Notes under the pieces: generated by a model | Database searches by the model: none | Told to the model about the DNA's origin: nothing | The model's input: only the letters and a program-made list of their open reading frames with translations | Made by a program: the position numbers and the translations under genes | Shown: positions 1-64,000 of the stretch, piece after piece | Position numbering within the stretch: the stretch's first letter is position 1 | How the letters are laid out: each line of letters begins with the position of its first letter | Source: a bacterium | GTDB lineage: Bacteria > Myxococcota > UBA727 > JAUIJE01 | Length of the DNA stretch: 64,000 nucleotides | NCBI GenBank assembly: GCA_030431455.1 | Contig: JAUIJE010000010.1 | Span: 124,001 to 188,000, forward strand | Direction: 5' to 3'

Positions 1-77
1 AGGGTACGGGAGGCTCAGGTGCGCAGAAGGGGGGCCGGGGCCCGGGAATCGCACACCGTGCGGCACCGCACGCGCGC

Positions 78-1247
78 TCAGTCGGGCTTGGCCTGCACCC
101 GATAGGTCCCGGTGGGCTTTTCCAACGCCGCGAGCAGAGAGTTGCCGATCACGGTGCGCGCGTTCTCCAAAAACTCGCTCTCGAGACGAAACGCCCGGAC
201 CTCAGCGAACAACCGTTCCCAGGGAGCGGCGGGCTTGAGCCCCCGCACCCCAATGAGATTGGACACGGTGCGGCACGCGCCCTCGGCCGCTTCCTGGGCG
301 AGCTGGCGCGCCACCGCGGTGGCGAGAATCTCGCGCGCCGAGGTCGTGTCGCGCTTGTACGCGGTCTGCAAAATCACCGCGCGGGCCGCTTCGATGCGGG
401 CCAACGCGTCGGCCAGCTCCCACTGGGCGCCCTGCTGGTCGCCGACCCGGCGACCGCCCATGCCCTTGGAAATGAGGTCGCGGGTCCCCCGCCGCAGCGC
501 CTGGGTGGCGATGCCGACGCAGGCCGCCGCGGTGGGCAACCGGAACATGTCGAGGGTGGCTTGGGCGATGACAAGCCCCTGCCCCTCCCCGCCGAGGCGG
601 GCGTCTTCGTCCACCTCGACGTTGTCGAGGAACACCTTGCCCAGCGGGAGGCTCGACACAAAGGTCTGGGAGCTGACCTCCACCGCGCTGGCCTCGACGA
701 CAAACAGGGTGAACCGGGCGCGCCCGTCTTGGTTCTGCCGGGCCAACACCACAAACCGATCCGCCACCGGCGCGAGCGGGACCATGGCCTTGGAGCCGCG
801 CAGGACGTAGCCATCGTCGGTGCGCTCCGCCTCGGTGATGCCGCGCTTGCCGTCGAGGAGCGCGAGCCCCACCAGGCTTTGGCCCGACGCGAGCTGGGGC
901 AAGTAGATGGCCCGCTGGTCCTCGTTGCCGGACAGCGCGATGGGGTACATGCCCTGGCTCTGCGCGCCGTAGGCGGCGTCGGCGAGCCCGCTGATTTGAC
1001 CGAGCTGGTCGCGGATGAGCACCAGGGCGCGCAGGTCGGGGCGCGGGGTATCGCCCTCGAGGGCGCGGCCGAGCGCGGAGTCGAACAACGAGTCCTGCCC
1101 GAGCAGCGCGACGTACTCCACCGCGGCGTTGACCGGGTCCTCGATTTCGCTCCCCCCGAGGGGGAGCAGACGATTCTGGCACAAGGTGGTCACGCGTTCG
1201 GACAGCGCGCGGTGCTCATCTGTGAACAGCGGCAGATCGACGGACAC
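78..1247 (-). CDS. acyl-CoA dehydrogenase family protein
   Basis: A 389-residue protein of acyl-CoA dehydrogenase length and fold: an alpha-helical N-terminal half, a middle beta region (FVVLARQ, FTLFVVEAS, LGKVFLDNVEVDEDARLG) and a helical C-terminal half. Members oxidise acyl-CoA at the alpha-beta position using FAD; the substrate cannot be told from sequence. The usual C-terminal catalytic YEG-type motif is not evident: the matching stretch reads VRAFRLESEFLE, so the base may be displaced or the protein may be a non-canonical member. The GTG at 1247 is chosen over an upstream ATG because a strong GGAGGG sits 7 nt before it and this gives the family length. It is divergent from the NFACT gene. 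A GC-rich inverted repeat (57-72) follows the stop but has no T-run. Confidence 0.75.
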   Translation of the reverse strand: MSVDLPLFTDEHRALSERVTTLCQNRLLPLGGSEIEDPVNAAVEYVALLGQDSLFDSALGRALEGDTPRPDLRALVLIRDQLGQISGLADAAYGAQSQGMYPIALSGNEDQRAIYLPQLASGQSLVGLALLDGKRGITEAERTDDGYVLRGSKAMVPLAPVADRFVVLARQNQDGRARFTLFVVEASAVEVSSQTFVSSLPLGKVFLDNVEVDEDARLGGEGQGLVIAQATLDMFRLPTAAACVGIATQALRRGTRDLISKGMGGRRVGDQQGAQWELADALARIEAARAVILQTAYKRDTTSAREILATAVARQLAQEAAEGACRTVSNLIGVRGLKPAAPWERLFAEVRAFRLESEFLENARTVIGNSLLAALEKPTGTYRVQAKPD

Positions 1248-1329
1248 AATCCCCTCCAGTCGTGGAAGCATGCCCCAAAACGTGGGAAAAGCGCGAGAGG
1301 AATACACCGCCAACGCCCTGGGTGCTCAG

Positions 1330-2682
1330 ATGTGTGACGCCGACACCGCCGACGAAGGCCAAATCCAGCGCGCTGACGTCGATTCCACCGGGCGTGTGTG
1401 CCTCACGCTGTACCGGGATAAAACGCGCCGGTTCTTGGTCCTCGACCCCGCCACGCGCCGGCTGAGCTGGCCGGCACAAAGGCCCGACAAGGACGGCGCG
1501 CCCCCCGCCCGGCAGAAGATTCTCCGCGAGCACCTCCAGCCCGGGCGCCTCCGCGCCATCCGCGACGAAGAGGGCATCACCGTGCTCGACGTCGAGCGGC
1601 CCGGCGGGGCCCGGCGCGAACTTGTGTTCGAAGCCCACGCCCCGCGGGCCCGGGTCGTGCTTTGCACCCTCAAAGGGGACAAGCGCAAGGTGGTCGAGGT
1701 GTTCGGCGACCGCCGCCCCGACGACGGCCGCGACCTCAAAAAGGGGCGGGTCTACACGCGGCCCGCCCCGGCTGCGCCTGCGGTGGCCGCGCCGGACGCG
1801 CCCCCCGACGACATCGCCGCCGCGCCCGCGGCCACCCGCCGCGATCCCCTCGCCGCCGCCCTCGCCACCGAGGTGCGACGGATCGCGCGCCTGATCAAAA
1901 ACCGCCGGCGCGACGCGGCCAAACACGAGGGCCCCGAGCGGCTGTACCGCCGGGGCGAACTGCTCAAGGCCCATCTCCACGACGTGTCCCGCGGCATGGA
2001 CGGCCTCGACGTCCCCGGCCCGGACGGCCCGGTGCACATCCCCCTCGATCCCGCGCTGTCCCCGGCCGACAACCTGGAGCGCACGTTTCACCGGGCCAAG
2101 CGGGCGCGCCGGGCCCAATCCGAGATCGCGGCCCGGCTCGACGAGGCCGAGGCCCTCCAGCGACAGGCCGCCGAGCTCACCGTGGCCCTGCAGGAACATT
2201 CTGAAGACCCGGGGGTGCGGGACGAGGCAGCGCAATTTTTGCGGCAGCGCACCCGGGCTTCGCGCCGAAAACGCGCCCAAGCCCCCGGGCCGCGCAAACC
2301 CTACCGGGCGTTTTTCCCCGACGACAAAGACCCGGTGTACGTCGGTCGCTCCGCCCGGGACAACGACACCCTGACCTTCCGGGTCGCCCGCGGCAACGAC
2401 ACCTGGATGCACGCCCGCGGGGTCGCGGGGTCGCACGTGATCATCCCCGCCCCCCTCGAGAGCGTCGGCACCGAACGTTTGCTCGACGCCGCCCACCTCG
2501 CGGTGCACTTTTCCAAACTCCGGGGCCAAAGCCGGGCCGACGTGAGCTACACCGCCAAAAAACACGTCCGCAAACCCGGCAAGGGCGCGCCCGCCGGGCT
2601 TGTGCTCGTCGAGCAAGAGCGGGTGCTGCATCTGGTGGTCGACGAGGACCGCCTCAAAAAACTCCTCGCCACCGAACGGTGA
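1330..2682 (+). CDS. short NFACT-family protein (RqcH/Rqc2-like)
   Basis: About 450 residues with the NFACT architecture: a divergent N-terminal domain ending in KKGRVYTRP (the family's GxxYxxP linker), a charged coiled-coil (about residues 170-300) and a C-terminal NFACT-R domain (about 325-450) with GNDTWMHARGVAGSHVII and a YTAKKHVRKPG-type basic motif. NFACT proteins bind 60S/50S ribosomal subunits holding peptidyl-tRNA and, in RqcH, direct C-terminal Ala tailing. This copy is roughly 100 residues shorter than typical RqcH. I do not see the conserved DR pair where it is expected (the region reads RDEEGITVLDV), nor an obvious helix-hairpin-helix segment. The start is uncertain: GTG 1282 or ATG 1270 are in frame upstream, and no site has a convincing ribosome binding site. 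Confidence 0.8.
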   Translation: MCDADTADEGQIQRADVDSTGRVCLTLYRDKTRRFLVLDPATRRLSWPAQRPDKDGAPPARQKILREHLQPGRLRAIRDEEGITVLDVERPGGARRELVFEAHAPRARVVLCTLKGDKRKVVEVFGDRRPDDGRDLKKGRVYTRPAPAAPAVAAPDAPPDDIAAAPAATRRDPLAAALATEVRRIARLIKNRRRDAAKHEGPERLYRRGELLKAHLHDVSRGMDGLDVPGPDGPVHIPLDPALSPADNLERTFHRAKRARRAQSEIAARLDEAEALQRQAAELTVALQEHSEDPGVRDEAAQFLRQRTRASRRKRAQAPGPRKPYRAFFPDDKDPVYVGRSARDNDTLTFRVARGNDTWMHARGVAGSHVIIPAPLESVGTERLLDAAHLAVHFSKLRGQSRADVSYTAKKHVRKPGKGAPAGLVLVEQERVLHLVVDEDRLKKLLATER

Positions 2683-2719
2683 AGAGCCGGCGCGATCGCC
2701 GCCGCCGACCCCTGCCCGC

Positions 2720-4186
2720 TCAGGACGGATCGATGAGCTGGGTCGCGGACAGGGGCAGTTCGTCGATGCGCGAGCGGCCGATGGCCACGATCATGTCCCC
2801 GTCCTCGAGCATGGCGAAGGCCTCGCCTTCCTTTTTGCCGTACCCGACGAGCACGGTGGTCACCTCTTGGGCGCGGTTGACCAGCTGCACCGTCATCGGG
2901 TCGGACAACCCGGTGCGGGCGAGCACCGCGGGGTCTTTGACCTTGTCCCCTTCGGCCTCGCGGCGGTCTCCGACCACGTCGGCGAAGGCGAGCAGCAGGC
3001 CCACCGCGAGGTGTTGGTGGACGTGGGCGGGTTCGGGGGCGAGCATTTGCCACTTCTCGCGCTTGTCCGCGTCGGGGCGCTTCTCCAGGATGATGTGACC
3101 GCTTTCTTGGGTGTTGATCTCGATGCGCACCACGTCGTCGCGGTCGAGACCGGTGAGGCGGGCCGAGCGCAGGGTGGACTCGGTCTGGGCCAAACCTTCG
3201 ACGGAGACCTTGAGGGTCTCGGCCACCCACGGCTCGTCGGCGCGGGCCACGTACAGGTATTCACTGTTGGGCTTGTCCGCGAACCACAACGTGCGCTCCT
3301 CCGCGGGCGCGGTGGACGCAGGGTCGAGGGGGGCCACGTGGTAGGTCACGGTGTACATCGGCTGGTCGAGACCAAACTCCGCGCGCCGGGACGCGCCGTT
3401 GTGGTCGGCGATGCGCACCAGGGGGGCGCGGAGCAAGGACTTGAACACGTCCCGCACCGCGCTTCGGGACGCGGCCCCGAGGGGTGGCTCGGTGATGCGG
3501 TACCGCGCTTCCTGGGCCGACTTTTTGGAGTTGGGTTCTATCTCGAGGTGAAACGCGATGCGGTCGGGGCCGACCTGGCCAGGCGCGACCATGAGGTCGG
3601 TGATGCGCTCTTGGCGCGCGGCGGGGATGCGCTTGTCGCGCAGCGCTTCCCAGTTGACCGAGGTGAGCTGGGATTCGCGGCCCGCGCCGACGGTGAGGGT
3701 GCGGACCACGCCCTTGTGGTCCGTGGCGCGCACGTAGATGGAGTGGTCGAAGTCCGAGGGTTTGCCCACCTGCAGCACGCCCAATGCGGTTTGGTTGGTG
3801 TCCTGCAGGGTGAACACCATGCGCGGCTCGTCGAGGCCGGTGAGGTCGTCGGCGGGGGCGGGTTTGTCGTCGGTGAAGAGCACCTGGGCCCGGAGGGTGG
3901 AGAGGTTCTTGAGCACCCGGGCCACCTCCGCGGGATCCGCGCGGGCCTCGTGGGGGGCGGACAGGCGCCACCCGTACGGGGTGCGAAACGCTTCGGTGGT
4001 CTCGCGGTTGGCCTCGACCCGCAGGCGCGCGACCTGCTCGGGGGCGAAGGCCAGGGGGGAGACTTCGCCGGGGGTGTCGCCGGCGACCTCCCGCTGGGCG
4101 TTGAGGTAGGCCCACAGGCCCAGACCGCCCCCCACGACGAGGAACAGACCCAGGGTGATGGCTGAGCGTTGCGCTTTGGAGCTCAT
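2720..4186 (-). CDS. DUF4340 domain protein, last gene of a Gld-type ABC operon
   Basis: A 488-residue protein with one N-terminal membrane segment (about residues 10-28) followed by a large, mostly beta extracytoplasmic region typical of DUF4340. Such proteins lie beside GldG-like ABC auxiliary subunits in many Gram-negative genomes, and their molecular role is unknown. An AGAGG element lies 5 nt before the ATG. The gene follows the GldG-like gene by 15 bp on the same strand, so the two are almost certainly co-transcribed. A role in the exporter complex on the periplasmic side is inferred from context only. Confidence 0.8.
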   Translation of the reverse strand: MSSKAQRSAITLGLFLVVGGGLGLWAYLNAQREVAGDTPGEVSPLAFAPEQVARLRVEANRETTEAFRTPYGWRLSAPHEARADPAEVARVLKNLSTLRAQVLFTDDKPAPADDLTGLDEPRMVFTLQDTNQTALGVLQVGKPSDFDHSIYVRATDHKGVVRTLTVGAGRESQLTSVNWEALRDKRIPAARQERITDLMVAPGQVGPDRIAFHLEIEPNSKKSAQEARYRITEPPLGAASRSAVRDVFKSLLRAPLVRIADHNGASRRAEFGLDQPMYTVTYHVAPLDPASTAPAEERTLWFADKPNSEYLYVARADEPWVAETLKVSVEGLAQTESTLRSARLTGLDRDDVVRIEINTQESGHIILEKRPDADKREKWQMLAPEPAHVHQHLAVGLLLAFADVVGDRREAEGDKVKDPAVLARTGLSDPMTVQLVNRAQEVTTVLVGYGKKEGEAFAMLEDGDMIVAIGRSRIDELPLSATQLIDPS

Positions 4187-4201
4187 GGAGACCTCTCGGT
4201 G

Positions 4202-5809
4202 TCAGCGCCCTTTGCGGGCGAACCACACGCCCAGCCCGACGGAGAGCAACAGCGTAGGCAACAAATAGAGCACGAAGAACGCGATGCCGTCCCGCTGGGC
4301 CGGGGTCAAGGTGATGAAGTTGAACCCGCGCACGTGGGGCCGGATGGTGATCTGGTCCTCGGCCACCGCCAGCCACGCGACCATATTCATGAATAGGTCG
4401 CGGTTGGCCCCGAGCTTGCGGTTTTCGTTGGTGGCGAAGGTGCTGTCCCCGGTGACCACCAACCGGCCCACCTTCTTCTCATCCGGGGTCTCGCCCTCTT
4501 CCAAGGTGCGCTCGGCCGCGATCGCCAATGTCACGGGACCGCGTGCCTCGCCCGCGTCCCATTCCGCGTCCCCGTTGGCCAGGCCCTCGAAATCGGTCTC
4601 GCCCCAGGCCCGCTCCCCGGTGCGCAGCAGCGGCACCAGGGCGGTGTCGGTGCCGGGGTTGATCGACAGCGAGCGCGCGCCGGGGAAAATGCTCATCGCG
4701 TTTTTGAACTTCTCCGTGATCGGGTGCCGCCCGTAGTCCACCGCGATCGCGGTGCGCTCGCCGTACATGCGACCGAACGGCGAGATGTCGAGCACGAGGT
4801 CGGCGTTGGCTTGGATGCCATAGCCCCCGAGCAAATCGTCCAGGCCGTGGTCGGCCTGGCTCTCGAGCATCAACAGCACGTTGCCGCCCTGCTCCATGTA
4901 CGCCTTGAGCGCGATCTTCTCGGGACCGAGCAGGGGCCGCGAGACCCCGGGGATGATCACGACCTTGGCCTTGGGGGGAATCCTCTGGGCCACCACGAGG
5001 TTGACCGGCACCACCTCGTAGCCCTCGTCGGCGAGCTCCCGGCGGGCCTCGGACATCCCCGACGGACCCGCGTCCAATGGATCTGCTTCGCCGTGGCCGC
5101 CCAAGATCACGATTTGGGTCCGATCCGACAGCGCCGCGCTGCGGATCGCGTTGGTGATCGTGCCTTCGTGATTGAGCGCCTTGAGGTCGAGGCGGAACCG
5201 GTCCTCCCGCCGCTGGGCGTCGTCGTCCCAGCGACTCTCGGCGACAAACGGGGGCGAGTCGGCGGTGACCTTGTACTGGCGCACCGCTTCGATGTCCTGG
5301 CTCGGCGAGAACCGCCGGAAGGTCACCTTCGGCGAGGCCTCTTCGTACACGGTCTTGTACTTTTCGTAGAGGCCAAAAATCGGGTCTGACTTTTCCACGA
5401 ACACGGTGATGCGCACGTCGGTGTCGAGGGCGGACAGGAGCTCGCGGCTTTGGTCGGACAACGAATGCACTTGCTGGGCGGTGAGGTCGAACACCACCGG
5501 GCGCTGCAGCAACAACACGTTGAGCGCGATGAGCACCAACAACAGCGCGCCCACATAGCCGGTGGTGATGGCGATGAACTGCACTTTGCGTTGGGACAGG
5601 CGGCTGGTCAGCCGCGACATCGACAAAAAAAGGCCGAGGGCGGCGGTGAGCAGCCCCGCCGCCGCCGGGCCGTAGGTCAGCCACGAAGTGCCGAAGTTGA
5701 ACAGGCCGATGATCATCGCCGAGGCGAACACCACCGTGCCCGACCACAACAAGAACGTGCCCACCGCGTCTTTGGACAGCCGGGGTCGTTGGTACTCGGT
5801 CACGCCCAT
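4202..5809 (-). CDS. GldG-family ABC transporter auxiliary membrane protein
   Basis: A 535-residue protein with three N-terminal membrane helices (about residues 20-105), a long periplasmic ABC-type substrate-binding-like region, and one C-terminal helix (about 507-530) ending in a basic tail. The layout and the VFDLTAQQVHSLSDQS and VVIIPGVSRPLLGPEK stretches are characteristic of the GldG/DUF4350-like family that partners with ABC-2 permeases. It overlaps the upstream permease gene by 10 bp (5800-5809), implying translational coupling. In Bacteroidetes GldA/F/G are linked to gliding, but the same trio is widespread in non-gliders, so a motility role should not be assumed here. Confidence 0.85.
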   Translation of the reverse strand: MGVTEYQRPRLSKDAVGTFLLWSGTVVFASAMIIGLFNFGTSWLTYGPAAAGLLTAALGLFLSMSRLTSRLSQRKVQFIAITTGYVGALLLVLIALNVLLLQRPVVFDLTAQQVHSLSDQSRELLSALDTDVRITVFVEKSDPIFGLYEKYKTVYEEASPKVTFRRFSPSQDIEAVRQYKVTADSPPFVAESRWDDDAQRREDRFRLDLKALNHEGTITNAIRSAALSDRTQIVILGGHGEADPLDAGPSGMSEARRELADEGYEVVPVNLVVAQRIPPKAKVVIIPGVSRPLLGPEKIALKAYMEQGGNVLLMLESQADHGLDDLLGGYGIQANADLVLDISPFGRMYGERTAIAVDYGRHPITEKFKNAMSIFPGARSLSINPGTDTALVPLLRTGERAWGETDFEGLANGDAEWDAGEARGPVTLAIAAERTLEEGETPDEKKVGRLVVTGDSTFATNENRKLGANRDLFMNMVAWLAVAEDQITIRPHVRGFNFITLTPAQRDGIAFFVLYLLPTLLLSVGLGVWFARKGR

Positions 5810-6594
5810 TTTTGACCCTCCACCGCGCGGTAGGCCACGACGAGAAACAGCGTGGCCATCGACAGGTAGTAGACGACATCGCCGATGTGGAGCACGCCCT
5901 TGGCGAAGTTCTGGATGTGGTTGAGAGGCGACAAGAACCCGAGCACGTCACCGACCACGCCGTGCACGCTCGCGCTCGCCCCCCCGAGGAACCACAGCAG
6001 CAACAGCATGAAGAAGGTGATGAGGGCGGCCACGATCTGGCTGTCGGTGAAGCTGGAGAAGGCAAAGCCCACCGCGGAGAATGTCACCGCGCACAAGAAC
6101 ACACCGAGCATGCCGAGCAAGCAGGTGTTCCAGTCGACCACCGAGGCGTTGATCGAGGACTCACCGAACATGGTGAGGATGATGGGGTACACGAACAGCA
6201 ACGCGATCAAGCAGACCAACACCGCGAGCATGGCCGCGTATTTGCCGAACACCACCGTGCCGGTGGTGATGGGCGTGGTCATCAGCAGTTCCATTGTTTT
6301 CTGCTTTCGCTCCTCGGCGAACACCCGCATGGTGAGGATGGGCAGCAAGAAGATGAAGATGATCTGCACATTGATGAACAGCTCAGACAAGATCACGTCG
6401 TTGAAGTTGAGCTGGGCGAGGAACTCCGCGTCCTCGATGTGCTTGGACCTTTGCACCAGGCGCTCGTAGTCGCGCAGCTGCGACCAGAAGATCGCGGAGC
6501 TGATCAACGCGAACAGAAAGAACACCACGTAGGCCACCGGGGTGGTGAAGGCGACCTTGAGCTCTTTTTTGAATATGCCCAAAAACGGGGTCAT
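5800..6594 (-). CDS. ABC-2 type transporter permease (GldF-like)
   Basis: A 264-residue integral membrane protein with six predicted helices, including FTTPVAYVVFFLFALISS near the N-terminus and a cytoplasmic loop RVFAEERKQKTMELLMTTP. That loop is the hallmark of ABC-2 permeases of the GldF/NosY type. It would form the transmembrane channel driven by the ATPase encoded just upstream (10 bp away). A GGAG element sits 4-5 nt before the ATG. The substrate is unknown. Confidence 0.9.
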   Translation of the reverse strand: MTPFLGIFKKELKVAFTTPVAYVVFFLFALISSAIFWSQLRDYERLVQRSKHIEDAEFLAQLNFNDVILSELFINVQIIFIFLLPILTMRVFAEERKQKTMELLMTTPITTGTVVFGKYAAMLAVLVCLIALLFVYPIILTMFGESSINASVVDWNTCLLGMLGVFLCAVTFSAVGFAFSSFTDSQIVAALITFFMLLLLWFLGGASASVHGVVGDVLGFLSPLNHIQNFAKGVLHIGDVVYYLSMATLFLVVAYRAVEGQKWA

Positions 6595-6604
6595 GACGCT
6601 CCGC

Positions 6605-7387
6605 CTACTCTTCGACCTTGGCGAGGAAGATCTCCTCGATGGATTTGCCGTCGTGCTTTTTGTGAAGGTCGGCGAGGGTGTCGTCGATGACGATCTCGCC
6701 GCGCCGGATCATGATCACCCGCTGGGCCACCATCGTGACCTCCTGCAGGATGTGGGTGGAGAGCAACACCGTGTGCTCGGTGGCGAGCTCTTGGATGAGC
6801 GCGCGCACGTATTGGATCTGTTTGGGGTCGAGCCCCACCGTGGGCTCGTCGAGGATGAGCACCTCGGGCTTGCCAAGCAGCGCTTGGGCCAGACCCACCC
6901 GTTGGCGAAAGCCCTTCGAGAGCTGCCCCACCAGGCGGTAGACGTGCTCTTGCAGCTGGCAACGGTCGATGCTCTTTTCGATCGACGCCCTGGCCTCGGC
7001 CCCTTTCAGGCCCTTGAGCGACGCGCCGAACTTCAGCTGGTCCATCACCGTGAGGTCGAAATAGACCGGCGGAATCTCCGGCAGGTACCCGATGCGCCGC
7101 TTCACCTCGATGTCGTCCTCGTGCACGTCGAAGCCGCACACCCGGGCGCGCCCCGACGTGGCCGGCAACGCCCCCACCAGCATGCGCATCGTCGTCGACT
7201 TGCCCGCGCCGTTGGGCCCCAAAAAGCCCACCACCTCGCCGCGGCCGAGCTTGAAGCTCGCGCCCTTCACCGCGTGGAAGTCGCGGTAGAACTTCGTGAG
7301 GTTCTCGACCTCGATCAGGGTCTCGCCCCCGGACGCGCCCGGGCTCGATGTCTTCGCGTCCCCTGCCGACGCCTCCGCCGCTTCCAT
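6605..7387 (-). CDS. ABC transporter ATP-binding protein (GldA-like)
   Basis: A 260-residue ATPase with Walker A GPNGAGKS (about residues 57-64), signature region LSKGFRQRVGLAQALLGKP, Walker B VLILDEP and switch His in STHILQE. The ATG at 7387 is preferred over an in-frame start at 7441 because a GGGGAGG lies just upstream and the family N-terminus (LIEVENLTKFY) follows after a short Pro/Ser/Ala-rich leader. It is the first gene of the four-gene export operon. Its 5' leader (7388-7520) adjoins the 82-bp tandem array, so the array could affect read-through into this operon. Confidence 0.92.
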   Translation of the reverse strand: MEAAEASAGDAKTSSPGASGGETLIEVENLTKFYRDFHAVKGASFKLGRGEVVGFLGPNGAGKSTTMRMLVGALPATSGRARVCGFDVHEDDIEVKRRIGYLPEIPPVYFDLTVMDQLKFGASLKGLKGAEARASIEKSIDRCQLQEHVYRLVGQLSKGFRQRVGLAQALLGKPEVLILDEPTVGLDPKQIQYVRALIQELATEHTVLLSTHILQEVTMVAQRVIMIRRGEIVIDDTLADLHKKHDGKSIEEIFLAKVEE

Positions 7388-7520
7388 GCTCCGCCTCCCC
7401 TGCGTCCCCGCCGCGCCCCCACGCGCCGGGCATGCTTGCATAGGTCAGGACCAAACCGAAACCCACCGCCCATCGGGCAAAGGGCGGGAATACCTGGTCT
7501 TTTTCGGGGGTTGGCGGCGT

Positions 7521-7848
7521 CTCGTGTCCAGCGACGAGACGCCCATGGGGCGCTCGTCGTGGCCCTGGCGAGCGCACGGCATCTTCGATTTTCAGATGCG
7601 CTCTAGTGTCCAGCGACGAGACGCCCATGGGGCGCTCGTCGTGGCCCTGGCGAGCGCACGGCATCTTCGATTTGAAGATGCGCTCTCGTGTCCAGCGACG
7701 AGACGCCCATGGGGTGCTCGTCGTGGCCCTGGCGAGCGCACGGCATCGTCGATTTTCAGATGCGCTCTCGTGTCCAGCGACGAGACGCCCATGGGGCGCT
7801 CGTTGTGGCCCTGGCGAGCGCACGGCATCTTCGATCTTCAGATGCGGT
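7521..7848. repeat. four tandem 82-bp repeats, each with two hairpins
   Basis: Four head-to-tail copies of exactly 82 bp (7521-7602, 7603-7684, 7685-7766, 7767-7848), differing at only a few positions each. Each unit holds a strong palindrome (CGACGAG, then CGCCC around ATG, then GGGCG, CTCGTCG) and a second inverted repeat (GAGCG..CATCT / AGATG..CGCTC). Copy 2 extends the second stem to CATCTTC/GAAGATG. Because 82 is not a multiple of three, no frame is preserved across units, so this is not coding. The last unit abuts the stop codon of the lipoprotein gene at 7849. The array therefore lies in that gene's 3' region and ahead of the ABC operon. It resembles REP/BIME-type structured repeats. 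Confidence 0.95.
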
Positions 7849-8985
7849 CTAGGCCAGGCCGCGCAGGCGTTTGCGCAATGACCATGCACCGAACAGCGCG
7901 AAGGCCAGGTAGGGGTCGCATCCCCCGTTGCCGTCGCCGCCGGCGCACCCGCCCGCGGTGGGCGCGACCGGATCCTCGGCCGCGGCGTCGTCCTGGACCC
8001 GGCCGGGCTGCACGTCGTCGACGGTGGCCGCGAACAGGTCGAGCTCGCTCTCGATGCCGAACAGCTCAACTTTGACCTTGGCCGGATCCCAGTCCGCGCT
8101 CGCGTCCTCGGGGGGCTGCAAAATCGCCGCCGTGGTCCAGGCCCCGATGCTCTCCGAGAGCCGCACCCTCGGGCTCGCCGACCACGCGTAGCTCATGCCC
8201 ACCACCTCGACGTTGCCGGCCCGGGCCCGGCCCCAGAGCTGGGCCGAGGTCTCGGTGGTGGACGCGATGGAGGCGAACACCGTGTCCACGTCCACCGACC
8301 GGACCACGTCGACGTCGTAGCGGACCTCGGTCCCGGCCACGTCGAGGATCACGTCCGCGCCCCCTTCGGCCAGGGCCCGGATCTCAAAGCCTTCGTCGGT
8401 CTCGACCACGTCGAGCGCGGTGGGTTCGCTCGCGCTGGCGCTGATCACGCCGGGGGCGTGCAGGGTGCCGCCGCAGCTGTCCTCGAGCCGAAGCATGGTC
8501 TTGACCGACTCGCCGTCGACCAAGCCAAACCGCTCCGGCAGTCGTGCATCGACATTGGACCCGGCGTTGCTCATGTCCAGCAAGTGCACCTGGCCGACCT
8601 GGGCCGCCCGCACCGGGAGCCGGTCTTGCACCTCGTCGTCGACCACCAGCGACAGGTATGTCTGCCCGGGGCCCACCGCGGTCACCGACGCGGCCGACGC
8701 CCGGCCCTCGTCCGCGACCACAAACACGTCGGGGTCGTCGCTCACCAACGTGCCGTTGACCAGCTCGCTGTCCTCCGAGGTGTTCAGCGGTTGGATCGAC
8801 ACCACGAACGACGTGCCCACCGCCGCCCCCTCGGTGAGCAACACGTCGCTGGCCGGGGCTTGGGCCCGAAAGTACGCCCTGCGCTCTTCGCCCATCACCC
8901 CCTGCCCGGGGCTCGGCAGCTCACAGGCGGCGGCGACAAGAAGGAGGGAACCAACCGGGGCCAACAGGAGACGAGTGGTGCGCAT
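7849..8985 (-). CDS. lipoprotein with beta-rich repeats and a MYXO-CTERM-like tail
   Basis: A 378-residue protein beginning with a lipoprotein signal (RLLLAPVGSLLLVAAAC, lipobox Cys near residue 21). It continues as beta-rich sequence resembling bacterial Ig-like domains (for example VTAVGPGQTYLSLVVDDEV) and ends with a Gly/Cys-rich stretch, a short hydrophobic helix and a basic tail (YLAFALFGAWSLRKRLRG). That ending looks like the MYXO-CTERM sorting signal of Myxococcota surface proteins. I do not recognise the function. The ATG at 8985 is preferred to 9003 because it gives a compact signal peptide; neither start has a clear ribosome binding site. Confidence 0.75.
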   Translation of the reverse strand: MRTTRLLLAPVGSLLLVAAACELPSPGQGVMGEERRAYFRAQAPASDVLLTEGAAVGTSFVVSIQPLNTSEDSELVNGTLVSDDPDVFVVADEGRASAASVTAVGPGQTYLSLVVDDEVQDRLPVRAAQVGQVHLLDMSNAGSNVDARLPERFGLVDGESVKTMLRLEDSCGGTLHAPGVISASASEPTALDVVETDEGFEIRALAEGGADVILDVAGTEVRYDVDVVRSVDVDTVFASIASTTETSAQLWGRARAGNVEVVGMSYAWSASPRVRLSESIGAWTTAAILQPPEDASADWDPAKVKVELFGIESELDLFAATVDDVQPGRVQDDAAAEDPVAPTAGGCAGGDGNGGCDPYLAFALFGAWSLRKRLRGLA

Positions 8986-9003
8986 GGTCATAAGACGTCG
9001 CAC

Positions 9004-9038
9004 AAAAAAAACGCCCCGGCCAGAAATTGGCCGGGGCG
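9004..9038 (-). terminator. intrinsic terminator of the Ser-Asp lipoprotein gene
   Basis: On the minus strand an 11-bp perfect GC-rich stem (9012-9022 with 9028-9038) with a 5-nt loop is followed directly by a run of eight T (9011-9004). It lies about 22 bp after the stop of the minus-strand gene ending at 9061, as expected for Rho-independent termination. Confidence 0.93.
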
Positions 9039-9060
9039 CAGCAACCGTGTTGGGGTCCGG

Positions 9061-9951
<891 letters not shown>

Positions 9952-10056
9952 GCGGGCTCCGTGGTGGGCGAACACCACCTGGTACTGCACGGGCCAGGCC
10001 AACCCGTCGATCCGCGAAACCATGCGCCCCGGACTGGCTCAAACTTGTCGAACGTT

Positions 10057-10070
10057 GTCACGTACGTGAC
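10057..10070. promoter_or_regulatory. 14-bp perfect palindrome in a divergent control region
   Basis: GTCACGTACGTGAC is a perfect palindrome lying between the divergent Ser-Asp lipoprotein and the FHA/sigma-54 regulator, with a half-site-like CCGTGAC a few bases further on. It looks like a dimeric operator. It overlaps the earliest in-frame start (GTG 10066) of the regulator, which argues for the later GTG at 10081 or for autoregulation. The binding protein is unknown. Confidence 0.45.
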
Positions 10071-10080
10071 ACTCCGTGAC

Positions 10081-11400
10081 GTGCGCAGCGCCGAAACGTT
10101 ACACGACACATCTGGCCCCGAACCCGCGGAGGGGGCGCGGTTTGCGCCTCGCTGCATCCGGGTGTTTTACGAGGGGAGCATCCACGCCGATGTGTTCCCC
10201 TTCCGCGGGCCGGTGCGTCCACTCGGGCGGGAGACCTGGCCCGATGTGTTCGAGTTTGACCCGCGGGTCTCGCGCGATCACGCCGAGCTGCGCATCAACC
10301 GACAGCGCCAGGTCGAGCTGGTGCCGCGGCCGGGCAAGCGGGTGAACCACAACGGGGAGCCGGTGGACGGCCCAGTGACATTGGCAGACGGGGACGTGCT
10401 GCGGCTCGGCTCCACCCTGGTGGTCCTGCGCACCGTGAGCAGCCCCGTCGACGGCGACGCGCCCATCGCGGCGCTGTCCGGTCAATCGGTGGAGATGGCC
10501 GCCCTGCGGTGGGGGATCGACCGCCTGCGCGGGGCCGAGGCCACGGTGCTGATCCTCGGCGAGAGCGGGACCGGCAAAGAGGTGGTCGCGCGGGCCATCG
10601 CCGACGACCAGAAGCTCGTCGCGATCAACTGCGCCGCGGTCACCGAGTCGCTCGCCGAGAGCATGTTGTTTGGCCACAAAAAGGGGGCGTTCACCGGGGC
10701 GGACGAAGACCGGGAGGGGTTTTTCGAAGCCGCGGGGGACGGGGTGGTGTTCCTCGACGAGGTGGGCGAGCTGTCGCCCACGCTGCAGGCCAAGCTCCTG
10801 CGCGTGCTCGACCGCCGCGAGTTTCAGCGGGTGGGCGAGACCGCCACCCGGCGTTTTGCCGGGCGCATTTTGGCCGCCACCAACCGTGATCTCGTCAAGG
10901 AGGTCGACGCCGGGCGGTTCCGCGGCGATTTGTACGCGCGCCTGGCCGAGGTGGTGGTCGACATCCCCCCGCTGCAAAAACGGCGCGAAGACGTGTTGCT
11001 GCACGCCGCGCGGGTGCTCCCCGCCGGGCGGCGGCTCAGCCCCGACCTCGCGGAGGCGATGCTGGTCGCGCCGTGGCGCTTCAACGTGCGCGAGGTGGAG
11101 AAGGTCATGGCCGAGCTGCTGGTCAAATGCGGCGACCTCGAGATCTTGCCCAAAGGCCCGGTGGCCCACCGCCTGGTGCGCGAAGACCAAAAACACCCGG
11201 CGCCCCCGGCGGCCGCCCCCGCGGCGTCCGGCCCCCCCAGCGACGACGACGTGCGCCGCCTGCTCCAAGAACACCAAGGCAACGTCAGCGACGTGGCCCG
11301 GGCCATGGGGCGCTCGCGGATGCAGGTCTACCGGTGGTTGAAAAAGGCGGGCATCAAGGCCGAGGCCTACCGGCCTACGGACAAGGAGCCGTCCCCGTGA
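10081..11400 (+). CDS. FHA domain sigma-54-dependent transcriptional activator
   Basis: About 439 residues. An N-terminal FHA domain (about 30-115; RVSRDHAELRIN is its phosphothreonine-binding signature) replaces the usual receiver domain. It is followed by an AAA+ sigma-54 interaction domain with Walker A GESGTGKE, an intact GAFTGA loop (KGAFTGAD) and Walker B VVFLDEVGELS, then a Fis-type helix-turn-helix (NVSDVARAMGRSRMQVYRWLKKAGI). Such proteins switch on sigma-54 promoters when the FHA domain binds a phosphorylated Thr, often made by Hanks-type kinases. Two such kinases are encoded 0.6-4 kb downstream, a plausible but unproven link. The start is uncertain (GTG 10066 or 10081). Confidence 0.9.
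   Translation: MRSAETLHDTSGPEPAEGARFAPRCIRVFYEGSIHADVFPFRGPVRPLGRETWPDVFEFDPRVSRDHAELRINRQRQVELVPRPGKRVNHNGEPVDGPVTLADGDVLRLGSTLVVLRTVSSPVDGDAPIAALSGQSVEMAALRWGIDRLRGAEATVLILGESGTGKEVVARAIADDQKLVAINCAAVTESLAESMLFGHKKGAFTGADEDREGFFEAAGDGVVFLDEVGELSPTLQAKLLRVLDRREFQRVGETATRRFAGRILAATNRDLVKEVDAGRFRGDLYARLAEVVVDIPPLQKRREDVLLHAARVLPAGRRLSPDLAEAMLVAPWRFNVREVEKVMAELLVKCGDLEILPKGPVAHRLVREDQKHPAPPAAAPAASGPPSDDDVRRLLQEHQGNVSDVARAMGRSRMQVYRWLKKAGIKAEAYRPTDKEPSP
10371..10383 (+). repeat. dispersed 13-bp motif, representative copy
   Basis: CCCAGTGACATTG within the FHA domain coding sequence. It matches consensus TGCAGTGACATTG at 11 of 13 positions and uses low-GC codons in a GC-rich gene. Confidence 0.5.
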
Positions 11401-11959
11401 CCGTGGTCTGGCCGCTGACAGTGACATGGGTCAGCAGGTCGTCGACGTCGCATTGGCGGAGGCCGGGGTTGTCCTCGATGGTCACGTTGCGTTCGACAAA
11501 GGTCAGACCGGACAAGCCCGCGACGGAGGTCAAGTCGGGGTTGCCGGTGATGGTCAAGTCGCGCCCGATCTCGACCAAGAACTCGAGCCCATCGAGGTCG
11601 GTGAGGCCGGTGTCCACGATCTGCAACCGCTGGGCGATGCGCAAGCATTGGTTGTTGGCCGGGCGCAGGGCGGTGATGTCGCCCGGGCTGCTCACGGTGG
11701 CGTTGCCGTTGCGCGTGACCAGACCGGTGCAGGGCCCCACCGGGCCCGCGTCTTGGCCGGGCCCGGCGTCGGCGCCGGTCACGCCCCCATCGGGCGAAGG
11801 GGTGCCGGCCAGACACGTGCCCGCTGCGCAGACCATGCCCGTGGGGCAGTTGTCGTCGCCCTCGCACGCGTATTGGCCGGACACCAACGCACACGACGGG
11901 CCGACCGCGAGCCCCGCCCACGCCAACCCCAGCCACGCCACAGACAAGACCCGCCGCAC
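11375..11959 (-). CDS. lipoprotein with Cys-rich segment and receptor-L-like repeats
   Basis: About 194 residues: a hydrophobic signal ending in a lipobox-like GPSC, a short Cys-rich EGF-like stretch (CEGDDNCPTGMVCAAGTC), an Asp/Gly/Pro linker, and a C-terminal part with leucine-rich turns (LQIVDTGLTDLDGLEFLVEIG, LTITGNPDLTSVAGLSGL). The C-terminal part resembles the receptor-L or LRR-like folds of secreted delta-proteobacterial proteins. GTG 11959 gives a classical signal peptide; GTG 11995 is an alternative. The gene converges on the sigma-54 activator, overlapping its last 26 bp, and starts 44 bp from the divergent kinase. Its role is unknown. Confidence 0.65.
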   Translation of the reverse strand: MRRVLSVAWLGLAWAGLAVGPSCALVSGQYACEGDDNCPTGMVCAAGTCLAGTPSPDGGVTGADAGPGQDAGPVGPCTGLVTRNGNATVSSPGDITALRPANNQCLRIAQRLQIVDTGLTDLDGLEFLVEIGRDLTITGNPDLTSVAGLSGLTFVERNVTIEDNPGLRQCDVDDLLTHVTVSGQTTVTGTAPCP

Positions 11960-12003
11960 AGCGGTACCGTACCAGGGATGTCCACTGCCGCGCACGGGGA
12001 ACC

Positions 12004-13692
12004 ATGAGCACCGGTGAGCACGCCATCGCGCCCGGGCCGCGACGGCTCGGCCGGTACCTGCTCGACCACGAGATGGGCTCGGGGGGCGCGGGCGCGGTCT
12101 ATGCCGCCCGGGACACCGAGCTCGACGTGCAGGTCTGCGTCAAGACCTTCCACGAGGGCATCAGCAAGAGCCCCAACACCCTCTTGCGCATCAAGCGCGA
12201 GGTCTTGCTCTCCCGGCGGGTGAGCCACCCGGGGGTGTGCCGGGTGTTCGACTTCCAATCGGTCGACGGCCAACCGCTGGTGATCATGGAGTACGTCGAG
12301 GGCCGCCCGATGTACGAGCTGATGCACGTCGGCGAACCAATGCCCTTGGGCCAAGCCCTGGACATGATCCTCCAGCTCACCGACGCGGTGGCCGCCGCCC
12401 ACGACGTCGACGTCGTGCACCGCGACCTCAAGCCCGACAACATCCTCGTCACCCCCGAGGGCCGCACCAAGATCATCGACTTCGGCATCGCCACCGCCGG
12501 GGACATGGAAGAGCTCACCTCCCCCGGCGTCATCCTCGGCACCCTCGACTTCATCGCCCCCGAGATCTGGACCGGCGAGCGCGCCGACGCCGGGGCCGAC
12601 ATCTGGGCGCTCGGCACCCTCGCCTACCTGCTCCTGTCCGGCCGCTTGCCCTACGAGGTACGCGAGGATTACGGCATCTACGAGGCGGTCAAACGAGCGG
12701 ATGCGGTGCCCATTCACGAGCTCGTGCCCGGGCTGTCCCCCGCGGTGGGCCACGCGATCATGGGCGCGCTCGAAAAAGACCCGAACAAACGCTACCGCCA
12801 CGGCCGGCTCTTTCACCAAGCCCTCGAAGCCGCGATGCGGGCCGGCACCCCGACCGAAAACGGGGCCCTCGCCCACCGCCGCGCCCCCACCTCCACCGAG
12901 CTCGCCCCGCTCGAGCGCATCACCTCCGCGTACATCAAACGCTCGACCCTGCACGAGGAGGTCTCGTTGTCGGGGCCGAAAAAGCAAGCCCCCGCGCCCC
13001 GGGCCGTGCCGTGGGCCTGGTGGGCCGCGGGCGGCGCCGCGCTCGTGGTGCTGCTCGTCGTCGCGGGCTGGGCGCTGTGGCCCGATTCAGCCGACGAGCG
13101 CGCGGCGCTCGAACAAGCCCGGGCCGCCATCCTCGAGGGCGCGGACCAACGGCGCGAAGACCTCCAGGCCCGCCGCGCCGCCGAACAAGCCTCCGCCGCC
13201 GCCGAAGCCGAAGCCGAGGCCGCGCGGGCCGAAGCCGACCGCGCCAAAGCCGAAGCCGAAGCGGCCAAGGCCGAGGCCGAGCGCAAACGCCTCGAGGACG
13301 AACAAGCCCGCAAACGGCCCACGCTCTCGCCCGGCGCCCGCGCGCTGCTCGAGGCGCGCCGGGCCATGAGCAAAGCCGGGCTGATCGCGGGCGACGACCG
13401 CGCCCTCGACAAGCTGATGCGCAAGGCCAGCGCCGACCGCCGCGCCGGCCGCGACAAACAAGCCCAAGCGCACGCCGACGAGGCCAAGGCCCGCATCGAC
13501 AAGGTCCGCGTCGACCAAGCCTTCGTCGACAAAAAGCTCGCCCGGCTCAACAAGCGGTTCGCCAAGGTCAAAGACCAGGCCGCGCGCGACAAAGCCCTGC
13601 CGCTGTTCAAGGCGGTGGCCGGGCAGGTCCGCGGCCGGCAATGGCAGGCGGCCAACCACACGCTCAACCGCGCCTTCGCCGCGCTGCGCTGA
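12004..13692 (+). CDS. membrane Ser/Thr protein kinase (Hanks type) with coiled-coil
   Basis: 562 residues. The N-terminal kinase domain (about 12-280) has the essential elements: Gly-loop GSGGAG, ATP-binding Lys in VCVKTF, catalytic HRDLKPDN (near residue 138), DFG and APEIW. A membrane helix (about 336-359) follows, then a long Ala/Glu/Lys/Arg-rich coiled-coil and a helical tail. The last part would lie in the periplasm, an unusual place for a highly charged coiled-coil. It may sense or span cell-envelope structures (inference). Targets are unknown; the nearby FHA/sigma-54 protein is a candidate. Confidence 0.92.
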   Translation: MSTGEHAIAPGPRRLGRYLLDHEMGSGGAGAVYAARDTELDVQVCVKTFHEGISKSPNTLLRIKREVLLSRRVSHPGVCRVFDFQSVDGQPLVIMEYVEGRPMYELMHVGEPMPLGQALDMILQLTDAVAAAHDVDVVHRDLKPDNILVTPEGRTKIIDFGIATAGDMEELTSPGVILGTLDFIAPEIWTGERADAGADIWALGTLAYLLLSGRLPYEVREDYGIYEAVKRADAVPIHELVPGLSPAVGHAIMGALEKDPNKRYRHGRLFHQALEAAMRAGTPTENGALAHRRAPTSTELAPLERITSAYIKRSTLHEEVSLSGPKKQAPAPRAVPWAWWAAGGAALVVLLVVAGWALWPDSADERAALEQARAAILEGADQRREDLQARRAAEQASAAAEAEAEAARAEADRAKAEAEAAKAEAERKRLEDEQARKRPTLSPGARALLEARRAMSKAGLIAGDDRALDKLMRKASADRRAGRDKQAQAHADEAKARIDKVRVDQAFVDKKLARLNKRFAKVKDQAARDKALPLFKAVAGQVRGRQWQAANHTLNRAFAALR

Positions 13693-13734
13693 CCCGCCGC
13701 CCCGGCTTGGCGTTCGGGCCGCGCATGCTGCAAG

Positions 13735-14478
13735 ATGCGCGACATGTTGTGGGCATTGGGCCTGACCGTGCAGGTGGCCGCCACCGGACCGGTCATGGTG
13801 TTCGACGTCGAAGGCTTCGGGCTGAGCGAGGCCGATCGCGCGTTGGTCGCGGCCGCGGCGAAAGCCGACATCCTCGCCGAGGAGCTCGAGGCCCGGACCG
13901 GCCCGGCGCTGGCCGAGTCCTGCCAAGACGACGCCGGGTGTGTGCGGGCCGCCCTCGACGGGGCCGAGCGCGGGGTGCACCTCTACGCGGTCCGGGCCGG
14001 GCCGTACTTCGAGATCGACACCACGCTGTTCGGGCCCGCCGGCAACCGGTTGGACAAGCGCCGCATCGATTGGACCCCGGGCGCGGACACCCCGCTGCTC
14101 CCCGCGATCTGGCTGGTCCCGGGCGAAGTCCTGCCCTTCCCGTCGGTGGCGGGCGAGACCGCGCCGGCCCCGGGCCCCGGGCCCGAGGACAATGCCAATG
14201 CAGAAGAGCCTCCGCCCCCGGGTTCGAGCGGGGTGCTGCCCTGGGCGCTCATCGGCACCGGGGGCGCGGTGGCCGCCGCGGGGGTGGTGCTCCTGGTCGG
14301 GGGCAGCGCCTATGCCCTGTTCGAAAACGGGGTGCTTTCCGATCCCCAAAGCCCCGGGGGGGCCAAGGACCGGGCCCGCATCACCGGTTGGATCGGGGTC
14401 GGGCTCGCCGCCGGGAGCGTGGCGTTGATTGTCGGCGGGGCCGCGGCCGCCGCCGGCGGTGCGTTGATCACGGAATAG
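13735..14478 (+). CDS. exported or membrane protein of unknown function between two kinases
   Basis: 247 residues: an N-terminal signal-like segment, a soluble domain (FDVEGFGLSEADRALV, CQDDAGCVRAALDGAERGVHLY), an acidic/Pro linker and two C-terminal hydrophobic helices (about 168-190 and 217-245). The CQDDAGCVRAAL motif, with Cys flanking an Asp pair, recurs in Myxococcota periplasmic proteins whose function I cannot name. It lies 42 bp after kinase 1 and 35 bp before kinase 2 on the same strand, so all three may form one transcription unit. Confidence 0.7.
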   Translation: MRDMLWALGLTVQVAATGPVMVFDVEGFGLSEADRALVAAAAKADILAEELEARTGPALAESCQDDAGCVRAALDGAERGVHLYAVRAGPYFEIDTTLFGPAGNRLDKRRIDWTPGADTPLLPAIWLVPGEVLPFPSVAGETAPAPGPGPEDNANAEEPPPPGSSGVLPWALIGTGGAVAAAGVVLLVGGSAYALFENGVLSDPQSPGGAKDRARITGWIGVGLAAGSVALIVGGAAAAAGGALITE

Positions 14479-14513
14479 TCGGACCCGCTCCCGGCGTATG
14501 CGATACTCGGGGC

Positions 14514-15563
14514 GTGACCGGCATCCCCGAACACGTGGGCCCCTACGAGGTCGTCGAGTGGCTCGGCGAAGGGGGCGCCGGTGTCGTCGTGCACGCGCGC
14601 CACACCGAGACCGGCGCGGACGTGAAGCTCAAGATGCTGCACCCCGCCACCGTGGCCGACGACCTGGCCATGGCCCGGATCGAACGCGAGGTCGAGCTCA
14701 CCCGCCGCCTCACCCACCCCGGCCTGGAGCGGGTCTACGACATCGAGACCTACGACCTGGTGACGCTCCTGGTCAGCGAGTACATCCCCGGCCACAGCTT
14801 GCAGACCCTGCTCGACGACGAGCCCGGGCCGCTGCCCGCGGACCGGGCGCTGCGCATCATCATGCAGCTCACCGACGCCCTCGCCGCGGCCCACGACGAG
14901 GGCGTGATCCACCGCGATCTCAAGCCAGACAACATCATTGTCGGCGCCGGCGATCGGGTGCGCATCATCGACTTCGGGGTCGCCACCGCCGAGGGCGCGC
15001 GCCAACTCACCGCCCCGGGCATGATCGTGGGCACCATCGACTACATCGCGCCCGAGACCTGGGGGGGCAAGCGCCCGACCCCGGCCGCCGACGTGTGGGC
15101 CCTGGGCACCATCGCCTACCGGCTGATCACCGGCACAATGCCATTTCCCGTACGCGCCGATTTCGGGGTCTACGAAGCGGTGCGCAAAGGGCCGGCCCGC
15201 CCCATTCATGAGGTCGCCCCCCACCTGCCCGGGGGCGTTGCCTATGCATTGATGGGCGCGCTGCGCCGCACCGTGGCCAACCGCTATCAGAACGCGCGCA
15301 ACTTTCACCGCGCCCTGACCCAAGCGGTGTTCGATCCCGATGGCGAGCTCTCCAGCAACCTCGACGAGCTGGACCCGCTGTTTGAGCCACCGCCCACCAG
15401 CGCCGACGACGTGCCCACCCTGTCGCGCAACGACCTGCGCCGCCCCCCCACCACCCTGATCTTTGAGGCCCCCAGCCGCTGGCTGGTGGCGGTGGCGGTG
15501 GTCGTGGTGCTGGTCGCGCTCACCGGCGCGGCCATCGCTCTGTACCTGCGCCTCGGCGGTTAG
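14514..15563 (+). CDS. membrane Ser/Thr protein kinase (Hanks type), second copy
   Basis: 349 residues: a kinase domain (about 8-270) with GEGGAG, Lys in VKLKML, HRDLKPDN (near 132), DFG and APETW, then a cytoplasmic linker and one C-terminal membrane helix (about 322-346) with only a few residues beyond it. It is clearly paralogous to the kinase at 12004 (compare VWALGTIAYRLITG with IWALGTLAYLLLSG) but lacks the periplasmic coiled-coil. The GTG start at 14514 is set by the kinase N-terminus (IPEHVGPYEVVEWLG). The same frame stays open far upstream through the neighbouring genes, which is a GC artefact. Confidence 0.9.
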   Translation: MTGIPEHVGPYEVVEWLGEGGAGVVVHARHTETGADVKLKMLHPATVADDLAMARIEREVELTRRLTHPGLERVYDIETYDLVTLLVSEYIPGHSLQTLLDDEPGPLPADRALRIIMQLTDALAAAHDEGVIHRDLKPDNIIVGAGDRVRIIDFGVATAEGARQLTAPGMIVGTIDYIAPETWGGKRPTPAADVWALGTIAYRLITGTMPFPVRADFGVYEAVRKGPARPIHEVAPHLPGGVAYALMGALRRTVANRYQNARNFHRALTQAVFDPDGELSSNLDELDPLFEPPPTSADDVPTLSRNDLRRPPTTLIFEAPSRWLVAVAVVVVLVALTGAAIALYLRLGG

Positions 15564-15569
15564 CTTCGC

Positions 15570-16187
15570 CTACAGGGTGAACAGGTCGGCCACCACCACG
15601 CTGTCCATGGTCACGGTCTCGGTGGTGCCGGACCGGTCGATCGAGCCCACCATCTGCTCGGGCCCGACGTCGACGGGCACCACCTGAATCTGCACCGCAT
15701 CCGGACAGGACGCGCCTTGCACCGACGAGGCCGCATCCGCGTCGAGGGCCACCGCCCCCCCGCGACAGCTGCCGTTGCCGTCGTGGAACACCGCCATCGG
15801 CTGCGCGCTTTGCCAATTGCCGGCGAGCTCCAGCGCGGCGTCCTCGCCGCCCGGCCCCGCCAGCGCGACCTGGGCGAACTCTTCGGCGTCGGTCTGGGTC
15901 ACCACCAGCGTCGCGCGCCACCCGTCGGCCTCGAGCACGATCTCTTCGTCGGTGGCGAGCGGTTGGTCGTCGATGAACCAGCGGGTGTGGCTCTCCAAGG
16001 TGTCGCCCGCGCCGCACACGTACAGGGCGGTGCCCGCGTCGCTGTGGGTCAACCCCACCTGCAACCCGTCCGCGGCGAGCGCGCCGGTGAAGACGTCGCT
16101 TTGCAGCGGGCCGGACGGCACCAACAATGGACAGCCGGTGGCGGACAAGACCCACACCAACAACCCGAACAAGCTCACTCCGCGCAT
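15570..16187 (-). CDS. putative lipoprotein, unknown function
   Basis: 205 residues with a lipoprotein signal (MRGVSLFGLLVWVLSATGC) and a beta-rich, Cys-poor mature region (DGLQVGLTHSDAGTALYVCGAGDTLESHTRWFIDD and similar). No family is recognised. ATG 16187 is preferred to 16217 because it starts a compact signal peptide. It converges on kinase 2, with 6 bp between the stop codons. Confidence 0.65.
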   Translation of the reverse strand: MRGVSLFGLLVWVLSATGCPLLVPSGPLQSDVFTGALAADGLQVGLTHSDAGTALYVCGAGDTLESHTRWFIDDQPLATDEEIVLEADGWRATLVVTQTDAEEFAQVALAGPGGEDAALELAGNWQSAQPMAVFHDGNGSCRGGAVALDADAASSVQGASCPDAVQIQVVPVDVGPEQMVGSIDRSGTTETVTMDSVVVADLFTL

Positions 16188-16271
16188 GCCCACCTCACGT
16201 CTCCCTAGGCGTACCACGCCCCACGGCCTGCGCCAGGCGAGCCGCGCCGCGAGGGCGTGACCCCGCGGAGA

Positions 16272-18950
16272 TCAGACGACCTCGCCGCCGTCCGGGGCCG
16301 GGCCGGCGTCGTCCGCGGCCCCGTCCACGTCGTCGGCGTCTTCGTCGCCCTCGGCGTCCTCCGCGATGCGGGTCACGCTGATCACCCGCTCGGTGGCAGA
16401 GACATTGATGACCCGCACCCCTTGGGTGTTGCGCCCATACTCGGACACATCCGAGGCCCGCAGCCGCAGCAATGTGCCTTTGTCGCTGAGCACCATCACC
16501 TCGTCGCCTTCGCGCACCTGGACCACGCTGGCCACCAGCCCGTTGCGGTCGGTGGTCTTGATGGTGATCACGCCTTTTCCGCCCCGGCCCTGGAGCGGGT
16601 ACTCGTCGACGCTGGTGCGTTTGCCGTAGCCCTTCTCGGTGACGGTGAGGATGTGCACGTCCTTCTCGAGCACGGTCATCGCCACCAGCGAATCGCCGGC
16701 CCGCAAGGTGATGCCCTTCACCCCCGCCGCGACCCGGCCCATGGGCCGCACGTCGTCGACGTTGAAACGGATGGCGTAGCCGGTGGCGGTGGACAAGAAC
16801 ACGTCGCTGTCCGGCCGCGCGATCTTCACCTCGATGAGCGCGTCCCCGTCGTGGATCGCGCAGGCACGCAGCCCCACCGAGCGCGGGTTGGCGTATTGGG
16901 TGAGGTCGGTCTTTTTCACCAGGCCGTTCTTGGAGGCGGTGATGACGTAGGCCTCGTTCTCCGCTTGGGGGAACTCGCGCACCGGCAACACCGCGCGCAC
17001 CGTCTCGCCCGGGTCGAGCTGGATGAGGTTGACGATGGGCCGGCCCCGGGACTGGGCGCTCCCCTCGGGGATCTGGTGCACCTTGATCCAGTAGACCTTG
17101 CCCACGTCGGTGAACACCAAGAGGTACGCGTGGGTCGAGGCCACGAACGCGTCGGCGATGAAGTCCTCGTCTTTGGTCTTCGCCGCGGACCGGCCTTTGC
17201 CCCCCCGGCGCTGGGCCCGGTACAGCGACAGCGAGCTGCGCTTGATGTACCCGCCGCCCGAGATGGTGACGACCATGTCCTCTTCCGCGATGAGATCCTC
17301 GAGGTCGATCTCTTCCGCGTCATCGACGATCATCGTCCGGCGCGGGGCCGCGAAGTTCTCTTTGATCTCGACCATCTCGGCCTTGATCACGTTCATCAGG
17401 ACCGCGAGGTCGCCGAGGATCTCTTTGAGCCGGGCGATCTCCTTGAGCAGCTCTTCGCCTTCTTGGTTGAGCTTGTCGCGCTCGAGGCCGACGAGGCGCG
17501 AGAGCCGCATCTCCAAGATCGCCTGGGCTTGGTCGCGGTCCAATTGGGCAAAGCCCTGGGCCAACCACCCTTCGATCTGGGCGGTGGGGGCGGCGGCGAA
17601 CAGCCCGAGCTTGATCGCGTTTTCGAACTTCTCGGCGCAGAGCTTCACCCGCGCCTCGTCGGTGGTCGACGAGCTGCGGATGATCGAGATCACCCGATCG
17701 ATGTCGTCGAGGGCGCAGAGCAAACCGGCCACGATGTGGAACCGCTTTTGCGCCTGGTCGAGTTCGTAGCGGCTGCGCCGGGTCACGACCTCGCGGCGGA
17801 AGTCGATGAACTGGTCGAGCAGCTCGCGCATCGGCAGCGTGCGCGGTTGGCCGTCGACGATGGCGAGCATGTGGGTGGGGAACGAGGTCTCGAGCTGGGT
17901 GTGCTTGTACAGCTGGTTGAGCACGATCTCGCCCACCGCGTCCTTGCGGAGGTCGATGGCGATGCGCATGCCCTGGCGATCGGACTCGTCCCGGATTTCG
18001 CGGATGCCTTCGATCTTTTTGTCCCGGACGAGCTCCGCGATGCGCTCGACGAGCTTCGCTTTGTTCACCTGGAAGGGGATCTCGTCGACGATGATCTGGG
18101 TGCGCTTGCCGTCGACGATCTCCGCTTTGCCCCGCACCCGGATCGAGCCGCGGCCGGTGGCGTAGGCCGACGCGATGCCGGCGCGGCCCCGGATGATGCC
18201 GCCGGTGGGGAAGTCAGGCCCGGGCATGAGCTCCATCAGCTTGGGCACGTCGACGCGTTCGCCGCCTTCGTAGCGTTCTTCGATCACCGCGATGAGGGCG
18301 TCGATGGTCTCGCCGAGGTTGTGGGGCGGGCAGCGGGTGGCCATCGCCACCGCGATGCCTTCCGAGCCGTTGACGAGGAGGTTGGGAATGCGACTGGGCA
18401 ACACCGACGGCTCGGACACGGTGCCGTCGAAGTTGGGGATGAAGTCGACGGTGTTCTTCTCGATGTCGCGGAGAAGCTCCTCGGCGAGTTTTTGCAGCTT
18501 GGCCTCGGTGTACCGGTACGCGGCGGCGGGGTCGCCGTCGACGGAGCCGAAGTTGCCCTGGCCGTTGATGAGGGGCGCGCCCATGCTCCAGGGTTGGGCC
18601 ATGCGCACCAACGCGTCGTACACCGCGCTGTCGCCGTGGGGGTGGTACTTCTTGAGCACCTCGCCGACGACACCCGCACACTTGCTGAACTTGCGGCTCG
18701 AGAGCAGCCCTTCGTCGTACATCGCGTAGAGGATGCGACGGTGCACCGGCTTGAGCCCGTCGCGCACGTCGGGGAGCGCCCGCCCGATGATCACGCTCAT
18801 CGAGTAGTCGCGGTAGCTCTGGCGCATCTCGTCGACGATGCTCACCGTCGAGGGACCCTTGCGGCCTCCCCCGCCGCCGCCCTCGGGGGTGGCGCCGTCA
18901 CCGCCGCCAAAGCCGTCGGCTACATCGATGTTTTGCGGGCTGTCGCTCAT
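16272..18950 (-). CDS. gyrA: DNA gyrase subunit A
   Basis: 892 residues, the usual GyrA length. The N-terminal breakage-reunion domain carries [20 protein letters not shown], the quinolone-region [16 protein letters not shown], and the catalytic Tyr in [11 protein letters not shown] (about residue 145). The C-terminal beta-pinwheel has a GyrA-box QRRGGKG (about 578), which marks it as gyrase rather than topoisomerase IV. An acidic tail ends the protein. The Ser and Asp at the classical resistance positions are wild type, but the following segment reads [16 protein letters not shown] instead of the usual FSLRY-type sequence. ATG 18950 has GGAGAC just upstream. gyrB is not in the window. Confidence 0.96.
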
Positions 18951-19329
18951 GGGCGTCTCCGTCGACCAACGCCGGTTCTGGGCGCGGCACAATCACGGTT
19001 TGGTTAGGCGACCGCGCGGGGTTTCACAACGTGGTTGAAGGGTTTTTGACGCGGTCCAAGCCGGTGATTTTGCCCGCCTTTTGGGGGGTCGTGAGCCGCC
19101 CCTCGGCCCGGTTTTGGCCCCGTCCAGGCCCGGCCCGGTTCGACGCTGGTCGTCGACAAACAACCAGGACGCGGCCATGCCCTCGACGTGACCGCCCGGC
19201 CCGGCCCCGCCCGGTGGCTCGACGACCGACGACGCCGGCGGGACCGGTGACACCGTTCGCGTGGCGCGCGGCCGGGACGGCGATGCGCATCTGCGTGTTC
19301 TGCCGGGGGGGCTCCGTTAGACTGGGCCC
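18951..19329. promoter_or_regulatory. 379-bp divergent intergenic region (gyrA / cytochrome lipoprotein)
   Basis: No convincing gene. It must hold promoters for gyrA leftward and the cytochrome lipoprotein rightward. On the minus strand TTGTGA (19029-19024) and TAACCA (19006-19001), spaced 17 bp, form a weak sigma-70-like pair about 50 bp upstream of the gyrA start. The remainder is GC-rich with short runs of T and G and no inverted repeat I would call an operator. Confidence 0.35.
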
Positions 19330-21324
19330 ATGTTCCCTCGTGCGCGCCTGCTGTCGCTGCTTGTGATCGGATTGGGCCCCGGCGCCGCCGGGTGCCCCCC
19401 GGACACGCCCCCGGGCCCCGTCGCCCCGGCGGTGCCCGACGACGAAGAGGTCGTGCTCACCCTGCTGGCCCACGAAAACGACCTGCGCGGGCGGATCGAT
19501 TTCGCCCGCCGCCCCCCTTACAGCGCGCGCAGTGGGCCCAACCCGCAGAGCGTGTTCGGGGGACCAGACGGCCGGCCCCTCGTCGTGTCCCGTGGGGTGT
19601 TGTCCGCGGTCGAAGGCGACAGCCTCGTGCCGTTGGTCTCGCTCATCGACGCCGAGCGCGGCTGCGCCCGGCGGCGCGACGTGGCCGTGATCGGGCGCGC
19701 CCGGGCCGAGCTCACGTTGTGGCAAGCCCCCGACCGGGTCCCGGTGCGCGTGCCCCTGCCCGGCGCGCTCACCCCCCGCGGGGTGGCCTGCGATGCCCAG
19801 GACCGGGTGGTGGTCGTCGACGAAGCCGCCGGCGAGGTGCGCGCGTTTGTGCCCGCGGGGGCGTCTTTGCGCGAGGTCGCGCGCCGGCCCGCGGGCGATG
19901 GCGTGGCCCACGTGGTGGCGGTGGGCGATGTCGTCGTCACCGGATCGGTCACCGGCCACGACGTGCGCGCGTTCGCCTGGCGGGGGGGCAGCTTGGTCGA
20001 GGTCGCGCGGCACACGTTGCGCACCCCGGTGTTCGGGCTCGCGGCGCGGGCGGAGGCGACCGGGGCGGTCACGGTTTTTGTCGGCACCTTGCAGCAGGAC
20101 CCGCTCGACCGGCGCCCGGGCTTTTTTGGCGACGTGGACGCGGCGCTGCTCACCCTGCGCCTCGCGGGCGACGCGCTCCGGGTGGTGGGGCAACGCAACC
20201 TCGGCGAAGACGGGGTGATCACCCCGAAGGCGCTGTGCGCCACCCCGGGCGGGGTCCACGTCGCGGGCGCGGGCAGCGACGTGTTGCTGTTTGTGCCCGA
20301 CGACGGGACCGCCCCCCGCGCGCGGCCGGTGCCCGCGGGGAGCGCGGCGTTGTGGGTGCACGAGGGCCGCTACGTCATCGCCAACCCGCTGCTCGACGCG
20401 GTGGTCACCGGGCGGGTCAACAAGGGCCCGGCCCGGGTGATCGACCAGGGCCCGGTCCTCGACGAAGCCGAGCGCCGGGTGCGCCTCGGCGAGGCGCTGT
20501 TTTTCACCCGGGCCATGGCCCCCCACCAGACCAGCGACGGGCAGCACAGCCGGTTCACGTGCGAGACCTGCCACTTCGAAGGGCGCATCGACGGGCGCGT
20601 GCATTTCACCGGGCGCGGCGATGTGCACGCGAGCACAAAGTCGTTGCGCGGGGTGTTCGAAAACCGCCCGCACTTTTCCCGCGCCCTCGACGCAAACGTC
20701 GCGACCATGGTGCACGCGGAGTTTCGCGTGGCCAACGCCGGCACCGACCACAGCCCGTGGTTCGCCCTGGACATCAAAGACCTGCCCTGGCTCACCCGGT
20801 TCGCGCCCGGCCCCGCCGACCGCACCCCGTGGGCGTTGCGCCGGGCGTTGATGGATTTTTTGGCCGTGTTCGCCCCGGAAAAGAACCCCCACGTGCGGGG
20901 GCGACAGTCCTTCGCCCCCCTCGAGCAACAGGGGGCCACCCTGTTCGCCCAACACTGCGAACGGTGTCACCAAGCCCGCGCCATCACCGACGATCCGCGC
21001 ACCCGGGTGCCGCCCGCGGAGTGGTCCAGTTTCATTTTTCGGGACCACAACCTGGTCTGGGCCCGGGACGGGTACGAGCAAACCGGCATCGTGCCCTACG
21101 TGCACCCCCGCGGGGCCCGGCCCCCGTCGCTGCGCCGGGTGTTTGAAAAGCGGCCCTACTTCACCAACGGCGCGGCCACGTCGCTGTCGGGGGTGCTCGA
21201 CGCCGCCCGCACCGGGCCCGCCGGCTTCGTACACGCCCCGCCCCCCGACGAGGCCGCGGGGGACTGGACGGCTTTTTCCCCCGAAGAAAAAGCCGCCCTG
21301 GAGGCGTTCTTACTGCTGCTGTGA
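19330..21324 (+). CDS. lipoprotein with propeller-like domain and dihaem cytochrome c peroxidase-like domain
   Basis: 664 residues with a lipoprotein-type signal (LLSLLVIGLGPGAAGC). The N-terminal two thirds look like a beta-propeller (repeated VVVDEAAGEVRAF- and VFVGTLQQDPLDRRPG-like blades). The C-terminal third carries two haem c sites, CETCH (about residue 411) and CERCH (about 542), in the arrangement of the dihaem peroxidase/MauG superfamily (RRVFEKRPYFTNGAATSLSGVLD). It is probably a periplasmic electron-transfer or peroxidase protein. It converges on the M20 peptidase, overlapping its last 15 bp. Confidence 0.85.
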   Translation: MFPRARLLSLLVIGLGPGAAGCPPDTPPGPVAPAVPDDEEVVLTLLAHENDLRGRIDFARRPPYSARSGPNPQSVFGGPDGRPLVVSRGVLSAVEGDSLVPLVSLIDAERGCARRRDVAVIGRARAELTLWQAPDRVPVRVPLPGALTPRGVACDAQDRVVVVDEAAGEVRAFVPAGASLREVARRPAGDGVAHVVAVGDVVVTGSVTGHDVRAFAWRGGSLVEVARHTLRTPVFGLAARAEATGAVTVFVGTLQQDPLDRRPGFFGDVDAALLTLRLAGDALRVVGQRNLGEDGVITPKALCATPGGVHVAGAGSDVLLFVPDDGTAPRARPVPAGSAALWVHEGRYVIANPLLDAVVTGRVNKGPARVIDQGPVLDEAERRVRLGEALFFTRAMAPHQTSDGQHSRFTCETCHFEGRIDGRVHFTGRGDVHASTKSLRGVFENRPHFSRALDANVATMVHAEFRVANAGTDHSPWFALDIKDLPWLTRFAPGPADRTPWALRRALMDFLAVFAPEKNPHVRGRQSFAPLEQQGATLFAQHCERCHQARAITDDPRTRVPPAEWSSFIFRDHNLVWARDGYEQTGIVPYVHPRGARPPSLRRVFEKRPYFTNGAATSLSGVLDAARTGPAGFVHAPPPDEAAGDWTAFSPEEKAALEAFLLLL

Positions 21325-22818
21325 CCCCGCGGGGTCGGCCGGCGCCACCAGCGGGCCCGGTTCGTTGACGATGGCGGTGAGCAGGCGCACCCAGCGGACC
21401 ACCGCCCGCTTGAGCTCGCTCACCCGCACCCGCTCGTCCTTGCCGTGAATGGCCGCGATCTCCTCGAGGGTGGCCCGGATGGGGACCAGCCCGTAGCTCG
21501 GCACCCCCACCCGCCGCAGGAACCGCGAGTCGGTGGTCCCGGGGGACAAAAGCGGGGCCAGCGACGTCGGGGTCGGCTCGTCCGCGGCCGCGCCCCGGAC
21601 CATGGCCAACACCGGCGCGTCGGGTGCAGACCCATTGGCAGGGAATGCTTGGTCGACGGTGAGCGTGACCTTGGGATCATCGATGAGCAACAACAGCTCG
21701 TCGCGAAATCCCCCCGGGGTCACCGACGACAAGATGCGGCAATCGAACGTCGCGCTCGCCCGGTCGGGAATGACATTGCGCTTGTAGCCCGCGTCCATCA
21801 TCGTCAGCGCACAGGTGTTGTGCACCAGCACCCGCATCGCGGGGTTCTCCTCGAGGCTCGAGGCCCCAAACACGCCGAGGAGCGGCGGCACCTGCATCAA
21901 CAGGCCCGACACCCCCCCGCGGGCGCGGCCCATCTCCGCGAACATCACGCGGGTCTCGTCGGTGAGGGTGAGCGGGTCCTCCCGCGCGAGCACGCTCTGC
22001 ATCGCCCGGGTCAACCGGGCGGGGGCGTCGTCGGGTCCCGGGCGCGAGCCGTGCCCGCTCTCCCCGGTGGTGGTGAGGGTGAACTGCATCAGGCCCCGCT
22101 CGGCCACCGCCACCGTCCACACGTCTTCGCCAGGGTGGAAGAGGTCCTGCACCACCATCGCGCCTTCGTTGAACGCCACCTCCGCCTCGCGCAGCGCCGG
22201 CCAGGTGGTGAGCGCGGCCTGCATGCCCAGCCCGTCGACCTCCTCGTCGCCGGCGACGACAAACCACACCGGGCGATGCCGGGGCGCGCTCGACTGGGCC
22301 AAGGCGACCACCGCCTCGAGGTCGAGGGCGAGCATGCCCAGCATGTCGAGCGATCCCCGACCGTACAGTTCGTCCCCGCGCACCTCCGCGGCGAAGGGGG
22401 GCGCGCTCCACTCGTCGGGGTTGGCCGGCACCACGTCGGAGTGGGCCACGAGCAGGATCGGCCGCCCGGGCTTGTCGACGGTGGCCGGCAGCCGCAGCAG
22501 GATGTTGTCGCGGCCCTTGGCGAACGGCGCGCGCTCGGTCTCGATGCCGGCGAACTGCGCGCGGGTCTCGACCAGCTGCACCACTTGGTTCTCGGCCCCG
22601 GGGGGATTTTGGGGCGCGGCCCGGATGAGCTCCTGCAGCAGCACAACCACATTGTCGGGGTCGATGGTGGGCGCGGCCGGCCCGGTCAGGGGCCGCACGT
22701 CGGGGGCGCCGGCGCAGCCGAGGCCCGCGACGAGCACCCACGCGAACATGCCCCCCAGAAAAAACTCCGCCGGGCGGCGGAGTTCTTTCAGCGTCATGCC
22801 CAGGGCATGGCTTGTCAC
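21310..22818 (-). CDS. M20 family metallopeptidase, lipoprotein
   Basis: 502 residues with M20 zinc-ligand motifs in order: LLVAHSDVVPA, GRGSLDMLGM, AGDEEVDG (catalytic Glu pair) and a C-terminal HGKDERV. M20 enzymes of this type (PM20D1/carboxypeptidase-like) hydrolyse N-acyl amino acids or dipeptides. The N-terminus KELRRPAEFFLGGMFAWVLVAGLGC is a lipoprotein signal. GTG 22818 overlaps the parvulin stop by 4 bp, which would couple the genes; ATG 22797 and 22749 are alternatives. A hairpin plus T-run that looks like an intrinsic terminator lies within codons 11-20, so expression from the upstream gene may be attenuated. Confidence 0.85.
   Translation of the reverse strand: MTSHALGMTLKELRRPAEFFLGGMFAWVLVAGLGCAGAPDVRPLTGPAAPTIDPDNVVVLLQELIRAAPQNPPGAENQVVQLVETRAQFAGIETERAPFAKGRDNILLRLPATVDKPGRPILLVAHSDVVPANPDEWSAPPFAAEVRGDELYGRGSLDMLGMLALDLEAVVALAQSSAPRHRPVWFVVAGDEEVDGLGMQAALTTWPALREAEVAFNEGAMVVQDLFHPGEDVWTVAVAERGLMQFTLTTTGESGHGSRPGPDDAPARLTRAMQSVLAREDPLTLTDETRVMFAEMGRARGGVSGLLMQVPPLLGVFGASSLEENPAMRVLVHNTCALTMMDAGYKRNVIPDRASATFDCRILSSVTPGGFRDELLLLIDDPKVTLTVDQAFPANGSAPDAPVLAMVRGAAADEPTPTSLAPLLSPGTTDSRFLRRVGVPSYGLVPIRATLEEIAAIHGKDERVRVSELKRAVVRWVRLLTAIVNEPGPLVAPADPAGSQQQ
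22759..22784 (-). terminator. intrinsic terminator-like hairpin inside the peptidase signal sequence
   Basis: On the minus strand a perfect 9-bp stem (22784-22776 with 22771-22763) and GCCC loop runs into six T (22764-22759, partly shared with the stem). It is 30 bp past the parvulin stop, where a terminator would be expected, yet it also encodes part of the M20 peptidase signal peptide. Confidence 0.6.
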
Positions 22819-23990
22819 TTTTTCGCGCCCTCGGCGCCTTGTTTGTTGACCTTGCGCAGCTCGGGGCGCGGCATGCCGCGCACGTCGGGGGACAGCCCCT
22901 GCGCCGGGTTGGGCTTGAGGGTCACGCCCGGCTCGAGCACCTCGATCTCCGCGTCCTTTTTGAGGTTGGCGAGGATCTCGCGGGTGGCCTTGGACTTGTT
23001 GCGCGCGGTGAGCGAGGTGACGATGGAGTCCTTCACCTCGTCGAAGGTGCGGGCCCGCTCGGGGGTCTTCTCGAACACTTTGATCACGTGGTAGCCGAAC
23101 TGCGTCTCCACCGGGCCGACCACCTCGCCGGGCTTGGCCGAGAACGCCGCTTCTTCGAACGCTTTGACCATCCGGCCCCGCTGGAACTTGCCGAGGTCGC
23201 CGCCGCGCTTGGCGGTGGGACCTTCGGAGAACTGCTTGGCCAGGGCCGCGAAGTCCTCGCCCTTTTTGGCCTTGGCCGCGACCTCCTGGGCCTTTTGGAA
23301 CTTCTCTTTTTTGACCTCTTCGGTGGCGCCTTTGTCGACCTTGAGCAGCACGTGGCTGGCTTTCACCTGCTCGCGCTCTTTGTACTTGTCTTTGTTCTCG
23401 TCGTAGTAGGCCTTGGCGTCGGCCGCGCTCGGCTCCTTGAGGTTGGCGAGCTTGGCGAAGAGGTCCTCGCGCACGAGATTCTTCGTGAGGTCGGCCTTGA
23501 CGTCGGCTTCGGTCTGCTTGGTCCGGTCGAGGAACGACTTGAACGCTTCTTCGCTGCCGAAGCGCTTCTTGTGCTCCTCAAAACGTTTCTGCAGCTCGTC
23601 GGCCGCCACCGAGACGCCCTCTTTTTCGGCCCGCTGGCGAATCAACTCCTCGTCGACCAGCTTGCGCACCATGTTCTCTTTGAGGCGTTTTTCCAGGGCG
23701 CTGGAGATGTCGCGGCCCGCGCGGCGGAAGCGCTCCTCGGTGCGGTCCATCTGCCGGTCGAACTCGCCGCGGTCGAGCATCTTGCCGTTGACCTTGGCGA
23801 TGGGCCCGGTGCCCCGCGCGATTTTGGCCTCGACCTCCTTGGTCGCGGCCTTCTCGCCCCCGGCTTGCTCGCCGGCCTTGGCTTCTTCCTTTTTGTTGTC
23901 TTCGAGCTTTTCGGGCGGCGTGCAGGCCGACGCCGCGAACAACGCAGTCGCACCGAACAGAGAACCAAGAAGCGCAGAACGTTTCACCAC
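22815..23990 (-). CDS. parvulin-type peptidylprolyl isomerase lipoprotein (SurA/PrsA-like)
   Basis: 391 residues. Lipoprotein signal ending FAASAC; a Lys/Glu-rich linker; a SurA-N-like helical region (GEFDRQMDRTEERFRRAGRDISS); a parvulin domain (about 215-310: QVKASHVLLKV, GEDFAALAKQFSEGPTAKRGGDLGKF, QFGYHVIKVFEKTP); and a basic C-terminal tail. It is expected to fold exported and outer-membrane proteins in the periplasm. The high Lys/Glu content gives it a lower GC than its neighbours. The stop overlaps the M20 peptidase start. Confidence 0.92.
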   Translation of the reverse strand: MVKRSALLGSLFGATALFAASACTPPEKLEDNKKEEAKAGEQAGGEKAATKEVEAKIARGTGPIAKVNGKMLDRGEFDRQMDRTEERFRRAGRDISSALEKRLKENMVRKLVDEELIRQRAEKEGVSVAADELQKRFEEHKKRFGSEEAFKSFLDRTKQTEADVKADLTKNLVREDLFAKLANLKEPSAADAKAYYDENKDKYKEREQVKASHVLLKVDKGATEEVKKEKFQKAQEVAAKAKKGEDFAALAKQFSEGPTAKRGGDLGKFQRGRMVKAFEEAAFSAKPGEVVGPVETQFGYHVIKVFEKTPERARTFDEVKDSIVTSLTARNKSKATREILANLKKDAEIEVLEPGVTLKPNPAQGLSPDVRGMPRPELRKVNKQGAEGAKK

Positions 23991-24114
23991 ATTTCTCCTT
24001 CAAAGACGTTCGGCCCCGTCGCGCGCAACGCCGCAGGGCAGGGCCGCCGATTAACCCCGTAACCTTGTGCCGTAAAGGGAAGATCGGCGCCGCCGCGATG
24101 AACCGCCGGGGGGC

Positions 24115-25110
24115 TTATTTTGTTCCCTCTCCGACGACCACGCGGTGCGCGGCAGATCGGATCTCGGCCCGGACGACTTCCCCGGGCGCGACGCGTGCGC
24201 CAGAAAACAGAATAGAATCAACCACTTGCGCCCCATCGCCCACCACCGCGCCGGGCCCCAGCGCGGCCCGCGGGCCGATCTGGGCGCCCGCGCCGATCCG
24301 GACCCCGGCAGCCACCACCGACGGCGCGGCCACCCCGGGCCCGCCGCTTGCCGCGGGCACATCGAGGTACGCGTGACCAAAGGTGCCGTCGAGCAGGTCG
24401 CGGTGCGCCTGCATCAACCGACCGGGGGTGCCCACGTCGGAGAACGACCCGGTGGTGAACACCCCCTGCACCCCATGGCCGTCCTCGAGGGCGCGGGGGT
24501 AGCCCACGGTGTTGACGCAGCTTTCGACGTCGGGGGGCAGATAATCCAAGAGCTTTGGGTCCATCACGTGGGCCCCGAGGAACATGCCGCGGCGCACCTC
24601 GTCGCCCGCGGCCCGGGCCCGATCGACAAAGCGCACCACCCGCCCTTGGTCGTCGACCCCCAGGGTCCCGTAGCTGTCCATGTCGTCGGTGGCCTTGAGC
24701 AACATCGTGCCGATGGGGCCGCTTTGGTGGTGGGCGGCCACCAACCCGCGCACGTCGAAGTCGCACAGGGCGTCGCTGTTGAGGATCAAAAACGGCCCTT
24801 GGTCGAGGTCGAGCTTGTCCGCCATGCGCCGGATGCCGCCCCCGGTCCCGAGGATGGTGTCTTCGTGGGAATAGTGCAGAGCCATGTCGGCGAAGGTGTC
24901 GCCCAAGGCGGCTTCGATCTGGGCCCCGAGGTGGTGGGTGTTGATCACCACCCGCTCACAGCCCGCGCGTTTGGCGTGCGCCAGGGCGTAGTGGATCAAG
25001 GGCCGGCCCAGCACCTCGAGCAACGGCTTGGGGGTCTCGAGGGTAAAGGGGCGCAGCCGGGTGCCAAACCCGGCGGCGAGAATCATCGCATGGGCCACGG
25101 TGTCGCGCAT
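24115..25110 (-). CDS. sugar-phosphate nucleotidyltransferase
   Basis: 331 residues: an N-terminal nucleotidyltransferase fold with MILAAGFGTRLRPFT (G-x-G-T-x-(4)-RP pyrophosphorylase signature), PKPLLEVLGRPLI and the metal-binding LILNSDALCDF. A C-terminal left-handed beta-helix-like part follows (GVRIGAGAQIGPRAALGPGAVVGDGAQV). It transfers a nucleotide from NTP to a sugar-1-phosphate; mannose-1-phosphate guanylyltransferase or MurNAc-1-P uridylyltransferase (MurU) are the nearest familiar types. The specific sugar cannot be read from sequence. It is last in a minus-strand run with the histidine kinase and a Gly-Asp lipoprotein. Confidence 0.88.
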   Translation of the reverse strand: MRDTVAHAMILAAGFGTRLRPFTLETPKPLLEVLGRPLIHYALAHAKRAGCERVVINTHHLGAQIEAALGDTFADMALHYSHEDTILGTGGGIRRMADKLDLDQGPFLILNSDALCDFDVRGLVAAHHQSGPIGTMLLKATDDMDSYGTLGVDDQGRVVRFVDRARAAGDEVRRGMFLGAHVMDPKLLDYLPPDVESCVNTVGYPRALEDGHGVQGVFTTGSFSDVGTPGRLMQAHRDLLDGTFGHAYLDVPAASGGPGVAAPSVVAAGVRIGAGAQIGPRAALGPGAVVGDGAQVVDSILFSGARVAPGEVVRAEIRSAAHRVVVGEGTK

Positions 25111-25146
25111 GGCGCGAGCGTACCAGAGCCGCGGCGGGCGGGTGGG

Positions 25147-25953
25147 TCAGCCCCCGCTCACCACCGTGGCGAAGGCCAAGGTGTCGAGGCACCAGCCCTG
25201 CCCGCCCGGCACCGGGGTGCTCTCGAAGGTGTTGGGGTCGATGGTGACCTCGATGGCGGTCACGCCGGTGAAGGTGCCCTCGGCCGCGGTGTCGTTGTAG
25301 GCGGTGAGCTCGACGGTGCCGGACTGGGCCAGGTACTGCACCGTGCAGTCGCCTTGGGTCCCGTCGCAGTCGTCGAGCAAGCTGAGGCACACGCTGCAGG
25401 TCGCGAAGTTCTCCCCGGTGAACGCGTGGACAAACGGGCTGCGCGATCCGGTGTAGAGCTCGAGCTGCACCTTGCGCACCGGGGCGGTGTCCCCGTCGTA
25501 CAGCAACACAAAATCGCCCAACCCGGTGGTGAGGTAATCGCCGTCTGCGGCGGTGAACCCGTCGAGGTCGCACCCGGGCCCGGCCCCGCCATCCGGGGAC
25601 GCCCCCCCGTCGGTCACCCCGGCGTCTCCATCGCCATCGCCGTCGCCATCGCCATCGCCATCCCCATCCCCTGAAGAACCCGAATCGAAGAGACCCCCGT
25701 CCGGCGCGCCATCGCCGTCGCCGTCTCCGTCCCCGTCGCCGTCTCCATCACCGTCGCCATCCCCATCACCGTCGCCATCCCCATCCCCATCCCCGTCGCC
25801 ATCCCCATCACCGTCGCCATCCCCATCACCGTCGCCATCCCCATCACCGTCGCCATCCCCATCACCATCCCCGGTGCTCGCCGGACACGCGGCGAGGACA
25901 AGCATCCCCGTCGACAACCACGCGATGGCCACAAGAGCGGTCCACTTCTTCAT
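25147..25953 (-). CDS. lipoprotein with long Gly-Asp repeat linker
   Basis: 268 residues: a lipoprotein signal ([16 protein letters not shown]), about 27 Gly-Asp dipeptides, a short break, about 8 more, then a 130-residue folded domain with paired cysteines ([11 protein letters not shown]). The domain function is not recognised. An AGGAGAG lies 6 nt before the ATG, and the gene follows the histidine kinase by 12 bp, so the two are probably co-expressed. The repeat is encoded by mixed GAC/GAT and GGC/GGG codons arranged in 18-bp higher-order units. Confidence 0.8.
25614..25870. repeat. Gly-Asp encoding tandem repeat
   Basis: A hexameric repeat (GGN GAY on the minus strand), much of it in 18-bp higher-order units read on the plus strand as CCATCCCCATCACCGTCG. 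It encodes the linker of the lipoprotein at 25147. In-frame length change by slippage is likely. Confidence 0.9.
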
Positions 25954-25965
25954 GCTCTCTCCTGA

Positions 25966-28602
25966 TCAATGCACTTTGGGGGACACCGGACCGGGCGCGG
26001 CCGCGGCCCCCGCGCCTTCTTCCTCATCGTCGTCGGGCTCATCGTCGGGGTCATGGTCCGAGACCATGCTCCCCGGCAAACGAATGGTGAACAGCGTGCC
26101 CCGGCCCTCTTCGCTCGACACCGAGATCGTCCCGTCGTGGGCCTGGACCACCGCCTTGACGATGGCGAGGCCGAGTCCCGAGCCCTGCCCCACGTGGCTC
26201 TGCCGCGGCACCTGGAAGAAGGGCTCGAACAGCCGCGGCAAGTCCTCCTCAGGCACGCCGCAGCCGGTGTCCTCGACTTCCACCCGGAGCCGCGGGGCCT
26301 TGCCGTCGGGGGTGTCGTCGAGCAGGCGCACCGCCACCCGGCCCCCCGGGGGGGTGAACTTGATGGCGTTGTCGACGAGATTTTGCAGAATCTGCTGCAG
26401 CCGGGGCCCATCGCCAAACACCATCACCGGGGCGTCGGCGCTGCGGTCGAAGATGAGCTCGACCCCGGCCTTGTCCGCCCGCCGCCGAAAGCTATCCACC
26501 AATTCTTCGGACAGCACCGCCACGTCCACGTCGTCGTTGTAGTCCGCGCCCTGTTTGAGCCGGGCGAGGTCGAGCAGACTCTCGCACATGTCGGTGAGCC
26601 GCTGCTCTTGCCGGGCCACGCTGGCGAGAAAACTCTTCAGGTCGTCGGGCTCCATGGCCCCGAGGTCGCGCTGGATGGTCTGGACGTTCTGGCGGATGAT
26701 CGCGAGGGGGGAGCGGAAGTCGTGGCTCACCGTGGCCACGAGTTCGTCTTTGCGCTGGTTGAGCAGCTCGAGCTCGCGGTTGGTGTCCTCGAGGGCGCGG
26801 GTGCGGTCGACGACGCGTTGCTCCAGCGCCTGGTTGAGGGCCTGCACCTCTTCGTAGGCCCGGGTGTTGACCAGGGCGGCCCCGAGGGGGCCGGACAAGG
26901 ACTCGACGAAGGCCACGTCGCTGCCTTCGTAGGCGAGCTCATCGGTGCGGTCGCCGAGGATGAGCAGGCCCACCGCTTGGTTGGCCACCGCGAGGCGCAG
27001 GGCGAGGGCGGCCCAGGGGGTGGGCAGCTCCTCGTCGGGCATCTCGTCGTCGTAGACCCGTGGTTCGGTGCTGTCGAGGGCCCGGCGCAGCGACGGGGTG
27101 AGGGCGACGGGCTCGCCCTTTTGGATCAAGGGGATGAGGCGGTCTTGGTGGCGCTCCACGCGGTACAGCTCCACCCGGCTCGGCTGTACACTTTTGGACA
27201 GCGCGCCCTCGAGCAGGGGCGCGACCTGGCGCAGGTGCAGCGAGGTGGAGGCGTCGGCGGTGAAGTCGGCGAGGATGCGGCCCGCGTCGTAGCGGCGGGA
27301 GCGGAGCAACGACTCGACGTAGCGCTGCACCCGGTGGTTGACCGGGGCGGCGAAGGCGAACAGCAGCGCCGCCAATGCAACTGCACCAGCAGGGTCGTTG
27401 ACGGCGAGAAAGTTGGCCGCGGCCCAGAGCACAAAGCCAAGCCCCATGCCCATCACCGCCGCCACCAACATGCCCCCGATGAGCCGGCGGGCGGTGATGT
27501 TGAGGTGGAGCAGATCGTGGCGGACGATGGCGTCGGCGGTGGCGATGGGGAGCAGGATGAGAAAGCCGTTCCACAAAAATGAGATCGTGGCGGTGTCGAA
27601 CACATTGCCGACGAGGAGGTTGAGGGCGGGGATGCCCGCGCCGACGGGGATGGCCCACAGGATCTGCCGGATGCGGGCCCGCCGCCGGGGGGACCGGCCG
27701 CGCCGGTAGGCGATGAACAGCGCCGAGACCCCGACGATGACCCCGATGAACAGCCAGCTGTAGAGGAAAAAATCCACCTCGAGCACGGCCGAGATGTCGC
27801 CGCGGTGAAGGTGGAACGCGACCGCGATGGCGGTGCTCACCACCAGCGAGCCGATGGCCACCGCGTACATCGCGCGGCGGAGCAAGAGACCGGCGGGGTC
27901 GTCGGTCTTGTTCCAGGTGAAGGCGCGGGACAGGGCGCCGACGAGGAGCAACCCGGTGAGGGTCAAGAACGGGGCGAGGTAGCCGTACAACGGGGGGAAG
28001 CGCCACAGCATGGTCTCGTTGACCACCGCGGTCATGCACAGCCCAATGTTGCTGGAGAACAAGAAAAACGTCCAGGCCTCGACGGTGCCGGGCCGGAAGA
28101 AGTACAGCAAGATCGCGATGGCGATGAACACCAGGCCGAGCAACGCCTGGCTCGCGTGGCTGCGGATCAGGTCCGAAGGGGAAAACACCCGGGTGGGGAT
28201 GCGCACAAACCGTGTGTCCCCGTCCATGCCCGCGACCTGGTAGGTCACCGGCCGCGGGACCTCGCCCCGGAACGCGGCGGTGCGCACCATCGCGCCCCCG
28301 AACACAAGCTCCCCGTCGACGGCCACGATGCGGTCCCACGAGCGCAGACCGGCCTGGTCGGCCCCCCACACCTCGAGGCTCACGGGGTTGACGAACCCCT
28401 CGTCGGTGTGGCTGAAGCTGACATAGGGCTCGCCCACGGTTTGGAACACGCCGTGGCACACCTCGCCCACGTAGAGCACGCAGAGCGTGGCCAGAATCGC
28501 GAACAGGCCGTGTCCCAGGATGCGCAGGAGATGTCCCTCGACGAGATTATGCCATCGCCGCGCGCCCGGCCAAAGCCCGCCACCGCGCGATGTAGAATCC
28601 AT
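25966..28602 (-). CDS. membrane sensor histidine kinase with PDZ-like and GAF-like regions
   Basis: 878 residues. An N-terminal helix is followed by a PDZ-like periplasmic segment ([18 protein letters not shown]), about seven membrane helices (about 165-395), a GAF-like region (about 440-590), a coiled-coil, then a full kinase core: H-box SHDFRSPLA (His near 625), N-box [10 protein letters not shown]1 DTGCGVPE and G2 GSGLGLAI. The tail is acidic and Pro-rich. No response regulator is adjacent, so its partner is encoded elsewhere. The start overlaps the upstream methyltransferase by 56 bp, so the true start may be somewhat further in. It is co-directional with a Gly-Asp lipoprotein, which could be part of its sensory input (inference). 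Confidence 0.9.
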
Positions 28603-29803
28603 CGGTGAAGCTCACATGCGGCCACAACGTGCCCCCGATGGCCCCCGGGGTGGTCACCGGCCACGGGGCCTCGGGCGCAAGGCCCGGCGCGGCCTTGGAA
28701 AAGGCCCGGGCCACGCCGTCGTTCTCTTCGGGGCGGTAGGTGCACGTGGCGTACACCAGCCGGCCCCCGGGCCGCACAAACCGCCGGGCCTGGGCCAAGA
28801 TCGCCGCCTGCACCGACGGGAACGCGGACAGGGCCGCCTCGTCGAGCCGCCACTTGAGATCCGGTCCCCGGCGCACGGTGCCGAAGGCCGAGCAGGGCGC
28901 GTCCACCAACACCACATCAAAAGACCCGTGGGCGGTGGCGTCGACTTCGTCCCACACCGTGACCGCGGCCCCGGCCGCGGCCGCCCGCCGGCGCAGGTGG
29001 GCCCGCCGGGCGGGGTCGATGTCCCAGGCCACGACCTCGCCCGCCCCCGCGAGGCGATCCGCCAGCCCAATGCTCTTGCCCCCGCGGCCGGCGCAGAAGT
29101 CGAGCACCCGCTCCCCGGGCGCGGCCGCGGTGGCGTCGACGATGACCTGGCTGCCCTCGTCCTGGATTTCGTACCGGCGGCGCAGGGTCGGGTCGTGTGC
29201 ATAGACATTGAATCCCCGGGCCACAAACAGCGCGGCCGCGCTCACCCGCCCCCGGCCGAGCACGGTGCCGAGACCCGCGCGCTCGATGTCGGCCGCGAGG
29301 GGTTCGACGTCGTCGACCGCGCGCACCCGCAGGCACATCGGGCCCGGCCGGTTGTAGGCCCAGGCCGCGGCCCAGGGGTCGTCGGCGGTCATCAGCGCGC
29401 GGGCCATGGCGGGGGGAAAGCTCGCCCCCGCGGCCAAGGTCTCGACGTCGAGCACGCCGGGGGCGGGGGCGGAGAAGGGATCGTCGAGGGCGGCGCAGGC
29501 GGTGACCCGGGCCCGGCACGCGGTCTCGGACACCGGGCCGGTGGGCGCCCCCCCGTCGCCGAGCCGGCGCCACAGGCACGCGGTCCCGTAGCTCAGGCGG
29601 GCCACCGCCGCGCGCCCCGGCGCGGTCAAGGCCGGGTCCCGGAGCATCTTGGCCAACGGCCGCTGCAACGCCCGGCGGGGCTTGGCCGCGAAAAAGCCAT
29701 GAAGCACGCGCGCGGCGCGCCCGATGGCGTCGTCGAGGACCGCGGGGTCGAGAGCGGGCACGTCGGGGGGCAACGCGGCGGGCATGCCGGTCGCGCTTTT
29801 CAT
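28547..29803 (-). CDS. RsmB/Nop2-family RNA cytosine-C5 methyltransferase
   Basis: 418 residues: a PUA/NusB-like N-terminal region, then a SAM-dependent domain with VLDFCAGRGGKSIGLA (SAM-binding), DAPCSAFGTVRRGPD (motif IV; PCSA rather than the common PCSG) and the catalytic Cys in YATCTYRPEEN (motif VI). The family methylates C5 of cytosine in rRNA or tRNA; the exact target cannot be assigned. ATG 29803 is used, with GTG 29809 possible. It overlaps the following histidine kinase start. Confidence 0.9.
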   Translation of the reverse strand: MKSATGMPAALPPDVPALDPAVLDDAIGRAARVLHGFFAAKPRRALQRPLAKMLRDPALTAPGRAAVARLSYGTACLWRRLGDGGAPTGPVSETACRARVTACAALDDPFSAPAPGVLDVETLAAGASFPPAMARALMTADDPWAAAWAYNRPGPMCLRVRAVDDVEPLAADIERAGLGTVLGRGRVSAAALFVARGFNVYAHDPTLRRRYEIQDEGSQVIVDATAAAPGERVLDFCAGRGGKSIGLADRLAGAGEVVAWDIDPARRAHLRRRAAAAGAAVTVWDEVDATAHGSFDVVLVDAPCSAFGTVRRGPDLKWRLDEAALSAFPSVQAAILAQARRFVRPGGRLVYATCTYRPEENDGVARAFSKAAPGLAPEAPWPVTTPGAIGGTLWPHVSFTDGFYIARWRALAGRAAMA

Positions 29804-29831
29804 TCGCACGACACTCTGCCAACCGGGGGTG

Positions 29832-30722
29832 ATGTCGGCGGGGGTTTTTCAAAGGTGGCAAGGGCCGCTGTTCTTGCTCGGGTCCGCGGCGCTGTGGGGC
29901 CTGGCGTTTGTGCCCCAGCGCTTGACCACCGAGCCGATGGGCCCGCTGTACGCGTGCGCGTTCCGGTTTGCCCTCGCCGGGCCCTTCGCGTTGCTGGTCG
30001 CGGGGCGGCGGCTGCGCACCTTGACCGGGATGCAGCTCAGGGGGGCGGCCCTGCTCGGGGTCATCCTCGGGGTGTCGTTCGTGACCCAGACCGCGGGCAT
30101 CACCCAGACCGACGTGTCCCGGGTCTCGCTCATCACCGGCCTCTACGCCGCGTTTGTGCCCCTCTTGGCCCCGCTGTTTCGGCTGCCGGGCCCGCGCCCC
30201 CTCGGGTGGGTGGGTCTTTTGGTGTCGCTCGCGGGCAGCGTCCTGCTCGTGGGCGCGCTGTCCAGTGAGATTGCGACCCCGCTCAACCTCGGCGACCTGT
30301 TGACCCTGGCCTGTGCGCTCCTGACCGCGGTGCACATGCTGCTCATCGGGCGGCTCGCCCCCGAGGTCGACCCCTGGGCGCTCAACGCGGTGCAGCTGAC
30401 GGTGATTTTTTTGTGCGTGACCCCGGCCGCGTTCGCCCTCGAGACCGCCCCCGCCCTGGCCGACATCGGGGCCTCGGCGTGGTGGTCGTTTGTCTACCTG
30501 GCGGTGTTTTCCTCGACGGTGTCCTTCGCGTTTCAGATCTCTGGACAGCGCACCACCCGGCCGGGCACCGCGGCCTTGATCATGCTGCTCGAGGCCCCGG
30601 TGGGGGCGACCTTCGCCGCGCTCTGGCTCGACGAACGCATGACCGGCGTGCAGCTGTCGGGCGCGGGTCTGCTCCTCGTCGGGGTGGTCCTGTCCATTCG
30701 GGCGGATCGGTCCGGGGCGTGA
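29832..30722 (+). CDS. DMT superfamily (EamA) membrane transporter
   Basis: 296 residues with ten hydrophobic helices arranged as two EamA halves (LLGSAALWGLAFVPQRLTT at the start of half one; GDLLTLACALLTAVHMLLIGRL at the start of half two; LIMLLEAPVGATFAALWLDE near the end). These are drug/metabolite-type exporters; the substrate is unknown. ATG 29832 has a GGGGG just upstream and gives a standard N-terminus. It is divergent from the methyltransferase. Confidence 0.92.
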   Translation: MSAGVFQRWQGPLFLLGSAALWGLAFVPQRLTTEPMGPLYACAFRFALAGPFALLVAGRRLRTLTGMQLRGAALLGVILGVSFVTQTAGITQTDVSRVSLITGLYAAFVPLLAPLFRLPGPRPLGWVGLLVSLAGSVLLVGALSSEIATPLNLGDLLTLACALLTAVHMLLIGRLAPEVDPWALNAVQLTVIFLCVTPAAFALETAPALADIGASAWWSFVYLAVFSSTVSFAFQISGQRTTRPGTAALIMLLEAPVGATFAALWLDERMTGVQLSGAGLLLVGVVLSIRADRSGA

Positions 30723-30806
30723 CGAGGCTCAGGGTGGGACGGTTTTGACCGGCGAATTCGCGCCCTGCCATGATGACATCTCGTGTGGGGCGTCCGCCGG
30801 AGGGAC

Positions 30807-31145
30807 ATGCAGGTCGACATTCGAAAGGTCGGGGCGCACATCTTGGTGCGCCTGGATGGGCAGATGGACGCGGATGGTTCGCGCGCGGCGGCGGACCAAG
30901 TGGTGCGGCTGCTCGACGGGAAGCCGGTCGAGTTGTGGTTCGATGTGCGGGGCCTGACCAGCTATGCCCCGGACGCCCGGGAGGCGTGGCAAGACGTGCT
31001 GCGGCCGCACCGCGACGGGCTCACCCGGGTCGGGGTCGCGTGGCGCACGGGGCTGACCCGGCTCGGGGCCACGATGTTTGCCCAGGCTTTGGAGCTGCCT
31101 TTGCACGAGCTGTCCGACGACGAACTGGACGCGCTCGTGGCCTGA
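30807..31145 (+). CDS. small STAS-like protein
   Basis: 112 residues with alternating strands and helices (VDIRKVGAHILVRLDGQMDADGSRAAADQVVRLL, ELWFDVRGLTSYAPDAREAWQDVL). They are reminiscent of STAS/SpoIIAA-like or of the 'UPF/DUF' single-domain proteins of Myxococcota; the assignment is tentative. A GGAGGG lies immediately before ATG 30807. It converges on the DUF721 gene. Confidence 0.65.
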   Translation: MQVDIRKVGAHILVRLDGQMDADGSRAAADQVVRLLDGKPVELWFDVRGLTSYAPDAREAWQDVLRPHRDGLTRVGVAWRTGLTRLGATMFAQALELPLHELSDDELDALVA

Positions 31146-31155
31146 CCGCCCCCGG

Positions 31156-32025
31156 TCAGCGGGTGTGGCGCACGGGCAGACGTTGCCGGCCCGCGACCGA
31201 AAAACGCACGTCGTCGACGCGGTCGAGACCGGGCACCCGACAAAGTCTCTGCACCAGCTCGCGCTTGCGCATCGACAGGGTGTGGGCGGCCGCGCTCGAC
31301 GGGACCTCGACCAGCACCCGCGCGCGCCGGGCATCGGCAAACCCCACCGGGCGGCACAGGCCCCAGAGCTCTTCGCCCAGCGCGGGCCGGATCAGGGCCT
31401 CGGAAAAGCTGCTCGCGTCCCGCAGCAGCTGCGAGAGTGGATTTTTGCGGTCGGTCATCACCCGGCGCACGTCGCCGCGCAGCACCCGCACCGGCTTGCC
31501 GTCGTCGGGCAGCTCGAACAGCGCGCGCAGCGGATCGTGGGCCTCCACGTCGAGCCGGCGGGTGTGCTGCAGGTAGCGGCGCCGCTCCTTTTGCGCCCGG
31601 GTCACCGCCCGGTTGACAAGGTCGGCATCGCCCCGGGCCCGGCTGAACTCGGCGTACACCGCGGCCTCGACGAGGGACTTTTTCGACGCGACCACGTCCG
31701 CGTCCACCACGCGCTTTTTCATCAGCTGGGCCCCGGGGTGGCGCGGGCTCTTGCACATCGCGTGGGTGGCTTCGACCGCGGCCTCGCAATACGCGCGCAG
31801 CTGGGCCTCGTCGTTGGCCTCCTGGACCGCGGTGGCCAAGACCGACAGCGCGGTGCGCAGCTGGTCGCGGCCGGTGCGGGGGAGCAGCTGCCCATAGGCC
31901 TCGGGCCGGAGCAGCCGGCTGAGGGCGACGTCGACCAGCTCGCGCCGGGCCAGGCCGCGCTCGCTCTCGAGCAGGCGGCGCAACGTGCGGAACAGCCGCC
32001 CGGCCATCTCCTGGGTGCGCGTCAT
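31156..32025 (-). CDS. DUF721 (DciA-like) domain protein with long helical N-terminus
   Basis: 289 residues. The C-terminal 90 residues match DUF721/DciA features (FSEALIRPALGEELWGLCRPVGFADARRARVLVEVPSS, AAHTLSMRKRELVQRL). The N-terminal 190 residues are Arg/Ala-rich and helical, not part of that family. DciA is the common bacterial loader or regulator of DnaB helicase, but a role for this longer protein is not established. ATG 32025 overlaps the upstream outer-membrane gene's stop (ATGA), indicating coupling. Confidence 0.7.
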   Translation of the reverse strand: MTRTQEMAGRLFRTLRRLLESERGLARRELVDVALSRLLRPEAYGQLLPRTGRDQLRTALSVLATAVQEANDEAQLRAYCEAAVEATHAMCKSPRHPGAQLMKKRVVDADVVASKKSLVEAAVYAEFSRARGDADLVNRAVTRAQKERRRYLQHTRRLDVEAHDPLRALFELPDDGKPVRVLRGDVRRVMTDRKNPLSQLLRDASSFSEALIRPALGEELWGLCRPVGFADARRARVLVEVPSSAAAHTLSMRKRELVQRLCRVPGLDRVDDVRFSVAGRQRLPVRHTR

Positions 32026-32864
32026 GGGGCGTCGGGCTCGAGCTCGTCGGTGGCGCCCAGCCACGACCCGTCGTGGCTGTCGGCGAAGAAACTGAACGTG
32101 ATGCCGAGGTCGACCCCCGCGTACAACGAAGAAAACGGCCCGACGTCCCCGGCCGGCCGGCCGATCTCCTGGGCCGAACCCACCCGCCCCCCGAGGAGCA
32201 GGCGGCTCTCCAATGTCGCTGGACCAAGCGAATAGCGCGCGGCCACCGCCCCCATCAGCTCCGCGCCCAACGCCACCGCGGTGCGGATCTTGTCGGGGTC
32301 GAGCAGGAGGTTGGACTCGGGGGGCGCGAACACATCGAGCAGCTCCACCGAGTCCGGCCCGGCAAAGATGAACCCGGTGGGGCCGCTCATCACGTCGACG
32401 AGCAACGACAGGCGATTCTCTTTCACCAGGTCGTAGCGGACCCCCACCATGGGGCTGAACACCGTCGAGGCCGCGGTCCCCGCCGCGGGCTGGTTGTTGA
32501 ACCCGAGGTACACCTTGGGGGTAAAAATCACCGCCACGTGGTCGACGACGGGGTACCAGCGGAGCACCAGCTGCCCCACCCCGCCCCCGATGGCGTCAAA
32601 CCCGATCTCGGCCGGCGAAACCGCGCCCAGCGACCCCTCCGGGCCGATGAACAGCGCGAGCTCGAGCCGCTTGCCCCGCCGGGGGGCCCAGAATTGGCCG
32701 GGGGGATCGAGCCAGTTGCCGGCGAAGAACTCCTCGACGTCGGCCCAAAAATCGCTGTCTGACTTCTGGGTCGTCACCGTCTCGGTGGCGGTCTCGTCCT
32801 GGGCGAGCGTCGGCCCGGCCCACAACAGGCCACACAGGGTCAGGACCAACGCCCGGGTCGACAT
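32022..32864 (-). CDS. outer-membrane beta-barrel-like protein
   Basis: 280 residues: a cleavable signal peptide (MSTRALVLTLCGLLWAGPTLAQ), then amphipathic beta-strands with aromatic ends (GQLVLRWYPVVDHVAVIFTPKVYLGFN, SSLYAGVDLGITFSFF), consistent with a small outer-membrane barrel of unknown function. ATG 32876 is an alternative start. It is followed by the overlapping DUF721 gene. The TgpA gene upstream ends 32 bp away. Confidence 0.7.
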   Translation of the reverse strand: MSTRALVLTLCGLLWAGPTLAQDETATETVTTQKSDSDFWADVEEFFAGNWLDPPGQFWAPRRGKRLELALFIGPEGSLGAVSPAEIGFDAIGGGVGQLVLRWYPVVDHVAVIFTPKVYLGFNNQPAAGTAASTVFSPMVGVRYDLVKENRLSLLVDVMSGPTGFIFAGPDSVELLDVFAPPESNLLLDPDKIRTAVALGAELMGAVAARYSLGPATLESRLLLGGRVGSAQEIGRPAGDVGPFSSLYAGVDLGITFSFFADSHDGSWLGATDELEPDAP

Positions 32865-32896
32865 CGCGCCGACCATACACGACAGGTCGGGGCGCG

Positions 32897-34896
32897 TCAG
32901 GCCCGTCGGCGTGCGGACAACAACTGCGCCCGCAACGCCTCCCGCTCCGGCTCGGGCCAGGGCCGGTGGGCGAACCGCCCGTCTTCGTAGGCGGCCACCG
33001 CGCGTTGGCACAGCCGGCGCTCTTCCTCGGAGAGCGCCCCCGCGCACAGCGCCACCGCTTCCCGGGCGGTCTTGGTCAAAAGGTCGAGCCCCGGCCGGCG
33101 CTCGGCCAGCAACGAAAACAGCGCCGCCACCAGCGCATCCAGGCGCGAACCCTTTTGTCGTCGTCGACGACGACGCCACAACACCACCGCGGCCACCACC
33201 ACCACCGCCGCCCCGACTCCCCCCCCGAGCAACCGGGGGGGGACCTGCTTGAGCAGATCTTTGATCGACCGCAAGGCGGTGACCTGGTCGGCGAAGGTGT
33301 AGTCGACCACCTGGTCTTCCCAGAACTTCAACGCCCGGCGTTTCATCCGGGCCCACGCCGACAGCGTGGCCCGGGGCGCGTCGGGGGTGGGGGTGGGGTC
33401 GTCGACGATCCAGCCCCGGTCCTCGTGCAGCCACTCCACCCAAGCGTGGGCGTTCTGGCCGGTGAAGATCACATCCCCGGTGTCGGGATCGTACGACCCG
33501 CCCTGGTAGCCCCCCACGATCCGGGTCGGCACCCCCTGGCTGCGCAGCATCAATGCATAGGCAGTGGCGAACAGCTCGCAGTGGCCGGTGCGGCGCTCGA
33601 ACAAGAACTCGGCCAAGGGGTCGGACAACACGCTGGGCACAAAATCCAGCGTGTAGGCATAGTCGTTGAGCAGCCCGTCCCGGATGCGGCGGGCCTTGTC
33701 CCCCGCGGTGCGCGCCCCCGCGGCGTAGCGGGCGGCGAGGGCCTCGACCCGGGGGTCGACGTCGGCGGGCCAAGCCAAAAACAGGGACGCGTCCGGCTGT
33801 TCGGCGAAGTCGACCTTGCGGTCGCGGGGGGGCACGTAGCCCGGGCGGCTGATCGCCCCCGCGACCTCATAGCGGAACACCGACGCCAGGGGGCGGGTGG
33901 CCACCAGCTCGTCCCGGGGGTTGATGCCGGAGATGGGGGTCTTGAAGTTGGGGTTGCCTCCGCCCCCTTTGGTGCCGATGGCGTTGCGCACCGGCCCAAG
34001 GGTGAACAGCAGGGGGCCGGCGAAGGGCTGCAGTGTCACTGTGTAGCGCGCCTCGGAGGGCCCGTCCGCGAGCCGCAACGACCGGCTGTCCATCACCGGG
34101 GGCTCGGGGGCCCGGGAAAAGCCACGGGGCCCAATGACCTCGTAGACCCCGCCGCGGAGGTAGAGCCCGTCGATGAACGCGTCCCGGGGGACCCCGCTCA
34201 GCACCGCCACCACGCTGTCGTCCCCGAGCAATGCCAATGGACTTTGACTCAGGCTCACCTCGCCGGGGAAGCGGCCCTTGCTCTTGGGGGACAGGTGGAG
34301 GTCCAAAAACCCGATGCGGGGGAACAGAAAGAACGTCAGCGATGTCACGGTCAGGACCACCACGCTGAGCGCGCCGGTGCCGGCGAAAAAGCGCCACTCC
34401 ACCACGTCGCGGGCCCCGTCGGCGGAGCGGCCCAATGTCTCTTGAGCGCCCTCGAGCAGCTGGCGGGTCATCAGCGACCACACCGCGAGCACCGCGAACA
34501 GCACAAACATCACCGCGTAGGAGATGTTGACGTTGAGCACCGCGCCGGTGAGCACCAACAGCAGGGCCAGCACCAGGGTCTGCAGGTCGTGGGCGCGGGT
34601 GGTGCGGGTGAGCACCCGGGCCACGAGCAGCCCGATCAACGCCGTGCCCCCGCCGAGCACCGCCGCGGGCACGCCCCCGACGACGATTTGGGTGACGCCG
34701 AGCAACAACGAGGCGAGACCGAGCAGCGTGCCCGACCCCGCGGGCGCGGCCCGGCCCCGCAAGCGCAGCCCCATCGACACCCACGGGGCGGCCACCGTCA
34801 GCCACACCGGCACCGGGAACTCGCCCCCGAGCAGCACCAGCGACAGCGCACAGGTGCTGCACAACGCGAGCCCGAACTCGTGGACCTTGCCCAGTG

Positions 34897-34900
<4 letters not shown>
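32897..34900 (-). CDS. TgpA-like membrane transglutaminase
   Basis: 667 residues: about five N-terminal membrane helices (DUF3488-like), a large extracytoplasmic transglutaminase-like domain with catalytic Cys in TGHCELFATAYALMLR (near residue 439), His in QNAHAWVEW (near 485) and Asp in WIVDDPTPT (near 498), then a C-terminal helix and a cytoplasmic helical tail. It is the third gene of a MoxR-DUF58-TgpA operon, a widespread envelope-associated set. Its GTG start overlaps the DUF58 stop by 4 bp. The substrate is unknown. Confidence 0.93.
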
Positions 34901-35972
<1,072 letters not shown>

Positions 35973-35976
<4 letters not shown>

Positions 35977-36929
35977 CGGGGAACGGGCACGTCGTCGAGC
36001 AACTCGGCCACCCATTGCTCAGCGCGCGAGATGTCGCCGCGGACCAACACCAACCGGTGGGGCAACACGTAGGGGGCCATGGCCTTGACGTCGTCGGGGA
36101 GCACGAAGTCGCGGCCGTCGAAAAACGCCCACGCCCGGCACAGGCGGGCCCAGGCCAGCGTGCCCCGGGGAGAGACCCCGAGCGCGACCTCGGGGCGGCG
36201 CCGGGTCTCGTCGGCGAGGGCGAGCATGTAGTCGGCCACCGTCTCGTCGACCCGCACCGCCTTGACCCGGGCCTGGATGGCGAGGATGTCGTCGGGGGAC
36301 AGCACCACCTCGGTGGCCACGAACGCCGACTCCGCGCCCGCGGGCTCGAGCAGCAACGCGCGCTCGTCGCTTTTCGGGGGATAGCCGAGCTTGATCCGGA
36401 CCAAGAAACGATCGAGCTGGCTCTCGGGCAGCGGGTACGCGCCGTGGTGTTCGATGGGGTTCTGGGTCGCGATCAGAAAGAAGGGCCGGGGGAGCGGGTG
36501 GGTCTCATCGTCGACGGTGACCTGCCGGTCGGCCATGGCCTCGAGCAAGGCGCTCTGGGTCTTGGGCGAGGCGCGGTTGATCTCGTCGGCGAGCACGATC
36601 TGCGCGAACAAGGGGCCCTTGCGAAAGCGCAGGGTGCCGGTGTCGGGATCCAGGATCTGTCCCCCCGACACGTCGGAGGGGAGCATGTCCGAGGTGAACT
36701 GAATGCGGGAGAAGCGACACCCCAGCACCCGGGCGGAGGTGCGGGCCAAGGTGGTCTTGCCCACCCCGGGCACGTCTTCGATCAGCACGTGACCGTCGGC
36801 CATCACCGCCGCGAGCACCACCTTGGTGGCCTGGGGGTTGCCGCGCACCACGCGGGCGATCTGGGCGTGGGCCGCGTCGAGCTGCGCAACCAGACCCTGG
36901 GCGGGTTGTCCGTCGGCGAGAGAGGTCAT
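35973..36929 (-). CDS. MoxR family AAA+ ATPase
   Basis: 318 residues with Walker A EDVPGVGKTT, Walker B IVLADEINRASPKTQSALLEAM, sensor 1 FFLIATQNPIE and the MoxR-specific YPLPESQLDRFL. MoxR ATPases act as chaperone-like partners of DUF58/VWA proteins. It is the first gene of the operon. Its start lies 111 bp from the divergent panC. The ribosome binding site is weak, so the start could be a few codons off. Confidence 0.95.
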
Positions 36930-37040
36930 GAAGGGCAACGCTACCGCCTTTGTTCGGGTCACAGCAATGGAACGCCCAGATGGAGGCAACGATCTGTCCC
37001 ACGGTTTCTTTCCGGGGCCGGCCTCGGCTACAACCGGGCG

Positions 37041-37943
37041 ATGTCCAAAGGTCAACGCGCCCGCGCCCCCCGGGGGCCCTTGGTTCTCTCGTCGGTGAGT
37101 GCGGCCCAAGCCCACGCGCTGTCGACGCGCCAGTCCGGCCACACCCTCGGCTTTGTGCCCACCATGGGCGCGCTGCACGATGGGCACCTCGCCCTGCTCC
37201 GCGAGGCCCGGCAACGGGCGGACACGGTGGTGGTGAGCATCTTCGTCAACCCGCTCCAGTTTGACTCTGATGCCGATCTTGACGCGTACCCCGAGACCCT
37301 CGAGCAGGACGTGGAGCACTGCCGGAGGGCCGGGGTCGACGTGGTGTTCGCGCCGGCCCGGGCCCAGATCTATCCCGCCGGGTTTCAGACCCAGGTTTGT
37401 GCAGGTACATTGGCGCGCCCCTTCGAAGGTCGCTCCCGGCCCGGCCATTTCGACGGCATGCTCACGGTGGTGCTCAAGCTGTTCCAGATCGTGCAGCCAC
37501 ATTTCGCGGTGTTCGGCGAGAAGGACTACCAACAGCTGCTCCTGGTCCGCCGCATGGTGCAGGACTTCCACCTGCCCATCGAGATCGTGCCCATGCCCGT
37601 CATCCGCGAGACCGACGGCCTGGCGTTGTCGTCGCGCAACCAGCGGCTGACCAAGACCGCGCGCAAGGCCGGGCTCGCCCTCTCCGGCGCGCTCATCGCC
37701 ACCCAAGACCGGGTGGCCGCGGGCGAGACCTCGGTGAAGCGGCTGCTCGACGAGGCCAAGGCCGCGCTGGCCCGGACCAAGGGTCTTGACCTCGACTATT
37801 GCGCGATTGTCGATCCCCGTTCGCTGGAGCGCGTGTTCAGCGTGCGGGGTCCCGCGCGCATGTTGCTCGCCGGGCAGGTCGGGGGCAAAGACAAGGTCCG
37901 GCTGATCGACAACGGGCCGCTGTTCCCGCCCGTTCCCCTCTGA
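37041..37943 (+). CDS. panC: pantothenate synthetase
   Basis: 300 residues. ATP-dependent condensation of pantoate with beta-alanine in vitamin B5/CoA synthesis. Family motifs: FVPTMGALHDGHLALL (HIGH-type ATP motif, near residue 42), VVSIFVNPLQF, FGEKDYQQLLLVRRMVQD, VRETDGLALSSRNQRL-type region (KMSKS-like loop). Length matches other PanC proteins. panB and panD are not nearby. A copy of the dispersed 13-bp motif lies within the gene at 37400-37412. Confidence 0.96.
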   Translation: MSKGQRARAPRGPLVLSSVSAAQAHALSTRQSGHTLGFVPTMGALHDGHLALLREARQRADTVVVSIFVNPLQFDSDADLDAYPETLEQDVEHCRRAGVDVVFAPARAQIYPAGFQTQVCAGTLARPFEGRSRPGHFDGMLTVVLKLFQIVQPHFAVFGEKDYQQLLLVRRMVQDFHLPIEIVPMPVIRETDGLALSSRNQRLTKTARKAGLALSGALIATQDRVAAGETSVKRLLDEAKAALARTKGLDLDYCAIVDPRSLERVFSVRGPARMLLAGQVGGKDKVRLIDNGPLFPPVPL

Positions 37944-37980
37944 GTTTGTTCTCGGGTACCCTTCGCTGTGGAGGCACCCG

Positions 37981-39075
37981 ATGAGCACGCGCACGTCCCG
38001 CACCCTTTTGGCCCTGTTCGTGTTGACCGCGGGGGGGATGTTCGCCTGGGCCCAGGCCACCGCCCCCCGGGCCATGCCCTACCAAGGCCGCCTGGAGCTC
38101 GACGGGTCCGCCCTCGAGGGGCTGCACACCCTCACGTTTCGCTTCTACGCCGACGCCGCCGCCGACGTGCCCTTGGGGGGCGAGATCGTGCGCGACGTCA
38201 ACGTCAGCCAAGGGGTGTTCGCCACCGTGTTGAGCCCCGTGCCCGACGAGGCCTTCGACGGCAGCGAGGTCTGGCTCGCGGTGTCCGTCGACGGCACCTT
38301 GCTCGCGGGACGACAGCAGCTGCTCTCGGTGCCCTTCGCCATGGGCACGGTCGCCAAAGAAGAGCTGACCTTGTCCGGGGGCCTGCGCATCGGCCGCGGC
38401 GACGACCCCGGCACCGGCCTCGCCGGCGCGCTCACCCCCGACTCGACCATCCGCATCCCCATCGGCGGCGAAGGCGCGGGGGGGCTCGACATGTACGACG
38501 CCCAAGCCCCCGACGAGCAAGGCGCGCGCGTGGTCTACAACTCCGCGGCCGAGACCCTCGAGCTGCAAAACGTCGACGCCACCCTCGAGTACCGCAACGA
38601 CGGCACCCTGCGCCCTTCGACGTACGGGGCCGACGGCTGCCCCGCGGACATGGAGCGCATCGGGGGTTTTTGCATCGACCGGGTGGTGCACCCCGCGGCC
38701 CCGATCGCGGACAGCCCCGGCGGCTTTGGCAGCACCGCGATGGGCATCTGCCACGCCGAAGGCAAGAACCTCTGCGGCATCGCCGCGTTGATGTTGTGCG
38801 ACGTCGTCCAGCCCAGCAACGGGCCCGACAGCTGCACCAACCGCACCGACAAGAACGACGACCCCAACTACCGCATCGCATCCACTGACATTGCGTACCG
38901 GTACGCCAGCGCCGAGGCGGTGCCCTTCGGCCACAACGCGTTCGACAACTTCTCCTGCTACGACCCCACCACCCAGGAAGCCCAGAACAGCCTGGACGCG
39001 TGCAACGACTCCCAGCCCGAGGAGTTTTTCTGTTGCATTGCCGCCCCCGCGTTCGCCCGGCCCATCGGCCCCTGA
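37981..39075 (+). CDS. secreted protein with Cys-rich C-terminal domain
   Basis: 364 residues: a signal peptide (TLLALFVLTAGGMFAWA), a transthyretin/fibre-like N-terminal region (AMPYQGRLELDGSALEGLHTLTFRFYADA), and a C-terminal region with CPADMERIGGFCIDR. The latter resembles the entry of sulfatase-modifying/lectin-like (FGE-sulfatase) domains, then many Cys. The enzymatic part of that fold is not recognisable, so no activity is claimed. A GGAGG lies 6 nt before the ATG. A dispersed motif copy is at 38881-38893. Confidence 0.65.
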   Translation: MSTRTSRTLLALFVLTAGGMFAWAQATAPRAMPYQGRLELDGSALEGLHTLTFRFYADAAADVPLGGEIVRDVNVSQGVFATVLSPVPDEAFDGSEVWLAVSVDGTLLAGRQQLLSVPFAMGTVAKEELTLSGGLRIGRGDDPGTGLAGALTPDSTIRIPIGGEGAGGLDMYDAQAPDEQGARVVYNSAAETLELQNVDATLEYRNDGTLRPSTYGADGCPADMERIGGFCIDRVVHPAAPIADSPGGFGSTAMGICHAEGKNLCGIAALMLCDVVQPSNGPDSCTNRTDKNDDPNYRIASTDIAYRYASAEAVPFGHNAFDNFSCYDPTTQEAQNSLDACNDSQPEEFFCCIAAPAFARPIGP

Positions 39076-39180
39076 GCGCCCGGGCGGCATCACGCCCCCC
39101 GACAGTTCACGCCAAACCGGGGCCCAAGCCCCCCGCCCCTCGTCGACAACGCCCCCCGCTTGCCGCATCCTGGGCCCACG

Positions 39181-41157
39181 ATGCAGCGCGTCTTGGTTGC
39201 CCTGGTCCTTGTGTGCACGGCCTGCTCCGGCCCCGTGGTCCACATCGAGGGCGACACGGTCAAGCTCGACCTCGCCGACGACGCCGCGTTCTTTGACGCG
39301 CCTTTTCCCCACCTCGGCCGGCAACGCGAAGACGGCACCGTGCGCGTGCGGGACTTCCCCACCCCCCAAGAACCGGGGGTGCTGATCGATCTCCTGCGCG
39401 CGCTCGACGAGAGCCCCGCCGGCATCGGCCAGAGCCCGGCGGTGTACCTGCCGTTCGACGTCGCCCTCGACGAACAGAGCCTGCCCACCCCGGCGGAGAG
39501 CCTGTCGCCGGACAGCCCGGTCCAGCTCGTCAATGTCGACGCGGCCAGCGCCGACTGGGGCCGGCGCACACCGGTGCGGGTGTCGTTCAAGGCCGCGGCC
39601 GAGACCTATTCCGCCCCGTTTGTGCTCGTGGTCCTGCCCGAACCGGGGTTCGTGCTCGCGCCCCACACCCGCTACGCGGTGTGGCTCACCGACGGGGTCC
39701 TGACCCAAGACGGCGCGCCCCTGGGCGCCCCCCTCGCGCTGCAGCAGCGCAAGGCCGGGGCGCTCGACGACGACGGGCGCTTCTGGCGCGGGGTCGACGA
39801 CGCCCTCTTGCTCTGGCGCCGCGAAGGCCGCGACGACGACGCGCTCCGGGCGCTGACCGTGTTCGACACCGGCGATCCCCTCGCCCCCACCCGCGCGCTG
39901 CGCGACGCCGTCCGCGCTTTGCCCCCGCCCACGCCGCGCAACCTCACGCTGCTGCAAGAACACGACACGTTCTGCGTGATCGCGGGCGAGGTCGAGCTCA
40001 GCCTCTGGCAACAGGGCCGCCGGCCCTACGGCGCGGTGGGGGGCGACATCGTGACCGACGACCACGGTGGCCCGGTCCAGACCGGGCGCGAGTGGGTGCG
40101 CTTTGCCCTCAGCGTGCCCCGGGCCGAGGCGGTCGGCCGCCCCATGCCGGCGACGGGCTGGCCCCTGCTGCTTTATGCCGCGGGCCAAGGCGGCAGCTAT
40201 ACACAGTTTGTCGACCGGGGCACGTTCGCCGAGCAGGAGGCCACCCCCGGACGCGGCCCCGCGCTTTATCTCGCCCACGCCGGCATCGCGGCCCTGTCCA
40301 TCGAGGCGCCCTTGGTCGGGCCGCGCCATCCCAGCGGGGACGACAGCGGGCTGCAGTTTTTTGACCCCAGCAACCCGGTCGCCTTCCGCGACAACCCCCG
40401 CCAAGCCGCGGCGGACTTTTTTACCCTCGCCCGCCTGCCCCCGGGGTTGTCGGTCCCGCACGCCCTCTGCCCCGGCTCCGCCGGGCCGCACACCTTCGAC
40501 CCCGACCAGGTGCTGTTCTGGGGACACTCCACCGGGGCCACGGTGGGCGGGTTGGTGCTCGGGCTCGAAGACGACATCGCCGCGGGCATGCTCAGCGGGG
40601 TGGGCGGCGGGTGGTTCTACAACCTCACGATCAAAGAACAGCCGTTGGACTTCGGCGCCCTGGTCAAGGTCATCCTCGAGTACGACGAGGGGGACGACGT
40701 GGACCTGTTTGACCCCGCGGTCCAGTTTGCCCAAATGTTATGGGAACCCATCGAGCCCATGAACGCGGCCCGCGCCTTTTCCCGGGTCGACGACCAAGGC
40801 CGCGTACACGACGTGCTCGTGCAGCAGGGGGTCATCGACGGCTACTTTTTGCCTCCCGCGGTCAACGCCCTCGCGGTGGCCGGGGACCTCACCCGGGTGG
40901 GCCCCGCCCAGGAGCAAAGCCTCGACGAGGCCCTGGCCCTCAACCGCGCGGCCCGGGCCACCCTGCCCGCGGGGGTGGCCGCGATTCAGCAGTTTGTGCC
41001 CCCCGGCGACGTCGACGGCCACCACGTGCCCTTCGAAAACCCCGAGGCCAAACACGCCTGGCGTTGCTTTTTCGAGACCCGGGTCGCCACCGGCCGGGCC
41101 GCGGCGTTGGCCGCCCCCGCGCCCGATGGCCTCGCCCCCTGCCCCGCCCTGGAATAG
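39181..41157 (+). CDS. alpha/beta-hydrolase lipoprotein (VolA/Pla-1-like extracellular lipase family)
   Basis: 658 residues: lipobox LVLVCTAC, an N-terminal beta-rich region, then an alpha/beta-hydrolase region with nucleophile elbow GHSTG (VLFWGHSTGATVGGLVLG). Overall size, domain order and the HTRYAVWLTDGV-type motif of the N-terminal region resemble the bacterial surface lipases of the VolA/Pla-1/cef group, which are lipoproteins. The substrate is uncertain. ATG 39181 is chosen because the signal peptide starts there. Confidence 0.65.
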   Translation: MQRVLVALVLVCTACSGPVVHIEGDTVKLDLADDAAFFDAPFPHLGRQREDGTVRVRDFPTPQEPGVLIDLLRALDESPAGIGQSPAVYLPFDVALDEQSLPTPAESLSPDSPVQLVNVDAASADWGRRTPVRVSFKAAAETYSAPFVLVVLPEPGFVLAPHTRYAVWLTDGVLTQDGAPLGAPLALQQRKAGALDDDGRFWRGVDDALLLWRREGRDDDALRALTVFDTGDPLAPTRALRDAVRALPPPTPRNLTLLQEHDTFCVIAGEVELSLWQQGRRPYGAVGGDIVTDDHGGPVQTGREWVRFALSVPRAEAVGRPMPATGWPLLLYAAGQGGSYTQFVDRGTFAEQEATPGRGPALYLAHAGIAALSIEAPLVGPRHPSGDDSGLQFFDPSNPVAFRDNPRQAAADFFTLARLPPGLSVPHALCPGSAGPHTFDPDQVLFWGHSTGATVGGLVLGLEDDIAAGMLSGVGGGWFYNLTIKEQPLDFGALVKVILEYDEGDDVDLFDPAVQFAQMLWEPIEPMNAARAFSRVDDQGRVHDVLVQQGVIDGYFLPPAVNALAVAGDLTRVGPAQEQSLDEALALNRAARATLPAGVAAIQQFVPPGDVDGHHVPFENPEAKHAWRCFFETRVATGRAAALAAPAPDGLAPCPALE

Positions 41158-41220
41158 GGAATAGCGCCGGCGCCCTGCCCAACGGGGCGATCAGCGACGG
41201 TGAAATGGCCTGAGCGCGAC

Positions 41221-41880
41221 CTACCGGGTCACGATCAGGTGCCGATCGCTCACCGCCCGCACGGTGCAGCCAGAAAGGCCACACTCGTCGAGCTGGGCTT
41301 TGACCTCGTCGAGGGTGAAGGCGGCTTTGAGGCTGGCCTCGAAGTCGCGCTGCAGGACCTCGGGCTCGCCCGCGGCATATTCCGCCCGCATCCGGGCGCA
41401 ATCCTCGACGGTGTCGGGCCGCATCAGATCCATCACGAACAGCCAGGTGTCGCCCTGCAGCACCGGGCGCACCGCTTGCCACAAGACGCGCGGGTCGTGC
41501 AGGTGGTGAAGCAGGCTGTTGCTCATCACCCCGTCGTACCCGGCCCGGGGGAGCGCGGCCCCGGGGAGAAAGCCCTCGATCAGCCGGACCCGGTCCTGCA
41601 GTCCCATGGCCTGCACCCGGGCGTGGCCGTACTTGAGCATCGCCGCGCTGCCGTCGACCCCGTCGAAGTGAGCCGCGGGCAGCGCCTGGGCGGTGCGGCA
41701 GGTGACGTCGCCGGGCCCGCACCCGAGATCGAGCACGTGCTGGGCGCGGCCCGCGCGATCTCCGAGGTGGGCGAGCAAGAGCTCGACGTAGGTGTTGTGG
41801 GGGGTCTCAAAGTCCGCTTCGGAGTAGGCGCGGGCTTGGGCGTCGTCGTCCATCAGCTCGGGCTCGGGGATGCGTTCCAT
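41221..41880 (-). CDS. class I SAM-dependent methyltransferase
   Basis: 219 residues with motif I VLDLGCGPGDVTC, an acidic end of strand 2 (FDGVDGSAAMLKYG) and motif III region DGVMSNSLLHHLHDP. The overall length and absence of extra domains suggest a small-molecule methyltransferase; the substrate is unknown. AAGGA sits 8 nt before ATG 41880. It follows the CPxCG gene by 11 bp in a minus-strand run. Confidence 0.85.
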   Translation of the reverse strand: MERIPEPELMDDDAQARAYSEADFETPHNTYVELLLAHLGDRAGRAQHVLDLGCGPGDVTCRTAQALPAAHFDGVDGSAAMLKYGHARVQAMGLQDRVRLIEGFLPGAALPRAGYDGVMSNSLLHHLHDPRVLWQAVRPVLQGDTWLFVMDLMRPDTVEDCARMRAEYAAGEPEVLQRDFEASLKAAFTLDEVKAQLDECGLSGCTVRAVSDRHLIVTR

Positions 41881-41891
41881 CGTTCGGTCCT

Positions 41892-42071
41892 TTACTGGGC
41901 CCGGGTCACCTCGACGAACCCCATCCCTTCCGCGTCGCGGACCAGGCGGATGCGCCAAGGCTGGCAACAGACCTCGCAGTCTTGCACGAACTCACCTTCC
42001 ACGTCGGGCTCGATGTAGATTTCGACCTGCTCAAAACAGTACGGGCAGGTCACCCAAAACTCGGTGTTCAT
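41892..42071 (-). CDS. 59-residue CPxCG-motif cysteine-rich protein
   Basis: A short gene encoding MNTEFWVTCPYCFEQVEI at its N-terminus and VQDCEVCCQPWRIRL in the middle. The two Cys pairs (CPYC and CEVCC) with the QDCxVCCxPW signature match the small CPxCG zinc-binding protein family, whose function is unknown. Its ATG overlaps the stop of the upstream RlmD-like gene (ATGA), so it is translationally coupled to the rRNA methyltransferase and helicase. The match to family length and motif makes it very likely real despite its size. Confidence 0.85.
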   Translation of the reverse strand: MNTEFWVTCPYCFEQVEIYIEPDVEGEFVQDCEVCCQPWRIRLVRDAEGMGFVEVTRAQ

Positions 42072-43396
42072 GGGGGGTCCCCGTCGGTGGCGTCCTCGTC
42101 CTCATCCTCGTCCGCGTAGGGCAGCATCAACGACGCCACCCACTCCACGTGGGGGGTGCGGGCGAAGGCGTCGATGGGGGTGACCCGGCACAGCTCGTAG
42201 CCCCGGTCGAGGGCGAGCCGAATGTCGCGCGCCCCGGTGGCGATGTCACAGCTCACCAACACCACAATGTCAGGCTGCAGGGTATCGAGCAGGATGTCGA
42301 ACCGGGACGTGCCCGTTCGGGGGGGATCGAGCACCAACGCCTCGGGGAGCACCTCGATGAGCTCGGCGTATTTGTTGGGGAAGGTCTCGCCGTCGATGTG
42401 CCCCCACACCGTGCGGACCTGGTCCTCGAGGCCGGCCCGGTCGGCGTTGTCGCGCAGGTGCAGGGCCGCGCGGGCGTTGCCCTCGATGGCGAGCACCTGC
42501 TCGCTCACGGTGGCGAGGGGGAAGGTCAGGTGACCGGCCCCCGCGAACAGCTCGATCACCGGGCCCCCGCCAAAGCCGGCGAGGGACAGGTGGCGCAGCA
42601 CCTCCTCGGCGATGGCCCGCCCCGCGAAGCGCGAGGCCTGGGTGAAGGTCGCCGCGTCGGACCCAAACGGACCGCCCGCGGCCCCGGGCGCGACCTCACC
42701 GGCGAGCGCGGGGTCGCCAAAGCGGGCCACGATCTCGCCATCGTCCTCGACCACCGCGCCGTGCACCGCCCCCGCCGCGACCAGGTCCCGGGCCGCGCCC
42801 TGTGCCTCACGCCCCTCGAGCGCGGCCGAGACGTGGCCTTGGTCGTCGTGGGCGAGGCGGATCTTGAGCGCCACCCGGGCCGACAGCGCCGCCTTCACCC
42901 GGCCCACCGCCGCGTTGAGCGTCTCGGTGAGCGCGGGGCAGGTCTCGTGCTCGACCACGTCGTGGGACGCGGCCCCCAAAAAGCCCACCCGGCCGGCGCC
43001 GTCGACGGTGAGGCGACACCGCCGGCGCCGGGCCTCGTCACCGGCGGCGAACCGCATCGGCTCGACCACCGACAGGTCCTCGAGCTTGGCGGTGCGGGCC
43101 AGGCCGTCGAGGATCATCTCGACTTTGGCCTCGCGTTGGCGCGCGGGGGCAAAGTCGAGCAACCCGCACCCGCCGCACGCCGGGTGCACCGCGCAGTCCG
43201 GCGCCACCCGATCCGGGGACGCTTCGTCGACGACAAAGTCCGCCGCCCGGCGGGTACCTCGATATTTCTCGAAACGTCGAATCGTGACCCGCTCGCCGCT
43301 CACCACCCGCGGCACCAGCACCACCCCGTCGCCGTCCCGGGCCAAGCCCCAACCCCCGGGCACGACCTTTTCGATCTCGACCTTGGTCTCGCTCAT
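42068..43396 (-). CDS. TrmA/RlmD-family RNA uracil-C5 methyltransferase
   Basis: 442 residues: an N-terminal TRAM-like beta barrel (GWGLARDGDGVVLVPRVVSGE), an Fe-S cluster-type Cys set (CAVHPACGGCG plus CPAL further on), SAM motif IELFAGAGHLTFPLA, an asparagine/Asp-Pro-Pro region VLDPPRTGTSRF and the catalytic Cys in VLVSCDIATGARD. The family forms 5-methyluridine in rRNA or tRNA, and target assignment (RlmD/RlmC versus TrmA) is not possible here. The start overlaps the helicase stop (ATGA). The tail is a run of Asp/Glu. Confidence 0.9.
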   Translation of the reverse strand: MSETKVEIEKVVPGGWGLARDGDGVVLVPRVVSGERVTIRRFEKYRGTRRAADFVVDEASPDRVAPDCAVHPACGGCGLLDFAPARQREAKVEMILDGLARTAKLEDLSVVEPMRFAAGDEARRRRCRLTVDGAGRVGFLGAASHDVVEHETCPALTETLNAAVGRVKAALSARVALKIRLAHDDQGHVSAALEGREAQGAARDLVAAGAVHGAVVEDDGEIVARFGDPALAGEVAPGAAGGPFGSDAATFTQASRFAGRAIAEEVLRHLSLAGFGGGPVIELFAGAGHLTFPLATVSEQVLAIEGNARAALHLRDNADRAGLEDQVRTVWGHIDGETFPNKYAELIEVLPEALVLDPPRTGTSRFDILLDTLQPDIVVLVSCDIATGARDIRLALDRGYELCRVTPIDAFARTPHVEWVASLMLPYADEDEDEDATDGDPP

Positions 43397-45471
43397 CCCG
43401 CCATCTTTCGGAAAAAGTCCGCCGCCAGATCCTCGTCGGTGCGGGTGTCGTCCGGTTCGCCCACTTTTTCAATGCCCCCGTCGGGGAGTTCGGCCGCGAA
43501 CCTCGAGGGGGCCCGGGGAATCAACCGCCGCCGCTTTTTGCGCACCGTGGCCCGGGTGAGCCACAGCCGCTCCATCGCCCGGGTGATGCCGACGTAGCAG
43601 AGCCGCCGCTCCTCCTCGATGCCCGCCACCGGGTCCTCGTCGAGCACGCGCTGGTGGGGCAACAGCCCTTCTTCGAACCCGACCAAGAACACCGCCGGGA
43701 ACTCCAGGCCTTTGGACGCGTGCAGTGACATCAGGGTGACCTTGCCCGCGGCGCGTTCTTTCTCGCCCTCTTTCTTTTTCTCTTTCTCCCGCCGGCGCTC
43801 CTCCTCGTCGAGGGCCACCCGGTCGAGAAAGCTCTGCAAGGGATGGCTGCTGGTGTCCACCACCCAGCTCTCGGCGAGGTCGGGGTTCTCCCGCGCCTCC
43901 ATCACCCGGTCCCACCAGTCGGACAGCGCGTTGATGGTCTCCTCGAGGGCCGAGGTGATCTTCTCCCGGATCGCGAGGTCCTTTTCCCGGGCCACCTGAG
44001 CCTGGATGCCCGCGCTGTACAGAGCGTCGGCGATGTCGTCGATGGGCGCGTCTTGTTCGGCCAGGGCCCGGCGGGCCCGCAACAATGGAACTGCAAAAGA
44101 ACGCAAGGCCTCGCGGGCGGCGGGCTTGAGGCCCAGGTCGTCCTCGCCGTGGGCGACGTGTAAAAAGCCCTGGGTGGTGAGCTTGGCCTGTTGGATCACC
44201 GCCTCGATCGCCTTTTGCCCGATGCCCCGAGCGGGGAGGTTGACCACCCGGCGAAAGGACAGCTCATGGCTCTCGTCGACGAGCAACCACAGGTAGGCGA
44301 GGACGTTCTTGACCTCTTTGCGCTCAAAGAACTCTTGGCCCCCGATCACCCGGTAGGGGACCCCGAGGAGCCGAAGCTTCTCCTCGAACTGCCGGCTCTG
44401 GGGGTTGGCCCGGTACAGCAGCGCCACGTCGTCGGGGGTGTACACCCCCTCGTCGAGCAGCTTCTTGATCGTCTCGGCCACGTACTCCGCTTCCCCCTCG
44501 CCGTCGTCGAGCGCGAGCAGCTTGGGCAACTCCCCTGGGCCCTTGGCCGGAATCAGGCGCTTGTCCCGCCGGTGCTGGTTGTGGGCGATGACCGCGTTGG
44601 CGGCCTCGAGGATCGCGCCCCCGCTGCGGTAGTTCTTCTCGAGCTTGACCACGGTGCAGGGGGCGTAGACCTCATCGAAGCGAAGGATGTTCTCCACCGC
44701 CGAGCCGCGAAAACCGTAGATCGCCTGGTCGTCGTCCCCCACCACGCAGAGGTTCTTCTCGGGACCGACCAGGAGATTGACCAGTTGCATTTGAATGGGG
44801 TTGGTGTCCTGGTACTCGTCGATGAGCAAAAACCGAAACCGCGCGTGGTACCGCTTGCGCACATCCCCGCAGGTCTCGAGCAGCTCTTTGACCAACAAGA
44901 GCAGGTCGTCGAAGTCCACCGCGGACAGCGCCCGCAGGTGCTCGCGGTAGGGGCCGTACAGCCGCTGGGCGAGCAGGTGCACCGGGTCCGACGACGGGGG
45001 AATGCCCCCCACCGCGAAGCCCTGGTTCTTGAACCACCCGATCTTGGCCAGCACCGCGCGCGGCTTTTCGTCGCCCAGGGACACGCCGCGGTCTTTGGCC
45101 ACCCGGCTGAGTTGGGCGAGCTGGTCGGAGGTGTCGAGAATCGTGAAGCGGTTGGACAGGTCCAACCGGTGGGCGTCGGCCCGCAACATCCGCGCGCACA
45201 AACTGTGGAAGGTGGACAGGATCACGCCCCGGGACGCGGCCTTGCCCGCGAGGTTGTGCAGGCGTTCGCGCATTTCGCGCGCGGCTTTGTTGGTGAACGT
45301 GACCGCGAGGATGCTGCTCCCGTGGATGCCATCCTCGAGCATGCGCGCGATGCGGTGGGTCACCACCCGGGTCTTGCCCGACCCCGCCCCGGCCAACACC
45401 AACAGCGGCCCATGGGTGTGCAACACCGCGGCGCGCTGCTCCTCGTTGAGACCGGAAATGTCGACGGGCAT
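43393..45471 (-). CDS. UvrD/PcrA/Rep-type superfamily 1 DNA helicase
   Basis: 692 residues with the SF1A helicase motifs: Q-motif LNEEQRAAV, Walker A LAGAGSGKTR, Ia VTFTNKAAREMRERL, II LLIDEYQDTNP, III VVGDDDQAIYGFRG, IV YRSGGAILEAANAVI, V SLHASKGLEFPAVFLVGFEEGLLPH, VI EEERRLCYVGITRAM. 3'-to-5' unwinding in repair or replication restart is expected. A Lys/Glu-rich insertion (about residues 565-580) interrupts the second half. It is first in an overlapping run with the RNA methyltransferase and the CPxCG gene. Confidence 0.95.
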   Translation of the reverse strand: MPVDISGLNEEQRAAVLHTHGPLLVLAGAGSGKTRVVTHRIARMLEDGIHGSSILAVTFTNKAAREMRERLHNLAGKAASRGVILSTFHSLCARMLRADAHRLDLSNRFTILDTSDQLAQLSRVAKDRGVSLGDEKPRAVLAKIGWFKNQGFAVGGIPPSSDPVHLLAQRLYGPYREHLRALSAVDFDDLLLLVKELLETCGDVRKRYHARFRFLLIDEYQDTNPIQMQLVNLLVGPEKNLCVVGDDDQAIYGFRGSAVENILRFDEVYAPCTVVKLEKNYRSGGAILEAANAVIAHNQHRRDKRLIPAKGPGELPKLLALDDGEGEAEYVAETIKKLLDEGVYTPDDVALLYRANPQSRQFEEKLRLLGVPYRVIGGQEFFERKEVKNVLAYLWLLVDESHELSFRRVVNLPARGIGQKAIEAVIQQAKLTTQGFLHVAHGEDDLGLKPAAREALRSFAVPLLRARRALAEQDAPIDDIADALYSAGIQAQVAREKDLAIREKITSALEETINALSDWWDRVMEARENPDLAESWVVDTSSHPLQSFLDRVALDEEERRREKEKKKEGEKERAAGKVTLMSLHASKGLEFPAVFLVGFEEGLLPHQRVLDEDPVAGIEEERRLCYVGITRAMERLWLTRATVRKKRRRLIPRAPSRFAAELPDGGIEKVGEPDDTRTDEDLAADFFRKMAG

Positions 45472-45509
45472 GGCCCGCCGACCCTAGCCGCCGCGGGCCA
45501 CAAAATCGA

Positions 45510-45539
45510 CCGGTTCCCGCACCCCGGGCGCGGGACCGG
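45510..45539 (-). terminator. GC-rich hairpin between the PDZ gene and the helicase
   Basis: On the minus strand, after the PDZ gene stop, a 10-bp GC stem with one bulge (45539-45530 with 45520-45510) is followed after a few bases by TTTT. It is suggestive of a weak intrinsic terminator; the T-run is short and displaced. Confidence 0.35.
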
Positions 45540-45545
45540 GCGCCC

Positions 45546-46529
45546 TCAGTAGCGGACGATCTCGACGCGGTTCTCGTCGGGGTCGCGGCCGCGGGGGGGC
45601 ATGTTCGGGTCGTGGGGGGTCACGTCGGGGGTGTCGCCGTCGACGAGCAGCCACAGGATCACCCACACCGGGGCGAGACCGGGCAGACAGATGCTGCACA
45701 CCACACAGTTCAGCAGGGTGAACTTGTCCTCCGCTTCCGCTTTGGTCTCGATCTTCTCGAGGTCGCGCTCGTGCTCGAGCTCTTTGGCGTCCTCTTCCGC
45801 TTCCTGGGCGCGCTCCTTTTCTTCCTCCAGCTCTTGCTGGCGCTCTTCTTCCTCGTCGCGCTGGCGCTGCTCTTCTTCTTCTTTTTGGCGCTGCTCTTCT
45901 TCTTCTTTGGCTTGCTCTTCTTTGGCCTCGCGCTCTTCGCGCTCCTTTTCGTCCTCGGGCGCGACGAACTCAACGATGACGTCCTTGCCCGCGCGCACCA
46001 CCGCGATGTTGATCTGATCGCCCTTCATCGCGTCGATGATCGGCTCGAACGCGTGGCGCGGCAGCTCCGCGCTCACCCCGCCGGTGCTGGTGATGATGTC
46101 GCCCTGCTTGAGTCCCATCTCCTCGGCCAAGCCCCCGGACTCCACCGCGGTGACCATCAGCCCGACCTTGCGCTTGGCCTTCTTGAGCTCCGCGGGGGTC
46201 ATCTCCCGCACCGCGAACCCGAGCTCAGACTGGCTCACCGCCGCGGGCAGGTCCGCGGGCTTGTTCTTGTCGCCGTGCAGTCGCTTGGTCTCGCGCTTGC
46301 GCTCTGGGGCGCCCCCGGCGTCCTCACCGGTGGCTTCGTTGTCGCCCCCGGCCTTGTCCCCGCTTTTGCGGGTGGTCTTTCGCTTGGTCTTCTTTTTGGT
46401 GCGAACCGCCTCGGCTTGCGCCTCGCCCGTTTCCAGCGCTTGGGTCGAGGTGGCCTGCGCAGGTGCGCCCAAAAGCCCCACCGCCGCGACCAACAACCAT
46501 CCGGGCACCATCGTTTTCGACAAGTTCAT
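45546..46529 (-). CDS. exported PDZ-domain protein with Glu-rich coiled-coil
   Basis: 327 residues: a signal peptide (WLLVAAVGLLGAPAQA), a Lys/Arg/Thr-rich segment, a PDZ domain (about 110-185; VTAVESGGLAEEMGLKQGDIITSTGG), then about 80 residues of almost pure Glu/Lys/Arg/Gln coiled-coil, a Cys-containing hydrophobic helix (LLNCVVCSICLPGLAPVWVILWLLV) and a short tail. It may bridge envelope layers (inference). AGGAGGGG just before the ATG. It is the last gene of the run downstream of the sigma/caspase cluster. Confidence 0.8.
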   Translation of the reverse strand: MNLSKTMVPGWLLVAAVGLLGAPAQATSTQALETGEAQAEAVRTKKKTKRKTTRKSGDKAGGDNEATGEDAGGAPERKRETKRLHGDKNKPADLPAAVSQSELGFAVREMTPAELKKAKRKVGLMVTAVESGGLAEEMGLKQGDIITSTGGVSAELPRHAFEPIIDAMKGDQINIAVVRAGKDVIVEFVAPEDEKEREEREAKEEQAKEEEEQRQKEEEEQRQRDEEEERQQELEEEKERAQEAEEDAKELEHERDLEKIETKAEAEDKFTLLNCVVCSICLPGLAPVWVILWLLVDGDTPDVTPHDPNMPPRGRDPDENRVEIVRY

Positions 46530-46604
46530 GACCCCTCCTGCGCAGGTGGGGCCGGTCTAGAACAATCTGGGTCGCCGCGCGCCCCCCGTCGGGGAAAAAA
46601 TAGC

Positions 46605-47630
46605 TCAGGGTGCGGTGAGTGCGCAGACGCTGTCGTCCGCGCCCACGTCGGGGTTGTTGGGCTCGGGGTCGCGGTAATAGACGGTCTCGAGCTGTTCGTT
46701 CCAGCATTCGTCGACGTCCCACGACAGGCCGTCGGGGAGGTCGCCGCCGGAGACCTTGGCCGTGGCCCGGCCCGCTTGGCTGGCGTTCCACCGGCTCTCG
46801 ATGGCGTAGGTCTCTTTGGTGGAGAAGAAGTCGCCGTTGATGTCGGCCTTGATCACGAACGCGAACTCCCCGGCGCCATTTTCGAACAGGGCATAGGTGT
46901 ACTCGGCGGTGTCGGGGATGGCCCCGGTGGACCCGGGGGCCTCGATGTCGATGGAGATGGCCTGGGTGCCGCCGAAGTTGTCGTACACGATGTCGAAGGT
47001 GCCCTCGATGTCTTGGTTGGGGTCCAACTCCTTGAGGTGGTCGGCCTCGAGGAGCAGCTGGCCCGCCCCCGACCGCGCGGCCGCGTCGCTGCGCACCCCA
47101 GGGATGAACTCGCCGCTCAACACCCGCAACATCCCGCTGTCGTGGCGGGCCTCGTCACAGCCAATGTCATTGGCGCTGTCGCCGACATCGCCGTTGGCGA
47201 AGTGCAGGCAATGGGCGTAGCGGGGCTCGTCCCCGTCGTCGAGCCGGCGCATGGCGAAGCGGAACGAGGCGTTCTGGTCTTGGAGGTAGATCGGGCCCCA
47301 CACGCGTTCTTCGGAGCTGCGCTGCGATGGGGGATAGCGCATGATGTTGTCGATGATGGCGAGCAGGCCGAAGGTGAGGTCGTTGAGACCGCCGGCGATG
47401 TTCTGGGCTTGGCAGCGCAGGGTGTTTTCGGTGCACGCGTCGAGCGCTTGGGTGGTCTGGCCGGGGGTCGCGGCCTCGAGCCGGGCGTCGTCGACCCCGG
47501 GGGGCTGGAGCGAGACATCGCGCAGCTCGGGGATGGCGGAGAAAAAGAGCAGGTCGTCCTTGGAGTAGTTGCCGCAGCCGGCCCCGGAGAGGACGGCGGT
47601 GGCGAGCAGGAAAGGGACGATGCGGTTCAT
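46605..47630 (-). CDS. lipoprotein of unknown function downstream of the caspase gene
   Basis: 341 residues: a lipoprotein signal (IVPFLLATAVLSGAGC), an N-terminal helical part, and a beta-rich C-terminal part with Cys pairs (CTENTLRC, HCLHF, CDEARH). No known family. It is co-directional with and 80 bp after the caspase-like gene, so likely in the same cluster. ATG 47630 is preferred; ATG 47639 is possible. A near-perfect copy of the dispersed motif in palindromic form lies at 47162-47174. Confidence 0.7.
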   Translation of the reverse strand: MNRIVPFLLATAVLSGAGCGNYSKDDLLFFSAIPELRDVSLQPPGVDDARLEAATPGQTTQALDACTENTLRCQAQNIAGGLNDLTFGLLAIIDNIMRYPPSQRSSEERVWGPIYLQDQNASFRFAMRRLDDGDEPRYAHCLHFANGDVGDSANDIGCDEARHDSGMLRVLSGEFIPGVRSDAAARSGAGQLLLEADHLKELDPNQDIEGTFDIVYDNFGGTQAISIDIEAPGSTGAIPDTAEYTYALFENGAGEFAFVIKADINGDFFSTKETYAIESRWNASQAGRATAKVSGGDLPDGLSWDVDECWNEQLETVYYRDPEPNNPDVGADDSVCALTAP

Positions 47631-47712
47631 CTCGTTCAAATCGTAAACAACCGAGGCGGCGGGTTCTTGTGTGATCTAGACACCCCCGCGGGGGGAAAAG
47701 GAAAAGACAGGG

Positions 47713-49413
47713 TCAGAGGTCCAACCAGGCCACGAAGAGCGCCTCCACGTACGCTAAGTGCCTGGAATCATTGACCATATAGAGATAGTTGCCGCGCACC
47801 TGGGCCTCGACATGAAACCACTCCGTGGGCCGCCAGCCGGCGTAGGCCATCAGCCCGGGCACGAAGGGGTGAAAAAAGTACGCGTCCTGGCCGAGGGGCT
47901 TGGGCCCGGTGTAGTTGGCCACCACCAGCAACGCGGTCATGCGCGGCCCGCCCCCCAATGTAAATGGACCGAGGTCCCAGTTGAACAGGATCGTCTGGCT
48001 CGCCTGCACCTGGCTGTAGATCATGTCGTACTGCTGACCGAGCTCGGGCACGATCCAGGTGTGTTGGCGCAGACCGGCCCCCATGTCGAACTGCAGCTGC
48101 AAATGCCGGGTGAACACGTTGGTGGCGCGGGTCTGCACGGTGAGGAACACGATGGGGGGGAACATGTTGGTGCCCGGCTCGTCGAACACGAACTGCCCGC
48201 CGGTGCCGATGCCCAACGACCACCCGAGCCCGTCCTCAAAATCGGAGTCGCTCAGGGGCGTGCCTTTGGCGTAGTCGTCGTCGAACTCGACCTTCTTCAT
48301 CCCCGACTCGTCGACCACGAAGCTGCCTTTGTTGCGCGCCTCGAGCCGGCTCATCAACAGGTGGGTGTCGAGCCGCTTTTTGATCACGTACTCGCCCTTG
48401 GGCAGCGACAATTTCTGGGCCTGGCCCGCGACCTTCTCGATCTCGGCCACGAAGATCTCCCGGTCCATGTCCACGACGAAGTACCGCCCGCTCAGCTCCT
48501 GGGGGAAGGTGAGCTCGACGTCGGCCCCCCGGGTCTTGGCCAACACCACGTCCCCCGCTCCGGTGAGATCGTACTGGTACGTCGGGTGTTGCACCCCGCT
48601 GCGGGACTGGGCGGTCTGGGTCACGGTGCGGTGGTAGGCGTACTGGTAGGCCTCCCCCAATGTAATTGTGCCATCGTCGTTTTTGTCCGCCGCCCCGCGC
48701 AACCCGGTGGTCAGGTAGTGGGTAAAGAACGAGCCCTGGATGTCGTCCGATTCCTGGCTCGCCTCGTCCGCCGACGACGAGGTGATGATCACCTGGCCCC
48801 GGGCCTTGAGGTTGTCCTCCACCGTCATCACAAACGGGGGCGCCTTGGTGCCCCCCTTCTCTCGGGTGATGGCCCCCGCCCCGCAGCTGTCCAGAAACGC
48901 CAAGCGCATGTCCGCGCCCAACGACTCGATGCGCACCTTGAGCTCCTGCATCCCCAGGCGGGTGTCCCCGAGACGCAGCACGCCATTGGCGGCGTGGCCC
49001 GAGTAATAAAACACCACCAACACGTCGTGGCCGCGGCCCTTCTCTTGGGCGATGGTGACCTCGAGCTCGTCGAGGGCCTCGAGCACGTCCTGGGCCTCCT
49101 CGTCGACGTAGAACCGGATGTCGTCGCCGGAAAAGCCCCCCAGGTCTTGGAGCACGTCGCTCAGGCGCTGGGCGTCGCGTTCGGCGTAGCGCAACACGGG
49201 CAGATCGTCGCCGCCTTTGTGGTTGGCCACCAACACCGCGAGCTTGGTGGTCTTGGCCGCGGGGGCGGGGGCCGGCGCGGGGGCGGGCTTGTCCGCGAGG
49301 GGGACCGGGTCCTCGTCGGGCGCGCCTTGGGCGCGGGACGCGGTGCACCAAAGCACCAACGCGGCCGCTCCCGCGACCGCCGCCTTTGACCAGGCCTGCC
49401 CCCTCGCCTTCAC
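47713..49413 (-). CDS. caspase-like (C14) protease with outer-membrane-barrel-like C-terminus
   Basis: 566 residues: a signal peptide, a Pro/Ala linker, a caspase-fold domain (about 55-275) with catalytic His in FYYSGHAANG and Cys in FLDSCGAGA, and an EF-hand-like loop DKNDDGTITLGE. After a linker there is a C-terminal region of amphipathic strands (about 400-566; LQLQFDMGAG, WFHVEAQVRGNYLYMVND) resembling an outer-membrane barrel. Bacterial caspase-like proteins cleave after Arg/Lys or Asp depending on clade; here the site is unknown. The GTG start follows the anti-sigma stop by 7 bp. Confidence 0.88.
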   Translation of the reverse strand: MKARGQAWSKAAVAGAAALVLWCTASRAQGAPDEDPVPLADKPAPAPAPAPAAKTTKLAVLVANHKGGDDLPVLRYAERDAQRLSDVLQDLGGFSGDDIRFYVDEEAQDVLEALDELEVTIAQEKGRGHDVLVVFYYSGHAANGVLRLGDTRLGMQELKVRIESLGADMRLAFLDSCGAGAITREKGGTKAPPFVMTVEDNLKARGQVIITSSSADEASQESDDIQGSFFTHYLTTGLRGAADKNDDGTITLGEAYQYAYHRTVTQTAQSRSGVQHPTYQYDLTGAGDVVLAKTRGADVELTFPQELSGRYFVVDMDREIFVAEIEKVAGQAQKLSLPKGEYVIKKRLDTHLLMSRLEARNKGSFVVDESGMKKVEFDDDYAKGTPLSDSDFEDGLGWSLGIGTGGQFVFDEPGTNMFPPIVFLTVQTRATNVFTRHLQLQFDMGAGLRQHTWIVPELGQQYDMIYSQVQASQTILFNWDLGPFTLGGGPRMTALLVVANYTGPKPLGQDAYFFHPFVPGLMAYAGWRPTEWFHVEAQVRGNYLYMVNDSRHLAYVEALFVAWLDL

Positions 49414-49420
49414 CGAACCA

Positions 49421-50263
49421 TCACTCCCTTTGCTCGTCGGCGCGGGCCGCCTTCACAATGTAGGTGGAGCTTTGCACCACCCCGTCCACGTTCAATGTCT
49501 CTGTGCTCGACAGGTCGGCCCCGCTGCCCGCGAGGTCCTCGGCCGCGGTCTTCACCCGGTCGAGCAGGGCCTTGGGCGAGCCCGTCCCGTAGACCACAAA
49601 AAACCGTTCCGGCCCGGTGCTGTCGTCGAGGATCAAGCTCTCCTCGAGGACCGCGGGGCCGGCCCCGGCCGGGTCCTCGGTCAGCCCGCGTGCGTCATAG
49701 ACGCTCACCGCCCCTTTGCCGTCGATGCCCACCACCACCCGGGCCTTGGCCCCGACGTGGTCTTTGAGCACGAACTGGATTTGGTCGCCCGGGCGCAACA
49801 CTTCACCGTCGACGGACAGGCGCACCCCGTCCTGCTCCTTGACGAACACCCCGAGGTGTTGGCCGCCCTTGAGCCGAATGCCGGCTTCGCCCATGGGGCC
49901 GTCGGGGGTCGGGCCCTCGCCGGACGGCACCGCCACCACCGCCACCAGGGCGCAGGCCCCCACGAGCGCGGACAGCCCGGCGAGCTTGGGCCCGGTGAGC
50001 CACGCCCACACGCCCCCTTTGTCCTCGGCGGGGCCGAGCTTTTTCTCGAGGTCGGCGAAGCGGTGCGACAGGGCGAACGCTTGTTTGTCCGCTTCGAGGC
50101 GCTGGGCCTCGGCCGCGAGGGCGGGGTCGCGATCGAGGGCGGCGCGGACCTTGTCTGCGTCTTGGGCGGACAGTTCGCCGGCCACGAAGCGCGCCACCGT
50201 GAAGGGCCCCACGTCGTCGTCGCCGCGCCGGGTGAAGGTCAGGGAGGGGTCTTTGGCACTCAT
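49421..50263 (-). CDS. membrane anti-sigma factor with DUF4384-like periplasmic domain
   Basis: 280 residues. The N-terminal part (GPFTVARFVAGELSAQDADKVRAAL) resembles zinc-less anti-sigma domains; one membrane helix follows (about 98-112, GLSALVGACALVAVVAV). The periplasmic part has a DUF4384-like pattern (GEVLRPGDQIQFVLKD, RVVVGIDGKGAVSVYDARG, LEESLILDDSTGPERFFVVYG). DUF4384 domains are known companions of bacterial caspases. The gene is 7 bp from the sigma gene and 7 bp from the caspase gene, so the three clearly form an operon. It may hold the sigma factor until the envelope domain is triggered (inference). Confidence 0.8.
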   Translation of the reverse strand: MSAKDPSLTFTRRGDDDVGPFTVARFVAGELSAQDADKVRAALDRDPALAAEAQRLEADKQAFALSHRFADLEKKLGPAEDKGGVWAWLTGPKLAGLSALVGACALVAVVAVPSGEGPTPDGPMGEAGIRLKGGQHLGVFVKEQDGVRLSVDGEVLRPGDQIQFVLKDHVGAKARVVVGIDGKGAVSVYDARGLTEDPAGAGPAVLEESLILDDSTGPERFFVVYGTGSPKALLDRVKTAAEDLAGSGADLSSTETLNVDGVVQSSTYIVKAARADEQRE

Positions 50264-50270
50264 AAGGCAC

Positions 50271-50828
50271 TCACACCGGCGGCGGCCGGAAGGTCACCCC
50301 CGGCACCGCTTTTTCGATCTCCGCCCGGGACTGCTCGATGAACAGGCGCAGGCGCTTGCGCAAGGTCGGCGCGCTGATGCCGACCAGCTCGGTGATTTCT
50401 TTTTGCGTCATCTCGTCGACGAAATAGTACGTCGCGATCTCCGCCAACTCTGGGTCCACTTGGGCCAAGCACAACCGCACGAGCTGTTCGGTCTCGGTGC
50501 GCTCGGCCCCTTTTTGTTCGCCCCGGGGCGCGTTTTCGACCTCGCGGCGGTACTTATCGTGCCAAGCGGCTTTCTTGGCCCGGATGATGTTCAAGCAATG
50601 ATTGGTGGCGATGCGTGTCAGCCAGGTCAACGGACTGGCCTCACCGCGGAACGACGCGAGGTTCTTGTCCGCTTTGATGAACACATCGTGCATCGCGTCC
50701 TCCGCCTCTTGTCGGTCGCGCAAGAAATAGAGGCAGCGTTCGTACACACGGTAGGCGTGTGCCTCGTAGAGCTGTCGCAACGTCTCGCGCCGGTTCCTGG
50801 GTTTCACGGCTTCATGTTTTAGACACAT
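50271..50828 (-). CDS. ECF-type RNA polymerase sigma factor
   Basis: 185 residues: region 2 (LYEAHAYRVYERCLYFLRDRQEAEDAMHDVFIKADK, then LTWLTRIATNHCLNIIRAKK) and region 4 with a helix-turn-helix (MTQKEITELVGISAPTLRKRL), typical of extracytoplasmic-function sigma factors. It should direct RNA polymerase to its own operon and others. ATG 50828 is used; the upstream in-frame extension to 50870 has no similarity. A GTGGCG/CGCCAC inverted repeat (50853-50870) lies just upstream and may be a regulatory element. Confidence 0.92.
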   Translation of the reverse strand: MCLKHEAVKPRNRRETLRQLYEAHAYRVYERCLYFLRDRQEAEDAMHDVFIKADKNLASFRGEASPLTWLTRIATNHCLNIIRAKKAAWHDKYRREVENAPRGEQKGAERTETEQLVRLCLAQVDPELAEIATYYFVDEMTQKEITELVGISAPTLRKRLRLFIEQSRAEIEKAVPGVTFRPPPV

Positions 50829-50852
50829 CCGGGTCCGAGCCGGGAAAAGCCG

Positions 50853-50870
50853 GTGGCGGAGATGCGCCAC
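50853..50870. promoter_or_regulatory. inverted repeat upstream of the ECF sigma gene
   Basis: GTGGCG and CGCCAC separated by 6 bp, 25 bp upstream of the sigma ATG in the divergent interval with the gene at 50953. It could be an operator or a 5'-leader hairpin. Confidence 0.35.
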
Positions 50871-50952
50871 TTTCTTCGCAATGGTCTGGATTTATTGGGT
50901 TTTTTGGTCGAACGGGACTTGGCGAGATCCAGATCACACGCCATGGTCGGGC

Positions 50953-51804
50953 ATGCGCGCGTGGTGGGGCTGGTGGGTGTTGGTCGTCGGGGTCGCAGGA
51001 TGTGCGACGTCGGGGCAAGGCCCCCGGTTTCGGTGGGGGCCGGGTGAACGCCTGCCGGACGCGGGCACCCCGGTGGCCGAGCTCGAGGGCCAGCTCGGGC
51101 CCGCGGTGGTGATGCAGGGACATGGGGACGGGACCGAGACGTTCTTCTACTTCGACACCCGGCGCAAGGGCTGCACCCGCAGCTGCGTGCGCGTGCTGGT
51201 GGCGCAGGGCCGCGTGCTGTCCGCGGCGCGCACCGACGCCCACCCCCCGTACACCACCGCCGAGGGCCAGCGCCCCGCGCGCCCGGTCGGAGACGGCGCG
51301 GTGCGGCTCGGCCAGACCGAGGACGCGGTCCGCGCGAGCCTGGGTGCGCCCACCGGCATCACCGCCGCGCGCGGGGTGGAGACCTGGCATTACTTGACCA
51401 CCGCCGGGCTCCCCGGCCGGGTGCGCATCGACAGCCGGGTGCGGTGGCGCCAAGGCCGCGTCATCGCCTACGAGGACCGCTACGTCGACGGCTACGACCC
51501 CCGCCTGCCCCAAGACACGGACGGTCGGCCCAGCTCGGGACGGGTGCGGGTGGGCATGACCGCCGAAGAGGTGGCCCCGTTGGTCGGTCCCCCCGACCAG
51601 GTCGTGTCCCAACCTGCACACACATTGCACATCTATGCCTACCCGGCGCTGGTCCCCGGCCTCACCAGTGAGGTCACCGAACAGATCGTGTACCGGCGCG
51701 GCCGGGTGGACGGCATCGTCACCGTCGACCACACCCTGGCCGCGGAGCGCGCCCGGATCGAAGCCCGCCGCGACAACTGGCGCTTCCTGCTCCCCGACGA
51801 GTAG
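50953..51804 (+). CDS. lipoprotein with SmpA/BamE-like repeats
   Basis: 283 residues: lipobox VAGC after a Trp-rich signal, then two or three similar segments: TPVAELEGQLGPAVVMQG, VRLGQTEDAVRASLGAPTG and VRVGMTAEEVAPLVGPPDQVV. They share the G-x-T-x-x-x-V-x-x-x-[LV]-G-x-P pattern of SmpA/OmlA/BamE domains, which help outer-membrane assembly. Tandem BamE-like domains in one lipoprotein are not typical. The start is set at ATG 50953, where the signal begins. It is divergent from the ECF sigma operon. Confidence 0.7.
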   Translation: MRAWWGWWVLVVGVAGCATSGQGPRFRWGPGERLPDAGTPVAELEGQLGPAVVMQGHGDGTETFFYFDTRRKGCTRSCVRVLVAQGRVLSAARTDAHPPYTTAEGQRPARPVGDGAVRLGQTEDAVRASLGAPTGITAARGVETWHYLTTAGLPGRVRIDSRVRWRQGRVIAYEDRYVDGYDPRLPQDTDGRPSSGRVRVGMTAEEVAPLVGPPDQVVSQPAHTLHIYAYPALVPGLTSEVTEQIVYRRGRVDGIVTVDHTLAAERARIEARRDNWRFLLPDE

Positions 51805-51878
51805 CGCGCACCGGCCCCCCACGGGCGGCGCGCTCACTGGGCGCCCAAAGCGCATCTGGCCGCGGGGGACAGCCCCGC

Positions 51879-52865
51879 CTAGCCGGCCACGTCGCGGCTG
51901 GGGGGCTTGCCCACCACCCGGCGGTAGGCCCGGGAGAAGCTGGCCAGGTCTTGGTAGCCGGTGACGAAGGCCACCTCGGTCACGGACAGACCGCTCTTCA
52001 GCAGGCGCTGGGCCAACGAGGTGCGGGCCTCGTCGACGAGTTTGCGAAAGCTGGTGCCCGCCTGGCGCAAATGTCGTTGCAGGGTGCGGGGGCTCATGCC
52101 CAGGTCTTTGGCCACCAACTCGATGGCGGGCACGGTGGGCAAGCGGTCGCGCACCCGGGCCTGGGCGCGTTCGATCACCGGGCGATCGGCGGGGAGCGGC
52201 TCGGCGTCGAAGTCGAACACCCGCGCCAGCGCCTGCAGCGGCGGCTGGGGACTGAGCGGCAGCTCGAGGACCTCGCGGGCGAAGATGAGCCCGTCGGGCT
52301 CAAGGCCAAACGCCACCGGCGCGTCAAAGCACGATTGGATGTCGTCCCGGACCTGGGGGTCGTTGACCGGCCACGAGAAATGGACCTGCTCGCAGACGAG
52401 CGCGTTCACCAACAGCGGCAGCTGGCGGTAGAGATAGGTCACCGTCATCTGCCCCGCGATGCGGTGCCGCAGGTCGGGCCCGTAGCGGGGACGCACCGCC
52501 ACCACCTCGGCCCCCTCGCGCTCTTCTTTGGCCGTGACCAGGCCGTCGGTCTGGAACAACAGCTGGATGCAGCGGTCGAGGATGTGCAGGGCCCGGCCGA
52601 AGGTCGGCTCGCCCCGGGACGCAAAGTGAATGAGCGACACCACCGGGGTCTCGGTGGGCATGCGCAGGCCGATCTGGACCCCGAGGTCACCGCGCGCATC
52701 GAGTTCGCTCAGGGCGCCCCAGAACCGGCGCACCTGGTCCCAGCTCAAGTCCGCGGCCTGCCCCCAGTCGCTGATGTCGGGCAGGCGCGCGTCGGGCCCC
52801 AACGCGGCGCGCGCGCTGTGGTGAGCGGCCTCGAAGAACTTTCGATCGAACGTGGCCGCGACCAC
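51879..52865 (-). CDS. AraC family transcriptional regulator
   Basis: 328 residues: an N-terminal ligand-binding region of the OruR/ArcR-type AraC family (DLGVQIGLRMPTETPVVSLIHFASRGEPTFGRALHIL), and a C-terminal double helix-turn-helix (VAKDLGMSPRTLQRHLRQAGTSFRKLVDEAR and FVTGYQDLASFSRAYRRVVGKPPS). GTG 52865 is chosen because GGAGGGG lies 5 nt upstream. No obvious target operon adjoins it; the inducer is unknown. Confidence 0.88.
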   Translation of the reverse strand: MVAATFDRKFFEAAHHSARAALGPDARLPDISDWGQAADLSWDQVRRFWGALSELDARGDLGVQIGLRMPTETPVVSLIHFASRGEPTFGRALHILDRCIQLLFQTDGLVTAKEEREGAEVVAVRPRYGPDLRHRIAGQMTVTYLYRQLPLLVNALVCEQVHFSWPVNDPQVRDDIQSCFDAPVAFGLEPDGLIFAREVLELPLSPQPPLQALARVFDFDAEPLPADRPVIERAQARVRDRLPTVPAIELVAKDLGMSPRTLQRHLRQAGTSFRKLVDEARTSLAQRLLKSGLSVTEVAFVTGYQDLASFSRAYRRVVGKPPSRDVAG

Positions 52866-52927
52866 CGCGTCCCCCTCCTGCCCCGCCGGGCTGCGCCGGT
52901 GCAGCATAACCCACCGCGCCCCCGGGG

Positions 52928-53422
52928 CTACTCCCGGCGCAGCTGACCGGGCCCCGCCGCGGCGCAATCGGATTCGATCACAATGTCACTGTATGGATGC
53001 CAACCGGTGAGGGCGAGGAACATCCCCACCCCGCCCACCCCCGCCCCGAAGGGCACCAACAGGGCGGTGCCCGACAGCCACGGGTCGATGCCGGTGCCGG
53101 CGCGGTAGGCGTAGATCGCCACCGCGCTCAAGCCCACCACCGTGGCCACCGCGCCCCCCACCAACCGGAACGGGTCGGGGACGGTGTGCCACAATGTCTC
53201 TGTGTCAACCTGGCCGTCGGCCCGCTCCACCGTGACCGTGGTCCGGGTCCAGGGCAGGTCGTAGCCATGGCTCATCAAGAACGTCCTCGACGTGGCCCGG
53301 CGGTGCGGGCCGTCGATCTCCACCCGGTCGGTGCACTGCGGCACCGTCACCTTGGTGCGCGGGGTAAAACACCCGGTGAAGCCCAAGGCCACGACCAGCC
53401 ACAGCGCGCGCCGCACGTTCAT
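52928..53422 (-). CDS. lipoprotein with two membrane helices
   Basis: 164 residues: lipobox LGFTGC, a beta-rich segment (KVTVPQCTDRVEIDGPHRRATSRTFL) and two adjacent C-terminal hydrophobic helices (about 86-104 and 110-133). The family is unknown. Its start overlaps the ICMT-like gene stop (ATGA), so the genes are coupled. Two dispersed motif copies lie in it (52981, 53192). Confidence 0.7.
   Translation of the reverse strand: MNVRRALWLVVALGFTGCFTPRTKVTVPQCTDRVEIDGPHRRATSRTFLMSHGYDLPWTRTTVTVERADGQVDTETLWHTVPDPFRLVGGAVATVVGLSAVAIYAYRAGTGIDPWLSGTALLVPFGAGVGGVGMFLALTGWHPYSDIVIESDCAAAGPGQLRRE
52981..52993 (-). repeat. dispersed 13-bp motif, representative copy
   Basis: TACAGTGACATTG on the minus strand, 12 of 13 to consensus, inside a lipoprotein gene. 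Confidence 0.5.
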
Positions 53423-54018
53423 GCCCGGAGTATGCCCCAACCCACCCGGCGGGCGTACGCCTCGTGGGCCTGTCCGTAGAGGTCGCGCAACGCCGCCTCC
53501 TCCCGCCGCACCCGGGCCACGGTGAGCGCCGCGAGCGGCACCCACCACCCGAGCATGCCCGCGCCCACCCACACCACCAGCCCCAGCCCCACGACGAGGG
53601 TACCGGCCTCCGAGGGATGCCGCAGCCAGCGGTAGGGGCCGTGGGTGACCAGCGGTTGGCCCGCCCGCGGCTCGTTGGCGAAGCCACGTCCCAGGGTGCG
53701 GATCGCCCAGGCCCGCAGCCCGGTCCCCGCCCCGATGAGCAAAAGCCCGGCCCCGAGCGCGACGCCCCCCGCGCTCCCCGCGCCCACGACGACAAACCAG
53801 CCGGCCCCCAGCCACACCGCGTGCGCGGTGGCCCACCGGTCCTGGGCCCGCAGGTGCGGGGTGCCGACCTGGCCGGCGGCCTCGGCCCCGGCGAACAGGC
53901 CGGCGGCCACGAGCAGGCACGCGGCCACGTCGTCGAGGTGACCGCGCCACAGGACCGCGGGGGCGAGCACCACAATGTGACTGCAAAAACCGATGGCAAA
54001 TCGAGCCGGGGTCCCCAC
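53419..54018 (-). CDS. ICMT/PEMT-like membrane methyltransferase
   Basis: 199 residues, four to five membrane helices, and the isoprenylcysteine carboxyl methyltransferase C-terminal signature: FANEPRAGQPLVTHGPYRWLRHPSEAGTL then RREEAALRDLYGQAHEAYARRV. Bacterial members are often of unknown substrate (membrane lipids or small thiols). It starts 2 bp after the TerB gene stop and overlaps the following lipoprotein, forming one operon. Confidence 0.88.
   Translation of the reverse strand: MGTPARFAIGFCSHIVVLAPAVLWRGHLDDVAACLLVAAGLFAGAEAAGQVGTPHLRAQDRWATAHAVWLGAGWFVVVGAGSAGGVALGAGLLLIGAGTGLRAWAIRTLGRGFANEPRAGQPLVTHGPYRWLRHPSEAGTLVVGLGLVVWVGAGMLGWWVPLAALTVARVRREEAALRDLYGQAHEAYARRVGWGILRA
53973..53985 (-). 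repeat. dispersed 13-bp motif, representative copy
   Basis: TGCAGTCACATTG on the minus strand, 12 of 13 to consensus, inside the ICMT-like gene. Confidence 0.5.
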
Positions 54019-54019
54019 C

Positions 54020-54631
54020 TCAGGCCTCGGCCATGCTCGCGAGCACGCCCTTGAAGTGCGCCGGGGTCATTTGAATCGCCCCCGCGATGTCCCCGAGGAG
54101 CTGCTTTTCTTCCTCCGCGAACTCGCCGTCGGCGAACGCGACCATGATCGCGGCCTTGATCACCAGCTCCTTGCCGGACTCGTTGAGGGTGCCGGCCAAA
54201 GGCTCGAGCACGCTGTGCACAGATTTGCCCTGGAGGCGGTCGGCGTCGTTGCGCACGGTGGTGGCGAGGAGCTCCCGGTCCGCGAGCTGGCGGTAGATGG
54301 CTTGGATGGTCTCGACCTCGCTGTCGTCGATGTGACCGTCGGCGAGCATCATCAGCATCATCACGTCGCGCATGGCGTGGTGAAACTCCGCCTCGAACGC
54401 GGCCTGTCCCGCGCCGGGATCGAACTGCAAGACCTCGGGCTTATACGTCCCGCGGCACGCACCGCACTCGACGTATTCCCCGAGGAGGTCGAGGGGGATC
54501 ACGGGGATGAAGTAGAGGGTAAAAAAGCGCCGTACGCGTTTGTGACGGAAACTCTGCGGGCCGCAACTGGGACAATGAAACTGCCCCTGTTCGTGGTTGT
54601 AGGTGACGCCGCGGGTGCCGAAGATGATCAT
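54020..54631 (-). CDS. zinc-ribbon and TerB-like domain protein
   Basis: 203 residues: an N-terminal zinc ribbon (CPSC...CGAC, residues about 20-60, flanking a hydrophobic FFTLYFIPVIPLDLLGEYVE) and a TerB-like helical domain (about 80-200; MMLMMLADGHIDDSEVETIQAIYRQLADREL, AAIMVAFADGEFAEEEKQLLGDIAGA). TerB domains bind metal or membranes and are found in tellurite-resistance and phage-defence contexts, but no ter genes accompany it. It is first in a tight run with the ICMT-like and lipoprotein genes. Confidence 0.8.
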   Translation of the reverse strand: MIIFGTRGVTYNHEQGQFHCPSCGPQSFRHKRVRRFFTLYFIPVIPLDLLGEYVECGACRGTYKPEVLQFDPGAGQAAFEAEFHHAMRDVMMLMMLADGHIDDSEVETIQAIYRQLADRELLATTVRNDADRLQGKSVHSVLEPLAGTLNESGKELVIKAAIMVAFADGEFAEEEKQLLGDIAGAIQMTPAHFKGVLASMAEA

Positions 54632-54677
54632 GGCGGACGGTAGACCAGGCCCCGGTGGCCGACAACTCGGCGCGCGC

Positions 54678-56006
54678 TCAGCGGGGCAAGAGCCGGGCGG
54701 GGATGCCCCCCCGCGGGCTGAGGGTGGGCCCGGCCACGATGCGGGGCATGGCCACGTCGGTGGTGTCTACCCGGTACTTGGCGAACAGCGCCTCGAGGAG
54801 AATCGCCGCCTCCATCAGGGCGAAGTGTTTGCCGATGCAGACCCGGGTGCCGGCCCCGAACGGGATGTAGGCCCCGGGGGCGGTGGGCAACGCGGCCCCG
54901 GGGAGGAAGCGGTCGGGGTCGAAGCGCAACGGCCGCGGCCAGTGGGCGGGGTGACGGTGGATGAAGATCGACCACACAGCCACATTGGATCCGGCCGGGA
55001 CCTCGAAGGGGCCGAGGGTGGTGGCGGTGTTGGCTTCGCGGATCACCGCGTAGGCGGAGGGGTAGAGCCGCAGCGTCTCGTCCAACACCGCCCGGGTGTA
55101 GGTGCGGTCATCGCCACCGCCCAGCTCATCGGCGAGGGCGGCGTCGACGTCGGGGCGCCGACCGAGCTCGAACCCGGCCCAGGTCAACGCCAGCGCGGTG
55201 GTGTCGTGCCCGGCCAAAAACAGGGTGACGAGCTCATTGCGCAGCTCCCGCCGGGTGAAGGTGCGGTCGTCTTCGTCGTCGGCGGCCGAGCACAACGTCG
55301 ACAGCACGTCGGTGCGCCCGGCCAGCGCCGCGGCCCCTTGGGCCAGGCGGTCGTCGATGAGCCGGAACATGAAGCGGTCGAGCCGGCGCACCGCGGCCTT
55401 GTACCGGAGGTTGTTGGGGGTGGGGGCCCAGGCGGGCTGGGTCGCGACCCGGGCCAAACTGGCTTGCACGTCGTCGAGCAGGGCCCGCACCCGGTCGTAG
55501 TCCTGGCCCATGGGCACATCGAACAGCAGGCGGCAGACCAGGTCGAGGGTCAGGCGGCCGAAGAACTGCTGCAGGTCGATCACCGTGTGCGGGGTGAGGC
55601 GGGCGACGTGCTCCTCGGCGACCTGGCGCATGATCGGGGCGTAGCCGGCAATGCGACTGCGAAGCAGCGACGGCTGCACCATGCGGCGGTGCCGCCGCCA
55701 GGTGTCGCCGTTGAGCAGGATCAGGCCTCCGTTGCCGAGCAGGGTCCGCACCGGGTCGATGCCCAGGCCCGACCGCGGCTTGTCGAACTGTTTGGCGTCG
55801 TCGACGAGGATGCGGTGGGCGTCGGCGGCGGATCGGGTGCGGTAGATCGATTTGGGCCCCACCACGAAACGGACCCGGTCGCCCTTGGCCTCGAAGTGGT
55901 CGTGTACGAACCCGAGCAGATCGTCCTGCGCCGCCCGCGCCACCGAGGGCAGGTCCCAGGGCCATCGGTACCGAACCGTGGCCGCGGTGGCGGCAGAAGT
56001 GACCAT
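54678..56006 (-). CDS. cytochrome P450
   Basis: 442 residues with the P450 signatures: I-helix oxygen-binding AGHDTT, K-helix ETLR, PERF-type FDPDRF and haem-ligand loop FGAGTRVCIGKHFALME (Cys near residue 389). It is CYP102/4-like in size, lacking a fused reductase, so a separate ferredoxin or flavodoxin is needed. No redox partner is nearby. The substrate is unknown; it is expected to hydroxylate lipid- or terpenoid-like molecules (inference from family only). Confidence 0.93.
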   Translation of the reverse strand: MVTSAATAATVRYRWPWDLPSVARAAQDDLLGFVHDHFEAKGDRVRFVVGPKSIYRTRSAADAHRILVDDAKQFDKPRSGLGIDPVRTLLGNGGLILLNGDTWRRHRRMVQPSLLRSRIAGYAPIMRQVAEEHVARLTPHTVIDLQQFFGRLTLDLVCRLLFDVPMGQDYDRVRALLDDVQASLARVATQPAWAPTPNNLRYKAAVRRLDRFMFRLIDDRLAQGAAALAGRTDVLSTLCSAADDEDDRTFTRRELRNELVTLFLAGHDTTALALTWAGFELGRRPDVDAALADELGGGDDRTYTRAVLDETLRLYPSAYAVIREANTATTLGPFEVPAGSNVAVWSIFIHRHPAHWPRPLRFDPDRFLPGAALPTAPGAYIPFGAGTRVCIGKHFALMEAAILLEALFAKYRVDTTDVAMPRIVAGPTLSPRGGIPARLLPR

Positions 56007-56059
56007 CGGTCAACTGTAGGGCACCGGCGCCTTGGCGTCGAGCGGTACCGCGGGCGGGG

Positions 56060-58408
<2,349 letters not shown>

Positions 58409-58492
58409 CACATCCCCCGTGTCCGGCCCGGCATCGCGGCGCCCGGCCTCGACCCACATGTGCCATGTCAGCCGGCCCGTGCCACCCGTGGT

Positions 58493-60367
58493 TCAGACCC
58501 GCGCGAGGTCGGCGGCATCCACCCAGATCGTGCTGCCGTCGTCGGCGCGGATGCCCGCGCGTTCGCCGGGCCCATATTTGGACGCGCCCCACCAGAACAC
58601 GACCCCTTCCGCCCCGCGCTCGGGGCCGGCCACCACCCGCACCCGATCGCCCTTGGCCGGGACGGGGGGCGGCGCGGGGGCGGGGCCGGGCGCGACGGGG
58701 GTGGGGTCATCGAGCCCGGCCAGCCCTTGCCCCCGCAGCAGCCGCGGCAACGCGTCGGCGGACTCGATGCGCACCCCCAGGTGTTCGGCGGTGCCGACCT
58801 TCATGCCCCCCGCCTTCGTCCCCATCACCAACAGGTCGGTCTTCCCGCTCACCGATGCAGTCACTTTGGCACCCTGGGCTTCCAGCGCGGCCTTGATCTC
58901 GTCGCGCGGTCGGTCAAAGTCGCCGGTCAACACCACCCGCACCCCCTGCAGCGGGCCCTTGACCGCCGCCGCTTTGGGTTTGCGGGGCGACTTTTTGGCC
59001 CGGGGCCGCGGCGGGGCCTTGCCCCCGAGCTCCTCGACCAGAGCCTTCAACACCTGGTGCACAGACCCCAACGAGAAGGTGCCCGACTCGCTGTCGATCT
59101 GTTTGACCTTTTCGCCGTCGAGGACCCAGACGGTGCCGATGCTCTCCGACGTCCACAGCTCTTCACAACGGAAGTACAGGCGGGATGCGCCACCGCGCAG
59201 CTCGTCGGGATCAAAAAACTCGTCGGGCGGCTCAAAGAAGCCCCGTCGCCAATCATACCGACCGAGCTTGTCGAGCAGCGCTTGCACCCCGCCGCCCAGC
59301 GCCCGGGTGTAGGCCAGCAACGATGTGTCGACCTCGATTTTGTCCAGGGCCGCGCGCACCGACTCCTCGACCCCCACCGCGGCCATGGCCGCCCGCACCA
59401 AGGCCAGCACGTGGGCGTGGTCGTAGGACACCGAGTCGCGCGGGTCGACGTCCGCGGTCTCACGGCGTCCGCCTGCGCTGCGCAGCGCAGCCACATTGTC
59501 TTCCAAGTCCGCGATCGCCGCGGCCCGGCGCTCCTGGTCCAGGGGGCGGTCGCGTTCGTGGGTGCGGTACCGCTTGTCCAACGCGGTCAACCGCAAGAGG
59601 ACCCGCTCGGCCACGTCGAGCGGCGTGGAGCCTGCCGGGAGGGTGACCGGGACCGACTCGCCCCCGCCCGGGGGCGCGGAGCGCGGCACGTAGAAGACCT
59701 GGTCCTGGGTGCTCTTGACCTCGACCACCGCGCCCCGGTCCACGGCAGCGCGGGCCCACCGGCGGGGCAGCGCCGCGAACTGGTGCAGCAAGCTCGCCCC
59801 GGTGCGGTTGCCGTAGTTCACGATGTCGGCGGTGACGATGACGGCAAAGCTGTCCGCCGAGACGTACGCCAGGATCGTGGCGGGGTCGAGCCCTGGCGAA
59901 TCGAGCCGCCCGAGGTCGGCGACAAACGCGCCCGCGACCTCCGCGGGCGTGGCCAACCGCAGCAAGGGTTCGCGCAGGCTGTCCTGCCCGCCCCACAGGG
60001 CCGCGGCCAGCGCGCTTTGTCGATTGCCCTGGTCCATGGCCGGCCAGTTGTCGACGAGGATGCGCACCTTTTCGTCGGTGGTCCAGCGCTGGGCCCGGGC
60101 CAACAACCCGGCGAACATCGACCGGCCGTTCAGCCCGGTGGCGTTGAGGTCGACCCCCCGGTCCAACAGCGCGTCGACGATCTGTTTGCGCGCGGCGCCG
60201 TCGTCCGCCGCGTGGTTGGACGGCACAAAAAAGACGCTCCACACCCCCGCCTTGCCGAACCGGGTGATGTTGCGGGCGTCTCGCTCCAGCGCGGCGATCA
60301 CCGCGGGGGCATCCGCGCGGTCGAGCATGTCCTGGGCTTCACGAACTGAGATCTGGGTCTTGGCCAT
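58493..60367 (-). CDS. ankyrin-like and BRCT domain protein
   Basis: 624 residues. The N-terminal 300 residues contain ankyrin-like helical repeats (LLDRGVDLNATGLNGRSMFAGLLARAQ, AVDRGAVVEVKSTQDQ). Next is a region unlike families I can name (about 380-440; LYFRCEELWTSESIGTVWVLDGEK), a basic linker, and a BRCT domain (about 470-545; GVRVVLTGDFDRPRDEIKAALEAQGAKVTASVSGKTDLLVMG). A KOW/SH3-like C-terminus ends the protein (GDRVRVVAGPERGAEGVVFWWG). AAGGAG lies before ATG 60367. Ank plus BRCT plus KOW is unusual in bacteria. The function is not known, and no operon partner is evident. Confidence 0.7.
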   Translation of the reverse strand: MAKTQISVREAQDMLDRADAPAVIAALERDARNITRFGKAGVWSVFFVPSNHAADDGAARKQIVDALLDRGVDLNATGLNGRSMFAGLLARAQRWTTDEKVRILVDNWPAMDQGNRQSALAAALWGGQDSLREPLLRLATPAEVAGAFVADLGRLDSPGLDPATILAYVSADSFAVIVTADIVNYGNRTGASLLHQFAALPRRWARAAVDRGAVVEVKSTQDQVFYVPRSAPPGGGESVPVTLPAGSTPLDVAERVLLRLTALDKRYRTHERDRPLDQERRAAAIADLEDNVAALRSAGGRRETADVDPRDSVSYDHAHVLALVRAAMAAVGVEESVRAALDKIEVDTSLLAYTRALGGGVQALLDKLGRYDWRRGFFEPPDEFFDPDELRGGASRLYFRCEELWTSESIGTVWVLDGEKVKQIDSESGTFSLGSVHQVLKALVEELGGKAPPRPRAKKSPRKPKAAAVKGPLQGVRVVLTGDFDRPRDEIKAALEAQGAKVTASVSGKTDLLVMGTKAGGMKVGTAEHLGVRIESADALPRLLRGQGLAGLDDPTPVAPGPAPAPPPVPAKGDRVRVVAGPERGAEGVVFWWGASKYGPGERAGIRADDGSTIWVDAADLARV

Positions 60368-60580
60368 GGTTCACTCCTTCGATCATCAAACGCAGGTCGC
60401 GCGCGCTTGGCGTGCTGAAACCGGCAGAGTGTTTCTGACGCGACCTCAAAAACGAGTCCCTGGGGCGGGTCTGAAAGCCTCTGAGAGTGTCCGTAAAACG
60501 CGCCAAGTATTTACAATTGCTCGGCTTTGTCGCGCGGCTTTTCGCGCTGCGCGGGGGGACTCCTCGTCTACAATGACCGC

Positions 60581-61861
60581 ATGCAACGGCTGCTCTCGAT
60601 TCTGTTCGCCCTGACGTGTTCCTTTTGTCTCGCCGTCCCGCTCAGCGGGTGTGGCGATGACATCCCGGGAGACGGGGATGGCGATGGCGACGGTGACGGA
60701 GACGGGGATGGCGATGGCGACGGCGACGGGGATGGAGACGGCGATGGGGATGGAGACGGCGATGGGGATGGCGACGGGGATGGAGACGGGGACGGGGATG
60801 GCGATGGAGATGGCGACGGAGACGGGGATGGAGATGGCGACGGAGACGGAGATGGCGACGGCGACGGCGACGGCGACGGTGATGGTGATGGCGACGGCGA
60901 CGGGGATGGCGACGTCGGCCCGTCGTTCATCGGGGGCGCCTGTGACGACAACAGCGACTGCATCAACGACGGCGGCGTGTGCTTGACCGACGCGCCCGGG
61001 GGAATGTGCACCGAGGCCTGCGACCTGTACTGCCCGGACGCAGACGGTTACCCGACGACGTTCTGCGTCGACGACGGGTTCCTCGACGGCCAGGCCGCCG
61101 CCCTGGGACAGGGCGCTTGCCACTCGCGGTGCGACTACCTCGCGTTCCCGGGCACGGGGTGCCGCGATGGATACGGCTGCGTGATGGCCCCCCGCGCCAA
61201 CGAGCCGAACACCGAGGTCTACACCTGCATCGCCGGGGCCGAGCCCGACCCGCCAAGCGATTGCCAGCTCGAGTTGCTGGCGCTCAATGTCGCGTTCACC
61301 CCCGCGGTGGTGGCCGACACCAGCCCCGACACCCACCCCAACCTGGTGTGCCACGTCGAGGATCCGGTGCGCATTCACCCCCCCATCAACGGGGTGGACA
61401 TCTTTTACTACGATGGCACCGCCACCCCCAACATCCTCATGGGCTGCGAGGGCGCATTGGCATTGGCACAAACCGCCTACGACGTCGGTGATCAGGGGGT
61501 CGAGGCCATTCGCCACATCGGCACCTACAACTGCCGCGTCATCGCCGGCACCGACACCCTGTCCCAGCATGCCTTTGGCGACGCCATCGACATCTACGGC
61601 TTCGACATGACCTCAGGCGAGAGCTGGACGTTGATCGACGACTGGGAGCACGAGACCGATGACCCCGTCAGCCCCGCCGCGCAGTTTTTGTACGACGTGT
61701 CCCTCGGTTGGTATGACCAATGGATCTGGAACGTCATCCTCACGCCGAACTACAACGCGGCCCACGACAACCACTTCCACGTCGACATGACCCCGGGCAG
61801 CCACTTCCGCGGGGCGTTCGACGGGCACTACATCGGGGTCAATCCCCACCCGGGCGAATAG
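60581..61861 (+). CDS. extensin-like/LAS metallopeptidase lipoprotein with Gly-Asp linker
   Basis: 426 residues: lipobox LSGC, about 40 uninterrupted Gly-Asp repeats, a Cys-rich segment (CDDNSDCINDGGVCL), and a C-terminal extensin-like domain with zinc-type residues HAFGDAIDIYGF and AHDNHFHVD (LAS metallopeptidase-like). Such domains trim D-Ala or crosslinks in peptidoglycan. The linker could span about 25 nm if extended, enough to reach the wall from the outer membrane (inference). It converges on the M23 lipoprotein, 13 bp apart. Confidence 0.8.
   Translation: MQRLLSILFALTCSFCLAVPLSGCGDDIPGDGDGDGDGDGDGDGDGDGDGDGDGDGDGDGDGDGDGDGDGDGDGDGDGDGDGDGDGDGDGDGDGDGDGDGDGDGDGDGDGDVGPSFIGGACDDNSDCINDGGVCLTDAPGGMCTEACDLYCPDADGYPTTFCVDDGFLDGQAAALGQGACHSRCDYLAFPGTGCRDGYGCVMAPRANEPNTEVYTCIAGAEPDPPSDCQLELLALNVAFTPAVVADTSPDTHPNLVCHVEDPVRIHPPINGVDIFYYDGTATPNILMGCEGALALAQTAYDVGDQGVEAIRHIGTYNCRVIAGTDTLSQHAFGDAIDIYGFDMTSGESWTLIDDWEHETDDPVSPAAQFLYDVSLGWYDQWIWNVILTPNYNAAHDNHFHVDMTPGSHFRGAFDGHYIGVNPHPGE
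60668..60914. repeat. Gly-Asp encoding tandem repeat (about 40 units)
   Basis: The longest uninterrupted Gly-Asp run in the window, built from GGN GAY hexamers with internal 12- to 30-bp repeats. Codons are mixed (GAT/GAC, GGC/GGG/GGA/GGT), so the dipeptide, not a nucleotide sequence, is conserved. Confidence 0.95.
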
Positions 61862-61874
61862 GCGCGGGGCGGGC

Positions 61875-62885
61875 TCAAAGGCCGCCTTGGCACACCGGGG
61901 CGGGGAACCCGTTGGGGCCGTCTTGTTCGACCCAGGATGACGCGGGCTGGGACAGCGGCCCGGCGAAGGGATCGTACTGCACCCCGTCCACGCCCCGCAC
62001 CGCGAAGTGCAGGTGGGGGGTCGACGAGTGGCCCGAGCTGCCCACCAGCGCCAACAGTTGCCCGCAGGTCACGTAGTCCCCTTGCTCGACGAGGATGGAC
62101 CACTTCTTGAGGTGCAGATAACGCGTGACCTGGCCGTCGGCGTGCAGAATCTCCACCCGGTTGGCCGGGGGAATCTCGGCATAGCCAGGACACTGCACCT
62201 CCAGCCCCACCGCCCGGCATCGGTCGTACTCGCCGTCGTGTACGAGGGTGACCACGCCGTCGGCGGCGGCGTAGACCTCCGCGCTGCCGTTGTCCATGGT
62301 CTCAAAACCCCCTTCGAGCAGGAAGTCCGACCCTTTGTGCCCGTCGTAGCAGTAAGGCACATTGCGGTCCTCGTAGTCGGCGCACAGCCCGAACACACTC
62401 TCCGCCGGGTCATGGTCGAACCCGACCACAATGGGCCGGATGTACTCGTTGTTGTCGTTCTGCATCGGCAGGCGAAAGCGCGTCACCGCCGAGGCACACC
62501 CCCCGCCGTCGCACCCCGGCGTGGACGCATCCGGCACCGAAGCGTCCGGCACCGCCGCGTCCGGCCACGAAGCATCCGGCACCGCCGCGTCCGGCACCGC
62601 CGCGTCCGGCACCGCCGCGTCCGGCACCGCCGCGTCCGGCACCGAAGCATCCGGCACCGCCGCGTCGGCCCCCAACACCGCCCCCGCGTCGGGGCGCGCC
62701 TCGGGCGCAGGCTCTCCGCTGTCGAACGGCCCCGCCCCATCCCAGACCTCGACGTCGGTCTGGGCATCCCGGGCAAGCGACCCGGGCCGCCCCGCGTCGT
62801 CTCCCGGGGCCAGGCTTCCCCCGGTCCCGCATCCGCTGAGGGCGACCAGCGCCCCCAGGATCCACAATGACATTGTCGTTCGCAT
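61875..62885 (-). CDS. M23 (LytM) metallopeptidase lipoprotein with Pro-Asp-Ala repeats
   Basis: 336 residues: lipobox VALSGC, a run of about a dozen [V/S]PDA[A/S] units, then a C-terminal M23 domain with DGHKGSDFLL and HLHFAV (zinc ligands). M23 enzymes cut peptide crossbridges or activate amidases in peptidoglycan. ATG 62885 gives a complete signal peptide. It faces the extensin-like lipoprotein tail to tail. Both have long acidic or Pro-rich linkers, suggesting a related placement in the envelope. Confidence 0.88.
   Translation of the reverse strand: MRTTMSLWILGALVALSGCGTGGSLAPGDDAGRPGSLARDAQTDVEVWDGAGPFDSGEPAPEARPDAGAVLGADAAVPDASVPDAAVPDAAVPDAAVPDAAVPDASWPDAAVPDASVPDASTPGCDGGGCASAVTRFRLPMQNDNNEYIRPIVVGFDHDPAESVFGLCADYEDRNVPYCYDGHKGSDFLLEGGFETMDNGSAEVYAAADGVVTLVHDGEYDRCRAVGLEVQCPGYAEIPPANRVEILHADGQVTRYLHLKKWSILVEQGDYVTCGQLLALVGSSGHSSTPHLHFAVRGVDGVQYDPFAGPLSQPASSWVEQDGPNGFPAPVCQGGL
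62525..62670. repeat. 15-bp repeat encoding Pro-Asp-Ala units
   Basis: About nine to ten units of the type CCGGCACCGCCGCGT (plus-strand reading) with GAAGCA variants; encodes the linker of the M23 lipoprotein. Confidence 0.85.
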
Positions 62886-62979
62886 GGCTCGCCCGTGTGC
62901 GGTTGGCTGTCCACAATAGCGCGCCCGGCGCGAACGCCTCGCGTCCCGCCCTGACAGTTGGCCCCACCGGCGCGGATGG

Positions 62980-63150
62980 TCAGTCCGCCTCCCCCCAGCG
63001 GCGCAGGGCCATGTCGCAGGCCTCGTCCAGGCTCGCGCCCCGGGGCAGGCAAATCGCTTCCCCGGTGCGCACGTTTTTGATCACCACCCAGCGTTCGTCG
63101 CGGTGGACGTGCAGGTCGGGTTCGGCGGGTGTCTCGCGGCTGATGCTCAT
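62980..63150 (-). CDS. small 56-residue protein of unknown function
   Basis: MSISRETPAEPDLHVHRDERW at the start, VVIKNVRTGEAICLPRGASLDEACDMALRRWGEAD at the end. No family recognised. AAGGGAGGA sits 4 nt before ATG 63150, a strong ribosome binding site, which is the main reason to call it real. An inverted repeat lies 20 bp upstream (63169-63190). Confidence 0.6.
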   Translation of the reverse strand: MSISRETPAEPDLHVHRDERWVVIKNVRTGEAICLPRGASLDEACDMALRRWGEAD

Positions 63151-63168
63151 GGGGTCCTCCCTTGCGCC

Positions 63169-63190
63169 GGCACGTCGCAACCGACGTGCC
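63169..63190. promoter_or_regulatory. 9-bp-stem inverted repeat upstream of the small gene
   Basis: GGCACGTCG and CGACGTGCC flank a 4-bp CAAC centre. Its position just upstream of the small gene suggests an operator or leader hairpin. Confidence 0.4.
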
Positions 63191-63276
63191 ACGTCGGGTT
63201 GCGCCGGTCACAGTCGCCCGCGCGGGCCGTGAGCGCCCCGGGCGAACCAAGCGAAGACCGCGCCGGCGCAGCTCCT

Positions 63277-63307
63277 CAAATGTTTGGGAATCGCCCAGAC
63301 ACATTTG
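63277..63307. promoter_or_regulatory. AT-rich inverted repeat (CAAATGT ... ACATTTG)
   Basis: CAAATGT (63277-63283) and ACATTTG (63301-63307) enclose a nested GGG/CCC pair, in an interval of about 218 bp without a recognised gene. It is a candidate operator; nothing else is seen in that interval apart from this and the repeat at 63169. Confidence 0.35.
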
Positions 63308-63368
63308 TCGTGCGCGCCCTCTCATGTGGTCGCTGCGCACAGTTTGATCCGAGGGGTTTTGATCGCGC

Positions 63369-64000
63369 TCAGCGCGCGGCCAAAAAGCCCATCGCCACCA
63401 ACCGGTCCAAGAGCGCGGCGGTGAACCGCGGCGCGTCCTCGGCGTCGAGGTGCGACGTGTCCGGGCACACAAACGGCGGACCACCCAGGTCCTGGTGGTG
63501 CACGGTGAGCACCCCGGTCGCCCCGGTGAGCGTGTCCCAGAACGCCGCCCGCGGGTAGAACGCCTCCGAGAACGCCGCCGAGGCCCCGCTCACCGGGGGC
63601 GCGACGAACACCACATCGCCCCCCCGGGCCCGCAGCTGCGCGACGTGGGGGCGGACCTGGGCCACGTCGGCGCGCCACCGCGCGGGGTCCACGCTGCGCC
63701 CGGCCATGCGCGCGCGCATCTCCGCGTGCACCGCCGCGATCTGGCCGCGCAGGAGCTCGACGTCGACCCGGTCAAAATCGGCGGCGGCAAATCGGTCCGG
63801 CCCCATGACCACAAAGTGCGGCGGCACCGCCCGGCCGCGGGCCAGATTCTCCAGCACCCGGCGGGGCCGCAGATCAGCGTGTCGGAATGTCACTGCACTG
63901 GCGACCTGGGCCCGCAACCAGGCGTTGGTCCGCCCGTCGGGCCCGAGGTGGTGGACCCGGTCCACCGCCGGCCGTTGCTCCCGGTGGGCCTGGGGGGTCA
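63369..64000 (-). CDS. SGNH-like protein, N-terminus outside the window (partial)
   Basis: At least 200 residues on the minus strand; the frame stays open to the right edge, so the start lies beyond the window. The sequence VRPHVAQLRARGGDVVFVAPPVSGAS and a C-terminal DTSHLD pattern fit an SGNH-hydrolase-like fold (DxxH near the C-terminus); acyl esterase or acyltransferase activity is possible. Only the C-terminal part is visible, so the family call is provisional. A motif copy with one mismatch to consensus is at 63885-63897. Confidence 0.5.
   Translation of the reverse strand, partial: TPQAHREQRPAVDRVHHLGPDGRTNAWLRAQVASAVTFRHADLRPRRVLENLARGRAVPPHFVVMGPDRFAAADFDRVDVELLRGQIAAVHAEMRARMAGRSVDPARWRADVAQVRPHVAQLRARGGDVVFVAPPVSGASAAFSEAFYPRAAFWDTLTGATGVLTVHHQDLGGPPFVCPDTSHLDAEDAPRFTAALLDRLVAMGFLAAR
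63885..63897 (-). repeat. dispersed 13-bp motif, representative copy
   Basis: TGCAGTGACATTC on the minus strand, 12 of 13 to consensus, inside the SGNH-like gene. Confidence 0.5.

Follow-up and report, generated by a model that had tools for sequence, protein, structure and literature searches.

A conserved caspase, ECF sigma factor, and membrane anti-sigma factor module in Myxococcota with a matched, co-varying R-x-K-G motif

INTRODUCTION

Release of ECF sigma factors by proteases is already known in general, the closest described case being the DegS-RseA-RseP-sigmaE pathway of Escherichia coli. The locus described here resembles that pathway in having a (predicted) exported protease, a single-pass anti-sigma factor with a periplasmic domain, an ECF sigma factor with a promoter for its own expression, and RseP homologues. 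It differs in that the protease, a caspase rather than an HtrA serine protease, has a predicted outer membrane barrel of its own and a gene within the sigma factor operon, and in that the periplasmic domain of the anti-sigma factor is DUF4384-like, not RseA-like. Cutting of an ECF sigma factor inhibitor has a precedent in type III-E CRISPR, where the CHAT peptidase Csx29 cuts Csx30 (PMC10028731). The Csx29-Csx30-CASP-sigma system and this locus both pair a caspase-like (clan CD) protease with an ECF sigma inhibitor, whose cutting we propose here, but the Csx29 system is cytoplasmic, is RNA triggered, belongs to the CHAT family, and lacks a signal peptide, a barrel, and a membrane-bound anti-sigma factor. 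ECF sigma factors also lie near caspase-like proteases in the ECF54 group, which has CHAT, subtilase, or carboxypeptidase neighbors and, unlike the present module, is proposed to work without an anti-sigma factor (PMC8999054).

The presence of sigma factors beside myxobacterial caspases has also been known since 2012. The passages of that paper dealing with these operons report that sigma factors are common to four M. xanthus metacaspase operons, with the same structure in Anaeromyxobacter, Haliangium, and Sorangium, and propose a role in cell death and development (Asplund-Samuelsson et al. 2012, PMC3501461); an anti-sigma factor, a barrel, a conserved lipoprotein, a promoter, and a shared motif are not mentioned in those passages. 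A preliminary description of the present locus had suggested that the combination of caspase and barrel-like domain in one protein seemed new. The caspase-sigma operons themselves were already on record in that paper; our literature search found no report of a barrel, promoter, or matched motif for them.

RESULTS

The module and its conservation. Within the window, a 64,000-nucleotide stretch of a Myxococcota contig, five genes run in one direction on the minus strand, encoding an ECF sigma factor (50271..50828), a membrane anti-sigma factor (49421..50263), a predicted exported caspase with a GTG start (47713..49413), a lipoprotein (46605..47630), and a PDZ/coiled-coil protein (45546..46529; PDZ E = 3.5e-6). 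All five had been listed in the preliminary description, as had the 7-bp gaps between sigma and anti-sigma and between anti-sigma and caspase, which we found as given; gaps of 82 bp and 75 bp follow the caspase and lipoprotein genes, respectively. We compared gene order in 77 homologous loci, with smaller denominators for each gene. The anti-sigma factor kept its position in 75/76 loci, the sigma gene lay two genes upstream of the caspase gene in 69/70, and the lipoprotein lay directly downstream in 73/74, with a second copy upstream in 44/68. When the comparison was widened to 179 caspases, a sigma factor was nearby in 151 and both partners in 134. Thus, gene order is conserved across Myxococcota far beyond chance. 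The proposed conserved neighborhood therefore stands for four of the genes and not for the PDZ gene, which has no homologue beside the operon elsewhere; since only 2 ORFs across all loci matched its product, we dropped it from the module. A search of genome contigs gave matches with an alignment as the query and none with a single sequence, and a plasmid collection searched for the caspase held only distant caspases.

Domains and topology of the caspase. The caspase matches Peptidase_C14 (PF00656; E = 2.3e-14) and scores 68.7 bits against the EACC1-associated caspase model (NF047832), below its curated cut-off of 140. An AlphaFold model (pLDDT 88.7) shows three folded parts in a single chain with a predicted signal peptide: a caspase domain, then a beta-sandwich, then an OmpA-like barrel of eight strands. 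The caspase domain (about residues 57-284; 48562..49245) aligns with Arabidopsis metacaspase 4 (6w8r; VIA-align Z 22.9, rmsd 2.6, 210 aligned). Its catalytic residues, H140 and C177, were correctly recognized from the sequence and are kept in 109/109 distinct homologues, and Asp175, two residues before the catalytic Cys, is invariant. Just past that Cys lies R-E-K-G (residues 184-187; 48853..48864), the proposed self-cleavage site, in which K186 and G187 are invariant and R184 is present in 90% or more of 37 homologues; a low-confidence loop (about residues 188-203) follows it in the model. This is the usual place of self-processing in caspases. The EF-hand-like loop noted earlier, DKNDDGTITLGE (residues 243-254; 48652..48687), fits a 12-residue EF-hand loop and lies in the model between helices 229-241 and 252-267, with D243, L252, and E254 invariant and D247 almost so.

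Strands of a beta-sandwich-like domain follow in the model (about residues 290-376; 48286..48546), and then the barrel (residues 397-565; 47719..48225). The tail, described from sequence as barrel-like, does model as an eight-stranded barrel: Foldseek matched it to eight-stranded outer membrane proteins with TMt values of 0.64-0.73 (OmpA 9fzc, 0.73; NspA 1p4t, 0.73; Ail 3qrc, 0.72). The fold is like that of these three proteins, but here it is fused behind a caspase and a beta-sandwich. Of 37 family members, 4 matched OMP_b-brl and 4 matched Opacity. As to the aromatic residue that serves such barrels as a C-terminal assembly signal, the last residue of the window caspase is Leu, and Phe is last in 32/97 homologues with non-TM tails. 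Because alternating hydropathy did not separate barrel strands from sandwich strands, we did not use it as evidence for a barrel. On the structural model, this small barrel apparently serves the caspase as an outer membrane anchor of its own. Because the protease domain precedes a barrel with an even number of strands, its expected location is the periplasmic side, so the earlier idea of a surface-tethered protease is unlikely by topology.

The anti-sigma factor. Hydropathy predicts one TM helix in this protein (residues 96-112; 49928..49978), between a cytoplasmic N-terminus and a periplasmic domain. A Pfam scan of the window protein matched neither DUF4384 nor zf-HC2, which were found in 21/34 and 17/34 scanned family members, respectively; the label "DUF4384-like" given earlier is thus right by homology. 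The N-terminus has lost its zinc-finger residues; anti-sigma domains without zinc exist. Just outside the membrane lies R-L-K-G (residues 130-133; 49865..49876), the proposed site-1 cleavage site, with K132 invariant in 34/34 proteins. R-x-K-[GAS] occurs 5-27 aa after the TM helix in 79/99 anti-sigma factors (shuffled expectation, 3.6%), and the motif R-x-K-G is absent from five larger DUF4384 proteins. Two counterpoints concern this site: it could be the structural start of the domain, and, lying only some 17 residues out from the inner membrane, it may be beyond the reach of a caspase fixed in the outer membrane.

The lipoprotein. The lipoprotein is a partner without an assigned fold, with Cys19 invariant in 40/40 family members; we did not rely on a crude lipobox regular expression, which detects only 20/40 of them. 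Pfam gave no match to it, and its structure model (pLDDT 87.8) had no Foldseek match at E <= 0.001. With VIA-align it gave Z scores of about 8 to porins (rmsd 8-9) and of 7.3-8.0 to OspA variants (rmsd 3.5-4.7).

The sigma factor and a shared promoter motif. The sigma factor matches TIGR02937 (6e-24) and, in region 2, Sigma70_r2 (1.4e-14, above the cut-off), with region 4 just below its cut-off. The motif TTTC-N18-TGTC[CT]A, counted in the same upstream regions on which it was fitted, occurs before 37/57 non-redundant operons and 2/228 control genes. Its fit had a log-likelihood of 123; shuffled regions reached 17-33 and control genes 25-52. In a three-fold hold-out, 30/57 operons exceeded the 95% control quantile, and the window, when kept out of training, outscored every one of the 228 control genes. 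As a spacing control, 9/20 N18 sites were near a gene start, against 1/16 sites with N13 and N24. A classical GAAC-type ECF promoter was not seen in most of these upstream regions. The window has two copies of TTTC-N18-TGTCTA, one before the lipoprotein gene (47677..47704) and one before the sigma gene (50820..50847; -35 at 50844-50847, -10 at 50820-50825). Because the ATG at 50828 overlaps this -10 box, the GTG at 50807, giving 178 aa, is the more likely sigma start.

Matched motifs in caspase and anti-sigma factor. R-x-K-G thus occurs in both proteins, just after the catalytic Cys in one and just outside the membrane in the other. Among 131 sigma-confirmed caspase/anti-sigma pairs, both members had the motif in 92 and neither in 25, and 14 were discordant (Fisher p = 1.4e-14). 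Changes on the same branch numbered 5, compared to 1.26 expected (p = 0.002). Where the R is lost, the partners often hold similar variants (for example, GIKGG/GIKGE at locus L077 and VPRGS/RPRGG at L017). By mutual information, R184 ranked first of 509 caspase columns, narrowly (0.147 versus 0.141 for the next). Given the discordant pairs and this narrow lead, part of the association is due to common descent.

DISCUSSION

From the gene order, folds, promoter motif, and matched, co-varying motif, all computed directly, we consider it probable, with considerable reserve, that the caspase is the site-1 protease that cuts both itself and the anti-sigma factor in a self-reinforcing, envelope-sensing ECF sigma switch. 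For the export, membrane insertion, trigger, cleavage, site-2 step, and regulon of this switch we infer the following course. The anti-sigma factor would hold the sigma factor at the inner membrane, while the exported caspase would face the periplasm, with its OmpA-like barrel as the outer membrane anchor. Two triggers are candidates: periplasmic Ca2+, sensed by the EF-hand-like loop, and a barrel that does not insert. Once triggered, the caspase would make two cuts, one in its own chain after Lys186 (REK/G) and one in the anti-sigma factor, close to the inner membrane on the periplasmic side, after Lys132 (RLK/G). Cleavage would be completed by a site-2 protease, for which two frames in the genome score as RseP homologues above the TIGR00054 cut-off. 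The freed sigma factor would then transcribe the operon that encodes it, and also the lipoprotein gene, from the TTTC-N18-TGTC[CT]A promoters; further exported lipoproteins are probably also targets. Such a module would be an ECF envelope-stress pathway started by an outer membrane-anchored caspase, and it puts forward, for testing, a substrate, a site of cutting, a promoter, and an output for an expanded family of caspases outside defence systems, with ten copies in this genome and up to 19 matches in one relative.

The preliminary description had instead proposed that a periplasmic trigger frees the sigma factor, which then induces the caspase. Induction fits the position of the caspase gene behind the sigma promoter motif, but R-x-K-G tips the balance towards a caspase that is also an upstream protease acting on the anti-sigma factor. 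If it were only an output, another protease would free the sigma factor, the caspase would serve to clear damaged envelope proteins or to bring about cell death, and R-x-K-G would be a coincidence or the site of a third protease. Its place in the operon agrees with this, and the relevant passages of the 2012 paper (PMC3501461) treat metacaspases mostly in connection with cell death; however, neither the matched, co-varying motifs nor the basic residue and then Gly/Ala close to the TM helix in 140/145 anti-sigma factors is predicted by it, and we judge it unlikely, though not by a wide measure.

Rather less likely still is that the caspase itself senses outer membrane assembly. Barrel insertion would carry the protease away from the inner membrane, whereas an uninserted caspase would stay near the anti-sigma factor and cut it, turning on lipoprotein and envelope genes; sensor, assembly substrate, and protease would then be one polypeptide. 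We give even less credence to R-x-K-G as a docking or structural motif, in which the linker in the caspase and the segment in the anti-sigma factor would compete for one surface so that the anti-sigma factor controls the caspase or the reverse. In both proteins the motif does border folded regions, and shared binding would also give covariation, but a basic P1 residue fits metacaspase-type specificity (Asp175 being invariant), and the motif sits where caspases usually process themselves. An immune or abortive-infection system akin to CRISPR-associated caspase/sigma modules, suggested by the cutting of an ECF sigma inhibitor by a CHAT peptidase (PMC10028731), is highly improbable for a conserved chromosomal module with a predicted exported, outer membrane barrel-bearing caspase in a genome that has ten caspase paralogues, and membership in a defence system was rejected on the basis that PADLOC matched none of the five proteins. 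Myxococcus relatives have the module, which makes it testable in a harmless, genetically tractable host.

Conserved operon of sigma, anti-sigma, caspase, and lipoprotein genes

The five genes of the preliminary description are real and all lie on the minus strand, encoding an ECF sigma factor (50271 to 50828), an anti-sigma factor (49421 to 50263), a caspase (47713 to 49413), a lipoprotein (46605 to 47630), and a PDZ/coiled-coil protein (45546 to 46529), with the described 7-bp gaps between sigma and anti-sigma and between anti-sigma and caspase. Profile searches found ECF regions 2 and 4 in the sigma factor. The anti-sigma has one membrane helix (residues 96 to 112) and gave no match when scanned alone against Pfam; in its 34-protein alignment, 21 proteins match DUF4384 and 17 the zf-HC2 anti-sigma zinc finger, whose Cys/His residues have been lost from the window's own protein.

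Of 80 loci with record titles fetched by alignment query, 77 were usable for synteny counts. In these, the anti-sigma gene lies immediately upstream of the caspase gene (75/76), sigma is the next gene beyond it (69/70), and the lipoprotein gene is immediately downstream of the caspase gene (73/74), with median gaps of -4, i.e., overlapping genes; a second member of the lipoprotein family is found upstream of sigma in 44 of 68 cases. Because this set was picked by similarity to the query, we also counted a broader caspase set, in which a sigma gene is within 3.5 kb upstream of 151 of 179 testable caspases and both partners are present for 134 of the 179. Thus, the claim that the neighbors are conserved together holds for sigma, anti-sigma, caspase, and lipoprotein but not for the PDZ gene, which we rejected as a module member. 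The fetched loci are mostly from Myxococcota (Myxococcus, Corallococcus, Anaeromyxobacter, and Pyxidicoccus, plus numerous metagenome-assembled genomes). A few operon-bearing contigs (L136, L144, and L162) are implausibly titled Klebsiella pneumoniae or Bifidobacterium breve, yet carry the myxobacterial operon, and are probably mislabeled metagenome bins.

Predicted caspase architecture

The caspase has a signal peptide-like N terminus and would be exported. Its caspase domain carries an EF-hand-like loop plus H140 and C177, a catalytic pair retained in 109 of 109 distinct homologues. In an AlphaFold2 model built on a 37-sequence alignment (mean pLDDT, 88.7), the caspase fold is followed by a beta-sandwich and then by eight consecutive strands (residues 397 to 565), as expected from the barrel-like tail described earlier. 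Foldseek matched this one chain to caspases/legumains and also to OmpA, NspA, and Ail, and VIA-align superposed it on metacaspase 4 over 210 residues (Z, 22.9; rmsd, 2.6). Sequence matches support a barrel independently of the model: 4 of the 37 aligned proteins match OMP_b-brl, and 4 match Opacity. With an even-stranded barrel predicted behind it, the caspase part should lie on the periplasmic side and not, as had been proposed, at the cell surface.

The window's own genome encodes ten caspases, eight of which (paralogue loci L012 to L019) have hydrophobic, transmembrane helix-like tails in place of the barrel. Most of the eight have their own sigma and anti-sigma nearby, and they are apparently the same module anchored in the inner membrane. 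At three of these loci, a gene of 359 to 511 amino acids lies between sigma and a small anti-sigma-like gene (L015, 4232 to 5311; L016, 8145 to 9680; L019, 4515 to 6032).

A motif shared by caspase and anti-sigma

Few positions are invariant in the anti-sigma family alignment; K132 is among them, and R130 and G133 are nearly so. This R130-x-K132-G133 sits just outside the membrane; in 79 of 99 anti-sigmas, the motif follows the helix at a distance of 5 to 27 residues, versus 3.6% for shuffled segments. It is absent from the larger DUF4384 proteins L211, L213, L214, L217, and L227, which are non-anti-sigmas as judged by frame length. In the caspase, R184-x-K186-G187 begins seven residues after the catalytic Cys, ahead of a low-confidence loop of the model; the region after this Cys is the usual place of caspase self-processing.

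Among 131 sigma-confirmed caspase/anti-sigma pairs, 92 have the motif in both proteins, 25 lack it in both, and the remaining 14 are discordant (Fisher P = 1.4e-14), and the partners in pairs without the R often retain similar variants. R184 ranks first, by a narrow lead, of 509 caspase columns in mutual information with the anti-sigma state. On a caspase tree made without the motif columns, 5 motif changes occur on the same branch and in the same direction, versus 1.26 expected (P = 0.002, approximate, from parsimony with branch-length-weighted placement).

Metacaspase-type enzymes cut after Arg or Lys, so both R-x-K-G sites fit one enzyme. The most economical reading of these sequence patterns is that the caspase cleaves itself and the anti-sigma, serving as the site-1 protease. 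Upon a trigger, these cuts would come first, an RseP homologue (our search found that such homologues exist) would make the second cut in the anti-sigma, and the released sigma would drive its own operon. Of this picture, the gene order, the folds, the promoter motif, and the co-varying motif come from computation, and export of the caspase, its outer-membrane insertion, the cleavages, the trigger, the second cut, and the regulon are inferred. A difficulty is that the proposed anti-sigma site is close to the inner membrane, where a caspase anchored by its barrel would have to reach it; this distance suggests that the caspase would act before barrel insertion or where the membranes are in close contact.

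There is precedent for the principle of a protease-released sigma in type III-E CRISPR, where a clan CD protease frees an ECF sigma from its inhibitor (PMC10028731). A sigma beside myxobacterial caspases is already known, as a 2012 report describes sigma-70 genes in myxobacterial metacaspase operons (PMC3501461). None of the literature searched, which covered few subscription journals, described the matched motif, the barrel, the promoter, or the lipoprotein as a conserved partner.

Promoter motif and putative regulon

A motif search that assumed no known consensus identified two boxes upstream of the operons: TTTC, 18 bases, and TGTC[CT]A. Of 57 non-redundant operons, 37 have a motif scoring above 12 ahead of their first gene; such scores occur for 2 of 228 control genes taken from these loci and for 12 of 285 shuffled sequences. 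The log-likelihood of the fit is 123, versus 17 to 33 for shuffles and 25 to 52 for control genes. With three-fold hold-out, 30 of the 57 operons exceed the 95% control quantile; the window sequence, held out of training, outscores all 228 controls. The window contains exactly two copies, both on the minus strand, upstream of sigma (50820 to 50847) and of the lipoprotein gene (47677 to 47704). Because the -10 box overlaps the ATG at 50828, the GTG at 50807 is the likelier sigma start.

TTTC-N18-TGTCYA occurs 11 times in the 7.7-Mb genome, and 7 of these copies precede a gene by no more than 80 nt, while off-spacing control motifs are near a gene start in 1 of 16 cases. Behind these 7 copies are sigma, the operon lipoprotein, four further lipoprotein-like genes (L177, L178, L183, and L185, each around position 1500 of its locus), and one ferredoxin-like gene. 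The four further genes, as putative regulon members, encode a beta-helix protein, a lipoprotein without an assigned family, a GH26-like protein, and a lipoprotein that combines Gly-Asp repeats with PSCyt2/PSCyt3 domains. The lipobox test used does not recognize one of the four, L177, and lipobox-like starts are common in the genome (24 of 153 sampled genes), so the assignment of these lipoprotein genes to the regulon of this sigma is suggestive only.

A TGTCAA-variant copy (L191, G000:C21:126612-126639) lies between the caspase paralogue L014, which lacks an adjacent sigma of its own, and a divergent exported-protein gene, where cross-regulation is possible. Elsewhere in the window, positions 7520 to 7850 hold a tandem array of four 82-bp units that are 94% alike.
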